Source: Gelidibacter mesophilus DSM 14095 (lineage in GTDB: Bacteria; Bacteroidota; Bacteroidia; Flavobacteriales; Flavobacteriaceae). From it: a DNA stretch of 64,000 nt. A model generated the notes under the pieces. It made no database searches, was not told where the DNA came from, and saw only the letters and a program-made list of their open reading frames with translations. A program made the translations under genes and the position numbers. Shown one piece after another: positions 1-64,000 of this stretch (within the stretch, counting starts at the first letter, position 1; every line of letters starts with the position of its first letter). The DNA is taken from NCBI RefSeq assembly GCF_000423005.1, contig NZ_AUHD01000005.1, forward strand, positions 310,001 to 374,000. The letters run 5' to 3'.

Positions 1-137
1 TCATCTTCGCTGATATGCTCTACATTGTTGAATGACAGGCCATCCTTGGAAGTGTAATTGGTAAATTGTGGATAAGCTTTAGTGCCTAACAGAAGAAAGG
101 TCAAAGCCATTACAATTAGCAAATTTGAGGTTTTCAT
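1..137 (-). CDS. Hybrid two-component sensor/regulator of the PUL, N-terminal fragment
   Basis: Not in the long-ORF set because the window edge cuts it. Reading the minus strand from the ATG at 135-137 gives a hydrophobic signal peptide (MKTSNLLIVMALTFLLLG) followed by the motif QFTNYTSKDGLSFNNVEHI. That motif is the usual first blade of the periplasmic propeller of Bacteroidota hybrid two-component systems (Y_Y_Y/reg_prop family), which sense oligosaccharides and switch on the neighbouring susCD operon. Only 45 codons are present, so kinase, receiver and HTH parts cannot be seen. Its divergent position directly upstream of susC fits a local PUL regulator. A related propeller-type sensor is the main alternative. 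Confidence 0.7.
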   Translation of the reverse strand, partial: MKTSNLLIVMALTFLLLGTKAYPQFTNYTSKDGLSFNNVEHISED

Positions 138-197
138 TCTTTCCTTATAATGTTAAGAGTAAATCTAAGGTTTTGAAATGTATAATTTGCGCTAAAC

Positions 198-251
198 CCG
201 AAAATGTGTTACAGATTTCCGGATCAGTATTAATATTCCGAAAATGTGATA
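198..251. promoter_or_regulatory. Direct repeats in the regulator/susC divergent spacer
   Basis: The motif CCGAAAATGTGNTA occurs at 198-211 and again at 238-251, exactly 40 bp apart, in the 192-bp spacer between the divergent regulator and susC. A repeat at a near-integral number of helical turns in this position is what an activator-binding region of a PUL regulator would look like. Binding is inferred, not shown. Confidence 0.4.
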
Positions 252-329
252 GAATATGAGGAGTATGTTCTAAGAAAATGAATTTAATTAAGATACTATT
301 GTGACTTGATAACGAAAATTTAATCAAGT

Positions 330-3300
330 ATGGAAAAAATATGTTTATTGTTCTTTAGTGTTTTCTTCGGTGCAACTGCCTTTGTTAATGCGCAAAATAT
401 TACAGTGACAGGAACAGTCACTTATGACGGATCTGAACCCATTTTAGGGGTCAATATTATTGAGAAAAACACCTCTAATGGTGTAGTGTCTGATTTTGAT
501 GGCAAATTTACGATTTCAGTGAACAATCCCAATGCAACTTTAGTGTTTTCTTTTGTAGGATTAAAATCTAAAGAATTAACACTTGAAGGACAAACTCAGG
601 TTGATGTCATTTTGGAAGAAGATGCTTCCCGACTTGATGAAATTGTTGTCATAGGATATGGGACTTCTACGAGGAGAGATCTTACAGGTTCTGTGGGAAG
701 TATCAATATAGAAAACAGTCCCATTGCCAATATAGCAAATGTCAACGCTTTAGATGCAATGAAGGGCAAAGTGGCGGGCTTGAACATTGGAAATGTTACT
801 TCTGCGGGAGGACAGCCCAGTATTCAAATAAGAGGTCAAAATTCACTTTCTGCTGGTAATTCTCCTTTGCTCGTTGTAGATGGACTTATTTATGATGGCG
901 GTTTTTCTACTATCAATCCCAATGATATTTCCACCATTGATGTCTTAAAGGACGCTAGTGCTGCTGCGGTTTATGGGTCAAGATCGGCAAATGGCGTGGT
1001 CATTATAACTACTAAAAGAGGAAAGTCTGGTAAGCCTCAAATCAATGTAAGTACTTATAGTGGGATTCAAAATTGGACGAACAAACCAGATATGATGAAT
1101 GCTGAGCAGGCATTGCAGTTTAGGCAGGATGTTTACAGGTCTGGAGGCACTACAGGCAGTGATTTGGACTTTTCGAGAATCTTGGGACAAAAGGAATATC
1201 AGGCCTATCAAGAAGGCCATTCTGTAGACTGGTTTGACGAGGTCACAAGAGCAGCGTCTATACAGAGCTTACAATTAAGTGTATCGGGCGCAGGAGATAA
1301 TGTGAACTATTATGTTTCTGGAAACCTTCTCGATCAAACAGGTATTGTAAAGGGAGATGATTTTAGCAAAAGATCGGTATTGATGAAATTGGATACAGAT
1401 GTTTCTAAGTGGTTAAAAATAGGAACCTCTCTAAATGCTGATATTCGGGATTATTCTGGAAACTCTGCAGATCTTTATACCGCTACCTATATGAGTCCAT
1501 TTGGCTATAAAAATGTTCAGGAACTTGGATTTGAGAATTGGATGGAAAAATATCCAGGAGGTATTACAACTTGGAGCAATCCATTGTCGGCAACACAAAA
1601 TTATAATTTGGATAAGCGCTATACCTACAGAGGTACTGTTTTTGCAGAAGTGAAAATTCCTTGGATAGATGGCCTGAAATATCGTTTTAATTACTCTGCC
1701 AACCGCTACCATGGGGAGTCCGAAGGATTTACGGACGAAAAATATTATGTTAACACCCTTAAAATAGAAGAATTAAATAATCCTGGTAAATATTTAAAAA
1801 ACGCAAATGGTTATAAGAATAATTCAACTGAGGACAGTTATTTATTCAATAATATTCTATCCTATAACAAAACTTTATTTAATGATCACAACATAAATGC
1901 TACTTTAATGTCTGAAAGACAAGAACGAGTTAGCAAATATTCCAACCTTTCAGCTTCTGATTTTGAGGAAGTAGGAAGTACGGCTTTGGGTGTCAATTCA
2001 CTTGAATTGGGAAATAGTGAAAAAAGGAATGTTAATACTGGTTATTCTAAATTAACCCAACTGGCTTATCTCTTTAGATTAAATTACAATTATAAAAACA
2101 AATACTACGGAACGTTCAGTTATAGAAGAGATGGATATTCTGGTTTTGCCCCAGGAAATAAATTTGGAGATTTTAAGGCTTTTGGTCTGGCTTGGACGTT
2201 AAGTGAAGAATCATTTATAAAAGATAACATTAAGTTTATAGATAATTTAAAATTGAGATTGTCTTATGGTGAAAATGGTAATCCGTCAATTGGGAGCTAC
2301 GGTACCTTGCCAAATGTGGGCAACTCTTCCTACGTTTTTGGGGATCAGACGGTTAACACGGCTTATCAATCAAACTTGTCCAATCAAAATTTAAAATGGG
2401 AGCAGACCAATGCTACAAATCTTGGACTGGACTTCTCAATATTGAAAGATCGAATTTCGGGATCTGTTGAAGTATATGACTCTAAAACTACAAACCTATT
2501 AATGACTCGCAGATTGCCTATCATGACTGGATATGGCAGTATTTTGGCCAACATTGGAGAAATTAACAATAAAGGACTGGAGATAAGCCTTACAACAGTT
2601 AATATTAAAAATCAGGATTTTACTTGGGAAACAAACTTCACCTACTGGAAAAATAAAAACAAAATAGTTAGTCTTTATGGTATCGATGCCGATGGTGATG
2701 GTGTGGAAGATGATGATTTAAGTAATGGATGGTTTATAGGAAAGTCCTTGGGAGCCATCTATGATTATACATTCGATGGTATTGTTCAAACCGAAGATAC
2801 AGAATATCAACAGACTTATAGTGCACGACCAGGAGATGTGAAATTTAAGGACATCAGCGGTCCAGATGGGGTTCCTGACGGAAGGATAACTTCAGATGAT
2901 AGATCGATCATCGGGTATTCTAAACCTAATTTCTCGCTTAACATGGCAAACACCTTTACTTACAAAAATCTGAATCTCTATTTTAATTTTAATTATGTGG
3001 ATGGGGGAAATAATCATTATTTGGCAGGAAACACCAAAGGATTAATGGGCGCACTGGTTCCAAACGCCTCAAAATGGTTAAATCTACCTTATTGGACTCC
3101 AGAACGTCAGGGAAATACGTATCCGAGACCTGATTACAGCAATACTTATGGTTACGGATTCTATCAGTCCCACTCTTTTTTAAGACTTCAAGATGTCACA
3201 CTAGGATATACATTCGATAAAGATTGGATTGAAAAATCCAATATAGGAAATTTAAAGGTTTATATCAGTGGAAAAAACCTGCTTACGATCTCAGATTGGA

Positions 3301-3392
3301 TAGGATGGGATCCAGAAAGCGCTACACAAATTGGTGAATATTCTTTACCTGGTCTTAGTTCTTTAACCCTTGGAATTGATCTTACTTTTTAA
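330..3392 (+). CDS. SusC-like TonB-dependent outer-membrane glycan importer
   Basis: This 1020-residue protein is a typical SusC: signal peptide (residues 1 to about 21, ending NAQ), a carboxypeptidase-regulatory-like domain (about 24-95), a TonB-box/plug start LDEIVVIGYGT near residue 103, the plug motif IQIRGQNSLSAG near 165-175, and a long C-terminal beta-barrel ending in an aromatic residue (DLTF). SusC proteins form a lidded transporter with SusD that takes oligosaccharides into the periplasm using TonB energy. The susD gene begins 19 bp after the stop. The substrate cannot be read from the sequence; the downstream uronate genes suggest a uronic acid-containing glycan. The start is supported by the signal peptide. 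Confidence 0.96.
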   Translation: MEKICLLFFSVFFGATAFVNAQNITVTGTVTYDGSEPILGVNIIEKNTSNGVVSDFDGKFTISVNNPNATLVFSFVGLKSKELTLEGQTQVDVILEEDASRLDEIVVIGYGTSTRRDLTGSVGSINIENSPIANIANVNALDAMKGKVAGLNIGNVTSAGGQPSIQIRGQNSLSAGNSPLLVVDGLIYDGGFSTINPNDISTIDVLKDASAAAVYGSRSANGVVIITTKRGKSGKPQINVSTYSGIQNWTNKPDMMNAEQALQFRQDVYRSGGTTGSDLDFSRILGQKEYQAYQEGHSVDWFDEVTRAASIQSLQLSVSGAGDNVNYYVSGNLLDQTGIVKGDDFSKRSVLMKLDTDVSKWLKIGTSLNADIRDYSGNSADLYTATYMSPFGYKNVQELGFENWMEKYPGGITTWSNPLSATQNYNLDKRYTYRGTVFAEVKIPWIDGLKYRFNYSANRYHGESEGFTDEKYYVNTLKIEELNNPGKYLKNANGYKNNSTEDSYLFNNILSYNKTLFNDHNINATLMSERQERVSKYSNLSASDFEEVGSTALGVNSLELGNSEKRNVNTGYSKLTQLAYLFRLNYNYKNKYYGTFSYRRDGYSGFAPGNKFGDFKAFGLAWTLSEESFIKDNIKFIDNLKLRLSYGENGNPSIGSYGTLPNVGNSSYVFGDQTVNTAYQSNLSNQNLKWEQTNATNLGLDFSILKDRISGSVEVYDSKTTNLLMTRRLPIMTGYGSILANIGEINNKGLEISLTTVNIKNQDFTWETNFTYWKNKNKIVSLYGIDADGDGVEDDDLSNGWFIGKSLGAIYDYTFDGIVQTEDTEYQQTYSARPGDVKFKDISGPDGVPDGRITSDDRSIIGYSKPNFSLNMANTFTYKNLNLYFNFNYVDGGNNHYLAGNTKGLMGALVPNASKWLNLPYWTPERQGNTYPRPDYSNTYGYGFYQSHSFLRLQDVTLGYTFDKDWIEKSNIGNLKVYISGKNLLTISDWIGWDPESATQIGEYSLPGLSSLTLGIDLTF

Positions 3393-3411
3393 CTTTATAA
3401 ATTTATAAATA

Positions 3412-5130
3412 ATGAAAATATTAAAAATAATACTAGGAATTCTTCTAATCGCTTCGTTTAATGTGAGCTGTAGTGATGAGGCCTTTTTAGAAGAGGATCT
3501 GAGAGACCGCTTCACAACTGAAAATGCATTTTTAAACGTAGCCCAGTTTCAAACGGGACTCAATCAAATGTATAGACAAACAAGAGCTTACTTTAATAGT
3601 GCCGATGGTGCGCGAGATTTTATAAAAAATGGCTACGGTGTGGATGTCATGGCGAGTAATACCAGACTGGAAAAATCAGAGAGTTTTTGGAATAATCTTG
3701 GCTCACACAGTCAATTTCCCAATGATTGGTATAGCAGAAATTATCAAATGATTAAAAACTGTAACGAGCTTTTATTACAGACTGAAAATACGAACATTGA
3801 ATGGAAAAATGAAAATCAAAAGTTGGAGATCCAGGCAGAGATTAGGTTTTTTAGAGGCTTTTCATACCGTAATCTGGCCACATTATTTGGTGGTGTGCCA
3901 ATTGTGCTTGAACCAGTAACTGCGCCTAAATTGGATTTTGAACGGGCTACCCGAATAGAGACTTATCAAGTAGCGTTGGAAGATTTGATTTTTGCAAGTC
4001 AATATATGCCAAAAACAACGGACCAACCGGGCAGAGCTGTTCGCGCTGCAGCCGATCATTTTCTGAGCGAAGTGTATATCAGTCTTGGCGACGAGACAGG
4101 TGATAAAACGCTGTACCAAAATGCCATTGACGCTGCATCACGAGTTATAGAGGGTTCAGATGGTGATTATTCGTTGATGCAAAATAGGTTTGGTACTCGT
4201 AGTAATGAATCTGGAAAAGATGCCTATTGGGATTTGTTCAGAATGGGTAATCAAAACTATCACGATGGGAATAAGGAGTCGATTTGGACCATACAATTCG
4301 AAAAAAATGTTGCAGGTGGTACGAATATTTATGATAGGCCTTTATTTGAGAGAACGTTTTGGCCTCTCTATTATCGCGCAAATAAATTTGGTTTCACATC
4401 AGGGCCGGCTAAAGATTGGGAGGGTAAAGGAAATGCTTGGATAAAGCCAAATAATTACTATAAATATGATGTTTGGAAAAACTCCGAAACCGATACACGT
4501 AATGCGGAATACAATATTCTACGGAACTATAGAGCCCCAAAAGTTGCTGTAAATGGACAGCAAACAGATCGGGATACAACTTATGTCACTAAAGTAACGC
4601 TGGCCAATGGTAGTGAGATTACAGTGAATTTGAAACCAGGGGATATTATCAAAAAAGAATGGTTGACTACTAGAGATGATACCTTAAGTTACTTCTTTCC
4701 ACGAATGTTTAAAATGGGTACCGATAAGCATATCGATGCTATTCCTGACAATGGTTATGTACGTGATGCCTATGTGATTCGATTACCAGAAACTTACTTA
4801 TTGAGAGCTGAGGCTTATATGAAAAGTGAAAATCGTGCGGCAGCAGCGGAAGATATTAATACAGTGAGAAAGCGCTCAAGTGCATCTCCAATAACAGCGG
4901 GAGAAGTTAATATTAACTATATTCTTGACGAAAGAGCGAGAGAGCTTTGGGGTGAGGAATGGCGCATATTCACTTTGGCGAGACTTGGTTTGATTTATGA
5001 GCGCACCAAGGAGTTTGGATGGCCATCAGATAAAGAGGCCGTAGAAATGCATCATAATTTATTTCCTATTCCACAAAGTGCTATTGATGCGAACTTAGAA
5101 GGCACGATAGAACAAAACCCTGGATATTAA
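3412..5130 (+). CDS. SusD-like surface glycan-binding lipoprotein
   Basis: A 572-residue SusD/RagB family lipoprotein. The signal peptide ends in NVSC with the lipidated Cys at residue 20, followed by SDE, an acidic stretch of the kind that directs Bacteroidota lipoproteins to the cell surface. The N-terminal helical part (AFLNVAQFQTGLNQMYRQTRAY) and the C-terminal motif ERARELWGEEWRIFTLARLG plus LFPIPQSAI are standard for the family. It caps the SusC barrel and binds the glycan. It lies 19 bp after susC and is followed by a terminator, so susCD transcripts may be more abundant than those of the enzyme genes. A long insertion around residues 370-430 is likely species-specific. Confidence 0.95.
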   Translation: MKILKIILGILLIASFNVSCSDEAFLEEDLRDRFTTENAFLNVAQFQTGLNQMYRQTRAYFNSADGARDFIKNGYGVDVMASNTRLEKSESFWNNLGSHSQFPNDWYSRNYQMIKNCNELLLQTENTNIEWKNENQKLEIQAEIRFFRGFSYRNLATLFGGVPIVLEPVTAPKLDFERATRIETYQVALEDLIFASQYMPKTTDQPGRAVRAAADHFLSEVYISLGDETGDKTLYQNAIDAASRVIEGSDGDYSLMQNRFGTRSNESGKDAYWDLFRMGNQNYHDGNKESIWTIQFEKNVAGGTNIYDRPLFERTFWPLYYRANKFGFTSGPAKDWEGKGNAWIKPNNYYKYDVWKNSETDTRNAEYNILRNYRAPKVAVNGQQTDRDTTYVTKVTLANGSEITVNLKPGDIIKKEWLTTRDDTLSYFFPRMFKMGTDKHIDAIPDNGYVRDAYVIRLPETYLLRAEAYMKSENRAAAAEDINTVRKRSSASPITAGEVNINYILDERARELWGEEWRIFTLARLGLIYERTKEFGWPSDKEAVEMHHNLFPIPQSAIDANLEGTIEQNPGY

Positions 5131-5156
5131 AAAATTTGAGTTAGTCTAGTTTTTAG

Positions 5157-5189
5157 GTGCCATTGTCTGAGGGCAGTGGTACTTTTTTT
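5157..5189 (+). terminator. Intrinsic terminator or attenuator after susD
   Basis: An 11-bp stem (5157-5167 with 5172-5182, including three G-U pairs) closes a four-base loop and is followed by seven T residues. It sits between susD and the first glycoside hydrolase gene, so it probably lowers read-through into the enzyme genes. Confidence 0.65.
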
Positions 5190-5209
5190 ATACTGAAATT
5201 AAAATAATT

Positions 5210-8200
5210 ATGATGGTCAAAAAACATAAAATATTTATCGCAGTTTGTATTTCAATCTTTGGTGTTTTGTCAAGTTTAGAAAAACTTAACGCCCAAAATA
5301 CAGATTTTTTCGCGGAAATTGGGAACAAAAGCCAAAATGAGCGCATGGATCTTTTGGAAGAGAAATTACCACCAAAACTTCCAGAAATAACAATCCCACT
5401 TCATAAAGGAAAAAAGGATGCTTTTAAAGAGGTTAGGGAAATCAGCACGAAAAAAGAACTTTATAAAGAGCTAGAGGTTTTAAAGAAACAATTTCTTCCT
5501 TTTATGGAAAATAAAGCGCCGGAAATTAAAAATACCAGAGAGCGCATTTATTTGAAAGAATTTCAATGGCGATTAGAAACATCCGATGATAAAACCGATT
5601 TTATTGCCACCATGAAAGGGAAGGGCGATTGGAAAAACGTTCAGGTACCACATTTTGACGCTCCTTATGGAAGAGCCACAACGTACTATTTCAAGAAAAT
5701 AGCTGTGTCTCCGGAAATGCTGAATGACCGGGCTCTTTTTATTCATTTTAAGGCTGTTGATTATAAGGCACATGTCTTTTTAAATGGATCATACATAGGG
5801 TCACATGAAGGTTTTTTTGCCCCCTTCGAATTCAATATTAGCAAATTTGCCAAAGAAGGAGAAAACGAGTTATTGGTAAAAGTGGAGAATGATTACACTA
5901 CAACAGGGTTTGTGGCAGCTGGTAAGGAACGATTTTTTGGTGATAAAATTTATGGAGTTACCGGTCTTGGCTATGATAATTTTCACGATGGTGGGCATCA
6001 AGGAGCCGCAGGAATGGGAATATATCAAGATTGTTATTTGGAATCAAGAGATCCCATTCATATCAACGATATTTTTGTAAGACCAATGTACGATGCGGGA
6101 ATGGCTGAAGTAAGAATAGAAGTGAACAACTATAATGAAGACCGCAGACCTATTAGTTTTGATCTTTCAATATTTGGACAAAATTTTGAAGCTGTAGTTG
6201 TTAAAGATTCTGTGATAGTACCCTCAGCATTGCATGTACCCGGAATTGGGGATTTACAAAAACCAACAGATTGGAAGCAGACTAAAACTACGTTAGGCTA
6301 TGGTCCAAATTATTTTACTTATCATGTGAAAATCCCTGATTTTCGTTCATGGAGCAATGATACGCCATGGTTATATCAGGCGCAAATTAAAGTTTTGAAT
6401 GACGATAATTCCGTTGTGGATGTTCAAAAACAGACTTTTGGCATGCGTTCTTTTACCATGGATACGGTATCGATTCCTAAAGGACGCCTGTATTTCAACA
6501 ATAAGAAGATCAGATTGAGAGGCGCTAACACCATGGGTTTTTTGCAACAAGATGTATTCAAAAAAGATTGGGATCAATTAATAGATGACATTTTATTAGC
6601 TAAACTTACCAATATGAATTTTTTAAGGATGACCCAACGTCCCGTACAACCAGAGATCTATGAATACGCTGACATGTTAGGGCTGATGCTTCAAACGGAT
6701 TTTCCGACCTTTGGTGGGATTCGTTATAACCAATGGGAGGAAGCCGTAAGGCAGGTTGCTGAAATGGAGCGTTTAATTCGCAATCACCCAAGTAATGTCA
6801 TTGTAACCTATATCAATGAGCGTTTCCCAAACGGAGAAGGACACCCCCATCGAAATATGGCAAGTCCAGAACAGTATTTCTCACTGTTCAGAGCTATGGA
6901 TGAAGCCGTGCTTAAAGAAAATCCAGACCGCGTTATTAAAAAATCCGATGGTGATTATGATCCACCTACCCCAGGTTTACCAGATAACCATTGCTACAAT
7001 ACTTGGTATAACGGACAAGGATTAGGAATTGGTAAGTTGTATAAAGGCTATTGGCAATGGGTAAAACCCGATTGGTATTATGGCTGTGGGGAATTTGGCG
7101 CAGAGGCCTTAGACCCTGTTGAGCTCATGGAAAAATACTATCCTAAAGAATGGTTGCCTGCTAATAAGGGAGACGAAAAAAACTGGACAGCCAATCGCAT
7201 TTATGCAGCACAAACTCAAAAGTTCCACTACATGTGGTACAATACCCAAAATTCTTTACAAGGTTGGGTAGATGCGAGTCAGAATCATCAAGATTGGGCC
7301 TTGGAAACGGTTACTGAAGCATTTAGAAGAGATTCTAGTATGGTGACTTTTGCTGCGCATTTATTTATAGATGCATGGCCTGCAGGTTGGATGAAAACTA
7401 TTATGGACGTGGATAGAAATCCAAAGAAAGGATATTTTGCGTATAGAAATGCCTTAAAACCTACCATAGTAAGTATTCGTAGTGACAGAAAACACTTTTA
7501 CGAAGGCGAAGATATCGCTGTGGAATCCTGGATTGCCCATGACCCCAACAGCAGTCCTGAAGATTATTATATCCAATACCAATTGGAGCAGAATGGTAAA
7601 ATTGTCTATTCAGGAAAAAATGCAGCAGAAGTGCCACATAACAGTTCTAAATTTCAAGGTTTCATAGCGTTTAAAGCGCCAACGGTAAAGCAGCGTACGG
7701 CCTTTGTTTTAAGGGCAGGAGTGTTTGATGGTCAGGGCAAAAGTGTTGATCAGACCATTATGGATATTGATGTCTTTCCAACGCGGTTGAATTCTAACCA
7801 AAGTAAGCTTGGTTTTTTGGGGAGCCCTACTGACGCCAATGATTATTTAAAGAATCATTTCGAGAAAAATGCAGTTTCAAATTGGAAGGAAGCCGATATC
7901 ATTTGGGTAGAGAATTATGCAGATTATGAAACTCATAAAGAGACATTAGAAGCCCTGGCCAATGCAGGCAAAAGAATTATCTTGTACAATGTACCGGTAG
8001 GGGAACATAACATTGGCAATACCGATGTTAAAATTCAGAACACCTCTATGGGAAGCTATTATTTCACATCCCCTCAAACAGGCCATAGGTTTACTAAAGA
8101 AAACAAGCCCTTTGATTTTAAAATGTGGTTTGATGAAGCAGCAGATTATATAACTCCGTTTTTGGACAAGATCATCCTGGCAGAGAACTGGGCGCCCATA

Positions 8201-8368
8201 TTGTCTACCGGAAATACAAATTGGACGGATGATCATGGGGCAGCAATGGCAGCGGGAGAGTTAAAAGTAGGGAAAGGTTCGATTATTATCTGTGAGTTGG
8301 ATGTTGATAACCGATTGAAAAGCAATCCGGTAGCCCACGATTTTGTGAGTAAACTGATTTTTAATTAA
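5210..8368 (+). CDS. GH2-family glycoside hydrolase (beta-glucuronidase/galactosidase type)
   Basis: A 1052-residue secreted enzyme with a signal peptide (about 1-29). A jelly-roll sugar-binding domain (about residues 110-270, with TTYYFKKI and KVENDYTT) and an immunoglobulin-like middle domain precede a TIM barrel with FLRMTQRP. The probable acid/base is Glu537 in TYINERF and the probable nucleophile is Glu628 in CGEFGAEAL, which match the paired Glu residues of GH2. A C-terminal region of about 300 residues follows. Family members remove beta-linked glucuronate, galactose, mannose or related sugars. The nearby uxaC/uxuA genes favour glucuronate or galacturonate as product, but that is inference. 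The ATG at 5210 could also be the next codon but one (MVKKHK). Confidence 0.85.
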   Translation: MMVKKHKIFIAVCISIFGVLSSLEKLNAQNTDFFAEIGNKSQNERMDLLEEKLPPKLPEITIPLHKGKKDAFKEVREISTKKELYKELEVLKKQFLPFMENKAPEIKNTRERIYLKEFQWRLETSDDKTDFIATMKGKGDWKNVQVPHFDAPYGRATTYYFKKIAVSPEMLNDRALFIHFKAVDYKAHVFLNGSYIGSHEGFFAPFEFNISKFAKEGENELLVKVENDYTTTGFVAAGKERFFGDKIYGVTGLGYDNFHDGGHQGAAGMGIYQDCYLESRDPIHINDIFVRPMYDAGMAEVRIEVNNYNEDRRPISFDLSIFGQNFEAVVVKDSVIVPSALHVPGIGDLQKPTDWKQTKTTLGYGPNYFTYHVKIPDFRSWSNDTPWLYQAQIKVLNDDNSVVDVQKQTFGMRSFTMDTVSIPKGRLYFNNKKIRLRGANTMGFLQQDVFKKDWDQLIDDILLAKLTNMNFLRMTQRPVQPEIYEYADMLGLMLQTDFPTFGGIRYNQWEEAVRQVAEMERLIRNHPSNVIVTYINERFPNGEGHPHRNMASPEQYFSLFRAMDEAVLKENPDRVIKKSDGDYDPPTPGLPDNHCYNTWYNGQGLGIGKLYKGYWQWVKPDWYYGCGEFGAEALDPVELMEKYYPKEWLPANKGDEKNWTANRIYAAQTQKFHYMWYNTQNSLQGWVDASQNHQDWALETVTEAFRRDSSMVTFAAHLFIDAWPAGWMKTIMDVDRNPKKGYFAYRNALKPTIVSIRSDRKHFYEGEDIAVESWIAHDPNSSPEDYYIQYQLEQNGKIVYSGKNAAEVPHNSSKFQGFIAFKAPTVKQRTAFVLRAGVFDGQGKSVDQTIMDIDVFPTRLNSNQSKLGFLGSPTDANDYLKNHFEKNAVSNWKEADIIWVENYADYETHKETLEALANAGKRIILYNVPVGEHNIGNTDVKIQNTSMGSYYFTSPQTGHRFTKENKPFDFKMWFDEAADYITPFLDKIILAENWAPILSTGNTNWTDDHGAAMAAGELKVGKGSIIICELDVDNRLKSNPVAHDFVSKLIFN

Positions 8369-8535
8369 ACTGAATATTTAGATTTTGTCAATCACAACAA
8401 AAAATAGATTAAATATGAAATATAGGACTAGAATATTTTCTTGGAGATTAATAAAGTAAAAAACGATTCAAGTCTAAGGTTGGGCGAACACATTTGAACA
8501 AAAAAAATCAAATTGAAATTAGATATTAGGAAATT

Positions 8536-10047
8536 ATGAAGATTAAAAACTTAGGATTTTTGTTAATTTTTATTTCAACATTAAGTTACTCCGAATCAGG
8601 AAGTAAGGGCAAATTAGACGCAGGGTTAGTCAGTGCAAGAAACGTAATAGAGCGTTTAATCGGTAAACGAATTAGGGATTGTGAGTTTATAATAAAGGAA
8701 AATTCTGAAAAAGGAGATTTCTATGAATACTCTGTTACAGAAGGGGTTTTAACGGTAACAGGTAATAGTGGGGTGTCAATATGTAAAGGAGCTTATGATT
8801 ACCTTCAAAGTATAGGAAGTGTTCAGGCGGCTTGGCAACAAAACGTGGTAAAATTGCCAAAAACATTCAGTAATTGTAAACTTACAAGGGTAGATTCTCC
8901 AAATGAATTACGTCTATTTTTAAATGTTTGCCAATATGGTTATACTTCACCTTGGTGGCAGTGGGAAGATTGGGAAAAAATGCTCGATTGGATTGTTTTA
9001 CACGGCTATAATAGTATGCCTGCCATGGTTGGTCAAGAAATTATATGGCACGAGCTTTTTACCGAAATGGGAGTGTCTGAAAAAGAAATGGGAGTATATT
9101 TTGCTGGAGCCGCATACCTACCTTGGCAGCGTATGGGTAATGTAGCAGGAGTAAGCGGGCCTCTTCCAAAAAGTTATCTTATCAAACAAAAGGAAATCCA
9201 AAAAAAAATCATAAAACGCATGTTGGATTTAGGAATGACTCCTATCGTGCCTGGTTTTTCTGGTTTTGTACCTAATGGAATTAAAAAACTAAACCCTGAA
9301 GTCAAAATTAAAGAGATAGGGTGGAAACATGAACAAAAATGGACTTATCTTCTTGATATTCAGGATGATATTTTTATGAAGATTGGCGCTGATTTTGTAA
9401 AGCGTTATAGAGAAACTTATGGGGATGTACATTATTTTCTTTGCGATACTTTTAACGAAAATGAAGTGAATGTTAGTTCAGATCCTGAGACACGTTATGA
9501 GGAATTAGCTAATTATGGAAACACTATTTATCAAAGTTTAAAAGTTGCCGATGATAAAGCTGTATGGGTAACGCAGGCTTGGATGTTTATTGCGGATAGT
9601 GATTTTTGGAATGCAAAAAATGCCTCCGCATTATTTTCAAAAATTCCTAATGATAAAATGTTAATTGTAGATTATGGAAATGATCGAGAGGTAATTTGGG
9701 ATAGATTAGGTGCTTATGATGGAAAGCGTTGGGTGTATGGATATGTTCATAATTATGGAGGTGTAACTCCACTTCAAGGTAATCTTTCATTAATAGCCAC
9801 CGAACAAGCTCTTCTTCACAAACGTGACGATGTCAAAGGTCTTAGTGGATTTGCTTTGTGTCCCGAGGGAAGTCATACCAACTATGTTGTTTATGCAATG
9901 GCGGCAGATGCATCATGGAGTAAAGAACCTATAAATGTAGAAAAATGGTTAAAAAGTTATAGTGAGAATCGTTATGGAATTAAGTCAGCCAACCTCAAGA
10001 AAGCATGGAATATATTAGAAAAAAATATTTATAATGTAAAATATTAG
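8536..10047 (+). CDS. Alpha-N-acetylglucosaminidase (GH89), catalytic part ended by an in-frame amber codon
   Basis: This is the N-terminal and catalytic portion of a NAGLU-type GH89 enzyme, which removes terminal alpha-GlcNAc. Family hallmarks are WWQWEDWEKMLDWIVLHGYN, GQEIIWHELF, LPWQRMGN, GMTPIVPGFSGFVP, the DTFNE motif with Glu308 and the CPEGS motif with Glu444. These two Glu residues correspond to the catalytic pair of the human enzyme (316 and 446). The product stops at TAG (10045-10047) after 503 residues, where family members continue for about 200 more. The rest of the domain follows in the same frame (next entry). The signal peptide is short (about 1-19). The shortened protein has both catalytic Glu residues but lacks the C-terminal helical domain, so activity is doubtful. 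Confidence 0.88.
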   Translation: MKIKNLGFLLIFISTLSYSESGSKGKLDAGLVSARNVIERLIGKRIRDCEFIIKENSEKGDFYEYSVTEGVLTVTGNSGVSICKGAYDYLQSIGSVQAAWQQNVVKLPKTFSNCKLTRVDSPNELRLFLNVCQYGYTSPWWQWEDWEKMLDWIVLHGYNSMPAMVGQEIIWHELFTEMGVSEKEMGVYFAGAAYLPWQRMGNVAGVSGPLPKSYLIKQKEIQKKIIKRMLDLGMTPIVPGFSGFVPNGIKKLNPEVKIKEIGWKHEQKWTYLLDIQDDIFMKIGADFVKRYRETYGDVHYFLCDTFNENEVNVSSDPETRYEELANYGNTIYQSLKVADDKAVWVTQAWMFIADSDFWNAKNASALFSKIPNDKMLIVDYGNDREVIWDRLGAYDGKRWVYGYVHNYGGVTPLQGNLSLIATEQALLHKRDDVKGLSGFALCPEGSHTNYVVYAMAADASWSKEPINVEKWLKSYSENRYGIKSANLKKAWNILEKNIYNVKY

Positions 10048-10719
10048 CATGCTCGTGGAGGAGAACAAGGATGGGGGTCTTTTTTTTATTGTAAACCACC
10101 CTCAAATAATATTAATTATGATTTGACAGGAAATTATAAAATGATTGCTCCTGCATTAGATTTGTTTTTTATAGAAAAGGATGAGTTAAAAGATCAGCCT
10201 CTTTATCGTAGAGATGCGCTTGATTTTACAAGACATTTTTTAGAAAGTCGTATTGACCATTATGTTAAGGAAGCTATAATTGCCCTTGAAACAGATAATG
10301 TTGCAGCTCAGGATTTAGCGATCGTTAAGGTTAAAAATATTATGACCGATTTGGATGATTTATTGTCGGCCTCACCTGAGCATAGTTTAAGTGACTGGTT
10401 GATAAAAGCGAAGAAATACGGAGTTAATAAAGATGAAGAAAATCAACATATTAAAACAGCAAGACAAATAGTTACTATTTGGGGAGAAGGTTTAAATGGC
10501 TATGCAATTAAAGGATGGCATGGTATGATTAAGGATTTTTACTTACAAAGATGGTTGCTTCATTTTGATAATGTTCGTAGCGGAAACGCCAAAAAGAATG
10601 ATATTTCTCTTTTTGAAACCCAATGGGTTAATTCGGCTTCTATACCCAAAATTAAAAAGAATATAAATGTTGTTGCAGAATGTTATCGTCTTTTTGAAAA
10701 ATATTCAAGAGGTAATTAA
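10048..10719 (+). pseudogene. GH89 C-terminal helical domain, same frame, beyond the amber codon
   Basis: The frame of the preceding gene stays open after its TAG: HARGGEQGWGSFFYC follows directly and leads into MIAPALDLFF, DALDFTRHFL, LSDWLIKAKKYG, ARQIVTIWG and FYLQRWLLHF. These match the C-terminal domain of NAGLU proteins (RYDLLDLTRQ, WLEQAR, QLTLWGPEG and YYTPRW in the human enzyme). A 198-residue stretch opens only at a TTG (10123), with no convincing start, so independent translation is unlikely. One base change at 10045-10047 would restore a protein of about 727 residues, the normal family length. It could be a fresh nonsense mutation, a sequencing error or an amber read-through site. 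Confidence 0.85.
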
Positions 10720-10937
10720 GGCGAAATGGAGAATAACTATTAATGCCTTTGTTTCAAAAGAAAATAAAGAGCATTAATATGCCAAGAGACCCTATGAACT
10801 CGGATTCATCATACAAATAATTAAAAATTACTTTAGGTAATGGCATTACTTCAATTTAAGATACAAATACCAAACAGGAATTCCTTTTTGCATTTCAATG
10901 CAACAAGCGCTGTACAATTAAACCTAAATAAAATATA

Positions 10938-13250
10938 ATGGGAAAATTTAATGTGAAAACCTTTCAATTTATGCTATATTTTCTGCTCTCAATCTTTGCT
11001 CCAAGCTTATTTTATGGTCAAAATTCCACAACCGTGGCACATGCTCCGCGGATGGACAAGTACAATGTGTTGTGGAATAGCCCAAGCGATAATTCCTTGG
11101 GCTCGATGCCTGCCGGAAATGGTGATATTGGTATAAATGTTTGGGCAGAAAAGGATGGGGATTTAATCTTTTACGTATCCAAAACAGATGCTTGGAGCGA
11201 AAATGCCCGTGTGCTAAAATTAGGGAAGGTGAGGGTGTCGCTTACACCTAACCCTTTTGAAGACGGTATTCCTTTTCAACAGGAATTGATTTTGAAAGAT
11301 GGGACTCTCCGTATTGAAACAGGTGATAAAACGAATAAGGTAATAATAGATATTTGGGTGGATGCCAACCATCCAGTAGTTGAAGTTGATGTAAAAAGCA
11401 AAAAATCGGTGTTGTCTAAAGTAGTTTTGGAGCCGTGGAGAACTGAACGTCGACTTATAGAAAATGGCACCGAGCAACATTCTGCTTACGGCATGCATGG
11501 CGAGGGTGCTCCCGATATTTTTGTGGAGAAAGATACTATTTTAAACCTTCAAGGTAATCAGTTTGTATGGGCGCATCGGAACGAAAGATCTATATGGCAA
11601 GATAATTTGAAATTGCAGGGTCTGGACGAGTATATTGTGAACAACAAAGACCCTTTGTTAAATAGAACCTTTGGAGCATCCATAAGTTCCAAAGAATTGG
11701 AAAAAAAATCCTCTACGGTGCTTTCATCTCAAAAGCCGATAAAGTCATTTTCAGTATCGGTATATGCCCATACGTCACAAACCGAAAATTTGGAGGACTG
11801 GCTAAAGCAATTAAAGGATGTCTCTGAAGACATCAGCTCAATATCTCGTGACAAACGTTTTAATGCCCATCGCAATTGGTGGCGTTTATTTTGGGAGCAA
11901 AGCTATATTGAAATAACGAGTCGAAATACTAGCGAAAAAAAGGAAGTTTATAATATTAATCAAGGCTATGCACTTCAAAGGTATATGTTGGCTTGCTCGG
12001 GACGTGGCAATTCACCGATAAAATTTAACGGTTCTATATTTACGGTAGATACCAAACATCTTAAAGGCGAATTTGAAGGTTTTGATGCAGATTATCGCCG
12101 ATGGGGAGGTCCTTATTGGTGGCAAAATACAAGATTGCCGTATTGGGCCATGCTCGAATCTGGCGATTTTGAGATGATGAAGCCACTTTTTAAAATGTAT
12201 CGCGATGCACTGCCTATCAGAAAATTGGCTACAAAAACCTATTATAATCACGATGGTGCATTTTTTCCGGAAACCATTTATTTCTGGGGCACCTATGTGG
12301 ACGGCAACTATGGGCGGAAGCGCGATGATTTACCTTTAGGCATGACCGAAAATGCATATATCAGGCATTATTGGCAAAGTGGGCTCGAAATTTCGTTGAT
12401 GATGCTCGATTATTATGCCTTTACTAAGGATAAGGTTTTTCTGAAAGAAACTTTGTTACCAGTTGTTTCTGAAATCATGACATTTTACGACCAACATTGG
12501 GATAGGGATGGGAATGGCAAAATTCGTTTTGATCCTGCCATGTCTTTGGAGACCTATAGTATGGCAGTGAATCCATTGCCAGAAATTGTAGGGATTAATA
12601 AGGTATGTCACGAATTATTGAAATTGTCAGATCCTGAAATAAGCCAGGTTCAAAAAGAACAATGGAACAGGCTGAAGAATGAATTACCAGAAATACCGAC
12701 CCGTGAAGTAGATGGGACTACATTATTGGCACCTGCACAATCTTATAGCGGGAAACAGAATTCTGAGAACCCCGAACTGTATGCCATCTTTCCTTATCGC
12801 ATCTATGGTATTGGAAAACCTGACTTGGAGATGGCTCGAAATACTTTTGAAAATAGGGCATTTAAACAAACAGGTGGATGGCAACAAAATGCTATAAAAG
12901 CGGCGTATTTGGGGCTGACCGATGAGGCAGCAAAATTGATGATGTCAAATTTTAATACCAGTAATCAGGCTTATCGATTTCCTGCCATGTGGGGCCCAAA
13001 TTATGATTGGACTCCCGATCAGGATCATGGATCAGTCGCCATGATAGCTCTTCAGCGCATGTTGTTACAATATGATGATGACAAAATTTATATACTTCCT
13101 GCTTGGCCTAAGGATTGGGATGTAAATTTTAAATTACATGCTCAAGAGCGTTCAATAATTTCCGTTGTGGTTGAAAACGGAAAAGTGATTCAAAAAGAAA
13201 TGACGCTTGGTAAAGAAGATTTGAAAATTGTAATGCCATCTGAGTTTTGA
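10938..13250 (+). CDS. DUF5703-type secreted enzyme, GH95-like
   Basis: A 770-residue secreted protein (signal peptide about 1-28, ending FYGQN). The N-terminal part with SMPAGNGDIGINVWAEKDGD and YVSKTDAWSE is the DUF5703 pattern, a beta-sandwich like the N-domain of GH95/GH65 enzymes. The rest (about residues 300-740) looks like an alpha-helical toroid: WRLFWEQSYIE, ALQRYMLACSGRG, GPYWWQNTRLPYW, and DWTPDQDHGSVAMIALQRML near the end. I infer that it is a glycoside hydrolase with an (alpha/alpha)6 barrel acting on a side chain of the PUL substrate. I know of no firm activity for the family and could not assign catalytic residues. Confidence 0.75.
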   Translation: MGKFNVKTFQFMLYFLLSIFAPSLFYGQNSTTVAHAPRMDKYNVLWNSPSDNSLGSMPAGNGDIGINVWAEKDGDLIFYVSKTDAWSENARVLKLGKVRVSLTPNPFEDGIPFQQELILKDGTLRIETGDKTNKVIIDIWVDANHPVVEVDVKSKKSVLSKVVLEPWRTERRLIENGTEQHSAYGMHGEGAPDIFVEKDTILNLQGNQFVWAHRNERSIWQDNLKLQGLDEYIVNNKDPLLNRTFGASISSKELEKKSSTVLSSQKPIKSFSVSVYAHTSQTENLEDWLKQLKDVSEDISSISRDKRFNAHRNWWRLFWEQSYIEITSRNTSEKKEVYNINQGYALQRYMLACSGRGNSPIKFNGSIFTVDTKHLKGEFEGFDADYRRWGGPYWWQNTRLPYWAMLESGDFEMMKPLFKMYRDALPIRKLATKTYYNHDGAFFPETIYFWGTYVDGNYGRKRDDLPLGMTENAYIRHYWQSGLEISLMMLDYYAFTKDKVFLKETLLPVVSEIMTFYDQHWDRDGNGKIRFDPAMSLETYSMAVNPLPEIVGINKVCHELLKLSDPEISQVQKEQWNRLKNELPEIPTREVDGTTLLAPAQSYSGKQNSENPELYAIFPYRIYGIGKPDLEMARNTFENRAFKQTGGWQQNAIKAAYLGLTDEAAKLMMSNFNTSNQAYRFPAMWGPNYDWTPDQDHGSVAMIALQRMLLQYDDDKIYILPAWPKDWDVNFKLHAQERSIISVVVENGKVIQKEMTLGKEDLKIVMPSEF

Positions 13251-13342
13251 AATTACACCATAATTATCAGGATTAAAATCAGAAGAATTCTGATGAGAGA
13301 TCCTTGGATAAATAAAATAACATTGTTTAAAATGAAATAGTT

Positions 13343-15439
13343 ATGATTAAGTTTTTAAATTTCACACTCTTGCTTTTGTTTGCGAACATTGCCGTATCAC
13401 AAACAATATACGTGTCTACCTCAGGAAATGATTCAGCAAAAGGCACGATCAAATCGCCGTACAACAGTCTCGAGAAGGGATTGCAGAGGGCTCTTGAAAT
13501 AAAGGGTACAGACTCCCGGAAAAAGGTGGCCATCCGTCTTAGGGAAGGTCAGTACAACATACATAACTCCATCCATTTAAACGCCAAATATTCAAATGTG
13601 ACCATTGAAGCTTATCAAAATGAAGCGGTTATTTTATCAGGAGGACAAACCATCCCAATTGAAAGTTTAAAGATAAGTGACCTAGAAATTCCTTCCAATG
13701 ATCAGTCCTTGCAAATATTTAAAATTGATCTCAAAAAAGAAGGGATCTCAAATTTTGGAGCATTACGAAATGTGGGATTCTCGCGTCCTTATGGACCGGC
13801 GTGGGGTGAGTTGTTCGTAAATGAAAAAGCCATGCACTTAGCCCGTTGGCCAAATGCCGACATGGTACCAATGGGGAAGGTGCTGGAGAAAGGCTCCGTG
13901 CCCCGTGAAGATGATTTTGCAAATCAAGGTGGGATTATCCAATACGATTCTGTTCGTATAAATAATTGGGCCAAGGAAAAAAATGTATGGATATCGGGCT
14001 ACTTTAATCATGGCTATGCTGATGATATGGTAAAAATCTCAAAAATAGATACGCTTGAAAAAACGTTTACCACCGCATCGGCGACACTTTATGGGTATGG
14101 TAATGGAAAACCGTGGCAAAAATGGTATGGCATCAATATTTTAGCAGAACTTGACGCTCCTGGTGAATATTATATAGATGACGAAAAGGGGGTGCTTTAC
14201 TTTATTTCTGATACAAAGAACATATCTAGTTTAGAGTTTTCTATTCTTGAGGACCCGTTTTTTCAAATTGAAGATGCAGAAGGTATTCAAATCAAAGGTA
14301 TTTCATTCCAGAATTCCCGTGGTATGGGCATCTCTATGGTCAATACTAAAAATGTGACTATTGACGCGTGTACATTTAAAAATCTTGGTAGTCTGGGAAT
14401 TACTGTCGGCAAGGGTGTAGAACCATTTTCAGAATATAGACATGAAGGTTCGGGCATCCCTAAAAATGGAATTGTGGGTAGCCTACTTCAGCATCTTTAT
14501 AGTAATACAACTTTTAATCGGGAAGGCGGCGTAAATAATAAGATCATTAATTGCACATTTTCTCAGCTTGGAGCTGGTGGCGTTTCACTGGGAGGGGGCG
14601 ACCGATTAACTTTAGAAGCGGGAAACAACCTTGTGGAAAACTGTCTATTTTTTGATATCAATAGAATAGAAAAGTCATACCGACCAGCAGTACACCTCAC
14701 TGGGGTTGGCAATAAAGTTATCCATTGTGAAATGTACGATTTGCCTAGTGTTGCCATTTTAATGCATGGAAATAACCACACTATAGAATATAATTATATT
14801 CATGATGTGTGTTTGGAGGTAGAAGATATGGGCGCTATTTATTACGGGAGAGATCCTTCTGAAAGAGGGACAGTGATACGCTATAATTATATTGCCAACA
14901 TTCCTGATGAATATAATACTAGTGCGGTCTATCATGATGATGCCGCTTGCGGTTTAATTGTCACAGACAACGTTTTCTATAAAGCAGGAAAGCTCAACGT
15001 TTTGATTGGCGGAGGATCGAATAATATTTACGAAAACAATTTCTTTATAGAAAGTAAAGTAGGTGTACGAACGGGCAACAGACTACAGACGTGGGCCAAG
15101 TGGGTTTTGGATGATGGCGGACTTTTCCAAACACGTATGGAAGCCGTTAACTATAATGAATCACCGTATGTTGATCAGTATCCAACGCTGAAAACCTATT
15201 TTGAAAAAGCAGAGCTTCCAACAGGAAATGTGGTGGCTGAGAATGTTTTTATCAATGTGAAAGAGGTATATATAGGTAAAAAAGAATGGTTAGGATTTGA
15301 AGACTCTAACCTCATGGAGACTATGAACTTGCCAAATGTCACTTCTAAAAAAGAATTTATAAGCCGAATGGTGGATAAAATACCCGCTCTTAAAAAGATA
15401 CCACTAGAGGAGATAGGATTAAAAAATAAAAAGAGATAA
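13343..15439 (+). CDS. Secreted right-handed parallel beta-helix enzyme
   Basis: A 698-residue protein with a signal peptide (about 1-19) and the typical beta-helix opening TIYVSTSGNDSAKGTIKSPY. The motif LDAPGEYYIDDEKGVLYFISD, then repeated coils rich in Asn and Gly (VTIDACTFKNLG, IINCTFSQLGAGGVSL, GNNHTIEYNYIHD), fit the beta-helix group that includes GH141 and several polysaccharide lyase families. It could be a hydrolase or a lyase acting on the uronate backbone; catalytic residues cannot be assigned by eye. It is almost fused to uxuA (2 bp between stop and start), which ties it to uronate use. Confidence 0.75.
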   Translation: MIKFLNFTLLLLFANIAVSQTIYVSTSGNDSAKGTIKSPYNSLEKGLQRALEIKGTDSRKKVAIRLREGQYNIHNSIHLNAKYSNVTIEAYQNEAVILSGGQTIPIESLKISDLEIPSNDQSLQIFKIDLKKEGISNFGALRNVGFSRPYGPAWGELFVNEKAMHLARWPNADMVPMGKVLEKGSVPREDDFANQGGIIQYDSVRINNWAKEKNVWISGYFNHGYADDMVKISKIDTLEKTFTTASATLYGYGNGKPWQKWYGINILAELDAPGEYYIDDEKGVLYFISDTKNISSLEFSILEDPFFQIEDAEGIQIKGISFQNSRGMGISMVNTKNVTIDACTFKNLGSLGITVGKGVEPFSEYRHEGSGIPKNGIVGSLLQHLYSNTTFNREGGVNNKIINCTFSQLGAGGVSLGGGDRLTLEAGNNLVENCLFFDINRIEKSYRPAVHLTGVGNKVIHCEMYDLPSVAILMHGNNHTIEYNYIHDVCLEVEDMGAIYYGRDPSERGTVIRYNYIANIPDEYNTSAVYHDDAACGLIVTDNVFYKAGKLNVLIGGGSNNIYENNFFIESKVGVRTGNRLQTWAKWVLDDGGLFQTRMEAVNYNESPYVDQYPTLKTYFEKAELPTGNVVAENVFINVKEVYIGKKEWLGFEDSNLMETMNLPNVTSKKEFISRMVDKIPALKKIPLEEIGLKNKKR

Positions 15440-15441
15440 AG

Positions 15442-16641
15442 ATGGACTTTTTAGAAAAAACGTTCAGATGGTTCGGGCCAAGCTTTGGAGTGAGCCTAGA
15501 GGATATTTCTCAAACAGGAGCGACTGGGATTGTAACGGCATTACACCATATCGAAACAGGTAAGGTTTGGCCCTTAAAAGAAATCAAAAAGCGCAAGGAT
15601 GAAATTGAAAAGGCAGGTTTGCGTTGGTCGGTGGTAGAAAGCGTCAATGTTCACGAAAGCATTAAACAAGGACATCCGGATAAAGATCAATTTATTCAGA
15701 ATTATATTGAAACGCTTAAAAATTTAGCGGCCCAGGATGTAAAAGTTGTCTGCTATAATTTTATGCCTGTTGTCGATTGGACGCGAACTGATTTAGACTT
15801 TAGAATTCATGGTAATGCTTCTGCTTTGCGATATGACCATAGTGCTCTTGCGGCTTTTGATTTGTTTATTCTGAAAAGGAACGGCGCCAAAGCTGATTAT
15901 TCATCTGAAATCCAAGAACAGGCAAAATCGTATTTTGAAGGCTTGGATAATGGAAAAAAGGACATTTTAAGAGATAAAATTCTTGCAGGGCTTCCAGGAA
16001 CTCGCGATGTGCTTACAATTGCTGATTTTCAAAAGCATTTGGATAATTATGCTTTTATTGATAAAAAAATTCTGAAGGGAAATCTTGCTTATTTCTTGCG
16101 AAAAATAATCCCCATTGCAGAACAGTTAGGGATATTGATGTGTATTCATCCAGATGACCCTCCTTTTTCAATTTTGGGCTTACCAAGGATTGTTTCCAAT
16201 TATGAAGACTTGAAGTTTCTGTTAGAAAGCTATAAAAGCCCTTCCAACGGACTCACATTTTGTTCTGGTTCTTTGGGGGCGTTAGCTACCAATGATATGA
16301 TTAAAATAATAAACGATTTTGGAGATAGCATCCATTTTTTGCATTTAAGAAATGTAAAACTGCAAGAAAATCAGTCTTTCTACGAATCTAATTTATTTGA
16401 AGGTACGGGTAGTATGATCGATATAATGGAAGCCATCATACGACAACAAAAAAAACGCGTAAAAAACAAATCAGGAACTGTGGGCATACCTATGCGTCCA
16501 GATCATGGGCACGTTTTATTGGACGATTTAAAAAGGATAAAGGAGTTTTATCCTGGATATTCGACCTTAGGAAGAATGAAAAGTCTAGCAGAACTAACAG
16601 GTTTAGAATTAGGGGTCAGACGGCTGGTATTAGACGAGTAA
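15442..16641 (+). CDS. uxuA: Mannonate dehydratase
   Basis: A 399-residue cytoplasmic UxuA. It dehydrates D-mannonate to 2-keto-3-deoxygluconate, a step of glucuronate breakdown. The start TFRWFGPSFGVSLEDISQTGA, the TGIVTALHHI strand, VVESVNVHE, VVCYNFMPVVDWTRTDL, the metal-site segment MCIHPDDPPF and the end MRPDHGHVLLDD are all hallmarks of the family. Length is normal. It starts 2 bp after the beta-helix gene, so the two are translationally linked, and uxaC follows after 157 bp. No unusual residues seen. Confidence 0.96.
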   Translation: MDFLEKTFRWFGPSFGVSLEDISQTGATGIVTALHHIETGKVWPLKEIKKRKDEIEKAGLRWSVVESVNVHESIKQGHPDKDQFIQNYIETLKNLAAQDVKVVCYNFMPVVDWTRTDLDFRIHGNASALRYDHSALAAFDLFILKRNGAKADYSSEIQEQAKSYFEGLDNGKKDILRDKILAGLPGTRDVLTIADFQKHLDNYAFIDKKILKGNLAYFLRKIIPIAEQLGILMCIHPDDPPFSILGLPRIVSNYEDLKFLLESYKSPSNGLTFCSGSLGALATNDMIKIINDFGDSIHFLHLRNVKLQENQSFYESNLFEGTGSMIDIMEAIIRQQKKRVKNKSGTVGIPMRPDHGHVLLDDLKRIKEFYPGYSTLGRMKSLAELTGLELGVRRLVLDE

Positions 16642-16798
16642 ACTTTTACGTAGAATAAAAAAATGGTCATATGCTTAAGATTACTTTCTTTAAAATGGAA
16701 TTCGTAGGTTTTAAGATTCGTTGTAAGTTTTTATTTGAAGAGGTCGGAAGTATTCACAACATTATAGGACGTAATATATTTAAAAAGTAACATTCAGG

Positions 16799-18199
16799 AT
16801 GATGAACACCAGTTTTATAAATGATAATTTTTTATTACAAACAAAATCTGCACAACAGTTGTATCATGACTATGTCGCTAATCTACCAATTATTGATTAT
16901 CACAATCATCTTGATCCGGAAGAAATTGCTCAGAATAAAAGTTTTAGTTCCATAACGGAATGTTGGCTGAAAGGTGATCATTACAAATGGCGAGCAATGC
17001 GGGCAAATGCCATTCCTGAGAAATATATTACAGGCAATGCCCCAGATCAGGAACGGTTTCAAAAATGGGCTGAAACGGTTCCGTATACCATGTGTAATCC
17101 ACTGTATCATTGGACGCATTTGGAACTCAAACGCTATTTTGGAATAGATGAAATACTCAACAAGGCTTCGGGAAACGCAATTTATGATAAGGTCAATGCT
17201 CAATTGCAAACAGAAGATTTTTTAGTTCAGAATTTGTTAAAGAAAATGAAAGTGGAACTTTTGTGTATTACTGATGCACCTACTGATAATTTGAAGTATC
17301 ATTATCAATTACGCAACCATCCATCTATAAAGATGTTACCAACATTTCGTCCCGATACATTTTTAAATGTCAGACATGAAGACTTCTTGAGTGCTCTCAG
17401 AAAGCTGGAAGAAGTTACAGATAATGACATTGATAGTTTTGAAGCCTTGGTAGCGGCTCTTGAAAACAGGATTGATTTTTTCCATACTTCTGGCGGACGG
17501 TTGGCCGATCATGGGTTGTCACAACTATACGCAGTAACTTATTCCACATCAGATCTCAATAGGATTTTAACTAAACGATTTTCTAAAAAAGAACTTTCTG
17601 ATCACGAAAGACAACAGTTCCAAACCGCCTTGATGTTTCGTTTGGCTAAAAAATATAACGAAAAAAACTGGACGATGCAATTGCATTTGGGTGCAATACG
17701 AGATAATAATCAACGATTGGTAAATTTGATAGGTAAGGATGTGGGGTGTGATTCCATTGGCGATTGGCCTCAAGCTTCAGGGCTATCTCATCTGATGAAC
17801 AATTTGGATGTTGGAAACAATTTACCAAAAACAATTATATATAATTTAAATCCTGCCGATAATGAGGTATTTGCAACCATGGCGGGGAATTTTAATGAGA
17901 GTAGTATTGGAGGAAAGGTACAATGGGGTTCGGCTTGGTGGTTTTTGGATCAAAAGGATAGCATGGAAAAGCAAATCAATACTTTGTCTAATATGGGACT
18001 TCTCAGCAAGTTTGTCGGCATGCTTACAGATTCTCGTAGCTTTCTCTCGTTTCCAAGGCATGAATATTTCCGTCGCATATTGTGCAATTTACTTGGCGAA
18101 CAAATTGAAAAAGGACTGTTGCCAAATGATTTGAATTGGATTGGTAACATGGCGGCTGATATCAGCTATTACAACGCCAAGAACTATTTTAAATTTTAA
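16799..18199 (+). CDS. uxaC: Uronate (glucuronate) isomerase
   Basis: A 466-residue amidohydrolase-fold isomerase that converts D-glucuronate to D-fructuronate (or galacturonate to tagaturonate). The opening NLPIIDYHNHLDPEEIAQNKSF gives the metal-binding HNH pair. CNPLYHWTHLELKRYFGI, LCITDAPTDNLKYH, MQLHLGAIRDNN, GSAWWFLDQKD and GMLTDSRSFLSFPRHEYFRRIL are diagnostic. Length is typical for UxaC. Together with uxuA and the SDR gene at 19873-20694 it forms the glucuronate to KDG route. A second Met one codon in (MN) is an equally good start. Confidence 0.96.
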   Translation: MMNTSFINDNFLLQTKSAQQLYHDYVANLPIIDYHNHLDPEEIAQNKSFSSITECWLKGDHYKWRAMRANAIPEKYITGNAPDQERFQKWAETVPYTMCNPLYHWTHLELKRYFGIDEILNKASGNAIYDKVNAQLQTEDFLVQNLLKKMKVELLCITDAPTDNLKYHYQLRNHPSIKMLPTFRPDTFLNVRHEDFLSALRKLEEVTDNDIDSFEALVAALENRIDFFHTSGGRLADHGLSQLYAVTYSTSDLNRILTKRFSKKELSDHERQQFQTALMFRLAKKYNEKNWTMQLHLGAIRDNNQRLVNLIGKDVGCDSIGDWPQASGLSHLMNNLDVGNNLPKTIIYNLNPADNEVFATMAGNFNESSIGGKVQWGSAWWFLDQKDSMEKQINTLSNMGLLSKFVGMLTDSRSFLSFPRHEYFRRILCNLLGEQIEKGLLPNDLNWIGNMAADISYYNAKNYFKF

Positions 18200-18582
18200 T
18201 CCAGATTTCTATTTTACGTTTTGAAATCGATCCTGATTTATAGCTCACAACGATTATAATATAATTTAATATCGTCTTTTGATTCAGAAAAAAACGACAT
18301 GGCATTCAATTAAAAGTTTTGTCCTACACAGGAGGATGTTCGATCTTTTATCTAAACAAACCTTTATGCTGAACTTATTGTTAGATTCAAATAAAGTCAA
18401 TGTCCATAGATCTATCTCAAATTTAGCACATTAAAAAGAAGATACTTATTTTTTATATGATGATGCGGCATTGGGTAGTAGGGATGAAAAGTAAACTCAA
18501 TTATAGCTTTTTATAAAGAAACAGTGATTGTATAGTTGAAGGGTAATGATAAGAATATAGACGACATTTAAAAAATAGATTT
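18200..18582 (+). other. Intergenic region between uxaC and dctP
   Basis: A 383-bp AT-rich stretch with stops in all frames. I see no gene, RNA or strong hairpin. Its length within an otherwise tight gene series allows for a promoter of its own for dctP or for lost sequence. Confidence 0.5.
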
Positions 18583-19560
18583 ATGAAAAAATGGCAATTT
18601 ATTGGCATAATTGTATTGAATTTGTCATTTTGGAGCTGTATAAAAACAACTGATAGCAAAGCAGTTAAACTAGCACATGGTTTAGATGTCAATCATTCTG
18701 TCCATAAAGCCATGTTGCATATGGCGGAAGATTTACAACAGATTTCAGGAGGAAAGATGACACTTAAAATTTATCCAAATCAACAATTGGGTTCTGAGCG
18801 TGAATGTTTGGAGTTGCTTCAAATTGGAAGTTTGGAAATGACCAAAGTTTCAGTGGGCACCTTAGAGAATTTTGCTCCTAAGATGAAAATCTTTGGACTT
18901 CCATTTCTCTTTAAAAACAAACAGCATGCTTTTAACGTACTAGATGGTCCTATTGGCGACGAACTTTTGAATGATGCCGAGAAATATTGGCTAAAAGGGT
19001 TGTGTTATTATGATGCCGGAAGTCGTAGTTTCTATACTAAGAACAAACCAATAGAAACCCCGAAAGATTTGAAAGGTCTCAAGATACGTGTCATGGAAAG
19101 TGTAACTGCAATGAATATGGTTCAAGAATTGGGTGGTTCACCAACACCTATTTCTTGGGGTGAACTATATACGTCATTGCAACAAGGCGTTGTAGATGGT
19201 GCTGAGAATAATCCCCCTAGTTTTTACCTCTCGAAACATTATGAGGTTTGCAAGTACTATTCTTTGGATGAACATACCATGTTGCCAGATGTCCTTTTAA
19301 TTGGAACTTATTTTTGGAATAGTTTAACTGAGCAAGAACAGAAATGGTTACAGAAAGCAGCGAATCAATCTGTGCCTTACCAAAGAAAACTTTGGGAAAA
19401 TGCCGAAAATGAAGCGTTGGTCGCATTAAAAGAGGCAGGTGTAGCCATATCGTTTCCAAACAAGACTGCATTTATTGAAAAGGTAAGTGGTGTCCTTGAA
19501 CCTTATAAAAACGATGCAATAATGTATGATTTGATTCAGAAAATAAGAAACACAAAATAA
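18583..19560 (+). CDS. dctP: TRAP transporter solute-binding lipoprotein (DctP family)
   Basis: A 325-residue DctP-type binding protein. Its signal ends FWSC (lipidated Cys19), as usual for Bacteroidota. The family features are the opening KLAHGLDVNHSVHKAMLHMAE, the linker AGSRSFYTKNKPIETPKDLKGLKIRVM with the substrate-carboxylate-binding Arg169, GGSPTPISWGELYTSLQQGVVDGAENNP and ALKEAG near the end. Binding proteins of this type next to uxuA/uxaC usually take up hexuronates. No dctQ or dctM membrane gene follows, so the protein is an orphan here and needs partners encoded elsewhere, or the locus has lost them. Confidence 0.92.
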   Translation: MKKWQFIGIIVLNLSFWSCIKTTDSKAVKLAHGLDVNHSVHKAMLHMAEDLQQISGGKMTLKIYPNQQLGSERECLELLQIGSLEMTKVSVGTLENFAPKMKIFGLPFLFKNKQHAFNVLDGPIGDELLNDAEKYWLKGLCYYDAGSRSFYTKNKPIETPKDLKGLKIRVMESVTAMNMVQELGGSPTPISWGELYTSLQQGVVDGAENNPPSFYLSKHYEVCKYYSLDEHTMLPDVLLIGTYFWNSLTEQEQKWLQKAANQSVPYQRKLWENAENEALVALKEAGVAISFPNKTAFIEKVSGVLEPYKNDAIMYDLIQKIRNTK

Positions 19561-19872
19561 ATGCGTGAATAATTCTTCTACCTTAAATGTTTTATCTCTT
19601 GGAAAGAAAAGCACTTCTAGTTTTAGTGCTGTGATGATCATCTATACTTAGAAATCAGAACCGAATATCCGAAGTAATATAGGCTTCATCGCCTATTGAT
19701 TACTAATCCCATTTGGGACTGGTAGTTGGTATTTGGCCATCGTAAAATTAAAATAATTGAAAATGTTTAAAAAGTAAAGTCTTGATTTTGTTCAACCGAT
19801 CTTCACAAAACGCTTAATCGTATATTATCTCAAAGTCTTAAATAATGAAATTACGATTTGTTTCTTCGATGA
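19561..19872. other. Intergenic region between convergent dctP and the SDR gene
   Basis: A 312-bp stretch with no open frame and no trace of the expected dctQM genes. A weak TCCCATTTGGGA inverted repeat lies near 19708-19720 but it has no T-run. Confidence 0.5.
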
Positions 19873-20694
19873 TTATACTCCTGAAAATGCGCTGAACCCA
19901 CCATCCACATGAACAACAATTCCAGTGACAAAACGTGAAGCGTCGGAACATAGCCATAGAGCTGTACTGATTAATTCTTCCGCTTCACCGAAGCGATTCA
20001 TTGGTGTATTGTTGATAATGGTTTGTCCCCTTCCTGTTAAAGTGCCGTCATGGTTTAATAACAAATCCCTGTTCTGTTCGCCAATGAAAAATCCAGGTGC
20101 AATAGCATTGACTCTTACGTTAGTGGATAGTTTTATCGCCATTTCAACAGCTAACCATTTAGTGAAATTTTCAATAGCGGCTTTTGAAGCAGAATAGCCC
20201 ACCACCCTTGTTAGAACTTGTTGCGCGGCAATAGATGAGATGTTTATGATACAGCCTTGTTGCTGTTTTGCAATTTCTTTTCCGAAAACCAAGGAGGGCA
20301 ACACCGTGCCTTTTAAGTTCAAATTGGTTACGCAATCAAAATCGTCCATCTCCATTTCAAAAAAATCTTCATCAGGTTGTATGGTGGCACCTTTTAAATT
20401 TCCGCCTGCCGCATTGATTAAAATATCAATTTTTCCGTAGGTGGCGATAATTTCTGATTTTGCATTGTCCAATGATTTTTTGTCGAGTACATCTGCTGAA
20501 ATTCCCATGGCATTACCACCAAGATTTTCTATTTCCTTCACCTTTGAATCAATTGTTTCTTGAGTTCTTCCCAAAATAACCACGTTTATGCCTTCCAATG
20601 CCATTCCGTTTGCAATAGCACCTCCTAAGGCTCCTGAGCCACCTGTAATTATAGCAACCTTACCTTTGTAATTGTGTTTGATCATAGATGGCAA
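19873..20694 (-). CDS. SDR oxidoreductase, probable D-mannonate oxidoreductase (fructuronate reductase)
   Basis: A 273-residue classical short-chain dehydrogenase. It has the nucleotide-binding GGSGALGG (18-25), the NAAGG motif (about 94-98), the catalytic serine in NISSIA (about 151-156), Tyr167-x-x-x-Lys171 in YSASK, and the C-terminal RFVTGIVVHVDGGFSAFSGV. SDRs with this tail found beside uxuA and uxaC reduce D-fructuronate to D-mannonate, replacing the unrelated UxuB. That supplies the missing middle step of the pathway here. It is convergent with dctP and is the last gene of the PUL. The start may be residue 4 (MIKHNYKGK). A 2-keto-3-deoxygluconate-type dehydrogenase is the main alternative. 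Confidence 0.85.
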   Translation of the reverse strand: MPSMIKHNYKGKVAIITGGSGALGGAIANGMALEGINVVILGRTQETIDSKVKEIENLGGNAMGISADVLDKKSLDNAKSEIIATYGKIDILINAAGGNLKGATIQPDEDFFEMEMDDFDCVTNLNLKGTVLPSLVFGKEIAKQQQGCIINISSIAAQQVLTRVVGYSASKAAIENFTKWLAVEMAIKLSTNVRVNAIAPGFFIGEQNRDLLLNHDGTLTGRGQTIINNTPMNRFGEAEELISTALWLCSDASRFVTGIVVHVDGGFSAFSGV

Positions 20695-21310
20695 TATATT
20701 GAATTTTTTATGAAATAGACATGTTTTCTGTTGTATTAATAAGCTTGTTAAGGATCTAAATGTTGTTCTATGTGCTAAATAAATAATATTGTGCGGTTCT
20801 AATAATATAGAGTAGAAACCTTAACAATTCAGAATGCTTTATGAATTGATTAACGGTTGGGTGACGTAGATTACATCATTCCTATTGCCCTACGAATTCC
20901 GTATGTTTTATGACTGATTATAAGAATTAAATTAAACACAATCAAATAAAATGAAAAGCTTTAGAGGTTATTGGTTTATAGAGTTACCATTAGTATTGAT
21001 AACGAAAACTGAAATCTGTGATTTTTATCATTTCTGTGTATTTACAATATTCATTTAATACTTAGAAGTTGTTGTTTTTGGTTGGGTTATAAATTTTAAT
21101 TTTTGGGGAGTTTTCATTTCATAAATTTAAACCAACATAATTAAATTGAAGATGTTGATCTCTCCAGTCTAATTTTTATTAAACTGTTTCAAAATGAAGA
21201 GTTTCTTATAAAATGCCTTCCTCAGAAATGCAAAGACTTCGATTTAGATTTTATTTACTCGTCTATTCCCAATAATAGTAAAACGGTAAAACTCCTTTCA
21301 CAATTTCCTT
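20695..21310. other. AT-rich intergenic region between the PUL and the repeat block
   Basis: A 616-bp non-coding stretch. The left boundary of the integrated element should lie here or nearby, but I see no copy of the tmRNA 3' end or of the recombinase-proximal repeats. A 35-codon reading frame at 20951-21058 is not convincing. Confidence 0.5.
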
Positions 21311-21957
21311 TTTGAAGTTCATTCCGGTTTAACTTCTACTTCTCAATAATAATTCGTTTTCATGATCGTTCAACCCATTCCCCTCCATTCCGCGAAACGC
21401 TCCATTACGGGAAAAGCCCTTTATTAGAAAATCTTGTACACAACTTCAAAGATTCCTATTTCCATTCCGCTTGCCCGCTTCCCGAGAAAAATGGGGAAGC
21501 GGTCAAGCTCCATTCCCTTCTATTATCTTTGAAGTCTAGTCCACTTTAAATCCTCTAAACATGAATAATCAGTTTTCATAACGCACTCAGCCCATTGCCG
21601 CTCTATTCCGCGAAAAGCTCCATTTCGGGCAAAGCGCTTCATTAAAAAGTCTTGGACCCAACTCCAAAGTTTACGATTTCCATTCCACTTGCCCGCTTCC
21701 CGAAAAGAGTCGGGAAGCGGGCAAACTCCATTACAATCTTCGACTTTGAAGTCACGTCCGCTTAACCTTGGCTGAACGAGATAAATCCGTTATCATAATA
21801 GGGAAGCACATTCCCCTGCATTCCGCGAAAAGCTTCATTCCTGGAAAAAAGCTTCCCTGTAAAAGTCTTGGACACCATCCTAAATTTCTACTTTCCATTC
21901 CGCTAACCCGATCCGCTGCACCGGAGCGGAACGCTTCATTCTCATTCCGAAATTGAG
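21311..21957. repeat. Three tandem 217-bp imperfect repeats, each with a hairpin
   Basis: Three head-to-tail units begin at TTTGAAGT (21311, 21528, 21745); a fourth, decayed start is at about 21958. Shared landmarks recur in order: ATTCCGCGAAA at 21387, 21605 and 21820; AAGTCTTGGAC-like; TTTCCATTCC; then a hairpin. In unit 2 the hairpin is a perfect 15-bp stem (21689-21703 with 21710-21724) and a six-base loop. In unit 1 the same stem (21471-21483 with 21494-21506) has 12 of 13 pairs. In unit 3 the stem sequence has changed, but a 6-bp stem (21912-21917 with 21925-21930) sits in the same place. Open frames across it look like shadows. It lies upstream of ssb and could be an origin, a transfer site or a structured RNA. 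Confidence 0.85.
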
Positions 21958-22044
21958 TAGAAGTCCGCCAAATCGGAATTCCATTTAATGATTTGGTACC
22001 GCTTCCTATGTCTTTATACTTCACATAAGCCTTCAGACCTACAG

Positions 22045-22206
22045 CCGCACCCTCACTGCCCTAACCTTTTTTTGCCAGCAAAATACCAACATTTGGAAAT
22101 TGACCGGACTGCATAAACCAGGCTCGTGCCTCGCACTTTTTTATAAGTCCTCAACAATTCCAAATCTTGAAACTGTATTAGCAACAAAAAAAGGTACAGC
22201 GAGGGC
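22045..22206. repeat. Large imperfect inverted repeat upstream of ssb
   Basis: The left arm (22045-22104) pairs with the right arm (22150-22206) around a loop of about 45 bases. Two exact blocks are easy to see: CCTTTTTTTG at 22065-22074 with CAAAAAAAGG at 22185-22194, and ATTTGGAA at 22091-22098 with TTCCAAAT at 22158-22165. The outer part (CGC-ACCCTCACTG against CAGCGAGGGCG) pairs with mismatches. The arms would form a long cruciform or RNA stem. It has the look of a replication or transfer origin, or of an RNA leader. Confidence 0.7.
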
Positions 22207-22209
22207 GCT

Positions 22210-22338
22210 ATGGGAAGTAAATCTAAAATGAATCTTATGAAATCTTACAAAAACATACAAAAGGAAGCGGCACCAACAAAAACAAAAAAGGAAAACGCTC
22301 CAGATATAATAAGTAAATCACTTCAAGCAAATAAATGA
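22210..22338 (+). CDS. Possible 42-residue basic protein upstream of ssb
   Basis: An ATG at 22210, just after the right arm of the inverted repeat, opens a 42-codon frame (MGSKSKMNLMKSYKNIQKEAA, then PTKTKKENAPDIISKSLQ). It is Lys-rich and uses codons like its neighbours. It ends 53 bp before ssb, with a small imperfect hairpin (22342-22350 with 22354-22362) between. No homolog is recognised, and a chance frame in AT-rich DNA is possible. Confidence 0.35.
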   Translation: MGSKSKMNLMKSYKNIQKEAAPTKTKKENAPDIISKSLQANK

Positions 22339-22391
22339 AAACTGTCTGAATGGTTCAGATAGCATTTTAATTAATCTTTAAATATTTTATT

Positions 22392-22736
22392 ATGAGCACT
22401 TTAAAAAATCACGTACAGTTAATCGGAAACGTTGGGCAAGAACCAACCATTATAAACCTTGAGAGCGGTAAGAAAGTAGTCTGTTTTTCACTCGCAACAA
22501 ACGAGTATTACAAGGATGCCAATGGCGAAAAACAAACGGAAACCAATTGGCATACGGTTGTAGCTTGGGGCAAGACTGCCGAAATCATCGAAAAATATGT
22601 AGGCAAAGGCAAGGAGGTGGGTGTTACGGGAAAATTGAAATCCCGAAGCTACGAGGACAAAGACGGCATCAAACGGTACGTAACCGAAATCGAGGCGAAT
22701 GAAATTCTTTTACTTGGTATTAAAAATGACAAGTAA
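22392..22736 (+). CDS. ssb: Single-stranded DNA-binding protein (element-borne)
   Basis: A 114-residue SSB with a single OB fold: LKNHVQLIGNVGQEPTI, GKKVVCFSLATNEYYKDANGEK, TNWHTVVAWGKTAEIIEKYVGKGKEVGVTGKLKSRSYEDKDG and the final strand ITEIEANEILLLG-like. It binds single-stranded DNA during replication or transfer. It lacks the long acidic C-terminal tail (DIPF type) of housekeeping SSB, ending at NDK, which is usual for SSBs on mobile elements of Bacteroidota. Its location in the element, next to likely origin structures, points to a role in the element's own replication or transfer. A terminator follows directly. Confidence 0.95.
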   Translation: MSTLKNHVQLIGNVGQEPTIINLESGKKVVCFSLATNEYYKDANGEKQTETNWHTVVAWGKTAEIIEKYVGKGKEVGVTGKLKSRSYEDKDGIKRYVTEIEANEILLLGIKNDK

Positions 22737-22748
22737 GGTTTAAAAATT

Positions 22749-22786
22749 AAAGAGGGCGTTCCTCTGGAAAGTTGCGCCCTCTTTTT
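22749..22786 (+). terminator. Intrinsic terminator after ssb
   Basis: AGAGGGCG pairs with CGCCCTCT across a 16-base loop, and a T-run follows. It lies 12 bp after the ssb stop codon. Confidence 0.8.
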
Positions 22787-22814
22787 CATTATTAACTCTT
22801 TAAATCAAATTAAA

Positions 22815-23270
22815 ATGAAATCAAAGATTATTTCATCCGTTCGCCTTAAAGGCTCGGGTCACGAATTCCAAAACAAATATGAACCGATGAGTAAAGCACA
22901 AGTTAACGAAATCAAAGAAGGATTGCAACATTTTCACGGTACTGAAATGTTCTATCAAATCCCATTAATTAGAACACGTTTTGCGGACGGTCTAAAATAT
23001 TTGGCCGATGTAGCGGATTGTTTTTGGCTCATTACGGACACTTCGGTAATTGCAAAGAGCCTGATTCCACGTAGTGAATTTATAACTATAGAATTTAAAA
23101 GACTTTCAGAAGAGAGACAAGATTTTACAGGCTACGAAGCTGAAATTATTTATACCGATGGCAATGATAATATTTTAGAAAAACACGGTTATAGGGTAAT
23201 CGATTTTCCGTTTGATGAACTGCGATTGTTTTTTGTAAATGATACTCTGATGTTACCAAGCGAATACTAA
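22815..23270 (+). CDS. DUF6876-like protein of mobile elements
   Basis: A 151-residue soluble protein. The pattern LQHFHGTEMFYQIPLIRTRFADGLKYLADVADCFWLITD and the end DFPFDELRLFFVNDTLMLPSEY match the DUF6876 group (LxQFTGTExYY ... DGVKYMAE ... YWLID ... LLPSEY), small proteins common in Bacteroidota conjugative and mobilizable elements and of unknown function. It lies between ssb and another small gene and probably starts its own transcript, since a terminator precedes it. Family assignment is from memory of the motif. Confidence 0.75.
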   Translation: MKSKIISSVRLKGSGHEFQNKYEPMSKAQVNEIKEGLQHFHGTEMFYQIPLIRTRFADGLKYLADVADCFWLITDTSVIAKSLIPRSEFITIEFKRLSEERQDFTGYEAEIIYTDGNDNILEKHGYRVIDFPFDELRLFFVNDTLMLPSEY

Positions 23271-23281
23271 ATTTTAAAGTT

Positions 23282-23479
23282 ATGGTATATCTCAATTTTA
23301 CAGACTTGAGCGAAGAAGCTCAAAACCGACTTTTAGCGGATTCTAAAAAAGATGTGGAACGAAAATTTGGCGATGATATTCGCAAATACGTAAGAGAAAA
23401 TTACATCTGTTTTGAAACGATGATAGAGGAAGAAGCATTGCGGAATTTGTATTCTTATACCTTTAAATTCAATATCTGA
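23282..23479 (+). CDS. Small element protein of unknown function
   Basis: A 65-residue acidic protein (MVYLNFTDLSEEAQNRLLAD) starting 11 bp after the DUF6876 stop, so the two are probably cotranscribed. It is rich in charged residues, with no membrane segment and no recognised domain. A clear terminator follows 22 bp later. Its compact context supports a real gene. Function unknown. Confidence 0.65.
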   Translation: MVYLNFTDLSEEAQNRLLADSKKDVERKFGDDIRKYVRENYICFETMIEEEALRNLYSYTFKFNI

Positions 23480-23500
23480 TGTTTAAAATTAATTATCAAG

Positions 23501-23529
23501 CACCTCTAAATTTTTGGAGGTGTTTTTTT
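23501..23529 (+). terminator. Intrinsic terminator
   Basis: CACCTC (23501-23506) pairs with GAGGTG (23517-23522) and seven T residues follow. It ends the DUF6876 transcript. Confidence 0.8.
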
Positions 23530-23713
23530 GTTTTATAATTCCAAATCAAATAAAAAAACGTATCTTTATTTCGCTGAAATTCAGTATTCAAATTTACGTA
23601 GGGTTATCCATTTTTCACTTTCGCCGATAATCTTACCCATCGAAAAATAACATATCGGAAATTTATTTCCTTAAAAGGCAATTGGCTTTTTAGCCAGATT
23701 GTATGAAATTTTT

Positions 23714-23785
23714 GTCCCGCCAAAGCGGGACGAAAAGGAATAGCAAGAGGGTAACACGCGATGCGATGTTTCGGATTCCTTTTCG
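23714..23785. other. Nested hairpin block, candidate transfer origin
   Basis: A perfect GTCCCGC/GCGGGAC hairpin with a four-base loop (23714-23731) abuts an 11-bp inverted repeat, CGAAAAGGAAT (23731-23741) with ATTCCTTTTCG (23775-23785). The 33-bp spacer is GC-rich (AGCAAGAGGGTAACACGCGA). Inverted repeats next to a GC-rich spacer, about 120 bp before a mobilization gene, resemble oriT sites. No nick site can be assigned. Confidence 0.45.
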
Positions 23786-23843
23786 TTTTTAAACAGCTGA
23801 TAGTCAGTTGTTTAATGTAAATCTAATTTCTTGACAATCAATG

Positions 23844-23898
23844 ATTTGCGACAAATGAGCTATAAACGCACATTTTTAGGGAAGATTTTGCGACAAAT
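23844..23898. repeat. TTTGCGACAAAT direct repeats before bfmA-like gene
   Basis: TTTGCGACAAAT occurs at 23845-23856 and 23887-23898, 42 bp apart (four helical turns). Each copy is itself an inverted repeat, TTTG-CGA-CAAA with flanks. The second ends 9 bp before the ATG at 23908. Likely binding sites for a repressor or the mobilization protein. Confidence 0.55.
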
Positions 23899-23907
23899 CG
23901 GCGAAAT

Positions 23908-24294
23908 ATGGACTCATTTAAAGGAATTAGATTTAAAAAGGAAACAGCCAAGCGTTTCCAAACATTCTCACGCACACATTTCAAATCGCACACCGAGGCG
24001 ATGGCTACAATGCTCGATTTTTTCTTCTACAACGAGATATCCCCAAAAGAAAAATTGGGTCCTACAGGGCGAACCATCGAAGCCAAATTACTTAAAAGAA
24101 TTAATGCGGTAATCGCTATAATGAGGGTTGTTGAAAAGACCCAAACCAAGCCCACGGTCGCAATGTTGTCAGCATTATTTGAACAGACTGAGCCAGTCGA
24201 GAAGAAACTGATCCTAGAGAAAAATAGGAGCGAGGAGATGGGGCAGGTCCGTTCTCGCGAAAAAGATGCAGTAATCAATAACACCCAGAAATAA
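23908..24294 (+). CDS. BfmA/BtgA-like mobilization protein
   Basis: A 128-residue basic protein. MDSFKGIRFKKETAKRFQTFSRTHFKSHTEAMATMLDFFFYN is a ribbon-helix-helix-like start as in the BfmA/BtgA family, small accessory proteins of Bacteroidota mobilizable elements that bind oriT with the relaxase. The middle (GRTIEAKLLKRINAVIAIMRVVEKTQTKPT) is the conserved helical segment. Normally a relaxase gene follows; here the next gene, which overlaps the stop by one base (TAATG), is not a relaxase. The overlapping frame from 23831 is a shadow. I chose ATG 23908 because the family motif begins there. Confidence 0.75.
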   Translation: MDSFKGIRFKKETAKRFQTFSRTHFKSHTEAMATMLDFFFYNEISPKEKLGPTGRTIEAKLLKRINAVIAIMRVVEKTQTKPTVAMLSALFEQTEPVEKKLILEKNRSEEMGQVRSREKDAVINNTQK

Positions 24295-24962
24295 TGGAAA
24301 AAGTAAATTACATCACTCAACTTAACGTAGCCCTTGAGCACTTCAATAATGATCCTCGGATTAAACAGGGACACATTACCTTGTACTTGGCATTCTTTCA
24401 TATTTGGAACCGGGAATTTTTCAAGAGCACAATAACCATCAATAGGGAATTAACCATGGAAAGAGCAAAGATCAAATCAAAAACAACCTATCATAATATG
24501 GTTAGAAATTTGAATGATTGGGGCTATTTAAAATATTATCCGTCCTATGATCCCAGGAGGGGTTCGGTTATCAGGATGGCCATTTTCTGTACCCAACCAG
24601 TCCAGAAATTGGCTAAGACCGTCCCGGAACCAGACCAAAATATGGTATCTTCTTATAAACAAAAAACATATACAAACAAAAACAAACTGGCAGGCCTAGC
24701 AAGGCCATTTAATATTTTGGAAGTTTTACTTTTTTTTAAAACAAATAACTGGACTGCTGATGAAGGAAAAAAATATTATGAGTATTACCAAGAGAGGGAT
24801 GGGAAATTAAGTAGAGGACTACCAATTAAAGACTGGAAACTGGCCGCGCGAAATTTTGTTGAGAAAGGACGTGAATTAGAGCGGAAAAGGACCATGCCAA
24901 TTTCTGGCTATGTAAATAATCTTCATATAGCAAAAGAAAAGGATTATGGTCAGCCTCTTTAA
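24294..24962 (+). CDS. Winged-helix-like protein of Bacteroidota mobile elements
   Basis: A 222-residue protein. The N-terminal half (ITQLNVALEHFNNDPRIKQGHITLYLAFFHIWNREFF, then LTMERAKIKSKTTYHNMVRNLNDWGYLKYYPSYDPRRGS) resembles a replication-initiator-like winged helix often found after bfmA-type genes in Flavobacteriaceae. The C-terminal part (LEVLLFFKTNNWTADEGKKYYEYYQERDG, GLPIKDWKLAARNFVEKG) resembles a DNA-binding tail. It may control replication or transfer. It is translationally coupled to the preceding gene by a one-base overlap. Function not established. Confidence 0.65.
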   Translation: MEKVNYITQLNVALEHFNNDPRIKQGHITLYLAFFHIWNREFFKSTITINRELTMERAKIKSKTTYHNMVRNLNDWGYLKYYPSYDPRRGSVIRMAIFCTQPVQKLAKTVPEPDQNMVSSYKQKTYTNKNKLAGLARPFNILEVLLFFKTNNWTADEGKKYYEYYQERDGKLSRGLPIKDWKLAARNFVEKGRELERKRTMPISGYVNNLHIAKEKDYGQPL

Positions 24963-25023
24963 ATTAGTGAAACTCAATTTTAAAAGTGGCGAAGCAATGC
25001 ATTAAAAATTGATAGTTGAACTA

Positions 25024-25075
25024 ATCCCGCTTTTCAGCGGGATCTATGGTTTTTATTCCCCGACGCTCTACGTCG
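25024..25075. other. Two GC-rich hairpins after the winged-helix gene
   Basis: ATCCCGC/GCGGGAT with a six-base loop (25024-25043) is followed by CGACG/CGTCG (25061-25075). Neither has a strong T-run, though TTTTTATT follows the first. They may be terminators or dispersed palindromes of the type common between flavobacterial genes; a similar CGTCGAG-containing hairpin lies at 62969-63012. Confidence 0.4.
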
Positions 25076-25182
25076 AGGTAGTTCATTAAGCTTTTCCTAT
25101 GACGTGTTTACAAAATACACATCTCATTATGTGGGAAATGACTTATCAGATTTGATTTTTTGAAGTTGAAAACTATTTATGA

Positions 25183-25229
25183 TTGTAATTTCATTCATAA
25201 TCCATATATTTGTTTGAAATAACAAATAT
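25183..25229 (+). promoter_or_regulatory. hipBA promoter with overlapping perfect inverted-repeat operator
   Basis: A Bacteroidota -7 element TATATTTG (25205-25212) lies 19 bp after a TTG (25183-25185). It is embedded in a perfect 9-bp inverted repeat ATATTTGTT (25206-25214) / AACAAATAT (25221-25229) with a six-base spacer. The repeat ends 8 bp before the HipB start and would block the promoter when bound. HipB autorepression is the family rule; binding here is inferred. Confidence 0.7.
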
Positions 25230-25237
25230 TTTTAGTT

Positions 25238-25525
25238 TTGGGTAAGAAAAAACAGGTACTGTTTCCTAAACATATCGATATTCTCAAGCACATGGGTGAG
25301 AATATAAAATTGGCGCGTAAAAGAAGAAAGCTTACACAGCAGCAAGTATCTGAACGAGCAGATATTGTAAGAAGTACACTATACCTCATTGAGTCTGGTG
25401 CTCCAAGTGTAGCTATAGGTGCATATTTTAATGTATTACGTGTACTGGGGCTTCAGGAAGATTTTTTAAAGCTTGCAGCGGATGACGAATTTGGAAGGAA
25501 GCTCCAAGACCTTGACCTCCTTTAG
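25238..25525 (+). CDS. hipB: HipB-like XRE antitoxin
   Basis: A 95-residue protein with an XRE helix-turn-helix in its middle: MGENIKLARKRRKLTQQQVSERADIVRSTLYLIESGAPSVAIGAYFNVLRVLGL. Followed 51 bp later by hipA. In the family, HipB neutralises the HipA kinase and represses the operon. The start is a TTG at 25238 (GKKKQVLFPKHIDILKHMGENIK); ATG 25292 would cut off the first 18 residues. Because family members carry a similar lysine-rich N-terminal extension before MGENI, I keep the TTG. The palindromic operator upstream supports this start. Confidence 0.88.
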   Translation: MGKKKQVLFPKHIDILKHMGENIKLARKRRKLTQQQVSERADIVRSTLYLIESGAPSVAIGAYFNVLRVLGLQEDFLKLAADDEFGRKLQDLDLL

Positions 25526-25576
25526 CTCATAGTTGTAATTCCAATTAGGTAAGTAATCTCATGAACTAAACTGCAA

Positions 25577-26827
25577 ATGGAGATAGGAAAAACCGATATA
25601 TATATTTACGCACACTGGAAAGGGATGCAAGAACCTCAATTAATTGGGGTGCTTTCGGCATTGCATGCCAAAGGGAAAAAGGCCTTTAGTTTTGAGTACA
25701 ATAAAGATTGGCTGAAATCTAAAAAACAATTGGTTCTTGATCCTGATATACAATTCTATAACGGACCACAATATCCAAACAATAAAGAGAATTTTGGGGT
25801 GTTCTTGGATAGTATGCCGGATACATGGGGAAGAACCTTGATGAAGCGTAAACGAGCACAATTGGCAAGTGAAACAGGCGAAAGAGCGCGAACACTATAC
25901 GATATAGACTATTTGTTGGGTGTGTATGATGAAAGCCGAATGGGGGCATTGCGTTTCAAAACAGATCCTGATGGTCCGTTTTTGGACAACGACAATCTGA
26001 CACCAACACCGCCTTGGTCATCCATCAGAGAGCTACAAGATGCAGCTCAAAACTTTGAAAATGATGGAAATAATGATGAGGTGAAAAAATGGCTGACAAT
26101 TTTAATGGCCCCTGGATCCTCGTTGGGCGGGGCAAGGCCTAAAGCAAATATACTTGATGATAATGGTGACATATGGATTGCTAAGTTCCCATCTAAAAAT
26201 GATACCACAGATAAGGCCGCTTGGGAATACTTGGCATACCAATTGGCATTAAAAGCTGGTGTCCACATGGCACCTTCTCAAATAGAAAAGATATCTGAAC
26301 CTTTCCATACGTTTTTCACAAAACGTTTTGACCGAGAAAATGGGGAACGGATTCATTTTGCCTCGGCGATGACCATGACAGGAAACAATGAAGATACAAT
26401 CAGAGACCATGCAGCAAGTTATCTGGAATTGGCAGAGTTTATCCAAACCAATGGCGCCATGGTCAACGATAATTTGGAACAATTGTGGCGTAGAGTAGTA
26501 TTTAATATTGCCATTTCAAATACTGACGACCACCTTCGTAATCATGGTTTTATCTTGACAAGCCAAGGTTGGATATTGTCTCCTGCCTACGATTTAAATC
26601 CATCCATAGATAAAGATGGTTTGGCCCTCAATATCGACATGGATAACAACGCCTTGGATTATGATTTGGCATTAAGCGTTGGAGATTTTTTTCGATTGAC
26701 AGATAAACAAATGAGCGGCATATTGCTTGATGTTAAACGAGCCATTGCAGATTGGGAAGAACTGGCTGATGAAATAGGCATTTCAAAAAGTGAACAGCAG
26801 TTAATGAGCAAAGCTTTTAATATATAA
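25577..26827 (+). CDS. hipA: HipA-type serine/threonine kinase toxin
   Basis: A 416-residue full-length HipA. It has the N-subdomain, the phosphate-binding loop GSSLGGARPKA (180-190), the catalytic NTDDHLRNH (315-323; Asp317 and Asn322 correspond to Asp309 and Asn314 of the E. coli protein) and the metal-binding SPAYDLNP (Asp339). E. coli HipA phosphorylates glutamyl-tRNA synthetase and causes persistence. Target here unknown. It is not split like HipST. It lies between hipB and the convergent recombinase gene, so it is probably an addiction module of the integrated element. All key residues are present. Confidence 0.93.
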   Translation: MEIGKTDIYIYAHWKGMQEPQLIGVLSALHAKGKKAFSFEYNKDWLKSKKQLVLDPDIQFYNGPQYPNNKENFGVFLDSMPDTWGRTLMKRKRAQLASETGERARTLYDIDYLLGVYDESRMGALRFKTDPDGPFLDNDNLTPTPPWSSIRELQDAAQNFENDGNNDEVKKWLTILMAPGSSLGGARPKANILDDNGDIWIAKFPSKNDTTDKAAWEYLAYQLALKAGVHMAPSQIEKISEPFHTFFTKRFDRENGERIHFASAMTMTGNNEDTIRDHAASYLELAEFIQTNGAMVNDNLEQLWRRVVFNIAISNTDDHLRNHGFILTSQGWILSPAYDLNPSIDKDGLALNIDMDNNALDYDLALSVGDFFRLTDKQMSGILLDVKRAIADWEELADEIGISKSEQQLMSKAFNI

Positions 26828-26897
26828 GAATGAAATAAATTACAAAAATATTAAGTACTGCCTAAACTAGCACAGGACGACTAATATTTTTGTTTTT

Positions 26898-28139
26898 CTA
26901 TTGCTTAATTTTCTGTTTATCACTTTGAATTTTTAATTTCTCCTCAAGAATTTTCATATCATCACTCACTTTTCTGTCCACAATTTTAGCATAATGTTGT
27001 GTGGTTCGGAGCGATTTATGTCCCAGCATTTTACTGACGGTTTCAATAGGCACACCATTCGTTAAAGTCACAGTTGTAGCAAAGGTGTGTCGTGCCAAAT
27101 GGGTGGTTAATGGTTTGGTTATCCCGCAGAGCATTGCAATCTCTTTCAGATAAGCATTGGATTTCTGATTGCTAAACACAGGAATCAATCTGTCAGTTTT
27201 AATCACTTGCGGATCGTAAGCATAGCGATTCAAAATGTCTTTAGCAATAGGTAACAACGGAATACTACTTCGGGTTTTTGTTTTAGTACGATTAATATTA
27301 ATCCATTGCTTTCCATCTATACCAATGGTGATATCTGATTTTGAAAGCTTTTCAACATCCGAATAGGCGAGACCTGTGTAGCAAGAAAAAACAAACATGT
27401 CGCGAACCACTTTGAGCCTGTCAAAGTGTAATTCTTTATTGTAAAGGATATCAATTTCTTCGGCATTTAGATATTCTCGCTCAACAGCTTCAAATTGAAC
27501 TTTGTAATTATAGAAGGGGTCTCTTTCCATCCATTGATTGGCTAAGGCAATTCGGATGATTTTTTTAAAATTATTGATGTATTTCAATGCGGAGTTATGA
27601 TTACAATTTCTGACGGTCTTTAAGAACAATTCAAACTTCTTAATAAATTCGTAATCAATATCTTGAAATCTATAATCATCTTCCTTAAAGACTTCATCTA
27701 TAAATTGTTTTATGTGGCTGTAGCAAGTCCAATACCGTTTAGCTGTACTTTTGGAAATATCCCTACCAATTAGTAGGTCAACCCCGACATTGTGTTTTTT
27801 GAATTCTTTTAACATCAATTTAGTTTGTTTTCCACCCGAGTTAAATTCCTGCATGATTCTCGAAGAAGTAATGTATTCTTCATCATCTTTTAATCTTTGA
27901 TGTATCTTATTGAGTTTGGAAGTTATCATATCCATATACCTGTTAACCATGTCGGCATCATGATTTCGTCCCATCACTCGTGAAGACCTTTTGTTCCATT
28001 GGTTATGATCAATCTTTCTATTGATACTCATGTCAGAGCGCTTACCATTAGCTGTGATTCTTAAATAGATATCACATTTATTGCTCTTTTTACTTCTGCT
28101 TTTTCTAATGAAAAAATTACTGCTAAACCGGTCTTCCAT
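26898..28139 (-). CDS. Tyrosine recombinase (integrase) of the tmRNA-associated element
   Basis: A 413-residue Bacteroidota-type integrase (arm-binding domain about 1-90, SAM-like domain about 120-220, catalytic domain about 225-400). Numbered from the ATG at 28139, the catalytic set is HLARH (His347, Arg350), MLGHKS (His374) and the nucleophile Tyr383 in TTQHYAKI. The first catalytic Arg is missing: CYTGLAYSDVE has Ala258 where TGLR is usual, a change also seen (as Ser) in the CTnDOT integrase group. A GTG at 28160 could extend the N-terminus by 7 residues; ATG 28139 is preferred because the arm-type repeat at 28153-28167 would otherwise overlap the coding region. It faces the 3' end of the tmRNA gene about 250 bp away. 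Confidence 0.94.
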   Translation of the reverse strand: MEDRFSSNFFIRKSRSKKSNKCDIYLRITANGKRSDMSINRKIDHNQWNKRSSRVMGRNHDADMVNRYMDMITSKLNKIHQRLKDDEEYITSSRIMQEFNSGGKQTKLMLKEFKKHNVGVDLLIGRDISKSTAKRYWTCYSHIKQFIDEVFKEDDYRFQDIDYEFIKKFELFLKTVRNCNHNSALKYINNFKKIIRIALANQWMERDPFYNYKVQFEAVEREYLNAEEIDILYNKELHFDRLKVVRDMFVFSCYTGLAYSDVEKLSKSDITIGIDGKQWININRTKTKTRSSIPLLPIAKDILNRYAYDPQVIKTDRLIPVFSNQKSNAYLKEIAMLCGITKPLTTHLARHTFATTVTLTNGVPIETVSKMLGHKSLRTTQHYAKIVDRKVSDDMKILEEKLKIQSDKQKIKQ

Positions 28140-28152
28140 AACGACACTATTA

Positions 28153-28311
28153 AATTGCACACTAAATGTACACTATTAACGAATAATATGCAAATCCTTA
28201 AAGGTTTCAAATATCTGAAAAACAGTCAATTATAATGAATTAGTGTGCAATTTTTAAGAGAGACCTATGGACACCGAATTGCTCACTTTTTAGATGATTT
28301 AGTGTGCAATT
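28153..28311. repeat. Three copies of TTAGTGTGCAATT, probable integrase arm sites
   Basis: ATTTAGTGTGCAATT appears inverted at 28153-28167 and direct at 28297-28311, both identical over 15 bases. A third copy (13 of 13 in TTAGTGTGCAATT) is at 28240-28252. They lie between the integrase start and the tmRNA terminator. Such repeats in mixed orientation flanking a core site are typical of integrase arm-binding sites; the first may also let the enzyme repress its own gene. Confidence 0.75.
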
Positions 28312-28331
28312 ATATGATGTCATATAAAATT

Positions 28332-28366
28332 AAAAACCCTGTAAATCATACGATTACAGGGTTTTT
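28332..28366 (-). terminator. Bidirectional terminator after the tmRNA gene
   Basis: AAAAACCCTGTAA (28332-28344) pairs with TTACAGGGTTTTT (28354-28366), a perfect 13-bp stem with a 9-base loop and T-runs on both strands. On the minus strand it lies 23 bp past the tmRNA 3' end and should end that transcript. Confidence 0.85.
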
Positions 28367-28388
28367 AGTGGGTTTTGATACCCGAAAA

Positions 28389-28783
28389 GTGGAGTCGGAG
28401 AGAATCGAACTCTCGTCCAAACAAGTTACCAAAAGGCCTTCTACACGTTTATTCTTTTCTTGGGTTTTCGATTGCAGGCTGGTTAAAGACAACCCACCTA
28501 CAACTTAGCTTCTTTAGTTTCAGGAGCAAATCAAAGCGCTTTGTTCCCTATGTCAACTTTTACGATGTCTCTAGGCTGACCGCCGCTGACCAGGGCTTTC
28601 AAGAGACATTTAGCCTTCCTACCTAGTAGGAATAAGCGCAATCTTACTGTGATTCAGATTATGCAGCTAAAGCGTAGTTATTCTCGCCGTTTAAAAGTTT
28701 GAAATAGTCTTTTACGTGTTTCAATTTCATTACACGACGTGCTTACCATCTAATAAATCTCGCTGTCAAAACCAGTCGACCCC
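28389..28783 (-). ncRNA. ssrA: Transfer-messenger RNA
   Basis: Read on the minus strand, the gene starts GGGGTCGACTGGTTTTGACAG, the usual tmRNA 5' end, and finishes with the T-arm GAGTTCGATTCTC and acceptor strand CTCCGACTCCAC. The 5' and 3' ends can pair as an acceptor stem. CCA is not encoded. The tag reading frame (28659-28688) encodes GENNYALAA and a TAA, ending in the proteolysis signal LAA. Total length is about 395 bases, which is normal. Long open frames across it are shadows. It acts with SmpB to free stalled ribosomes. tmRNA 3' ends are frequent integration targets, as the neighbouring recombinase suggests. Confidence 0.97.
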
Positions 28784-28786
28784 ATA

Positions 28787-28806
28787 ATTCCTGCGGAAGC
28801 AGGAAT
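28787..28806. repeat. Palindrome at the tmRNA 5' boundary
   Basis: ATTCCTGC-GGAA-GCAGGAAT is a perfect 8-bp stem with a four-base loop, starting 4 bp upstream of the mature tmRNA 5' end. Similar hairpins occur widely between flavobacterial genes (compare 60805-60820). It may mark the precursor cleaved by RNase P or be an inserted dispersed palindrome. Confidence 0.5.
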
Positions 28807-29328
28807 CTTATTATTAAAAAGATAATTTTTATTCTTATCGCGTTCCCTTTCAGGTCAGGCCTTCGCAACTCTCTTTTTTTTGATGAAAAATCAAAAAAAG
28901 AGCTCAAACAGATTGCCTCTGATGTGAAATATTCACGAGTTCCTAATTTATTAAAATAAAAACACATGAGTAATCGCTAACGCAGCTTGCAAAGTTATCA
29001 AAAAATTCCGTCTAATCTTGCATGTCAGTGTTACTTATTTCAAAAAGTATGCCAGTTTGATAGTGTTGCCAAAGGATTTCAAAAGTCTTATAATAGTTGA
29101 AGTGTTTAATTGTCAGGGCTGTCAGTGACATCTGATTACAATTTAATGTATGTCCTTAACTTCAATTATATAATCGTTCTCTTTCGTATCATTAGGGAGT
29201 TTCCTACTTACTTTAATTCTGTCAAAAACTGATCAATAAAAATAATTTGTACGTATAATGCTAATTTAAGTCCAATATGTCGTGAAAAAACAAAATGAAG
29301 TAGACTATATTTAATTGGTAAAGTAATC
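28807..29328. other. Intergenic region upstream of tmRNA
   Basis: A 522-bp stretch without a credible gene. A near-perfect inverted repeat, CTCTTTTTTTTGAT with ATCAAAAAAAGAG (28871-28902), may be a terminator or part of a dispersed repeat; the surrounding frame (RELRRPDLKG on the minus strand) looks like a sequence often mis-called as a protein in related genomes. The tmRNA promoter must lie here but I cannot place it. Confidence 0.4.
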
Positions 29329-29484
29329 TTAAGTGTTTGTTTTTGCCTTGCCTGTAATTAGTAATCCAATGCCAGTACCTATAATTATTCCAGTTATAAA
29401 ATAAGAGATATCCTCTGCTAATGTAAAATGGATTACTATTCCTATAAGTAATATACCCAATCCAATTTGTCTGGTTTTGTTCAT
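29329..29484 (-). CDS. 51-residue two-helix membrane protein
   Basis: A small gene starting at ATG 29482-29484: MNKTRQIGLGILLIGIVIHF, then TLAEDISYFITGIIIGTGIG and LLITGKAKTNT. It has two hydrophobic helices joined by a short acidic turn. Glycine-rich small proteins of this layout occur widely in Flavobacteriaceae and have no known role. The frame is free of stops and has natural codon usage. A related small membrane gene, broken, lies just upstream on the same strand (29519-29698), so the two may once have been an operon. Confidence 0.7.
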   Translation of the reverse strand: MNKTRQIGLGILLIGIVIHFTLAEDISYFITGIIIGTGIGLLITGKAKTNT

Positions 29485-29518
29485 AGTCCCAATCTCATAC
29501 TTTAATGAAAGTGTGAAT

Positions 29519-29698
29519 TTATTGTGTTTTCGAAAGTCTTCCTTTTAATAACAAGTATCCTGAAATATTCAACATAAATCCTAATGCAATTAGACCTCCA
29601 GCGATCATATTCATTCTTCCGGATTCTGGGAATTACATTGCCAAATAGATGGCTACAGCTATAACTATTAAGCTTAATGGGTAAATTGCATTTTTCAT
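29519..29698 (-). pseudogene. Small membrane protein gene with an in-frame TAA
   Basis: From ATG 29696-29698 the frame reads MKNAIYPLSLIVIAVAIYLAM, then TAA (29633-29635), and stays open as FPESGRMNMIAGGLIALGFM, LNISGYLLLKGRLSKTQ and the final TAA at 29519-29521. Two membrane helices fit a 59-residue protein like its neighbour, with a polar turn at the stop position. One base change (for example CAA to TAA) accounts for the break. It is either a recent nonsense mutation or a sequence error. Re-initiation at the ATG after the stop is possible but would leave one helix. Confidence 0.6.
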
Positions 29699-30010
29699 TT
29701 CGTTTTATTTTTAGAATTGTTAGTTGAATAGTTGTTCATGGCTATTTCTTGTACAATTTTCAAATATATGAAACTTAGCTTTGTAATTTACATTTGTGAT
29801 TACGCCTTTATATGTACTCTTAATTATCGTTTGTATATTTTCCGAGAAACATCTGGAATTATAATTATTCAATAAAACTATACAATATTATTTGAATATC
29901 AGAATCTTATCACAGAGCTCAGTAATTTATCACAAAACAGGTTAGCGTCACCCTGTAAATCCCTGTGGAACCCAACCTCACCTGCATGCTGATTTGCGAA
30001 GCCGGTCTTA

Positions 30011-30041
30011 TTTAATAAATCAAAAATTCCTCTTACCTTTG
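30011..30041 (+). promoter_or_regulatory. Promoter of the PLP-enzyme gene
   Basis: A perfect Bacteroidota -7 element TACCTTTG (30034-30041) lies 20 bp before the ATG. A weak -33 element TTTA (30011-30014) stands 19 bp upstream of it. The transcript would have a very short leader. Confidence 0.6.
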
Positions 30042-30061
30042 CAGTCTTAAATTGAAAACAC

Positions 30062-31042
30062 ATGCAATACGCAGAAAATATACTTGAAACCATTGGTAAC
30101 ACACCTTTGGTAAAACTCAACAAATTGACGAAGGATTTACCTTGTTTGGTCTTGGCTAAATATGAAACTTTTAATCCGGGCAATTCCGTTAAAGATCGTA
30201 TGGCGGTTAAAATGATCGAAGATGCTGAAGCTGATGGCCGATTGAAGCCTGGAGGCACCATTATTGAAGGAACTTCAGGAAATACTGGAATGGGATTGGC
30301 ATTGGTTGCGATCGTAAAAGGTTACAAATGTATTTTTGTGATGAGCGATAAGCAATCTAAAGAAAAAATGGATATCCTGCGTGCGGTTGGCGCTGAGGTT
30401 ATTGTTTGTCCTACTGATGTTGCCCCAACGGATCCGAGAAGTTATTATTCAGTTGCCAAACGTTTGAGCGAAGAGACACCGAATTCTTGGTACGTGAATC
30501 AATATGATAATTTAAGCAACACAAAGGCACATTATGAAAGTACAGGCCCTGAAATCTGGAAGCAGACGGGTGGTAAGATTACGCATTTTGTGGTTGGAGT
30601 AGGCACCGGGGGTACTGTTTCTGGTGTTGGAAAATACCTGAAAGAACAAAATCCAGATATTAAAGTTTGGGGAATTGATACTTATGGAAGTGTCTTCAAA
30701 AAATATCATGAAACTGGTATTTTTGATGAAAATGAAATTTATCCATACGTAACCGAAGGGATTGGTGAAGATATTCTTCCAAAAAACGTCGATTTTGATA
30801 TCATCGATGGTTTTGAAAAAGTAACGGATAAAGATGCCGCTGTTTACACGCAATTATTGGCAAAGGAGGAGGGCATGTTTTTGGGAAATTCCGCCGGAGC
30901 AGCCATTAAAGGCTTGTTGCAATTAAAAGAACATTTCACAAAAGATGATGTGGTTGTGGTTTTATTTCATGATCATGGCAGCCGTTATGTGGGCAAAATG
31001 TTCAATAATGAGTGGATGAAGGAAATGGGGTATATTGATTGA
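30062..31042 (+). CDS. PLP-dependent cysteine synthase / cystathionine beta-synthase core enzyme
   Basis: A 326-residue fold-type II PLP enzyme. ETIGNTPLVKLNKL opens the protein, NPGNSVKDR contains the PLP Lys44, EGTSGNTGMGLA binds the phosphate/carboxylate and VGTGGTVSGVGKYLKE is the second phosphate loop. It makes cysteine from O-acetylserine and sulfide, or cystathionine from serine and homocysteine. TYGSVFKKYHETGIFDENEI and the end FHDHGSRYVGKMFN resemble the cystathionine beta-synthase core more than CysK, but there are no CBS domains. It stands alone with its own promoter and terminator. No key residue is missing. Confidence 0.9.
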   Translation: MQYAENILETIGNTPLVKLNKLTKDLPCLVLAKYETFNPGNSVKDRMAVKMIEDAEADGRLKPGGTIIEGTSGNTGMGLALVAIVKGYKCIFVMSDKQSKEKMDILRAVGAEVIVCPTDVAPTDPRSYYSVAKRLSEETPNSWYVNQYDNLSNTKAHYESTGPEIWKQTGGKITHFVVGVGTGGTVSGVGKYLKEQNPDIKVWGIDTYGSVFKKYHETGIFDENEIYPYVTEGIGEDILPKNVDFDIIDGFEKVTDKDAAVYTQLLAKEEGMFLGNSAGAAIKGLLQLKEHFTKDDVVVVLFHDHGSRYVGKMFNNEWMKEMGYID

Positions 31043-31091
31043 ATTTCAATAGAATCAAGACGTGCTTGAATGCGTCGAAATAATGATTGAA

Positions 31092-31130
31092 AAAAGGGTC
31101 AGGATTACTTAAATTCCTGACCCTTTTCTT
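31092..31130 (+). terminator. Intrinsic terminator after the PLP-enzyme gene
   Basis: GGGTCAGGA pairs with TCCTGACCC across a ten-base loop, flanked by A-run and T-run. It probably works in both directions. Confidence 0.85.
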
Positions 31131-31145
31131 TTAATAACCGACCAC

Positions 31146-31214
31146 TTATTTCACCTTCACTCGAATTCCTTTGGATGGGCAGGCCAAAATCAAGTTTGTC
31201 AATGGCTGAATCGC
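31146..31214 (-). pseudogene. Relic of an alpha-2-macroglobulin C-terminus
   Basis: On the minus strand, AIQPLTNLILACPSKGIRVKVK followed by a stop resembles the end of the neighbouring macroglobulin, TIQSMYAPEFTSHSEGIRVKVK. IQ, the ten-residue spacing and S(E/K)GIRVKVK-stop are shared. The match extends no further because the upstream frame is broken. It looks like the tail of a deleted tandem copy. Only 22 codons support it, so chance or partial duplication cannot be excluded. Confidence 0.4.
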
Positions 31215-31570
31215 TTTTGTAGGACTAAGCTAAACTTCTTCACCTTTGAAAGGAGGAGTGGAATTTGCTTCAGAAAAGAAGCAAAAGACGAGGTGGTAGG
31301 AATTTGATTAAGACATTTTCAATATCTCATTCCTGAATCTTTAGCTTAATTCACTTTTATTATAGACTTTGACAGTTTTAAAAATAAACCCTTCCGACTT
31401 TAAGCTCTTCCCCGAGCTGAAAGCCACCTTCCCTTGAAGAAAGAGAATGAATTCTTTAGTCTGGACTTGTTTTGAATTGAGGGATAAACCTAAATCCCCC
31501 TCATTTTGAGTACTTCGTGCTTTCCTCTTCCAACTTATTTGAGTTCTCACTGTTTCTATTTAAATTTACA

Positions 31571-31598
31571 CTACCCACTACCCACTACCCACTACCCA
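31571..31598. repeat. CTACCCA x4 tandem repeat
   Basis: Four exact copies of the 7-bp unit CTACCCA end directly at the stop codon of the macroglobulin gene (31599). It is probably a slippage product. The rest of 31215-31570 is non-coding and AT-rich with no clear feature. Confidence 0.8.
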
Positions 31599-34500
31599 CT
31601 ACTTCACCTTCACTCTTATCCCTTCGCTATGACTCGTGAATTCTGGGGCGTACATGCTTTGAATGGTCGTAATGCCATTGCTCATATTCCCGCTATTATT
31701 CACACGTAAGTCGTATTCAAAAACATAGATCCCTTTTGGTAAATAGTCGAAAAAGAAGTTTGTGGCCGCATCTTTTGTGCTTTCATAATAGCCCAATCCA
31801 TCTTGGTATTTATAAGAAGACAATACATTAGTCGGTTCAAAACCTGCCGCGCGCATGTCTTTCATGTGTAGGAATTCCATATCTCTATCGCTTCTTAATT
31901 CGATCCGTACCCTTACCAAATCGCCAACTTTTAAATCGGTTTGAGGAGTGATTTCTGAAATTTGTTCGCCTTTATCCGTGTTGGACTTTAGAAACAACTT
32001 TTTCTTCAATTGCAATGGCGTTTCAGCAAAAGTAATTTTGTCCAAATCTTCGAAATATTGCCAGTATAAACTTCCCCAAGCAATACTTTCACCTTTTTTA
32101 GTTAGGGTGACCTTGGCCATTTCTGGTTTTATTTCAGAGCCATTCCAAGAGGTTTTGTAGTAACCCGTTCCGGCTTCTACTTTAACGTTTTCTAATTTTG
32201 ATGGCTCTATTTTTTCGCCACCAACAAGAACATCAACCATATCCGTCACACTCAACCAATCGCTGCCTTGTAACAACAATGCATAAACGGCTTCTGTGGT
32301 AGCTTTGGTGGTTTTCCAGCTATTGGTCTGTTTGTTTTTGAGCAACCAAATTTTTAAATTATCAATGGTTTTAACGTCATTTTGAATTTCTGAAAAAGCT
32401 TCAATCATTAAAGCTTGGGTTTCAATTGGCGCCTGGTACCAAAACCAAGAGGCTTTATTATCTTTCCAATACATGCCCAATTCGTCAGAGGTAATACTGT
32501 TTTCCTCTAGGGACTTTAATATTTTTCCAGCGGTCTTTGAATCATTAGTACGATGTGACACCATCGCCATTAAGCCTTTGGCGTATAACGAACGACCGGT
32601 CCAATAATTCTGGATTTGCGTTTGGTAATAGTTGGTGATGGTCTGTACTTCTTTGCTTTTTTCGATTTTAGGAAAAAAGCTGCGCATATATAAATAATGC
32701 AATTGAGTGTAGCTCAGGTGGTCTTTGCTCAAATCAGCATCTTTATTGTATTTGCGAAGGTCATTGTATTCTTGAACAAATTCCGAGTCTAAATAAGTGA
32801 TGGCCTTTTTTATCATCTCGTTTGAAGATCCTTCAACTGCGCTCATGTTGACATCTAGTTGTTTTAAATGTCCAAAACCACTAATAATTTGCTGCGTAAT
32901 GAATCGATTAGGTCGTCCGCCTTCAAACCAAGCCCAAGCGCCGTTGCCCATTTGATTGTTTTGAAGCTTACGTTGTGCCGATTGCAATTCATTACTCATT
33001 TTATTCATATCGAATAATAAAGCGATGCGTTTCTTTTGTTCGGTTTCAGATTGTGCGTCGCGCAACCATGGCGTTTCTTGAATTAAAATACTTTTCAGCT
33101 CCTCATTCTTTTCGAGATTGCTGATCAAGGCATCCTGTGAAGCCCATTGATCAAAGACTTCCTTAATCCTCGGATTGCTGTTGGCAATGTGACTTGCCAA
33201 AGCATTGGCGTAATATCTACTAAAGATTTGCTCGTTACAGTCATAAGGATATTCCATTAAATACGGCAAAGCCTGAACGGCATACCAGGCCGGATTGGAA
33301 GTCATCTCTAAAGTGAGTTTGTGATTCTTTAAGGTTTTAGAACTGTTGGCGCCGCTTGTCGAAGCCAATTTATCCAAAGTAAAAGTCCGTGTTTCGTTCG
33401 AGCGGATCCACATTGGTAGAGTTTCTGTCACCAACATTCGGTTTGAAAGAACCGGAAGTAAGTTTTGTTCCCCATCACTAAAAGCGCCCGACTTTGCAAT
33501 TACTTTATATTGAACAGCATCTACGTCATCTGGAATTGTAAGACTCCAAGTGATTTGGGTGTTTCCTTTGGCATCCACAATAAAGGATTTTCTGTTGTCA
33601 GAATTCTTAAGTTTGACGTCAATGGTATTTCCTGTCATAGCATCAAAAAGTTGCAGAATCGCTTCGCCAAACAATGAGTTTTCGGTCAGGTTGGCAATTT
33701 TAGTGCTGATGGAAATTTCATCGCCATGACGTAAAAAACGAGGCGCATTCGGGATGACCATCAATTCTTTTTGGGTGACCGTTTCCAAAGTGGTTGTTAC
33801 ACTTTCTAAAGATTTGGTATGCGCCAATAATTGTAATTTCCATTTGGTCAATGCTTCAGGAGTCGTAAAACTAAATGTCACATTGCCGTCGGCATCCGTT
33901 TGCAATTGTGGAAAAAAGAAAGCGGTTTCCTGAAGGTTTTTACGGATGGCAACAGATTGCAAATCTTCTTTAGGTTCAGGTGGCATTGGCGCAATTGGTG
34001 GATTGGCCAATTGTTCCTGAGTTCCATAACCTGTTACGACCATTTCATCCAAACTTACTTCAGCTTCTTCAGCCCTTGCGTTTGAAGGATTCATTTGGAC
34101 GGCACTGGCTTGTCCTCTGATCATTATAGATTGCCTTCCATTACCAAAATACAACCCAAACCAATTCCATGTATCATAACTTTTATAGGGATAGCTTAAA
34201 TCAAAGTTCGGTAAATAGACATAAAAGGCACTGTTTCCAAAACTTTTAATGGCACGTCTTGGATTGTAACTATAGTAAAATGATTGATTTAACGGACTGA
34301 ATTGCCATTGGTGAGGTTCAAACTGATCTAAAGATAGGTCATACATGCTGGCCAATAGTTCAGCACTCACTTTATCACCTTGTGGCCCTTTGATATTGAA
34401 ACTCCAAGTTTCATCGGTTCCTGGTTGTAATTTATCTCTAAACGTTTTGGTTTCAATAGTCAATTCCGATTTCGGATAAGGCACCGAAATGTTTTGTGTT

Positions 34501-37500
34501 CCAGATTGAAAACTGTTAAAGGCTGCAAAACTATAATGTATTGAAAACCCGCCCAGGTCAGTCTCATTTACCGGAATAGCAATTGTTTTTTTATTATTAC
34601 TTAATGGTACGATATAGGTGTTGATAATCTTTTGTCCCTTTTCAACATCTATGATAACCACCATATTTTCTGCAGCACTACCAAAAGTAAGGATCACATT
34701 TTGGCCCACTTTATAGGAGGATTGATCGGTGCTAATACTAAACAATTGATGATCAGGAAGGATTTTATCTTCAGGGCTGAACACAAAAGTTTGTGCTTGG
34801 TCTTTAACCACCTGTCCAAATTTGTCTTTACTCTCTAAAATAATGATGTAATTTCCAGAGTTCCATTTTTCAAGATGATCTAATTTGATTTCTTTCGATT
34901 CTGAAGTGTCAAAGCTAGTTTCAAAAACAAGCTTGCCTTTGTCCCAAGTCTCTGGCTTATGCTCTTCTTGATAGGCTTCGTGAGGAAATAATTTTTTGAA
35001 TTCTTCTCGAGATAATGCTTGATAATCTGGCGCATTCCAAGGGCGCGGTCGTAAAACTTCCTTTGGAGCTTCAAGTTTGTGAATTTTTATAGTGCCTTGC
35101 GCTGCGGCAAATTCGCCGTTTAAATTTTTTGTACTGAGCGTCAGGAGATGCTCTTTTTTAGTTTTATTCAACTGTTCTGCAATGGATATATTTGCTAAAA
35201 GTGCATGATAGCCCATATTTACAATGGCGGTTGCACTGCGAGTTTCGCCATTGAGATCGGTGACATCTGCAGTAATTTCATAATTAAAAACTGGCAATCC
35301 GCTTTTATCCACACTTTCGTCAGGAATCGCTTTAAATTTTATTTCAAAATTGCCGTCTTTATCGGTGCTGCTTTCGCCATGTGCAATTTCCTGCGGTTCA
35401 CTGCTAAACCAAGGTCTGTGCCAATAATACCAACGCGGATACTGAACTTTTCGGTGAACGCGATACACGACTTTGGCATCCGTAATCGTGCTTCCGGCGT
35501 AGGCTAAAGCATTCCCTTTTATTACTACAGAATCATTGACTTTAAAGGTTTCAGTGACTGGCAGGAATTTAGTTTCAAATTTTGGACGTTTATATTCCTC
35601 AACCGAAATGTTAGCATAGCCGTAGTTTCCAGCGTGGATGCTAATGCTAAAAAGACCTGTCAGTCCAGTATTGGGCAAGATAAACTCTCCAGAAACCGAA
35701 CCATAATCGTTGGTTTTAAGTTCTAGCTCTTTAACCACTTCACCATTGACGTTTTTAAGAGTCACTTTTACTGATTTATTGGCATAAACCGTTGTTTTCT
35801 TATTTTCTCTTCTAGTGGCAATGCCTTTAAAGTAAACCACCTGTCCTGGTCTGTAAATGCTTCGGTCTGTAAATAAAAAAGGCGTATAAGTTACGAGTTC
35901 CTGATCGTCATCATTGTTATAATCACCGCTGCTATAATGATTTTTAAAGTATACCGTGTCTTCATTATATATGGCTGTAATATCCATATTATAATAGCTA
36001 TTTTTCGAATTTATAAGACTGAATTCCCCTTGTTTATCGGTTTGAAAATTCACGGTTTTATAGCTGTTATTATAATTCTCTTGGTATCTCACATTCACTT
36101 TAGCTCCAACTATCGGGGCACCATTCGTCCTATCAATCAATTGAAAGAGTTCTCTATTGGTGTCGGATTTAGTCACCAAAGCCATATTGGTCACTTGAAC
36201 GGATTTAAAACTGAAAAACTCACTGTTTGAGAAATCTGTCGAAGCTACAATAAGATATTGTCCGTTATTTAGTTTTGGAGCAACAATTTCGGTGCTGTGG
36301 ATTTGATAATCCTTTTCGTCCTTAAGTTGACTTTGCCATTCTTCTGAGACTTTTAAATTTTTTATAAACGCGAATCGCTCTTCTCGTCTGTAAATTTTAT
36401 CAAAATTCTCCATCTCGAAAAGGGACAGTTTATAGGCTCTAAATTTTAAGGCGTTCAAGTTAGAATAGCGCACTAATAATAAGCTGTTGGTTTGAATTGG
36501 GATACTATTTTCTGCAGTCAATTGAACTGTAGGTGATAGAATGCTCTTCTTTAATATGATACATTTTTCTGCGCCTTTACTATTAGGGAAGCGTTTTGTG
36601 ACGACATCACAAATGGCAATGGCATCTTTGAGCTTCCAGCGGACATCAGGATTAGTTTTGGTATCAAAAGTTTGACCTTGTTGATGGAATAGCGATCCGA
36701 TTTCGAAATCGTATAATGCCGAAACTTCATGGTTTTTATGGGCTTCAGAAGCTTGCTTGAGACTTTTCAAATAAACCGATTCCTTATCGTTAAAAGTTGC
36801 ATTGTTTTTAACAAAATGCAGACGCTGAATATCAACATCCGCTAATGCGTAAGGCTCTTTGTCCTTAAGATGGAAAGCGATGAGGTTCTTGTAAATCTTT
36901 AAAGCTTTTAATTGTAAAGACGTTGAATCTTGATGGCTAATGTCCAATCTTGAATAGGTCTTGGCATCCATCAGGAATTCAGGGTTATCAATCAAAAATT
37001 TATAAGAAGGTTGGGTAATGCTATTTTCATTTGTTTGATAGAACTCTAAGGCATTCTGGTTTAGAAAATCAAAAAGAGTGGGTCTGTATAGTTTTGAATC
37101 CTTGGTTTTTGTTAACAATTCGTCATAATTTAACAATGCTGTTTCTTGAAGGATGACATCGTTTTTTAGCGAGTTTTGATAATGATGATCAATTTCTTCA
37201 AACAAGGTCTGAAGGTCCCAAGTTCTCAAATCTTCTGCATCGACCTTGCTTTCGGTATGTGATCTATTATAGAATATGTACCTGTTTTGTTGAAAATATT
37301 GCCAATATAAATTGGCGAGTATATTTTCTAAAACATTCTTTGTTGGAGCTTCGCTGTTTGCTATCTGGGATTTAAAATCCTTGATGACTTTTAATTGTGC
37401 ATCTTCCTCTAAAATAAGTGCATATTTACTTTTGTAAAGTAAGCTTTTGATATGTTGTGAGGTGTTTTTATCAGTCACTGCCATTTTGGAAATCTGCTCA

Positions 37501-37643
37501 ACAATTTCCAATGCCGATTTTGGCAAAGCATCAGCTTCAAGTTTTTCAACCTGTTTCCACAGTTTTTCGTAATTATTGGATTGACCTTGCGTAAAATTCG
37601 CAAAAAATAAGATCATAGAGACTATTATAAAGTGTTTCATCAT
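31599..37643 (-). CDS. Alpha-2-macroglobulin family protein (very large)
   Basis: About 2014 residues. A signal peptide (MMKHFIIVSMILFFANFTQGQ) precedes MG-type beta-sandwich domains, including the MG2-like ITDRSIYRPGQVVYFKGI, a bait-like stretch, and an alpha-helical thioester domain with CNEQ in YDCNEQIFSRYYANAL. The Cys-x-Glu-Gln pattern of the reactive thioester is kept. Bacterial macroglobulins trap attacking proteases in the periplasm. The unusual point is LDEMVVTGYGT near the middle (plus coordinates about 34018-34084), which looks like the SusC plug signature, with IMIRGQ just before it. The first 12 residues from 37679 (MKILFKDLNLFK) spoil the signal peptide, so I start at 37643. Confidence 0.92.
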   Translation of the reverse strand: MMKHFIIVSMILFFANFTQGQSNNYEKLWKQVEKLEADALPKSALEIVEQISKMAVTDKNTSQHIKSLLYKSKYALILEEDAQLKVIKDFKSQIANSEAPTKNVLENILANLYWQYFQQNRYIFYNRSHTESKVDAEDLRTWDLQTLFEEIDHHYQNSLKNDVILQETALLNYDELLTKTKDSKLYRPTLFDFLNQNALEFYQTNENSITQPSYKFLIDNPEFLMDAKTYSRLDISHQDSTSLQLKALKIYKNLIAFHLKDKEPYALADVDIQRLHFVKNNATFNDKESVYLKSLKQASEAHKNHEVSALYDFEIGSLFHQQGQTFDTKTNPDVRWKLKDAIAICDVVTKRFPNSKGAEKCIILKKSILSPTVQLTAENSIPIQTNSLLLVRYSNLNALKFRAYKLSLFEMENFDKIYRREERFAFIKNLKVSEEWQSQLKDEKDYQIHSTEIVAPKLNNGQYLIVASTDFSNSEFFSFKSVQVTNMALVTKSDTNRELFQLIDRTNGAPIVGAKVNVRYQENYNNSYKTVNFQTDKQGEFSLINSKNSYYNMDITAIYNEDTVYFKNHYSSGDYNNDDDQELVTYTPFLFTDRSIYRPGQVVYFKGIATRRENKKTTVYANKSVKVTLKNVNGEVVKELELKTNDYGSVSGEFILPNTGLTGLFSISIHAGNYGYANISVEEYKRPKFETKFLPVTETFKVNDSVVIKGNALAYAGSTITDAKVVYRVHRKVQYPRWYYWHRPWFSSEPQEIAHGESSTDKDGNFEIKFKAIPDESVDKSGLPVFNYEITADVTDLNGETRSATAIVNMGYHALLANISIAEQLNKTKKEHLLTLSTKNLNGEFAAAQGTIKIHKLEAPKEVLRPRPWNAPDYQALSREEFKKLFPHEAYQEEHKPETWDKGKLVFETSFDTSESKEIKLDHLEKWNSGNYIIILESKDKFGQVVKDQAQTFVFSPEDKILPDHQLFSISTDQSSYKVGQNVILTFGSAAENMVVIIDVEKGQKIINTYIVPLSNNKKTIAIPVNETDLGGFSIHYSFAAFNSFQSGTQNISVPYPKSELTIETKTFRDKLQPGTDETWSFNIKGPQGDKVSAELLASMYDLSLDQFEPHQWQFSPLNQSFYYSYNPRRAIKSFGNSAFYVYLPNFDLSYPYKSYDTWNWFGLYFGNGRQSIMIRGQASAVQMNPSNARAEEAEVSLDEMVVTGYGTQEQLANPPIAPMPPEPKEDLQSVAIRKNLQETAFFFPQLQTDADGNVTFSFTTPEALTKWKLQLLAHTKSLESVTTTLETVTQKELMVIPNAPRFLRHGDEISISTKIANLTENSLFGEAILQLFDAMTGNTIDVKLKNSDNRKSFIVDAKGNTQITWSLTIPDDVDAVQYKVIAKSGAFSDGEQNLLPVLSNRMLVTETLPMWIRSNETRTFTLDKLASTSGANSSKTLKNHKLTLEMTSNPAWYAVQALPYLMEYPYDCNEQIFSRYYANALASHIANSNPRIKEVFDQWASQDALISNLEKNEELKSILIQETPWLRDAQSETEQKKRIALLFDMNKMSNELQSAQRKLQNNQMGNGAWAWFEGGRPNRFITQQIISGFGHLKQLDVNMSAVEGSSNEMIKKAITYLDSEFVQEYNDLRKYNKDADLSKDHLSYTQLHYLYMRSFFPKIEKSKEVQTITNYYQTQIQNYWTGRSLYAKGLMAMVSHRTNDSKTAGKILKSLEENSITSDELGMYWKDNKASWFWYQAPIETQALMIEAFSEIQNDVKTIDNLKIWLLKNKQTNSWKTTKATTEAVYALLLQGSDWLSVTDMVDVLVGGEKIEPSKLENVKVEAGTGYYKTSWNGSEIKPEMAKVTLTKKGESIAWGSLYWQYFEDLDKITFAETPLQLKKKLFLKSNTDKGEQISEITPQTDLKVGDLVRVRIELRSDRDMEFLHMKDMRAAGFEPTNVLSSYKYQDGLGYYESTKDAATNFFFDYLPKGIYVFEYDLRVNNSGNMSNGITTIQSMYAPEFTSHSEGIRVKVK

Positions 37644-37997
37644 TTTGAATAAATTTAAATCCTTAAATAGAATTTTCACGAAAGCTACTGTGTTAGCGTC
37701 TTATATAAAAGACGAAATGTGTCAGACCTACGTTTGATTGAGTGAAGTTAACGAATTATGAAGTTAACTTTATTACTTTTTATTCTTTTACAAAAACAAT
37801 ACCATACCACTTTATTAATGTACAAGAAAAGAATCAAGACCGCTTCGCTTTGAAAATCAAGAATTAAGACAAGGAGTCTGACGGGTGGAGAATTTTGATT
37901 TTTACTAATGTCGATTAGGGTTTATAATTTAAATGCGTTAAATAAGATGAGATAACAATGCATGAGATTGTTTATTTTTGAATTCAGAAACTTCATT

Positions 37998-38951
37998 ATG
38001 AGATTTTTTATCTATTTTTTCTTTTTCTATATAGTTGCCATAGGGCAGACTGATTTTCAAAAAACCGAACAGCTTTTCGCTAATAATCAGTTTTCGAAAG
38101 CACAGGGACTTATGGAAATCTATGTCAAAAACTATCCAAACGACGCCAAAGGGATTGAGCTTTTGGGAGATGCCTATGGACATCAGAAAAAATGGGATGA
38201 TGCTATTGAAAATTATAAGAAACTAGTGGATCTCAGTCCCAAAACTGCCAACTATCATTATAAATATGGTGGCGCTTTGGGGATGAAGGCCTTGTCGGTT
38301 AATAAAATGAAAGCACTTGGGATAATTGGTGATGTAAAGCAGGCATTTATAACTGCAGCTGAGCTTGACCCTAAACATATTGACACCCGATGGGCATTGG
38401 TGGAATTGTATATGCAATTGCCTGGAATAATTGGTGGTAGCATGAGTAAATCACTGAAATATGCCGATGAGTTGCAGAACCTATCAAAAGTGGATGGCTA
38501 TTTGGCGAAAGGATATATTTATGAATATGATAAGTCGCCAGAGATAGCAGAAAAGTACTATAAGCTTGCCGTTATTGAAGGCGGATCGTTAACTTGTTAT
38601 GAGAAGCTGACCAATTTATATGTCGCTCAAAAGCAACCTGATAAAGCGATAGCCAATATGGAAGCTGCTCAGATCATGCACGGTAATAATGACTTAAATT
38701 ATCAAATAGGGAAGTTGACCGCGGACTATAATACGCAATTGGACAAAGGCGAAAAATCTCTCCGAATATATATCACTAATTATTCAGCGGAAGATGATGT
38801 GCCAAAAGCATGGGCAAACTACCGATTGGCGCAGATTTACAAACAGCAACAAAATAAGAATGATGCTTTAAAGCACATTGATCTCGCTCTTGCTGAATTG
38901 CCAAAAAATGAAGATTTCAAGACCGAGAAATCGGCTATTTTAAAACTTTAG
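37998..38951 (+). CDS. Tetratricopeptide repeat protein, exported
   Basis: About 317 residues. A signal peptide (MRFFIYFFFFYIVAIGQ) is followed by several TPR motifs, such as AQGLMEIYVKNYPNDAKGIELLGDAYGHQKKWDDAIENYKKLVDLSPKTANYHYKYG and ANMEAAQIMHGNNDLNYQIGKL. TPRs form helical scaffolds for protein contacts; the partner is unknown. The reading frame could start at 37962, but the 12 extra residues are out of place before the signal peptide, so I choose ATG 37998. It is divergent from the macroglobulin gene with about 350 bp between them, in which I see no strong feature. Confidence 0.8.
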   Translation: MRFFIYFFFFYIVAIGQTDFQKTEQLFANNQFSKAQGLMEIYVKNYPNDAKGIELLGDAYGHQKKWDDAIENYKKLVDLSPKTANYHYKYGGALGMKALSVNKMKALGIIGDVKQAFITAAELDPKHIDTRWALVELYMQLPGIIGGSMSKSLKYADELQNLSKVDGYLAKGYIYEYDKSPEIAEKYYKLAVIEGGSLTCYEKLTNLYVAQKQPDKAIANMEAAQIMHGNNDLNYQIGKLTADYNTQLDKGEKSLRIYITNYSAEDDVPKAWANYRLAQIYKQQQNKNDALKHIDLALAELPKNEDFKTEKSAILKL

Positions 38952-38955
38952 TTGA

Positions 38956-39070
38956 GCCACGAATACACGAATAATATTCTAGAGTTCCTGAAAAAGTTTT
39001 AAAACAGATGCCCTAGAGCCGACTAAAGCCATCGTGAAAGGGGATGGACAAACATTCGTGAATTCGTGGC
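38956..39070. repeat. Inverted repeat flanking a 113-bp segment
   Basis: GCCACGAATACACGAAT at 38956-38972 and its near-perfect reverse complement at 39054-39070 (16 of 17 bases) enclose a short non-coding segment. A direct CTCTGCGCAACTC/CCGCGCAACTCTGCG repeat follows at about 39092-39132. Both look like dispersed flavobacterial intergenic repeats. Confidence 0.6.
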
Positions 39071-39175
39071 AACGTAAATTTCTCAAAAGAAACCTCTGCG
39101 CAACTCCATGGTCCTCCGCGCAACTCTGCGAAACAATGTGAAGCACCTATCCACCTTCAAAACCCACATAAATCA

Positions 39176-39206
39176 TTCGCAATTCGCATCAAAAAAACTA
39201 TCTTTG
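39176..39206 (+). promoter_or_regulatory. Promoter of mpl
   Basis: TATCTTTG (39199-39206) fits the -7 consensus and stands 19 bp after TTCG (39176-39179), a one-base variant of the -33 element. The ATG is 20 bp further on. Confidence 0.6.
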
Positions 39207-39225
39207 AATTCTTCAAAATTAAACT

Positions 39226-40581
39226 ATGAACGTACATTTTATAGCTATTGGTGGCAGTGCTATGCACAATCTTGCCATAGCTTTACACAATAAAGGTTAT
39301 CAGGTAACAGGAAGTGATGATGAAATTTATGAGCCATCAAGGACAAGATTAAAGCAGAAAGGTTTACTCCCGGAAAGTGTTGGCTGGTTTCCTGAAAAAA
39401 TTAATGCAACAATTGATGCCATCGTTTTGGGAATGCATGCCAAGGCCGATAATCCTGAACTTTTAAGAGCGCAGGAATTGGGTTTGAAAATTTATAGCTA
39501 CCCAGAATTTCTATATGAACAATCCAAACACAAAACCCGTGTAGTTATTGGTGGGAGTCACGGAAAAACGACCATCACCTCCATGATTTTACATGTGATG
39601 CAATATCATGACAGAGATGTGGATTATATGGTAGGCGCCCAGTTGGAAGGTTTTGATGTGATGGTTAAATTGACGGATGATAATGATTTTATTGTTTTGG
39701 AAGGAGATGAATATCTAAGTTCGCCAATTGACAGACGACCAAAATTCCATTTGTATCAATCTAATATAGCATTGTTGAGCGGGATTGCTTGGGATCATAT
39801 TAATGTGTTTCCGACATTTGAAGGCTATGTGGAGCAATTCAAGATTTTTGTGGATAGTATTGTCAAAGGCGGAAGTATCACTTATAATGAAGAAGATTTA
39901 GAAGTGAAACGGGTTGTGGAAGCTTCAGAAAATACCATCCGAAAACTACCTTACCATACGCCAGAATATTCTGTGGTAAATGGCGAAACACTTTTGGAAA
40001 CTCCCGAAGGACCCTTGCCAATTGAAGTTTTTGGAAAGCATAATTTAAATAATCTTGCAGGTGCCAAATGGATTTGTCAACACATGGGTGTGGATGAAGA
40101 CGATTTCTATGAGGCCATCGCCAGTTTTAAAGGCGCCAGTAAGCGTTTGGAGAAAATAGGAGAGGGAATGAACAGCATTGCCTATAAGGACTTTGCGCAT
40201 TCGCCAAGTAAAGTTGAAGCCACTACCAATGCGGTTAAAGAGCAGTTTCCTGATAGAACTGTTGTTGCTTGTTTGGAGCTGCACACTTACAGCAGTCTAA
40301 ATGCCGATTTCTTAAAGGAATATAAAGGTACTTTAGATGCTGCAGATGTTGCTGTTGTATTTTATTCGCCACATGCGGTAGAAATTAAAAAACTGAAAGA
40401 AGTAAGCCAAGAACAAATTGCCACTGCCTTTGAACGTGACGATTTGATTATTTATACAAATCCTGACGATCTTAAGAACTTTCTGTTTTCGCAAAATTTT
40501 GATAATAAAGTGCTGCTCTTGATGAGTTCTGGTACTTATGGCGGATTGGATTTTGAGGAAGTGAAGAATTTAATGGTTTAA
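39226..40581 (+). CDS. mpl: UDP-N-acetylmuramate:L-alanyl-gamma-D-glutamyl-meso-diaminopimelate ligase
   Basis: A 451-residue Mur-ligase family protein. HFIAIGGSAMHNLAIAL binds the nucleotide sugar, IGGSHGKTTITSMILHVM is the ATP P-loop, and LEGDEYLSSPIDRRPKF and DHINVFPTFEGYVEQF are typical of Mpl rather than MurC. Mpl attaches recycled murein tripeptide to UDP-MurNAc in the cytoplasm. The DFAHSPSKVEATTNAVKEQFP stretch is the C-terminal domain motif. It is a single gene with its own promoter and ends in a convergent terminator. A MurC assignment is unlikely but possible. Confidence 0.92.
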   Translation: MNVHFIAIGGSAMHNLAIALHNKGYQVTGSDDEIYEPSRTRLKQKGLLPESVGWFPEKINATIDAIVLGMHAKADNPELLRAQELGLKIYSYPEFLYEQSKHKTRVVIGGSHGKTTITSMILHVMQYHDRDVDYMVGAQLEGFDVMVKLTDDNDFIVLEGDEYLSSPIDRRPKFHLYQSNIALLSGIAWDHINVFPTFEGYVEQFKIFVDSIVKGGSITYNEEDLEVKRVVEASENTIRKLPYHTPEYSVVNGETLLETPEGPLPIEVFGKHNLNNLAGAKWICQHMGVDEDDFYEAIASFKGASKRLEKIGEGMNSIAYKDFAHSPSKVEATTNAVKEQFPDRTVVACLELHTYSSLNADFLKEYKGTLDAADVAVVFYSPHAVEIKKLKEVSQEQIATAFERDDLIIYTNPDDLKNFLFSQNFDNKVLLLMSSGTYGGLDFEEVKNLMV

Positions 40582-40632
40582 TTTTATAGTCTTACAGATA
40601 AAAAAACTAGTATTCAAATTTGTAATAATGCA

Positions 40633-40671
40633 TAAAAAAAAAGCCATTCACGCTGCGTAAATGGCTTTTTA
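40633..40671. terminator. Bidirectional terminator between mpl and the FKBP gene
   Basis: AAAAAGCCATT pairs with AATGGCTTTTT across a ten-base loop, between two convergent genes. The A-run and T-run serve both strands. Confidence 0.85.
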
Positions 40672-40688
40672 ATACTGTGTGCTTTGTT

Positions 40689-41117
40689 TTATTTGATCTC
40701 AACCAATTCTAGTTCAAAAACTAAATCTTGACCAGCTAATGGATGGTTGCCATCCACTATAATATGATCATCTTTTACTTCAACAACTCTAAACTGGTGC
40801 TCTGTTCCATCAGGACCTTTAGATGCTAATCCCATCCCAACTTCTGGTTGGATTTCTTGTGGCAATTGGTCTTTTGTTACTTGATGAAATAGTTCTTTTT
40901 GAATATCGCCATAAGCTTCTTCCTTGGCAATTTCAACTGTTTTTTTATCGTTCACTTGCATATCAAGAAGGGCGTTTTCAAAACCCGGAATCAATTTTCC
41001 TTCACCAATAGTCACTTCTAATGGCTCACGTTCCAATGAACTGTCAAAGACCTGTCCGTTGGTTAATTTTCCTGTGTAATGTACTTTTACCGTATTATTC
41101 TTCTTTACTTGACTCAT
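40689..41117 (-). CDS. FKBP-type peptidyl-prolyl isomerase (SlyD-like)
   Basis: A 142-residue cytoplasmic protein. VKVHYTGKLTNGQVFDSS is the FKBP opening, EREPLEVTIGEGKLIPGFENALLDMQVNDKKTVEI is the core, and YGDIQKELFHQVTKDQLP with VDGNHPLAGQDLVFELELVEI is the SlyD-type IF domain and end. It helps proline isomerisation and folding. It lacks the His-rich tail of E. coli SlyD. Upstream, TAATTTTG on the minus strand (41146-41153) is a good -7 element 28 bp before the ATG. Confidence 0.94.
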   Translation of the reverse strand: MSQVKKNNTVKVHYTGKLTNGQVFDSSLEREPLEVTIGEGKLIPGFENALLDMQVNDKKTVEIAKEEAYGDIQKELFHQVTKDQLPQEIQPEVGMGLASKGPDGTEHQFRVVEVKDDHIIVDGNHPLAGQDLVFELELVEIK

Positions 41118-41145
41118 AAATTCTATTTAATGTTATTATCAAATA

Positions 41146-41153
41146 CAAAATTA
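41146..41153 (-). promoter_or_regulatory. -7 promoter element of the FKBP gene
   Basis: Reads TAATTTTG on the minus strand, a full match to TAnnTTTG. A TTGG lies near the expected -33 position. Confidence 0.5.
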
Positions 41154-41324
41154 TGATTTATATAGTGAATGCCAAGGTTTTGACGTTTTAATAGGTGTTT
41201 ATTAAGAAAAGCTTAACGTAAAGTACTATTTTGTAAGATTTGGACATAATCTTGGAGTGTAAAAAATTGACTTTCAAGACCATTGTATACCTAAGTTTAC
41301 GACCTCAAGAATTCAAATTAATTG

Positions 41325-41332
41325 TAATTTTG
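41325..41332 (+). promoter_or_regulatory. -7 promoter element of the formate/nitrite-type transporter gene
   Basis: TAATTTTG lies 28 bp before the ATG at 41361 and matches the Bacteroidota -7 consensus. No convincing -33 element is seen. Confidence 0.5.
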
Positions 41333-41360
41333 CTGTCTTAAGCGCAAACTGCGACTTGCT

Positions 41361-42224
41361 ATGAAAGAAGAAAATAAAGATCAACAAGAACATCAAAAGG
41401 ATTTAGAAGAGATTTCAAATAACCTGGAACAATCTAAGGGATATACTGAAATACTAAGCAGGGTTATTCATGAAGGGGAGGCGATTTTTAAAATCAAGAA
41501 AAAGGCCATCTTTTTCAGTGCCAGTATTGCGGGACTTGAAATAGGCTTCAGTTACGTTATGATTTGCGCATTGTTTTTTCTTTTGCAGGGGTCCGTTGAT
41601 GATATTGTCATCTTTAGAATGTTCGGTTTGGTGTATCCATTAGGATTTATACTTGTTGTTTTAGGTAAATCCGCCCTATTTACTGAGCAAACTTCTGTCT
41701 TAGCGTTACCCGTACTTAACGGACAACGTTCCATTTGGGAAATGTTACAAATTTGGGGCATCGTTATTTTAGGAAACGTGGTAGGAGGTATCGTATTTGT
41801 TTTGAGCATTAACACTTTAGCATCAGAACTCGGTATTTTCAATCCAGAGGTCATGATCGCCATCGGTAGTCACGTCCTTGGACATGACTACTGGCTGATT
41901 CTATTAAGTGCAATTTTGGCGGGTTGGCTGATGGGACTGTTAACTTGGCTCATGAATAGTACCACGGAAATATTAACACGGATTGTTATAATTACCATGA
42001 TTACCGGCACCATTGGATTTCTTGGATTCCACCATAGTATCGTGGGAAGTATAGAAGTATTTGGTGCGTTTTTGCACTCTAGTGACATAGCATTGACCGA
42101 TTATCTTCTTTTTTTATTGATAGCCTTAATCGGTAATGGCATTGGGGGTGCCATTGTTGTAGGACTCTTTAAATATCGCGTTTTTGAATACAACTATAGC
42201 GCAGAACCAGAGGTTGATAGGTAA
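41361..42224 (+). CDS. Formate/nitrite transporter family membrane protein
   Basis: A 287-residue protein with a charged N-terminal tail (about 1-45) and six predicted membrane helices, as in the FNT family. KKKAIFFSASIAGLEIGFSY, LGKSALFTEQTSVLALPVL and GWLMGLLTWLMNST match the YfdC-like subgroup; TEQTSVLALPVLNG corresponds to the conserved FTENMLLAVVPV of FNT channels. Such proteins let small monovalent anions cross the membrane. The substrate is unknown. It stands alone, convergent with the next gene. Confidence 0.88.
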   Translation: MKEENKDQQEHQKDLEEISNNLEQSKGYTEILSRVIHEGEAIFKIKKKAIFFSASIAGLEIGFSYVMICALFFLLQGSVDDIVIFRMFGLVYPLGFILVVLGKSALFTEQTSVLALPVLNGQRSIWEMLQIWGIVILGNVVGGIVFVLSINTLASELGIFNPEVMIAIGSHVLGHDYWLILLSAILAGWLMGLLTWLMNSTTEILTRIVIITMITGTIGFLGFHHSIVGSIEVFGAFLHSSDIALTDYLLFLLIALIGNGIGGAIVVGLFKYRVFEYNYSAEPEVDR

Positions 42225-42259
42225 TCAAATCGGATATAGAAGATTCACTGAGAAGCTAC

Positions 42260-42781
42260 TTAAAAAATGGCAACGCCTTCCGTAGTAAATGAAAACGATT
42301 TGTTGCCCAAACCACCAATCATGACTGCTTGAAAAAGCGGATTGAGTTTTTCATTGCCATACCATTCAATTACGAAATTAGCGCCCGAACCACCCGTTTT
42401 ATCTTCTTCATCCACAACATATTCTAAAGTTTCAAAAGTGTTGAGAAAAATGGGGGATTCTATATATTTTCTGACCAATTTTCCTTCAGTATTATAATAA
42501 TCAATCCGGCTTATATATAGGGTATCGGTTTCGCTGGTATTATGAATGCTCAAAGTTGAGGTGAGCAAGGTCCTTTCGTTGCGTGTCCGTTGGTAAATAT
42601 CAGAATAAACGGGCACGTACACTTTCTTTCTAGTATAGTTGCTATCCGTTTTTGTCGTTGGTCGTTCTATGGTATGATCTGTAGATATCAAATCCCTTTG
42701 TTCTTTTTGAGTTTTTTGATCGCATGCCATAATTAGGCTTAAAAATAGAAGAATAAGAGGTGTTGAATATTTCATGAGCAA
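42260..42781 (-). CDS. DUF3124 lipoprotein
   Basis: A 173-residue lipoprotein: signal ending IMAC with the lipidated Cys20. KVYVPVYSDIYQRTRNERTLLTSTLSIHNTSETDTLYISRIDYYNTEGKLVRKY is the DUF3124 core, and GGSGANFVIEWY and PLFQAVMIGGLG are its end motifs. The role of the family is unknown. It is convergent with the FNT gene (35 bp apart). Confidence 0.85.
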   Translation of the reverse strand: MLMKYSTPLILLFLSLIMACDQKTQKEQRDLISTDHTIERPTTKTDSNYTRKKVYVPVYSDIYQRTRNERTLLTSTLSIHNTSETDTLYISRIDYYNTEGKLVRKYIESPIFLNTFETLEYVVDEEDKTGGSGANFVIEWYGNEKLNPLFQAVMIGGLGNKSFSFTTEGVAIF

Positions 42782-42973
42782 TATAGATTAAACAGATTTA
42801 CGAAACTGTAGCATAGCAAATATAATGAAGAAATGTGTTTTTTAAGTCATCACTCATGAGTTATCCGTCCGCATTTCTTGGGTATCAGTCTTCAGCTTTC
42901 AGACCACGCGCTTCAATTATTGCCCTTCCAACTTCCCACTTCATGCAGCAACCTTCCCACTTCAAACTTCTCT

Positions 42974-45067
42974 CTATTCCAAAACTAAATGTTGAATAAA
43001 AAACTCCATCATTCTGCTCGTGTTCACAGCAGTATGCCCTTGATCAGGACCTACTTGTACCTCAAAACTTTTTTCTGCTTTTTGTAAAGCTTGAATCAAC
43101 TGCAATGAATTTGCCGGGTGCACGTTATTGTCGTTTGTACCATAAAAGATCATTAATTCGCCTTTTAAATCGTTGGCATAGTTCATTAAACTTGAGGCTT
43201 CGTAACCTTCCAGATTGTTTTCCAATAGGTTCATATAACGCTCCGTATAGATATTGTCATAGTTTCTCCAGTCGGTTACGGCTGAATTTGCTACCGCAGC
43301 ATGATAAACCTCAGGGAATCTCAATAAACTCATAGCCGCTGTTGTTCCTCCGTAAGAAGTGCCATAAACACCAACTTTGGTTTTATCAAAATAAGGACGG
43401 TCGTACAATGATTTTATGCCTTCGGCAAAATCGTCCATTTCTACAATTCCCAAATTCCCATATAATTTATCAAGCATTCTTTTTCCGCGTCCACCAACAT
43501 TTCTACCATCCACACTAACCACTAAGAACCCGTATTCAGTCAAACGATTTGGAAGCTGAAAATTTTCGGAAAAAGCGTTGACTCCTGGGCCACCATAATT
43601 GTTCAATAATAATGGATATTTTTTTGAGGGATCAAACTGCGATGGAAAATGAATCACGCCGTGCAATTTGGTGACGCCATCAGCCGAAGTGAATTCAAAA
43701 GCTTCAACAGTTTTATAGCCCAGCTCATTGAATTTAGACAAATCGGTTTTTAAAAGTTCTGCAACCACTTTTCCTTTGTCGTCGACAAGATTCATGAAAG
43801 GAGGTATGTTATGAGTTTGTGCAATATCTATAAAATGTTTACCGGTAGGCGATAAATTGACAGCATGGTTGTAAGCTGGATCTGTTAATCGGACATCGTT
43901 TGAACCGTCAAATTTAACCCGATGCAATTGCATTTTCATATGATTGTCACCACTGGCCGCCATATAGTAGACAAGTTTTTTGGCTTCATCAACTTCAACA
44001 ATGCGTTGGACTTCAAAATCATGATTGGTTAGTGTATTGACTAATTTTCCGCTGAAATTATATAAGTAATAGTTTTTAAAACCACTCCGCTCAGAAGCCC
44101 AAATAAAATGCTGTTTGTCTTTTAGCTTATAGAATTCTGGTGAATTTTCAGTAAAACTATGGAGCCATTCCTCTCTAACGACAACTCTGGTTTCTCCCGT
44201 CAAAGGATTGGCTGCTTTTAACTCCATGATATCCTGCTTCCGATTGGTGCTATGAAAAAGCAATTCTTTCCCGTCAGGGGTCCATTCTATATCATATAAA
44301 TACGTGCCGATGGCGCCATCATTAAAAGGTTTGCCATCACGTGTGTCAAGAGTGACCGTTTTTTTTGTTTCTAAATCATACACCATTAAATCGACTGGTA
44401 AGTTTTTAGCGCCCACTTTAGGATAGGCTTCTATTTCAACCGAGTCTTGTATTTTTGTTTGATGATAAAGCACATAATACTTTTTGGCATCTTTTTCTTC
44501 AAAGCGATAAAAAGCAACTTTCTTACTGTCAGGAGACCACCACATGGCGGTGTTTTGACCCAGCTCTTCGCCGTAAACCCATGTTGCGATGCCGTATTTT
44601 ACCTGATTTTCCTCATTGCCGTCATTGGTAATTGCTATCACGTTAGAATCATCAGGATTGCTGATGTACATGTTTCTATCTTTTGTAAAGGCTTTTAAAC
44701 TGTTGTCAGGAGACATCGCCGATGCGTATTGTCTTCCACGCGCAGGTCTGTTTCCTCTGTTATAAGGAATTCTTGGCGCCGGTTTATAATCTTCAGATTT
44801 GATGACCTTTTTTTGTTTGACATCAAAAGTATGCGCAGTGTCATTGTCCACATAAGTGACTGTTTTTCCGTCGGCGCTCCATTCAATATGTGACGATAGT
44901 CGCGGCACAGCGCTAAAATATTGCGATGCCATTTTTTGATACTGATCGTATCCTGGCATATTTTTTATTTTATCTTGAGCGCTGCTCGAAATTACGCTCA
45001 TTAAAAATAATGCTGCGAAAAATAATGGCGTGCTTGTCTTTGAAGATCTAAAATTCATTCGAATCAT
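42974..45067 (-). CDS. Dipeptidyl-peptidase IV family S9 peptidase
   Basis: A 697-residue exported peptidase: signal peptide (about 1-30), a DPP4 N-terminal beta-propeller (WSADGKTVTYVDND, WVYGEELGQNTAMWWSPDSKKVAFYRFEE, the segment carrying the substrate-amine Glu residues) and an alpha/beta hydrolase domain. Catalytic Ser571 is in YGTSYGG, the Asp in GTNDNNVHP and the His in DQGHTAVN. It removes Xaa-Pro dipeptides in the periplasm. The normal GWSYGG has Thr instead of Trp here. It follows an S9 gene on the same strand by 45 bp, so the two are a likely operon. Start may be the fourth codon (MNFR). Confidence 0.92.
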   Translation of the reverse strand: MIRMNFRSSKTSTPLFFAALFLMSVISSSAQDKIKNMPGYDQYQKMASQYFSAVPRLSSHIEWSADGKTVTYVDNDTAHTFDVKQKKVIKSEDYKPAPRIPYNRGNRPARGRQYASAMSPDNSLKAFTKDRNMYISNPDDSNVIAITNDGNEENQVKYGIATWVYGEELGQNTAMWWSPDSKKVAFYRFEEKDAKKYYVLYHQTKIQDSVEIEAYPKVGAKNLPVDLMVYDLETKKTVTLDTRDGKPFNDGAIGTYLYDIEWTPDGKELLFHSTNRKQDIMELKAANPLTGETRVVVREEWLHSFTENSPEFYKLKDKQHFIWASERSGFKNYYLYNFSGKLVNTLTNHDFEVQRIVEVDEAKKLVYYMAASGDNHMKMQLHRVKFDGSNDVRLTDPAYNHAVNLSPTGKHFIDIAQTHNIPPFMNLVDDKGKVVAELLKTDLSKFNELGYKTVEAFEFTSADGVTKLHGVIHFPSQFDPSKKYPLLLNNYGGPGVNAFSENFQLPNRLTEYGFLVVSVDGRNVGGRGKRMLDKLYGNLGIVEMDDFAEGIKSLYDRPYFDKTKVGVYGTSYGGTTAAMSLLRFPEVYHAAVANSAVTDWRNYDNIYTERYMNLLENNLEGYEASSLMNYANDLKGELMIFYGTNDNNVHPANSLQLIQALQKAEKSFEVQVGPDQGHTAVNTSRMMEFFIQHLVLE

Positions 45068-45112
45068 GTTAATTTGAATATATAGTAATACTATTTAAAA
45101 TGGATAAAAGGC

Positions 45113-47017
45113 TTAAAGCGTTTCTTTGAGCCACTTAAAAAACTCACTTTGCCATACCAAAGCATTTTGAGGTTTTAAGACCCAGTGATTTTCTTCAGGG
45201 AAATAAACCAATTTGCTTTTAATACCTCTCAACTGTGCCGCTTGAAAAGCACTCAACCCTTGCTCAATAGGGACACGGTAATCCTTTCCGCCTTGGATGA
45301 TTAAAATCGGCGTATCCCATTGTGAAACTTTGTAGATAGGATTAAACTCGTTATAGGCTTTCAGTGTGGTGTTGTTTTTTTCCCAATAGGCGCCACCAAA
45401 ATCATGGTTGACGAAAAATAATTCCTCGGTAGTACCGTACATGCTTCGGGTATCAAAAACGCCATCGTGGGAAATAAAGGTTTTAAAGCGTTTTTCGTGA
45501 ATCCCTGCTAAATAAAATACAGAATAGCCGCCATAACTAGCGCCAATGGCACCCAAGCGATCATTATCTACATACGGTTCTTTGGCAAGGTCGTCAATGG
45601 CTGATAGGTAATCGTCCATCACTTGTCCACCCCAATCTTTACTGATGGCTTCGTTCCATTCCACCCCGTGACCTGGCATGCCGCGACGGTTTGGTGCGAC
45701 CACGATATAACCTTGCGAAGCCATTAGTTGGAAATTCCAACGGTAGGAATAAAATTGGGAGAGTGCCGATTGCGGCCCTCCTTGTGCGTATAATAAAGTT
45801 GGATATTTTTTGGAAGCATCAAAATTAGGGGGTAAAATAACCCAGACCAACATTTGTTTGCCGTCGGTGGTAGTGACATAGCGTTTTTCAACTTTTGGCA
45901 AATCGATACTGCTATATAAGTCCTTGTTGATATTGGTCAGTTGCTTTAAGCTTTTGTCCTTTATATTAAAACTGAAAATTTCGGCAGCATGGTTCATATC
46001 GGTTCGGGTCACCAAGAGCGTGTTATCTTTTTGGGCAATGATGCTGGTAATATCAAACTGGCCTTCTGACAATTGTTCCACAACTGGTGCGATACTTTTT
46101 CTGCCCGGATAATTTACTTTAAACAGCTGAATGGTTCCGTCAACCGGCGCTGTAAAATAAATCTCGTTGCCGTCCTTACTCCATAAAAAACTATTGACTG
46201 TACCATCCCATCTTTCGGTTAAATTCTGTTTAACGCCATTGTTCAATACTACAATATCATTTTTATCGGCTTCATAACCATCGGTTTTCATTTGTAACCA
46301 AGCTAAAGCGCCTTCAGAAGAAAAAGCAGGATTGGTATCATAGCCTTTGTTTTCTTTGGTGATGTTTTCGGTGGATTTAGAATCGAGATTGTATTTATAA
46401 ATATCTGTATTTGTACTGGTAGCGTAGGCTTTGCCTTTTAGTTTTTTGCTAACGTAATAGATGTTTTTACTGTCTGGCGACCAGATATAATCTTCATCAC
46501 CTCCAAATGGTCGTTGTGGTGTGTGAAAAGGTTCGTTGGGCATAATGTCCGTACCGTCAGCATCGTCGGTTTCCGCTTTTTTAAAGAATAAGTGGTTGTA
46601 ACTGCCATCTTGCCACGTGTCCCAATGGCGGATGTCTAAATCAGAAAAAATATAGACATCAGATTTATCAAGATCTTTATAGAGGTCTGTTCCTTTTATA
46701 GCTTCAATAGGAACTTCCTTATGAAACAATTTGTAGTTTCCATCAGGTGACAAGTTTTTGTCTTTAGCCGTGGCATCTTCCTTTTTAATCTCCACTAAAT
46801 CTCCGCCTGTAATCGGCATTTTATAGTATTTGGAGTCATAATTGTTCTCTTTGATATTGGGCGTTTTGACTTCAATAAAAATGGTGGAAACATCTTTGTC
46901 CAGCCCCATAACACTTAGGCGTTCTACTTTCCATAAGAGTTCAGGAGGCATTTTTTGTTGTGCGATCATTAAACTACTACTCAACATTAAACATATAATT
47001 AGGAGTGCATTTTTCAT
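45113..47017 (-). CDS. S9 family peptidase (dipeptidyl/acylaminoacyl peptidase type)
   Basis: A 634-residue exported peptidase with a signal peptide (about 1-19), a WD/propeller-like N-terminal part (IWSPDSKNIYYVSKKLKG, FLWSKDGNEIYFTAPVDG) and a prolyl oligopeptidase-type catalytic domain. RRGMPGHGVEWNEAISKDWGGQVMDDYLSAID is the family signature, catalytic Ser494 is in GASYGG, the Asp is in GGKDYRVP and the His is in ENHWVLKP. It probably degrades peptides in the periplasm, like DPP5. It lies 45 bp upstream of the DPP4 gene. No missing key residue. Confidence 0.9.
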   Translation of the reverse strand: MKNALLIICLMLSSSLMIAQQKMPPELLWKVERLSVMGLDKDVSTIFIEVKTPNIKENNYDSKYYKMPITGGDLVEIKKEDATAKDKNLSPDGNYKLFHKEVPIEAIKGTDLYKDLDKSDVYIFSDLDIRHWDTWQDGSYNHLFFKKAETDDADGTDIMPNEPFHTPQRPFGGDEDYIWSPDSKNIYYVSKKLKGKAYATSTNTDIYKYNLDSKSTENITKENKGYDTNPAFSSEGALAWLQMKTDGYEADKNDIVVLNNGVKQNLTERWDGTVNSFLWSKDGNEIYFTAPVDGTIQLFKVNYPGRKSIAPVVEQLSEGQFDITSIIAQKDNTLLVTRTDMNHAAEIFSFNIKDKSLKQLTNINKDLYSSIDLPKVEKRYVTTTDGKQMLVWVILPPNFDASKKYPTLLYAQGGPQSALSQFYSYRWNFQLMASQGYIVVAPNRRGMPGHGVEWNEAISKDWGGQVMDDYLSAIDDLAKEPYVDNDRLGAIGASYGGYSVFYLAGIHEKRFKTFISHDGVFDTRSMYGTTEELFFVNHDFGGAYWEKNNTTLKAYNEFNPIYKVSQWDTPILIIQGGKDYRVPIEQGLSAFQAAQLRGIKSKLVYFPEENHWVLKPQNALVWQSEFFKWLKETL

Positions 47018-47532
47018 AAGGGTTCTTATTTATAATTGGAATCTTTTTATTGGATTTAAGTTCTGATTTTTTCATGACTAATTTGTAAGAAAAAATGTTA
47101 TGTAATGACGCTGTTTTCCATTTTCTATTAAAGACTATAAATCTATTAAATTACTTTTGGTTAGGCACAGAAATTGCCCTAATTAAAAGCATTTAACAGT
47201 CTCGTGAAATGAATTAAAGTCGATTGTATTGGCTTTTCAAATAGGATTAGAAATTATATAAAGATAAAGTTTCTATACTGATCAGCTCACAACGTATTTA
47301 ACAAAGACTAATGTGGGACACTCAATTTCCATCAGAAGATGTTATTTATTTTATCGGATGCTGGTCAAAAGCGTACTTAAATATGGAAACCACTAAACAG
47401 GCCAGCTTTAAAATGGTCCCAGTCCGAGAATATCGTATGAGCAATTAAAAAGACTACGATACATATAAAAAGTCGCAAATAAAATTTTTTCGATCGGATA
47501 CTATTCGTGTTGTAGGTCATGTATTTTCGTTG
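47018..47532. other. Intergenic region upstream of the S9 peptidase pair
   Basis: A 515-bp stretch. A 45-codon frame on the plus strand (47311-47448) is the only one of note and has no recognisable family. I see no RNA gene or clear promoter. Confidence 0.45.
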
Positions 47533-47955
47533 TTAATAGTCATAACTAATTTTATCGTCAGTGTTGGTGATGTTCAAAATAACCTTATTCCCTTTGATTT
47601 TTAAGTTAGAAATGTCGAAGGAGGATTCTTTGGAAATAATGGCGAAACATTCTTCATTATTTTTCAGAGACAGTCTTAAATTTCTTTGAGGTGGATTGGA
47701 TTCCATTAGTTCTCCGGAATCGATTAATTTAACTTCCCAGCTTTTCCCATCACATCCACTAGAGCTATAGTTAATGATGAGACAATCATTTACAATTTCT
47801 AAACTATTAATGGATAAAGCCGCTGAAGGAGCGTTTATGTACTCCTCTGGACTTATTATGGTTTTAAAGTCACAATTAATCGGATGGTCATCATTGTCAT
47901 AGGAGCATCCCAAAGTTATAATCGCTATAAAAATTATGCTGAAGATACTTTTCAT
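47533..47955 (-). CDS. Hypothetical lipoprotein
   Basis: A 140-residue protein with a lipoprotein signal (IITLGC, Cys17) followed by SYDNDD, an acidic surface-export-like stretch. The mature part has four further Cys residues (in INC, NDC, SGCDG and EEC) that could form disulfides. I do not recognise a family. It lies between a large intergenic region and a hypothetical membrane gene on the same strand (32 bp apart). The frame is short but the signal peptide and composition support a real gene. Confidence 0.7.
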   Translation of the reverse strand: MKSIFSIIFIAIITLGCSYDNDDHPINCDFKTIISPEEYINAPSAALSINSLEIVNDCLIINYSSSGCDGKSWEVKLIDSGELMESNPPQRNLRLSLKNNEECFAIISKESSFDISNLKIKGNKVILNITNTDDKISYDY

Positions 47956-47987
47956 ATTATAGTGTTTTAGTAAACATCCCTATTTTG

Positions 47988-48734
47988 TTATACTTTTTTT
48001 GCAATAGAACTTTCTAATTTTTGGTTCAATTGAGCTATATATACTTTATGTTCAATTAAAGTTTTTAAATCTGTCTCAAATGTTTTGGTCTTGTTCAAAT
48101 TTGGAAACGCAATTTTATTTTTAGCAATTGAATTAGAAATAAAAATATTGAAATAATTATAAAGCAGAATCATTTTTTGGAAATAATCGGTTTTCACGAT
48201 TTTTAAACCAATCCTTTCCGCTGTCCTTTGGTTGATAATGTAGCTTGTTCCACAAATTCTTAAATCACTATTTTTCGTATCCTCGTATGTTTCTATCATG
48301 CTCAATAATCCTTCCAAATATTGCTGTATGATGAAATCAGTACTTTGTTTTCCAGTCATTTTTTTATTAATTACGAAAACATAATCGAACAGAGTTCCAC
48401 CGTGTATAGTTATAATGTCATTTTTTGGCTTTTCGGTTATAAAAAGAGGCGAATAATAAATTAGTCTTCCGCTTTTTTTCATCGAAGGTGTGTCGATAAA
48501 TGATGCGATTAAGGAAAGAACGATTGGAAAAGTGAAAATTGCAATTAGATAAATTCCAGTTTTCCAAGACAGAAAAATTGATAAAAGTTTAATTGCCAAT
48601 GCAGAAAGAACGATGACACTTTGGATTTTATTTTGCTCACTTTTTGACTTATTATAAAATCGATGTTTCAAGATGTTATTTTGTGTTGTTTTTGCAATTA
48701 ATGTGCTAAATAGTATAAGATTAAATTGTTCCAA
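47988..48734 (-). CDS. Hypothetical membrane-anchored protein
   Basis: A 248-residue protein with two adjacent membrane helices near residues 40-85 (VIVLSALAIKLLSIFLSW and GIYLIAIFTFPIVLSLIASF), then a soluble domain of about 160 residues containing YVFVINKKMTGKQSTDFIIQQYLEGLLSMIET. No known family recognised. AT-rich codon use and the MazEF pair 87 bp upstream on the same strand suggest an accessory region. Nothing in the sequence assigns a function. Confidence 0.65.
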   Translation of the reverse strand: MEQFNLILFSTLIAKTTQNNILKHRFYNKSKSEQNKIQSVIVLSALAIKLLSIFLSWKTGIYLIAIFTFPIVLSLIASFIDTPSMKKSGRLIYYSPLFITEKPKNDIITIHGGTLFDYVFVINKKMTGKQSTDFIIQQYLEGLLSMIETYEDTKNSDLRICGTSYIINQRTAERIGLKIVKTDYFQKMILLYNYFNIFISNSIAKNKIAFPNLNKTKTFETDLKTLIEHKVYIAQLNQKLESSIAKKV

Positions 48735-48821
48735 CGTTGAACTGCTTGTTGAAGATCTGCATTGTTTTTTCAGTTAAAATGTTGCCATAAGGAGTTTTCG
48801 CTATTGACAAAAAAATTCCAT

Positions 48822-49145
48822 TTAATCTACATAGGTTTCTCTTATTATATCTTTACATTTTTGTATGTCAGATGTCGACAGTTGGTCAAACGTTTTTAAT
48901 ACTCGAGATTTGTCAATTGTACGAATTTGGTCAATTGCAATCATTCCCTTTTTTCCGTTGTGCTTTACCTTAATTCTGGTCGGATAATGATTCATGTTCT
49001 TTGTCATTGGTGCAACTACAATGGTCCTTAAAAATTTGTTAATCTCGTTGGGTGAAATAATAACACAAGGCCTTGTTTTTTTAATTTCGCTTCCAATAGT
49101 TGGGTCAAGATTTACAAGTACAATTGAATACTGTTCTAATTCCAT
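48822..49145 (-). CDS. mazF: MazF/PemK-type endoribonuclease toxin
   Basis: A 107-residue toxin. YSIVLVNLDPTIGSEIKKTRPCVIISPNEIN is the MazF fold start (D-P-T-x-G-x-E-x-x-K-x-R-P), followed by LRTIVVAPMTKN and GKKGMIAIDQIRTIDKSRVLKTFDQLS. Members cleave mRNA at short sequences. Conserved Arg in KTRP and the IDQIRTIDKSR stretch are intact, so the toxin should be active. It overlaps the antitoxin gene by ten bases, giving tight coupling. Confidence 0.93.
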   Translation of the reverse strand: MELEQYSIVLVNLDPTIGSEIKKTRPCVIISPNEINKFLRTIVVAPMTKNMNHYPTRIKVKHNGKKGMIAIDQIRTIDKSRVLKTFDQLSTSDIQKCKDIIRETYVD

Positions 49146-49381
49146 TCCTCAAAATTTTCTTCCTCGAAAACATCATTGAATAATAAACGGTCATCATTAT
49201 TATCTCGCATTTCTTCAAATTCTTTTTCCCAATTTTTTCTCGGAGTACTAATTGGCTTGAGGATTATATGTCCTTTTTCTAAAATCATTTCGACTTTGTC
49301 ATGTATGTTATACTTTTCTAAAACAGTTTTACTTAAACGTAAACCTTTTGAATTTCCGATTTTTATAATAGCTATTTCCAT
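49136..49381 (-). CDS. mazE: MazE-like AbrB-fold antitoxin
   Basis: An 81-residue protein. MEIAIIKIGNSKGLRLSKTVLEKYNI and DKVEMILEKGHIILKPI form the swapped-hairpin AbrB/MazE DNA-binding domain. The acidic C-terminal tail (NWEKEFEEMRDNNDDRLLFNDVFEEENFEEWN) is the part that plugs the MazF active site. Its 3' end overlaps mazF. A perfect palindrome lies 10 bp upstream of the ATG and probably serves as its operator. Confidence 0.92.
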   Translation of the reverse strand: MEIAIIKIGNSKGLRLSKTVLEKYNIHDKVEMILEKGHIILKPISTPRKNWEKEFEEMRDNNDDRLLFNDVFEEENFEEWN

Positions 49382-49390
49382 AATTTTACT

Positions 49391-49431
49391 TTTGTAATTA
49401 CAAAGTTATCACAAATAGTGTAATCCGCAAA
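49391..49431 (-). promoter_or_regulatory. mazEF promoter and palindromic operator
   Basis: On the minus strand TTTG (49428-49431) is followed 19 bp later by the -7 element TAACTTTG (49401-49408). The perfect 14-bp palindrome TTTGTAATTACAAA (49391-49404) overlaps the -7 element and the start point. The palindrome starts 10 bp upstream of the ATG. This is what an autoregulated toxin-antitoxin operon looks like. Beyond it, up to 49664, no gene is seen. Confidence 0.75.
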
Positions 49432-49684
49432 TTTTTCAGTATTAAACGCCATTAGTATATAAAACCATCAATATAACGCTTGTTTTCATTATTTCTATAA
49501 TGCCTTTGGTTATAGGTCACAATAAAGATGCATGAATATACTCGTGTTTTATTAGCTGTTTAAAGAATCTCAAAGGTGGCAGTAAAACATTGTTTTTATA
49601 TTAATCATTTTTTGTCTTTAAAAAATAATAACAGAGGTCTCCGATGAAATCCTGCTTAAAAGGCTAAATTTGTATACTTTTTCC

Positions 49685-50911
49685 ATGCCTATGTTCCACT
49701 ACGACCTTCCCGATATCAAAGTCCAACGCTTAGCCGTTAAATTAAATCCAGCAGCTGAAAAGTTGGTGATGCAAATTGCGCATCCGTGGGTGTTCTCCAA
49801 AAATATTGAGAAAATAAATAAACCCGGAAATGCGGGTGATATTGCCATTTTATTCCGTCAAAAATCAAATGACGTTTATGGCGTTGGCCTGTATGATCCG
49901 GACTCGCCAATCCAAATTAAAATGCTTCATTATTACAGTGGGAAAAACATTGATAGCGCATTTTTCTCAGAAAAAATAAACGAGGCCTACGCATCACGAG
50001 AACCGCTTTTAAAAACGAATACCAATAGTTATCGGTTGTTGTTTGGTGAAAATGACGGCTTCCCAGGATTTATTGCCGATGTTTACGCAAATGTGTTGGT
50101 GGTTAAATTATATTCCGCCATTTGGTTCCCTTATCTAAAAGATATTTTGGAATTATTGATTGCCGTTTCAGGATGTGAAACAGTAGTTTTACGCCTCAGC
50201 CGAAACCTTCAGGCAAATAATCATTTTGATTTGCAGGACGGCATGGTGTTATATGGAGAATTGGAAAATGAAGAAGTGGAATTTGTAGAACACGGCGTTC
50301 TGTTTACCGCCAATGTTATCAAAGGCCATAAAACCGGTTATTTTTTAGACCATCGCGAAAACCGAAAACGCGTAGGCGTTTTAGCTAAGGGTAAAACAGT
50401 TTTGGATGTGTTTTCCTATGCAGGCGGATTTTCAGTACACGCCTTAGCCGGTGGTGCGAACGAAGTGACCAGCGTTGACATTAGCAAACAAGCATTAGAA
50501 CTGGCCACATCAAATGCTGCTTTAAATGGATATGTAGACAACCATGTGACCCTTGCTGGCGATGCGTTCTTGATTCTTGAACAATTGGTGGAAGAAGGAA
50601 AAACCTATGATGTGGTAGTCATCGATCCGCCATCTTTTGCGAAAAGTCAAAAGGAGGTGGCCACCGCAAAACATAAATACGGGCAATTGGCACGGTTAGG
50701 TGCGCAATTGGTCTCCGCTAAAGGGATCTTAGTTTTGGCATCCTGCTCATCACGTGTGGTGGCTGACGATTTCTTCGAGATCAATGAAGCGGCCCTTCGA
50801 TCTTCTGGACGGAAATTTACAACCCAAGATAAAACCTACCACGACAGTGATCATCCTATTTCTTTTAAGGAAGGTGCCTATTTAAAATGTGGCTATTATA
50901 AATTCAAGTGA
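49685..50911 (+). CDS. Class I SAM-dependent rRNA methyltransferase (RlmI-like)
   Basis: About 408 residues. A PUA domain (AVKLNPAAEKLVMQIAHPWVFSKNIEKI, about 10-95) precedes a methyltransferase with a SAM-binding DVFSYAGGFSVHALAGGANEVTSVDIS and the catalytic motif VIDPPSFAKSQKEV, as in RlmI/RlmK (23S rRNA m5C methyltransferases). The long frame opens at a TTG at 49670, but that codon overlaps a perfect -7 element TAAATTTG (49665-49672), so the start is more likely ATG 49685 (MPMFHYDLP) with a very short leader. A standalone gene. No missing motif. Confidence 0.92.
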   Translation: MPMFHYDLPDIKVQRLAVKLNPAAEKLVMQIAHPWVFSKNIEKINKPGNAGDIAILFRQKSNDVYGVGLYDPDSPIQIKMLHYYSGKNIDSAFFSEKINEAYASREPLLKTNTNSYRLLFGENDGFPGFIADVYANVLVVKLYSAIWFPYLKDILELLIAVSGCETVVLRLSRNLQANNHFDLQDGMVLYGELENEEVEFVEHGVLFTANVIKGHKTGYFLDHRENRKRVGVLAKGKTVLDVFSYAGGFSVHALAGGANEVTSVDISKQALELATSNAALNGYVDNHVTLAGDAFLILEQLVEEGKTYDVVVIDPPSFAKSQKEVATAKHKYGQLARLGAQLVSAKGILVLASCSSRVVADDFFEINEAALRSSGRKFTTQDKTYHDSDHPISFKEGAYLKCGYYKFK

Positions 50912-50995
50912 TGATCGGAAACTAGGGTTTCAGCTTATTATAGAAAATGCTTTTGCTTAATTATCTCGCGTTTAAAAAGAATATTCTTTAGTAAG

Positions 50996-51589
50996 TTATT
51001 GCTTCTCCGCTGGTGGTGTGATCATAATATGCGAACGATGGGTATCAGCCTCCATCAACCATGGCATTCCTGGCAAGGCCGGTTGAGTAGGCAATCCGGT
51101 TTCGGCAGCACTCATGTAAGGCTTGTATAATACATATCTGATTTTACTATTTTTTAATTCACCAGTTTCAAAATCGAGATCTTCCTGTGTTGCAGTCACC
51201 ACATAAACCGCAGCCGGCTCTTTTGGCATTACCAATGTTCCTGCGTCGATTTCAATTTTGCGCGCCTCTCGTTTCTCCATTTCAGTTTTTCCTTCAGCAA
51301 GCAACTCACGACCTCTCGCCATATAGACTTCCAATTTATCGCTATAGCAAGAAACACTTATTCTATCTTTATCCGGATTATCCGCTAAGCAGACCATGCC
51401 GTTGTTACCCTCACGTAAGGTGATGAGTTCTCCTTTTTGGTTGTAGCCTAAAATTTTTGCACCGTCTTGAAATGTTTCAGGGCAGGCATAAAGTGCGGTC
51501 TTAATTTGACTTTCTGCTGATGGTACCTTGGATTGACCTATGGCAGACGAAAAACAAACTAGAACTGAAAGAAGAAATAAATTTTTCAT
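50996..51589 (-). CDS. Exported protein of unknown function
   Basis: A 197-residue secreted protein with a signal peptide (MKNLFLLSVLVCFSSAIGQ). The mature part has a conserved-looking ALYACPETFQDGAKILGYNQKGELITLREGNNGMVCLA with Cys residues, then AAVYVVTATQEDLDFETGELKNSKIRYVLYKPYMSAAETGLPTQPALPGMPWLM. I do not recognise a named family, though the phrasing suggests one conserved in flavobacteria. It is convergent with the methyltransferase gene. Function unknown. Confidence 0.75.
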   Translation of the reverse strand: MKNLFLLSVLVCFSSAIGQSKVPSAESQIKTALYACPETFQDGAKILGYNQKGELITLREGNNGMVCLADNPDKDRISVSCYSDKLEVYMARGRELLAEGKTEMEKREARKIEIDAGTLVMPKEPAAVYVVTATQEDLDFETGELKNSKIRYVLYKPYMSAAETGLPTQPALPGMPWLMEADTHRSHIMITPPAEKQ

Positions 51590-51722
51590 AATTGATTTTT
51601 TTATATGGACTGCATAAGTTACGAAACTTATGGCAAACAGTACAGTGAAATTCCAGTTCTCTTGAGAAATTTAATTATCTTGACCCTATTAAATAACCTC
51701 TGCCACTTTTAGTTTTAAAACC

Positions 51723-54008
51723 ATGAGATTTTTCAAATCCCTATTTTTTTGTATGTTTTTTATTGTGTTTTCCTGTAAAAAGGAAACTGTTGAAAAAACC
51801 GGTATTATTCCACAGCCAAATTTTATAAACTATCAAGAAGGCACGTTTTCAATTACAGAAAACACCACTATCGTTGTAAAGGACTCAAAAGAAGGTCAGC
51901 TGATTGCTGCTGGACTGAACTCGTTTTTAGATACGAATTTTAATTTGAACCTAAAAGTGTCATCAGAATCTCAAGCAAATGCCATCCAATTAATGGTGAA
52001 CGACGACAAAACTGATAAAGAAGCCTATCAACTGGAAGTTTCTAAAACCGGTATTTTAATCCAAGGAAACTCCTACCAAGGTGTCTTTTATGGTATACAA
52101 ACCTTGAAACAATTACTGACTCCAAAAACGATCATAAAAAAGCCTGTCCTTAATTTTGTCAACATTAAAGATGGGCCTGAGTTTGGTTATAGAGGCATGA
52201 TGCTGGATGTGTCGCGTCATTTTATGGAAAAGGATTCGGTTAAAAAAGTCATTGATATTTTGGCTATGCACAAAATGAACAAGCTCCATTGGCATTTGGT
52301 GGATGGTATTGGATGGCGAATTCAAATTGACAAATATCCAGAATTGACCAAAAAAGGGGCTTGGAGAAAGGTCAAGGAATATAAAAAACCATGGGAAGAC
52401 TTTGAAGCTACTTATAAAGATAGTGAAGGTGACGTGTACGGCGGTTTTTACACCAAAGACGATATTAAAGAAATTGTGGCCTATGCTGCCGAGCGCTATA
52501 TTGATGTGATTCCAGAGATTGAAATGCCAGGACATTCAGAAGCCGCTTTACAGTGTTATCCTGAATTCATTTGTGAGGATACCGAAAACACAGGGGTTTA
52601 CTGCGCAGGTAATGATGGCTCCTTTGAGTTTTTACAGAATATTATTGATGAAGTGGTAGAATTATTTCCGTACGAATATCTGCATATTGGTGGTGATGAA
52701 GTAGGGAAGGAGGCCTGGTTGAATTGTAAAAGATGTCAAAAAAGGATGCGCGATGAAAATTTAAAAAGTGGCGAAGAACTGCAAAGCTATTTTGTAAAGC
52801 GGATGGAGGAATTTGTGGATTCTAAAGACAGAAAGCTCATTGGTTGGGATGAAATATTGGAAGGCGGCATCCCGGAAAGAGCGGCCGTAATGTCCTGGAG
52901 AGGCTTTGAAGGTGGTATTGAAGCGGCCAACGCAGGTCATGATGTGGTTATGTCGCCAGGTTCACCCTTGTATTTTGACTATAATCAAGGGACAAGTGAA
53001 TTTGAGCCACCATCGTGGGGTGGTTATAATAACTTGCTTAAGGTGTATAATTTCAATCCGATTCCTGAAGATATTGCAGCGGATAAGAGGCATCATATTT
53101 TAGGTGGACAGGCCAATCTATGGACGGAACAAATTAAATCATTATCCCATGTTCAATGTATGATGCTGCCAAGGCTCTCTGCGCTTTCTGAAGCACTTTG
53201 GACGGGTCCAGACCAGAAGAATGAACAAGACTTTATTAAAAAGATGGATCTTCATTTTGATAGATTAAACGCATTGGGTTATAATTTTGCATGGAGTGCG
53301 CTTGCTCCCGATTATAAAGCCACTTATGATAATGCCAACAAAGAATTTGTGCTTGAGTTAAATAATGAACTGGGCATCTATGATATCAGATACACATTAG
53401 ATGGTTCTGTACCATCAATGACTTCGGAAAACTATTCAAAACCCATCCGTTTTACCGATCCAATTGATTTACATGCACAAACATTTAGAAAGGGTGAAGC
53501 TATTGGGTTTCCGTTAAAAAAGTTGTTCTCTACAAGTTTTACAGAGAACACTAAGGTGACCTACACTAATTCTTATGATGCCAGTTATAGCGGCGGTGGG
53601 GATCGGGCTTTATTGGACAATAAGTATGCAACACCACGTGGTGATGATCCCAATTGGCAGGGACTTCCTCAAAAGGATTTTGAGGTTATTATTGATTTGG
53701 GAAAACCTAATGCCTTGTCATATATTGGGTTAAACTTTTTTCAGCATCTGGCTTCTACGTCCGTGATGTTACCGACTGAAGTCACTATTGCCATTTCAAA
53801 AGATGGCAAGGAGTATCAAACGGTTTACAGCCAAGCCTTGGAAACCATTCAGAAGAGGGATCCAATTATTAAAAGGATAGAAACTGATTTTGAGAAACAG
53901 AATATCTCATATATTAAAATCACGGCGAAAAATAGAGGCACACTACCAGAATGGCATATCCGAAGTGGAGATGCTTGGCTGTTTGTTGATGAGGTTTCGG
54001 TAAAATAG
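51723..54008 (+). CDS. Beta-N-acetylhexosaminidase (GH20), lipoprotein
   Basis: A 761-residue lipoprotein (FIVFSC, Cys18). The GH20b-like domain (about 25-145) precedes a TIM barrel: YRGMMLDVSRHFM, HWHLVDGIGWRIQI, VIPEIEMPGHSEAAL and the catalytic pair Asp325-Glu326 in HIGGDEVGKEAW. After the barrel, residues 530-760 hold a chitobiase-type C-terminal region and a discoidin-like domain (VIIDLGKPNALSYIGLNFFQ). It frees terminal beta-GlcNAc or GalNAc from glycans or chitin oligomers. It stands alone on the plus strand. All catalytic residues are intact. Confidence 0.95.
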   Translation: MRFFKSLFFCMFFIVFSCKKETVEKTGIIPQPNFINYQEGTFSITENTTIVVKDSKEGQLIAAGLNSFLDTNFNLNLKVSSESQANAIQLMVNDDKTDKEAYQLEVSKTGILIQGNSYQGVFYGIQTLKQLLTPKTIIKKPVLNFVNIKDGPEFGYRGMMLDVSRHFMEKDSVKKVIDILAMHKMNKLHWHLVDGIGWRIQIDKYPELTKKGAWRKVKEYKKPWEDFEATYKDSEGDVYGGFYTKDDIKEIVAYAAERYIDVIPEIEMPGHSEAALQCYPEFICEDTENTGVYCAGNDGSFEFLQNIIDEVVELFPYEYLHIGGDEVGKEAWLNCKRCQKRMRDENLKSGEELQSYFVKRMEEFVDSKDRKLIGWDEILEGGIPERAAVMSWRGFEGGIEAANAGHDVVMSPGSPLYFDYNQGTSEFEPPSWGGYNNLLKVYNFNPIPEDIAADKRHHILGGQANLWTEQIKSLSHVQCMMLPRLSALSEALWTGPDQKNEQDFIKKMDLHFDRLNALGYNFAWSALAPDYKATYDNANKEFVLELNNELGIYDIRYTLDGSVPSMTSENYSKPIRFTDPIDLHAQTFRKGEAIGFPLKKLFSTSFTENTKVTYTNSYDASYSGGGDRALLDNKYATPRGDDPNWQGLPQKDFEVIIDLGKPNALSYIGLNFFQHLASTSVMLPTEVTIAISKDGKEYQTVYSQALETIQKRDPIIKRIETDFEKQNISYIKITAKNRGTLPEWHIRSGDAWLFVDEVSVK

Positions 54009-54114
54009 AAGTCCGTTAGTATTCGTATAGTATCACACGGTTATGAAGGAGAGTTTTTTCTCTAAAAAATATTTAGTTATGGTTGGTTTTAAAACAGCGA
54101 CTATGATGAGGATT

Positions 54115-54738
54115 TTATTCCTTCAATTTTATTTTCTCTTTATTCTCAAACCTAAATTCGTCCAATTCTTTTAATTGACTGGTTATTTTTTCTTTCCATT
54201 CCGCTAATTTTTCTTCATTTCTTCCAGAATCTGTTTCTGTTATTAAGGCCATTCGCGTTTCCGTAAGTTCTGCCATGATTTCATTATTGATTTTATTAAC
54301 GATATCAAAGCCTTTTGTGAGTTGGCCTATATCTTTTAGGACTCTTTTTCTGAACTTTCGAGCTTGAATTTCGGCGAGGTCAAATTGCATTTGTTGAAAG
54401 TCAATTTGGTTTTGGATATCCTCAACTTTTGTCGTGTCCATATATGAGGCATTTCCCAAAAAGATATTCCCAACTTTTTGATTCATATTCTTCTTCATAA
54501 AGTCCAATCCGCCAATGGCGTGGGTAATCATAAACTGACTATAGGCAACTTCATTATTGGCATCGCTCACTTTAATCTTGAAATCGTCTAAAGTAAGTTT
54601 GTTGTCTGAACTCCATCGCTTTTGCCCGTCCTGTAACTCTTGTCCAAAACTGAGATGGATACAAATAACGCCTAAGATAATTCCTGAAAATACGCTTCTA
54701 AAAGAAGACCCACGGACGTTTGGGGAATGTGCGCGCAT
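54115..54738 (-). CDS. Exported protein of unknown function
   Basis: A 207-residue protein with an N-terminal hydrophobic segment (SVFSGIILGVICIHLSFG, about 15-32) acting as signal peptide, then QKRWSSDNKLTLDDFKIKVSDANNEVAYSQFMITHAIGG. The last 120 residues are charged and helical (likely coiled coil). The tryptophan-rich segment W-S-S-D-x-K-L-T-L-D-D-F recalls DUF922-type periplasmic proteins, but I do not assign the family. It is convergent with the GH20 gene. An N-terminal MRAHSPNVRG tail ahead of the helix is unusual; the start may be internal. Confidence 0.65.
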   Translation of the reverse strand: MRAHSPNVRGSSFRSVFSGIILGVICIHLSFGQELQDGQKRWSSDNKLTLDDFKIKVSDANNEVAYSQFMITHAIGGLDFMKKNMNQKVGNIFLGNASYMDTTKVEDIQNQIDFQQMQFDLAEIQARKFRKRVLKDIGQLTKGFDIVNKINNEIMAELTETRMALITETDSGRNEEKLAEWKEKITSQLKELDEFRFENKEKIKLKE

Positions 54739-54938
54739 AAAAAAGTGATTGTGGATTTGAGTGACTAATTTAGAGATTAAAATTAGATGGACAACATGTC
54801 CTATAAAACTTTAATTTGGCCATACTCAGCACTGTGATAACAATGAGGATGGTATGATTTGTGGCGTTGTGAATGTTCACTGCGAATTTTGAAGAGACAT
54901 CTAAAGTGGCGAAAATTTCATCTATTTACCCATCGGCA

Positions 54939-55430
54939 TCAATAATAAAGCCCATTTTGAAGAATAGCGTTAATTGCTTTTTCTTCGTGTTGTACAAGAG
55001 CATTATAGGCTACTTTATCCAAATTGCTTTCCACTCCAATAAAATCCATCGTATAATTTTCCAATATTTCGTTGAAAATTAGCTTCACTCTATTGAGATG
55101 GTAATCGGAAGTGATTATTGTTAGCTTAATATTTTCTAATTTAGATAGGATCGCTTTAGCTTTTACAGCGTCTTCAACGGTGTTTGATGACAAAGCAAAA
55201 TCTAGAAAATTTTCTTCTATAATTCCTTTTCCAGTGAGATAATGTTTTGCAAAAGAGGCGTGCGCATGTTCTGAGGTGTTAAAATGTGATCCCCATCCAC
55301 CCGTGCAGAGTATGAGGTTTCCCTCCTCATAACGATTAATACAAGAATCCAATCTGCTTATTGAGATCTCACTTAATTCTCCTGAAGGTGAATTAGGACT
55401 ACCCAAAACTATCAAAATGTGTTTTTTCAT
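54939..55430 (-). CDS. DUF218 (YdcF-like) protein
   Basis: A 163-residue soluble protein with the DUF218 layout: ILIVLGSPNSPSGELSEISISRLDSCINRYEEGN, LILCTGGWGS (a conserved sugar/nucleotide-binding loop in YdcF), SSNTVEDAVKAKAILSKL and IITSDYHLNRVKLIFNEIL. The family binds S-adenosylmethionine or other ligands and is often linked to envelope metabolism. Standalone gene between two GH20 loci. It lacks the N-terminal membrane anchor of longer family members. Confidence 0.85.
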   Translation of the reverse strand: MKKHILIVLGSPNSPSGELSEISISRLDSCINRYEEGNLILCTGGWGSHFNTSEHAHASFAKHYLTGKGIIEENFLDFALSSNTVEDAVKAKAILSKLENIKLTIITSDYHLNRVKLIFNEILENYTMDFIGVESNLDKVAYNALVQHEEKAINAILQNGLYY

Positions 55431-55574
55431 GATTATGGAATTGGTTAGCTCAAAGTTAAATACGGTTTGTCATACTTGATAGAGACAAAAGGTTAACTAA
55501 CTACAAAATTAAAACCCCTAAAAAGTTCATGAAAAATTTCAGGTCCTTAAATTCTAAGGTGTTGGCAAGTGACC

Positions 55575-57677
55575 TTATTCTTTTTTATTTAATAGTTCTC
55601 TTACTTCTTGAGGATTCATAAAGGATAATTTTAAATTTCTAATTTCCCCTGAAAATCCATTTTTAGAATCTCCTATTTTCTCTAGTGGGAATGTCAATGT
55701 TTGTTGATAATTGAATCCGTTTGGCAAACCTTCTGTTTTTTTGTACGCCGTTAAATGTTCTTTTTCTTCACCATCAACATAAAGCGTCACACTTTTATAA
55801 TCGCCTACTAAACGAAGGGTTTGCCAGCTGTCGTTTTGAGGTATAAAATTAAATATATAGGTATAGCCGTCACGTGAAAATCCTAGTTTTCCGGAGCCTT
55901 TTGTATTTAAGGTCATAGTTCCATAGTTGCTTTGGAAAAGAATCGCATCCTTTTTATTGTCACTTTTGGGCTTAATATCAAAGGACACATCATAATTGTA
56001 GCCTAAGTTTGTTCCCCCTAAAATCAGCTCTTTCTTACCATTAAATCGAATGGCTGTTGTGCCTACTTTTGAGGCTATTTTGTTTAATTCATCGTCAGTA
56101 TAACTTCCACTTAAGTTTATTTTAGGCCCGTCAGAAGAAGTATCGGCCAATAGCTGGTAGGCTTCGAATGTTTTACTAGGAGCTACTTTCCAGTTTTTGG
56201 TGCCTAGTGCTTTTACAGCAGGCATGGTGCGATAGTGAACATCCAATTGAGAAATTCCATTTCCAGAGACATCATTCCAGACTGCAAAAGTGGAGCCTAA
56301 AAGTCCTTGTTGAAAGTCAGGCAATGTGAGGACAGTATTCACTTTTTCTGGTCTGTAATTGGAGTAAATCCACTGAATATCTAAGAAATCTCTATAGTAT
56401 CCTGCCGTAGGAACAATATACAACCACGTGTCTGGTGTAGAAATTATTTCGAAACCATCATCAAGCATTTTCTCGGCATTGACCCAATCCTTGCTCCATG
56501 CGTTCATTATCGCATTCCCAACTGGTTTTACTTCAGTTAATGGATCGTCTTTCAGCCACTCTAACCCACCCCAAAGACGAGGGGTCTTACCTGAATCGGC
56601 AATGTAATTTAGGTAGTGATTGGTGAACTCACGAAATCGCTTTGCTTGGTGATTATCCACATCTCTACCTTTGCCTTCTTTAATATACTCATCGGTGCCA
56701 ATGTGTACATCCGGTCCGATAAAAACGGGATTATCCCCTTTAATGTATTCATCAAAAAGTCTATCAAAGAAATCATATATAACAGGAAGCTTTTCATCAT
56801 TAAGTATATCTAAATGATCATCAGCATATGGTGCCGAGGCTTTCAACTCTGGATTATAGCGTGTAAACGCCAACGCGTGTGCAGGAATATCTATTTCAGG
56901 GATCACATTGACTCCGTATTGCATGCCTAAACGTTGCAAGTTGCGAAATTGTTCTTTTGTATAATGCCCATCTTCTGCGGCCAAACCAGGGTAGATGTCA
57001 CTTTCCAATCGAAAGGCAGCATAGGTTTTTGACCAGTCATTGTCAGAATATGATTTAAAGGCATTGTCATTGAGATGCACGTGAAATTCATTCATTTTAT
57101 AGTAGGAGAGAATCTTTACATAATCTCTTAAATAATCGATAGTAAAAAATTTTCTTCCAACATCTAACATAAATCCACGATTTGGATAATCAGGATAATC
57201 TGTTATTAATCCAGAAGGGATTGCGTTTTTATGGTTTTCAGTAAGTTGTAAAAGCGTACGCGTGGCCCAAAACACACCGTTTCTAGAAGCGCCTTCAATA
57301 GTGACTCCTGTGCTGGGATTTAAATCTAGGGTATAAGCCTCCTCGTTTTTAAGAGTCGTAGTGCTGTAAGTTAAGAGAATTTCATTATTTGAAGCTGCTT
57401 TTATTGCTGAGGTGGATGCTATGTTTGCCTTGATTTGAAACATGCTGTTCAATTCCTCTTTTAGCTGATTGGCAATTTGCATCAGGCTGTCATTTTTGCT
57501 GGTATTTACCTTTATTTCTATTGATGTAGGTAAAGCATAGTTTCTGTTGCTAGCGACAAAGGACTGTACTTCTGGGATGACTTTTAGTGTGGTTACCTGT
57601 GAAAACAGTTGAAGTGTAGAAGCAAATAAAATGAGTACACATATGTTGATTTTCAGAATGTCATTAAGTCTTTTCAT
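55575..57677 (-). CDS. GH20-family beta-N-acetylhexosaminidase with C-terminal LamG-like domain
   Basis: A 700-residue exported enzyme (signal peptide about 1-27). A GH20b-type domain (30-160) precedes the barrel: YPNRGFMLDVGRKFF, NEFHVHLNDNA, VNVIPEIDIPAHALAF and the catalytic pair in HIGTDEYIKEG (Asp329, Glu330). Thr replaces the usual Gly before DE, as in a GH20 subgroup often annotated as lacto-N-biosidase-like. Residues 510-700 hold a LamG/concanavalin-like sandwich (YDVSFDIKPKSDN, TLRLVGDYKSVTLYVDGEEK). It may act on host or algal glycans with an N-acetylhexosamine. Lone gene, no PUL partners in sight. Confidence 0.88.
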   Translation of the reverse strand: MKRLNDILKINICVLILFASTLQLFSQVTTLKVIPEVQSFVASNRNYALPTSIEIKVNTSKNDSLMQIANQLKEELNSMFQIKANIASTSAIKAASNNEILLTYSTTTLKNEEAYTLDLNPSTGVTIEGASRNGVFWATRTLLQLTENHKNAIPSGLITDYPDYPNRGFMLDVGRKFFTIDYLRDYVKILSYYKMNEFHVHLNDNAFKSYSDNDWSKTYAAFRLESDIYPGLAAEDGHYTKEQFRNLQRLGMQYGVNVIPEIDIPAHALAFTRYNPELKASAPYADDHLDILNDEKLPVIYDFFDRLFDEYIKGDNPVFIGPDVHIGTDEYIKEGKGRDVDNHQAKRFREFTNHYLNYIADSGKTPRLWGGLEWLKDDPLTEVKPVGNAIMNAWSKDWVNAEKMLDDGFEIISTPDTWLYIVPTAGYYRDFLDIQWIYSNYRPEKVNTVLTLPDFQQGLLGSTFAVWNDVSGNGISQLDVHYRTMPAVKALGTKNWKVAPSKTFEAYQLLADTSSDGPKINLSGSYTDDELNKIASKVGTTAIRFNGKKELILGGTNLGYNYDVSFDIKPKSDNKKDAILFQSNYGTMTLNTKGSGKLGFSRDGYTYIFNFIPQNDSWQTLRLVGDYKSVTLYVDGEEKEHLTAYKKTEGLPNGFNYQQTLTFPLEKIGDSKNGFSGEIRNLKLSFMNPQEVRELLNKKE

Positions 57678-58101
57678 GTTAAGGAATGGTGATTGTAAAA
57701 TAAGTAATTCGTTTTCAGGTTTATAAACACTGTCATAAGCAAAAAAATCAAATGTTAGACAAGGTGCTTATTGAGTTTATAGATTATCTCCTAGAGATAA
57801 TTTTGAATTTTGCATAAATCTATGGAAAAAAATCTTCTGGAGAAAAGAAATGGCTTAGACAATAGTATTCTGAATGTGTTTCTAATGCGTGATGATAAAA
57901 AATGATTGCATTTGTCATAAAATGATGTTGATAACTCATCCAGTTCTGTAGATGTTAATAGCTTTGGAATAGGAAGTGAATAACTGGAAATCGGAAAAAT
58001 TCTCTTTTAGCTAAGTATTAAAAGTCTCCAACAGAGCTGTACGGGAATTTCGTAGAGTGCTCAGACAAAAAAAGAAGTTAATATTTAAGGTCCTTAGCCT
58101 A
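57678..58101. other. Intergenic region with palindrome upstream of GH20
   Basis: A 424-bp non-coding stretch. The perfect palindrome ATTATCTC-CTA-GAGATAAT (57783-57801) lies about 106 bp upstream of the GH20 start and may be an operator. Otherwise AT-rich with no gene. Confidence 0.5.
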
Positions 58102-59217
58102 TTATTGCGTTTTTTGATAGAGCGCCATCATTTTATCAATCATTGCATCTTCAGTAAAATTGTGCATTGCATGTTGATAGGCATTTTCACCTAAGCGCTC
58201 CAATGATTGAGGAGTGTTTGAAATTTTTTCTATTATTTTAGCTAATTCTAAATGGTTTTCAGATTCAAAAACGTAACCATTGTTCCCGTCAATAATTTGA
58301 TCGTGAGCACCTTCAGTATTTGATCGAATGACTGGTTTTTTCATCATCATCGCTTCTAAAGGAACTAAAGGAAAACCTTCTCTTCTAGACGGAAGAATTA
58401 ATGTATCAATCATCCTGTAGATGTCTTTTGGATCTCTAAACGGAATTAAGGAAACAATGTCATTTAGTTGATATTCATTGATCATTTCTTTCACCCAATC
58501 AATTTCGCCATCGCCAAGTATTATTAAATGAACATTAAATTGTGTACAGGTACTGAAGGCTTTAAGCAAGACATCAACACCTTTTCTATAACTTAGAGAT
58601 CCCACAAAGCCAAAAATTATTTTATCGCTTGGGATGGAAAACTCTTTTTTTAAACTTATAATCTTTGTTTGGTTAATTTCATTCTCGCGCTTTTCAACCC
58701 CATTAAAAATGAGCTCGACTTGACTTTCTTCATAGTTATAGGAAGAGATTAAGAACGTTTTCAATTCTCTACTGATTGCAATGGCATAATCCGCTTTTCT
58801 GTTTAGAAAATGCTTGGGGATTCCCATAATATGATGGGTTATGATAAATTTTTTCCCCGTGAAGAATCGATGAATGGCGGCTAAATATGTTGTGACTGCA
58901 TAATGTGAATGAATTACATCAGGCTTAAGTTTATAAAATTGATATAAAGCAAAAGGGGTCGCATAAATATATGAGCACAGTTGTTTGATCTTAGATATGA
59001 AATTTACTTTTGTGTACAAAGGAAATGGTAGTTCCACAAATCGGATGCCGTCTAACCTAGCTTTTTCAAACAAATTGATTGCACTCGGATCATCGGCATG
59101 GCCTCTAGATAGAATATAGACTTCCTCACCGCGTTCAATGAGGTTTTTAGCTACTGAATACATGTGAGTTGTAGAACCTTCTGCTGGTAGATATCGCGCT
59201 AAGAAAATAATTTTCAT
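58102..59217 (-). CDS. GT4-family glycosyltransferase
   Basis: A 371-residue two-domain GT-B enzyme. IIFLARYLPAEGSTTHMYSVAKNLIERGEEVYILSRG is the donor-lid opening, DVIHSHYAVTTYLAA and FIITHHIMGIP follow in the first domain, IIFGFVGSLSYRKGVDVLLKAF marks the second, and REGFPLVPLEAMMMKKPVI is the E-x7-E motif of GT4. It transfers a sugar to a lipid or glycan acceptor in the cytoplasm, probably for surface polysaccharide; the donor is unknown. It stands alone, without an obvious cluster. Full length. Confidence 0.9.
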   Translation of the reverse strand: MKIIFLARYLPAEGSTTHMYSVAKNLIERGEEVYILSRGHADDPSAINLFEKARLDGIRFVELPFPLYTKVNFISKIKQLCSYIYATPFALYQFYKLKPDVIHSHYAVTTYLAAIHRFFTGKKFIITHHIMGIPKHFLNRKADYAIAISRELKTFLISSYNYEESQVELIFNGVEKRENEINQTKIISLKKEFSIPSDKIIFGFVGSLSYRKGVDVLLKAFSTCTQFNVHLIILGDGEIDWVKEMINEYQLNDIVSLIPFRDPKDIYRMIDTLILPSRREGFPLVPLEAMMMKKPVIRSNTEGAHDQIIDGNNGYVFESENHLELAKIIEKISNTPQSLERLGENAYQHAMHNFTEDAMIDKMMALYQKTQ

Positions 59218-59358
59218 GACCCCTAATTTAAATTTAATAACAACCTTTATTTAAACGAATTTAAGTGAGACTGAACCCAAATAATACACGATTTTATGAC
59301 TTTCATAAACCTATTAAGAATGTTATTAAACGGTATATGTTGTCAAATAAAAACTTAT

Positions 59359-59388
59359 AACATGTTAATTTTTGATTATTAACATGTT
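59359..59388. promoter_or_regulatory. Double AACATGTT operator-like palindrome
   Basis: AACATGTT occurs at 59359-59366 and 59381-59388, exactly 22 bp (two helical turns) apart, and together they sit in an 11-bp inverted repeat, AACATGTTAAT with ATTAACATGTT. It lies about 142-171 bp upstream of the glycosyltransferase start. The rest of the 328-bp intergenic region (59218-59545) is AT-rich with no gene. Confidence 0.6.
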
Positions 59389-59545
59389 CCAAAAATACTA
59401 GGGGATTATTTTTTGAAAAGAATTGATATTGTAAATTCTATCAAATAGAGCCGCTAATTTACGCAGTATTTGTGACATATTAATATTAAAATTGAATATC
59501 TTCTTCGATTTGTCATTTATGGAATGCTGCTCAAATCAATGTAAC

Positions 59546-60778
59546 TTACATTCTCAAATTCCTAACCCGTTCTAAAAGTGTCGGGTGTGAATAATGAACC
59601 CATACATATGCAGGATGTGGTGTTAAGTTACTCAAGCTGTTTTTGGAGAGTTTTTTTAGAGAACTGACTAAAGGTTCGCTCTTGTAAGTCTTTTTGGCAT
59701 AATTATCTGCCTGATATTCAAACTTGCGCGAAAAGTGGTTCATCACAAATCCGGTCACTTCAGAAATAGGCGAGTAGAGCAGTCCAAAAGCAATCAATCC
59801 GACATGGAAACTTGGGATTTGTACGCCAAGCGCATTGGACAATAACGGATTTGAGATAAAAATGGAGAGGATAAATAAAGTTACTCCCGTCAGTAATAAT
59901 GAGGTGATGAGATTGAAAATAATGTGCTTCTTCTTATAATGTCCAACCTCGTGTGCCAGAACGGCTACAATTTCTTCGTCATCCAAATCGTTGACCAAAG
60001 TGTCATAAAGCGTGACGCGTTTTTCACTTCCAAATCCTGAGAAATAAGCGTTGGCTTTGGTACTTCGTTTGGAGCCGTCAATCACGAAAATCTTATCGAG
60101 ATTAAACCCTACTGAAGTGGCATAGGCGGAGATTTTATTCCGTAGCTCACCAGTTTCCAAAGGGGTCTGCTTGTTAAAGATTGGGACGATAAGTCGCGCA
60201 TAAAACATATTGGTAAAAATACTGAATGCCGCAACGAGTGCCCAAGCATATAACCAAAAGTGAGTTCCGGTCACGTCGTAAAACCAAATAATCAAAGCTA
60301 AAAGTCCGCCGCCAATAATTGCCATCATAAGCAGACCCTTTAACTTGTCCAAAATAAAAGTGGCTTTTGTAGTCTTATTGAATCCAAACTTTTCCTCAAT
60401 GACGAAGGTTTGATAATAGGTAAAAGGCGTATTGATAATATCACTCCCCAACATAATAATTCCAAAGAAGATTAAAGCAATGATGATGTTATTATTACTA
60501 TAACTTCGCGCGATATTATCAACAAACTCAAAACCATCCAAGCCTAAAAATGCCAAGGTCAATACCAACGAAAAAGTTGAGGTAATCAATCCAAATTTAT
60601 AGTTTGTGGTTTTATAGTCCTGCGATTTGTGATACTCCGCCTGATCATAAACATCGGTCAATTCCTCAGGAATGGGGTCGCTATAGAGTTTAGCATTTAG
60701 GGCATCCAAAATTTTATCGACTATAAAATCGATGATAATGATGGCGATGATGATGTAGAATAGGGTGGTAGCGTTCAT
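59546..60778 (-). CDS. M48 family membrane metallopeptidase (Ste24-type)
   Basis: A 410-residue CAAX-protease-1-like enzyme. The first half has several membrane helices (about 5-200), with the conserved NTPFTYYQTFVIEEKFGFNKTT. The catalytic zinc site VAVLAHEVGHYKKKH lies near residue 270, with the third ligand in FEYQADNYAKK. VIDGSKRSTKANAYFSGFGSEKRVTLYDTL is typical of the family. Bacterial members are thought to control quality of membrane proteins. Length is normal, and all zinc ligands are present. Confidence 0.94.
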   Translation of the reverse strand: MNATTLFYIIIAIIIIDFIVDKILDALNAKLYSDPIPEELTDVYDQAEYHKSQDYKTTNYKFGLITSTFSLVLTLAFLGLDGFEFVDNIARSYSNNNIIIALIFFGIIMLGSDIINTPFTYYQTFVIEEKFGFNKTTKATFILDKLKGLLMMAIIGGGLLALIIWFYDVTGTHFWLYAWALVAAFSIFTNMFYARLIVPIFNKQTPLETGELRNKISAYATSVGFNLDKIFVIDGSKRSTKANAYFSGFGSEKRVTLYDTLVNDLDDEEIVAVLAHEVGHYKKKHIIFNLITSLLLTGVTLFILSIFISNPLLSNALGVQIPSFHVGLIAFGLLYSPISEVTGFVMNHFSRKFEYQADNYAKKTYKSEPLVSSLKKLSKNSLSNLTPHPAYVWVHYSHPTLLERVRNLRM

Positions 60779-60804
60779 GGGTTAAATTCCAATATTTAAA
60801 ATTC

Positions 60805-60820
60805 CCTGTCTGCCGACAGG
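60805..60820. repeat. CCTGTC-TGCC-GACAGG palindrome
   Basis: A 6-bp perfect stem with a four-base loop, in the intergenic region upstream of the M48 gene. It has the form of the short palindromes dispersed through flavobacterial genomes. Confidence 0.5.
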
Positions 60821-60935
60821 TAGGTAAATTCCAAGGTGATCTTTAATTGGGATTTGTATTTTGTTTTTTTTGTCTAATTGTAATATTGCTTATTATCATG
60901 AGATTGCCACGTTCGTGCCTTACTCGCAATGACAT

Positions 60936-61733
60936 TCAGGAAAAGTTTCGTTGTCTCTTGGCCTCAAAAATAAGGATTCCTGCGGCAACGGATACATTCA
61001 TACTGTCAATTTCACCTTGCATGGGGATGATGATGTTTTGGGTGGATTGTTGCAACCATTCGGCACTCAAACCGGTTGCTTCAGTACCCATCACAATGGC
61101 AGTTGCTTTTGTGAAATCTTGTGTGGTATAGAGTTCAGAAGATTGTAAGGCAGCACAATAAATAGAGATTTTCTTTTCTTTTAAAAACGAAATGATTTCA
61201 GATGTTGAACCCGTAGCAATCTGATTGGTGAAAATACAGCCCACACTACTGCGGATGATATTTGGATTGTACAAATCGGTTTTTGGGTTGGCAATAATTA
61301 CAGCATCTACATTCGCAGCATCTGCCGTTCTCAAAATCGCGCCTATATTTCCTGGTTTTTCTGGAGCCTCTGCGACGAGAATTAATGGGTTTTCTGACTT
61401 AAAAGCGATGTTGCTTAAGTCATGTGCTTTTGTTTTGGCCACGGCTATCACACCTTCCGTAGTGTCTCTGTGTGCCAGTTTTTGATAGACTTCTTTGGAA
61501 ATCTGTATGGTAGTTGTCTGTTGTGAGATTAGGTTGTTGAGCTGTGCTTCAGAAAATAACTCAGGATAATACAAAATGGTTTCAATACGATACTTGCCTT
61601 TGATGGACAAACCAATTTCGCGTGCGCCTTCAATTAAAAATAATCCCGATTTATTGCGATCTCTAGACTTTTCCTTGAGCTGATAAAGCGCTTTGATATA
61701 GGGGTTCTGAACGCTTGTTATTTCCTTATTCAC
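60936..61733 (-). CDS. SpoU/TrmH-type RNA ribose methyltransferase
   Basis: A 265-residue protein. A substrate-binding start (KEITSVQNPYIKALYQLKEKSRDRNKSGLFLIEGAREI) is followed by the knotted SPOUT domain: ILVAEAPEKPGNIGAILRTADAANVDAVII (motif 1, N-x-G-x-x-x-R), VMGTEATGLSAEWLQ (motif 2) and IPMQGEIDSMNVSVAAGILIFEA (motif 3). It 2'-O-methylates tRNA or rRNA; the exact site is unknown. A -7 element (61757-61764) lies upstream. Full length. Confidence 0.93.
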   Translation of the reverse strand: MNKEITSVQNPYIKALYQLKEKSRDRNKSGLFLIEGAREIGLSIKGKYRIETILYYPELFSEAQLNNLISQQTTTIQISKEVYQKLAHRDTTEGVIAVAKTKAHDLSNIAFKSENPLILVAEAPEKPGNIGAILRTADAANVDAVIIANPKTDLYNPNIIRSSVGCIFTNQIATGSTSEIISFLKEKKISIYCAALQSSELYTTQDFTKATAIVMGTEATGLSAEWLQQSTQNIIIPMQGEIDSMNVSVAAGILIFEAKRQRNFS

Positions 61734-61756
61734 AGATGTGTAGTGTTTTGCTGGCG

Positions 61757-61764
61757 CAAATTTA
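61757..61764 (-). promoter_or_regulatory. -7 promoter element of the SpoU methyltransferase gene
   Basis: Reads TAAATTTG on the minus strand and lies 24 bp before the ATG. Full match to the Bacteroidota consensus. Confidence 0.55.
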
Positions 61765-62081
61765 CTGAATATGAGAGAACAATTGCAGGATTCGAAGGAA
61801 ATTGAATGTAGAATTTATTGGCACAAGGATTTTGGTTTTTAGAGATTAATTTCATGAATACACACTAATTCTGAATTCTCCGTTCATGATTAATTTGTAC
61901 GATTGCGAAAAGCAATTTAATCATAAATTGTGCTATCTATTTTTACCTAATATTATATTCCTTAATTTGTGGACGATTTAAAATGAGCAAATTTTTTTAA
62001 AGACAAATTATATATCTAAATATTAAGATTTCTTGCTTCCTGTTCACAGACTGGAATGTAAAGGAAAAAATCACAATTCTT
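61765..62081. other. Intergenic region upstream of the DUF6503 gene
   Basis: A 317-bp AT-rich stretch between divergent genes. No gene or strong hairpin is visible; a partial -7 match TTAATTTG (61962-61969) might belong to the DUF6503 promoter. Confidence 0.4.
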
Positions 62082-62882
62082 ATGAAAAAAATAGTTTACC
62101 TGTGCGTACTCACTTCACTCATGATTTCATGTAAAGACAAAACTTCGGAAACTAAAGTTGATACAGAACCTTCTACAGAGAAGGTAATAGATGTGACCAC
62201 TAGTGCTTATCCTGAAAATATCACCAAGGTTTTTGCTGCCCATGGCGGACTTGATGCCTGGAATGAAATGGCTACTTTAGAGTTTTCGGTTGAAAAGCCT
62301 GGCGGTTATGAAATTACAACCACCGATTTAAAAGACCGTTATGCTTTGATAGAAATGCCAAAACATACGATTGGATTTGATGGCGAAGTTTTGTGGATGA
62401 AAAATAGGGACAAAAGTAACTATGACGGCAATCCTAAGTTTTACTATAACTTGATGTTTTATTTTTATGCCATGCCGTTTGTATTGGCCGATGATGGAAT
62501 TATGTATGCTGAAGCAGAGCCTTTGGTTTTCGAAGGTAAAACCTATCCAGGAATCCAAATTTCATATAAAAACGGTGTGGGTGCCTCTTCAGATGATGAA
62601 TATGTGTTATATTATGATGCAGATTCTTATAAGATGGCTTGGCTAGCCTATACGGTCACTTTTGGTAATGAGAAAAGCACGAAATTTAGTTATATCAACT
62701 ATAACAATTGGCAAGAGGTGGAAGGAATCACATTGCCGGAAACTATGGTTTGGTATAATGTTGAAAACAACCAGCCTACGACAGTGAAAAGTGAAATCAA
62801 ATTTGTTAGCCCAATGATGACCACGGTAAAAATGGACTCAAGAGTCTATGGCAGACCTGAAGGTGGGGAGATCATTCAATAA
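62082..62882 (+). CDS. DUF6503-like lipoprotein
   Basis: A 266-residue lipoprotein (MISC, Cys17, then a polar KDK spacer). The motif FAAHGGLDAWNEMATLEFSVEK, the central TIGFDGEVLWMKNRDKSNYDGNPKFYYNLMFYFYAMPFVLADDG and the end EVEGITLPETMVWYNVENN fit DUF6503, a family related to lipoprotein-sorting-like proteins. Its role is unknown. It is convergent with the amidohydrolase gene and they share a terminator. The family name is from memory of the motif. Confidence 0.8.
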   Translation: MKKIVYLCVLTSLMISCKDKTSETKVDTEPSTEKVIDVTTSAYPENITKVFAAHGGLDAWNEMATLEFSVEKPGGYEITTTDLKDRYALIEMPKHTIGFDGEVLWMKNRDKSNYDGNPKFYYNLMFYFYAMPFVLADDGIMYAEAEPLVFEGKTYPGIQISYKNGVGASSDDEYVLYYDADSYKMAWLAYTVTFGNEKSTKFSYINYNNWQEVEGITLPETMVWYNVENNQPTTVKSEIKFVSPMMTTVKMDSRVYGRPEGGEIIQ

Positions 62883-62968
62883 ATTTTTAGAACAAAGACT
62901 TGATTGTCTATGTTTTAGACATTTCCATAAAATTTACTGTATACTGCTGTTCTTCATTTTTGAATTAT

Positions 62969-63012
62969 AAAAAATCTGTCACGCTCTTTACGTCGAGAAT
63001 GACAGATTTTTT
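62969..63012. terminator. Bidirectional terminator
   Basis: AAAAATCTGTCA pairs with TGACAGATTTTT across an 18-base spacer, which is itself partly paired. It lies between two convergent genes and can serve both. Confidence 0.8.
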
Positions 63013-63068
63013 AAAATATAGAAATATATTTTTCAATCGAAAGCGCTAACTTCAAGCTTCCAACTCCC

Positions 63069-64000
63069 TTATTTCTTCTCAGCCTTATATTTGTCGTCAT
63101 AACGATGGTATAATTCCGTCTGATGTGTTTCTAAACTGATCAAACGACCATCAATAAAAGCATGGGTCAATTGATTGGTTCGCATATCCAAAGCATCCCC
63201 ATTACTAATAAATAAAGTGGCGCTTTTTCCTTCTTCCAGAGTACCATAATCATTATCAATGCCTAAAATTTTAGCCGTGTTAGAAGTGATCAACTTTAAG
63301 GCTTCTTCTTTATCTAAGCCGTGAGCAACAGCTGTTCCTGCGTAAAAAGGAAGATTTCTGGAACTCATACGTTCCATGGATCCATTGGCATTTAACGCTA
63401 CCATCACCCCTTTGTTGACCAATAATGTTGCTAGTTTATAGGGTAAATCATAATCATCATCTTCTTGCGATGGAAGTGAATGAATCCGTTGGACAATAAC
63501 AGGAATATTGTTTTGCTTTAATAAATCGGCTACTTTATAAGATTCACTGCCACCAACAATAACCAAATGCTGCACCTTATTATTTTTAGCAAAATGAATG
63601 GCATCTGTGATGCCCTTTTCATCATCAACATTGACGTATAATTTGTTAGAGCCATCAAATAAACCTTGGGTGGCCGCATAAGGTAAGTTTATAGTAGGTT
63701 GATCTCCGGCAGCGTAGGATTTTGACTCATTAAAAAAGGAAACGATTTCATCCACTTGTTCACTGTACTTATCATTGCTCTTTAAGCCTCTATCTTCACC
63801 AAGCCACCATCGACCGCGTGTGAAGCTGCTTGGCCAATTCAGGTAAATGCCGTCATTTACTTTAACAGTAGCATCTTCCCAGTTCCAAGCATCAAATTGC
63901 ACAACTGATGACGTTCCTGAAATACGACCGCCTTGTGGTGCAATCTGACCCAGCAATACGCCATTTGGACGCATCGATTCCACTACTTTAGATTCGGCAT
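63069..64000 (-). CDS. Amidohydrolase family protein, C-terminal part
   Basis: The frame is open to the right edge of the window (AESKVVESMRPNGVLLGQIAPQGG), so only about 310 residues of a longer protein are seen and the start is missing. The C-terminal part (GTAVAHGLDKEEALKLITSNTAKILGIDNDYGTLEEGKSATLFISNGDALD) is the standard imidazolonepropionase-like amidohydrolase ending. GRISGTSSVVQFDAWNWEDATVKVNDG matches the exported amidohydrolases of Bacteroidota. The substrate is unknown. Metal ligands of the N-terminal half are outside the window. Confidence 0.85.
   Translation of the reverse strand, partial: AESKVVESMRPNGVLLGQIAPQGGRISGTSSVVQFDAWNWEDATVKVNDGIYLNWPSSFTRGRWWLGEDRGLKSNDKYSEQVDEIVSFFNESKSYAAGDQPTINLPYAATQGLFDGSNKLYVNVDDEKGITDAIHFAKNNKVQHLVIVGGSESYKVADLLKQNNIPVIVQRIHSLPSQEDDDYDLPYKLATLLVNKGVMVALNANGSMERMSSRNLPFYAGTAVAHGLDKEEALKLITSNTAKILGIDNDYGTLEEGKSATLFISNGDALDMRTNQLTHAFIDGRLISLETHQTELYHRYDDKYKAEKK

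Follow-up and report, generated by a model that had tools for sequence, protein, structure and literature searches.

Gene content of the locus

The window, i.e. the whole stretch of 64,000 nt from Gelidibacter mesophilus that was analysed, contains an integrated element that starts with a tandem array; this is followed by ssb (22392), a DUF6876 gene (22815), bfmA (23908), a gene for a 222-aa protein (24294), an HTH gene (25238), hipA (25577), an integrase gene, and tmRNA. The following features are discussed below:

21311–21526, minus strand: unit 1 of the repeats in the folded element, of the distal type according to the tree of units
21527–21743, minus strand: unit 2, distal-type (tree of units), stem arms 21654–21703 and 21710–21759
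21744–21960, minus strand: unit 3, proximal-type (tree of units); an HMM finds a unit at the same place in 83 of 109 loci
21993–22276, minus strand: long-range closing helix P1, arms 21993–22007 and 22262–22276 (inverted repeat, arms in relatives, MFE)
22040–22227, minus strand: multi-helix domain on which alignment A3 and model R1 are based (39 pairs, 12 changed on both sides)
22283–22318, minus strand: block 3, the right-hand border of the element, almost invariant (pattern match 22290–22315)
22392–22736, plus strand: ssb, leading-region gene (PF00436)
22815–23270, plus strand: DUF6876 gene (PF21781); a RadC-like family takes the same place in other loci
23742–23771, minus strand: predicted oriT, conserved motif AGCAAGAGGGTAAC (plus strand) with a hairpin; role putative
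23908–24294, plus strand: mobilization gene of the bfmA/btgA family (NF041200)
24294–24962, plus strand: gene for the 222-aa protein found in satellite-like elements; no family matched above the cut-off
26898–28160, minus strand: tyrosine integrase of the element, adjoining tmRNA (28389–28783)

Because no relaxase gene was seen in it, the window's element looks like a mobilizable satellite. The 222-aa protein is common to relaxase-less satellites and has no Pfam/NCBIfam match above the cut-off and no PDB sequence relative. An HTH and HipA-like pair (25238–26827) represents satellite cargo. Eight relatives from the same genus were compared over the tmRNA region: the main match begins at the 3′ end of the tmRNA, to within about 4 nt, in six of them and continues into the integrase side in two (G395 and G1099), which supports insertion at this site. 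No att repeat of the tmRNA 3′ end above 11 nt was found on the left side (19501–21400). The AlphaFold model of the DUF6876 protein is fairly confident (pLDDT 85). An anti-restriction fold was considered for this protein and rejected, as the model had no PDB match at E ≤ 0.001; its function could be related to the leading region, e.g. anti-defence. Elsewhere in the window (31569–31602), the heptamer CACTACC is repeated 4.9 times at the end of a 2026-aa reading frame.

The tandem array belongs to a larger fold

The array consists of three head-to-tail units of ~217 bp, which start near 21311, 21527, and 21744 (spacing 215–218 bp) and end at 21960, upstream of ssb, in agreement with the original prediction. 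Over 142 nt, unit 1 shares 82% identity with unit 2, and there is a weak fourth trace (67%) at 21229–21261. The array is absent from the output of Tandem Repeats Finder at default score. The perfect 15-bp stem that had been noted in unit 2 was recovered (TTGCCCGCTTCCCGA/TCGGGAAGCGGGCAA), as was the slightly decayed stem of unit 1 (21469–21483/21494–21508, 93% match). The exact stem of unit 2 sits in a 50-nt imperfect inverted repeat with arms at 21654–21703 and 21710–21759, which are 70% complementary. The hairpin that had been noted originally forms the tip of a longer stem, with GGAC..GUCC as its anchor.

Each of the three repeats is a copy of the end (outer) domain of a larger conserved fold. 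Beyond the repeats noted at 21311–21957, the fold runs ~370 nt further to the right, to ~22330. The folded element is ~0.55–1.0 kb long, and the unit core, where detected, is in most loci located ~500 nt to the left of block 3. Comparison of the loci revealed noncoding blocks that are conserved beyond the units, i.e. block 2, block 3 (22283–22318), and block 4, the latter upstream of bfmA. A conserved small ORF (MGSKSKMNLMK..) over blocks 2–3 was rejected as a candidate: it is open in the window and, read by eye, broken in relatives.

The region 21573–22330 has z-scores of −6.9 with RNA energies and −7.7 with DNA energies on the minus strand, and of −6.7 and −6.4, respectively, on the plus strand. 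None of 20 shuffles folded as well as the native sequence in any of the four combinations of strand and energy set. A chance origin of the fold is unlikely because of these z-scores together with the covariation of stems across loci (see below).

Distribution and related loci

A 26-nt pattern of block 3, allowing up to 2 mismatches, was found at 117 places in 70 of 397 genomes and 56 of 237 genera of the window's family, taken as Flavobacteriaceae. The reversed control pattern had no match in the same 397 genomes. In an order-wide sample, 8 of 395 genomes contained the pattern, all of them in the window's family. The covariance model R1, the E-values of which are rough, detected 4 of 395 genomes in a phylum sample under strict filters, one of them from another family; there, the order ssb, bfmA, mobB, mobC is the same by eye, with RadC in place of DUF6876. 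A blastn search with the unit region (21300–22000) against 72,556 plasmids and 50,697 phages gave no match, and the exact pattern had none in IMG/VR. An Rfam scan gave no match at gathering level; the sole two matches in 20700–22800 were below the gathering scores.

The locus set comprises 109 loci, i.e. 99 of the 117 block-3 places, the window, and 9 loci collected earlier; it contains at least one duplicate, as L011 and L094 are apparently the same place. Three of the 18 places that were not fetched belong to the window's own genome and were read through other loci. Both parts of the element were detected by HMM in 83 loci, 71 of which remain at <90% identity. The own genome carries three further copies. 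The copy on contig 6, an ICE (L016), has an array of four units, after which come ssb, DUF6876, bfmA, a MobB relaxase gene, and a coupling-protein gene; a recombinase gene resembling XerA and integron integrases lies left of this array and points away from it (L016:338–1468). On contig 11 (L017), two units precede ssb, DUF6876, bfmA, a DUF5712 relaxase-like gene, and a coupling-protein gene, and block 3 is absent; here, the units may persist on their own, or the other parts of the fold have diverged. The copy on contig 4 (L018) has a single unit. Seven loci that were found via the 222-aa protein (among Flavobacteriaceae, in Gelidibacter, Winogradskyella, Aquimarina, and Maribacter) each contain at least one unit, bfmA, and the gene for the 222-aa protein, and their integrases are mostly unlike that of the window (25% to 53% identity where aligned).

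A single unit is present in 68 of the 83 relatives, two units in 11, three in 3, and four in tandem in 1. In a tree of 64 units, 22 of the 26 array ("distal") units cluster apart from the "proximal" units, i.e. those that adjoin the rest of the fold in relatives (support 80/86), and the labels change 4 times on the tree compared with 20 times when shuffled. Because the distal units group separately, the arrays consist mostly of an older second (distal) unit type. The tree also shows a recent unit duplication in the 4-unit array of L016. The different stem sequence of unit 3, which had been noticed originally, is accounted for by these types, since unit 3 is proximal whereas units 1 and 2 are distal. 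Three loci (L081, L112, and L120) have a duplication of block 3 with part of its domain, at a distance of 192–198 bp; other parts of the fold besides the units can therefore also become tandem.

Covariation and the folded strand

For the unit stem, 93 distinct stems were aligned solely on the GGAC and GTCC anchors, without any folding; 14 of 114 units have no anchor and were left out. Counted from the GGAC anchor, position 12 is paired in 85 of the 93 stems and position 15 in 86, compared with 43 and 42, respectively, expected from shuffling. Pairing at positions 18–20 is no better than in shuffles. Alignment A3 (44 sequences) comprises 39 pairs, 12 of which have changes on both sides. Its cells are paired in 96.4% of cases, compared with 90.2% after shuffling and 43–61% after sliding, and its covariation is 0.254 compared with 0.134 for shuffles, none of 500 reaching the native value. 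Compensatory changes are thus present in the unit stem and in four of the five A3 helices. For the closing helix P1, a search of 71 sequences located the arms in 44, and the spacing shows that some of these were clearly misplaced; pairing is kept despite altered sequence in many of the 37 distinct arm pairs (raw pairing, without shuffle control). All covariation sets were cut to <90% identity or to distinct arms. The original claim that the structure itself matters is therefore strongly supported: stems do covary across loci, and a lack of covariation in homologs, which would have spoken against it, did not occur.

The wobble pairs assign the fold to a strand. In the unit stems, 192 of 1581 cells are G·T and 16 are A·C on the minus strand, whereas on the plus strand the wobble-type mismatches are nearly all A·C. 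A3 shows 212 G·T and 10 A·C in 1716 cells, again on the minus strand. Because the wobble pairs are G·T or G·U on the minus strand and A·C on the plus strand, the folded strand is the minus strand. The pairing drawn originally is real, but the selected fold is on the strand opposite to that drawing. A plus-strand RNA fold had also been considered in the analysis; the first plus-strand alignments gave a consensus energy of −2.1 (54-sequence class), and the wobble test then reversed the strand.

The consensus energy of A3 is −75.5 on the minus and −45.5 on the plus strand, and that of the 5′ parts of 54 class-I loci −90.2 and −56.8, respectively. The 11 class-II (satellite-type) loci show little strand difference (−54.9 and −51.0). 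Single-sequence folding energies were lower on the minus strand in 14 of 14 tested loci, all of class I. With DNA energies the A3 consensus is weak (−5.7 vs −75.5 with RNA energies).

A predicted oriT and the transferred strand

Upstream of bfmA, the conserved motif AGCAAGAGGGTAAC lies next to a covarying hairpin (23742–23771); together they are a good oriT candidate for the MobB/BfmA family. The motif is on the same side of the fold, and in the same orientation relative to it, in 100 of the 109 loci. The motif is missing from 9 loci; in three of these, less than 2.3 kb of right-hand sequence is available, and in the other six (L086, L093, L111, L118, L119, and L144) it is absent despite a full right-hand stretch. 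The repeats themselves had been the first idea for the oriT and were abandoned for the better candidate, because the hallmarks of an oriT, i.e. a nic-region motif by an inverted repeat near mobilization genes, are found at 23742–23771 and not at the repeats. An origin, a transfer site, or a structured RNA had been proposed originally. A transfer site proper is unlikely, as the better candidate lies 1.5–2 kb to the right; an origin, in the sense of single-strand initiation, and a structured RNA remain candidates.

The genes to the right of the element have a fixed orientation: bfmA is present in 88 of the 109 loci, ssb in 67, where it directly follows the element, mobB in 65, mobC in 59, and DUF6876 in 40. 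Among 96 ORFs between ssb and the oriT, 36 encode DUF6876 proteins and 33 belong to one family with a RadC representative, all of these in plus sense. Satellites without ssb still retain the folded element.

In relaxase systems such as R388 and RP4, the transferred strand has a hairpin on the 5′ side of nic. At the oriT candidate, the order on the minus strand is the hairpin (5′), the conserved ACCCTCTTGC, and the leading region. This geometry points to the minus strand as the one that is transferred (T-strand), because the hairpin lies 5′ of ACCCTCTTGC there, as in R388 and RP4. The folded strand and the T-strand would then coincide, since both are assigned to the minus strand.

Signals of RNA and of single-stranded DNA

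In the stems of A3 and the units, G·U makes up ~12% of the minus-strand cells and A·C ~1%, and two A3 positions have fixed U·G pairs (44/44 and 37/44). Wobble asymmetry was considered as proof of an RNA and rejected. The predicted T-strand fold of Frpo, for which promoter activity on the T-strand has been demonstrated (13 sequences), has 177 G·T and 7 A·C, compared with 68 and 26 on the other strand; the comparison is loose, as the Frpo pairs were chosen by folding and the unit-stem pairs by anchors. Because Frpo also shows an excess of G·T over A·C, the asymmetry cannot decide between RNA and single-stranded DNA. In the hairpin of the predicted oriT, presumably real single-stranded DNA, G·T was found in 4 of 819 cells (91 of 185 candidates used, picked for pairing). 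The Frpo fold stays strong with DNA energies (−88.2).

The flavobacterial −10 motif TAnnTTTG had 3 matches upstream of block 3 in 56 sequences of 163 nt, was found in 5 of 109 loci in the stretch up to ssb or 250 nt, and did not occur at a fixed place near block 3 on either strand; a promoter form of single-strand initiation is thus unsupported. Block 3 contains a TATAAT in plus sense. At the far end, 77 non-redundant ends showed no terminator excess (2–5 of 77 per 40-nt bin, 2–8 on the other strand). These promoter and terminator scans were based on consensus sequences, which unconventional signals would escape. Of the properties expected for a structured ncRNA gene, a covarying fold was thus found, and an own promoter and terminator were not found by these scans.

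RNA-type loops are not enriched, with 4 UUCG and 33 GNRA loops compared with 5.6 and 45 expected from base shuffles. GCGNAGC, a very stable DNA mini-hairpin, is enriched on the minus strand (34 instances vs 3.4 expected; its complement, 1 vs 3.1) and is absent from Frpo. It forms the apex loop in 12 of 34 predicted folds with RNA energies and in 4 of 34 with DNA energies, and a direct scan of perfect hairpins showed no enrichment of GNA triloops (7 of 156 vs 14 of 207 in the flanks). Loop types were therefore rejected as proof of single-stranded DNA and are only a hint.

Possible functions of the folded element

The element is a conserved minus-strand fold whose position and orientation relative to ssb and the predicted oriT are fixed. 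Judged from sequence, it is carried in the leading region of conjugative elements of the MobB/BfmA type and of relaxase-less, satellite-like elements. Our preferred reading, to which we give an even chance, is that of a leading-region single-strand initiation element, similar to Frpo or an sso and with an unrelated fold, that acts on the T-strand. The T-strand would enter the recipient as single-stranded DNA, whereupon its minus-strand region would fold. The folded region would serve as the initiation element and recruit the host RNA polymerase or primase, which would start plus-strand synthesis towards the oriT. As an outcome, ssb and DUF6876/RadC could be transcribed early, the complementary strand could be primed, or both could happen. 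Where satellites lack ssb, it is the priming role that would be retained. Extra distal units would add initiation or binding sites.

The same strand might instead be transcribed. A new large structured ncRNA, running leftward on the minus strand with block 3 as its 5′ end and the 217-nt units as a repeated 3′ domain, and affecting transfer or the host in trans or in cis, is possible, and we would lean against it. The multi-branched fold, its invariant unpaired stretches and fixed U·G pairs, the excess of G·U over A·C, the consensus that is much stronger with RNA than with DNA energies, and the sharp, nearly invariant 5′ block all fit an RNA. However, no flavobacterial promoter was found upstream of block 3, terminators are not enriched at the other end, and neither are UUCG and GNRA loops; moreover, the wobble asymmetry is similar in the predicted fold of Frpo, a known single-stranded DNA structure, and the orientation relative to the oriT is constant in 100 of 109 loci. 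If it were an RNA, it would be a new class of ~0.5–1 kb tied to conjugation.

A T-strand structure that serves for protein binding and does not initiate synthesis, i.e. a docking site for the relaxosome or BfmA, a signal for the coupling protein, or a second oriT, appears improbable. It would be compatible with bfmA in 88 and the predicted oriT in 100 of the 109 loci, and with the presence of the element in relaxase-less satellites. Yet the element persists while the genes up to the oriT vary from nothing to 1–2 kb, ssb directly follows it in 67 loci, and for none of the 109 loci was an oriT motif, with up to 2 mismatches allowed, listed within the element. We have very little confidence in functional plus-strand hairpins, be it a structured leader of the ssb mRNA or attC-like sites: the hairpins are visible on the plus strand, which also folds better than its shuffles (z = −6.7), but there A·C mismatches break the pairs (192 of 1581 cells) and G·T is rare (16). 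Plus-strand hairpins are also at variance with a conservation that ends at block 3, before ssb, and with the retention of the element in satellites without ssb. The variable copy number and the partly decayed unit 1 might suggest decaying interspersed repeats without function. This reading is refuted by the covariation; compensatory changes, the constant place beside the oriT, and the block-3 pattern in 70 of 397 genomes show more than the decayed, scattered copies that were named originally as an outcome against a function.

The single-strand initiation element would, with a probability somewhat short of even, be the first one known from a leading region in Bacteroidota: a large, modular, and expandable T-strand fold that is unrelated to Frpo or known ssos and common to conjugative elements and to relaxase-less satellites possibly riding on them. 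The expression of the conjugated strand and its conversion to double strands have been worked out for few elements. The question becomes testable in Bacteroidota with a fold whose signature occurs in 70 of the 397 family genomes and which comes with leading genes, minimal satellites, and a predicted oriT.

Comparison with known systems

The original statement that no element with this layout has been described was too strong: Frpo upstream of ssb in F-like plasmids and the STAXI motif have similar layouts, and the fold of the present element is different. In literature searches, which had subscription papers largely outside their coverage, we found no description of the present element or of a Bacteroidota example.

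STAXI (Ssbp, Topoisomerase, Antirestriction, XerDC Integrase) is described as mainly a pseudoknot with frequent UUCG loops, and its authors weighed the same question of RNA or single-stranded DNA (PMC2864571). As far as described there, it resembles the present element in having tandem structured repeats near genes for ssb, antirestriction, and integrase. In contrast, the present element has a long stem and a multi-helix domain, and UUCG is not enriched. STAXI is included in Rfam, and the Rfam scan listed no STAXI match.

The sso1 of ICEBs1 is reported as a structured, orientation-specific site downstream of oriT; structure can outweigh sequence in single-strand origins, and the authors expect many or most ICEs to have such an origin, to be found by structure and direct tests (PMC4595007). 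The present element is likewise a structured, orientation-specific site by the predicted oriT of a mobile element. Compared by description, sso1 has three stem-loops resembling the sso of pBAA1, whereas the present element has 0.5–1 kb with tandem domains. The ICEBs1 sso and the origins of RCR plasmids occur in Bacillota, the present element in Bacteroidota.

Single-strand promoters of the Frpo/ssi type have been described (PMC9849209, PMC11541004). On the F plasmid, a Frpo immediately precedes ssb, the genes point to the oriT, and the Frpo2 upstream of ssb was reported to be required for early expression (PMC9849209). A survey of leading regions used five known Frpo/ssi sequences for its searches, and "bacteroid" has no occurrence in its main text. 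The carriers of the present element are ICEs and satellites of Flavobacteriaceae, unlike the enterobacterial plasmids with Frpo/ssi. Its multi-helix fold is larger, and the searches for consensus motifs revealed no reconstituted −35/−10 boxes. As in F and ColIb-P9, its place is in the leading region, ssb is the next gene downstream, the genes point toward the oriT (here the predicted one), and there are several copies per element. The fold would be on the T-strand, as judged from the oriT geometry; an RNA from the same strand would fit equally well, and class II shows little strand difference. G·T exceeds A·C in both predicted folds. As the unit region (21300–22000) had no blastn match in the plasmids or phages, the present element is classed as one that would work like Frpo, not as a member of that family.
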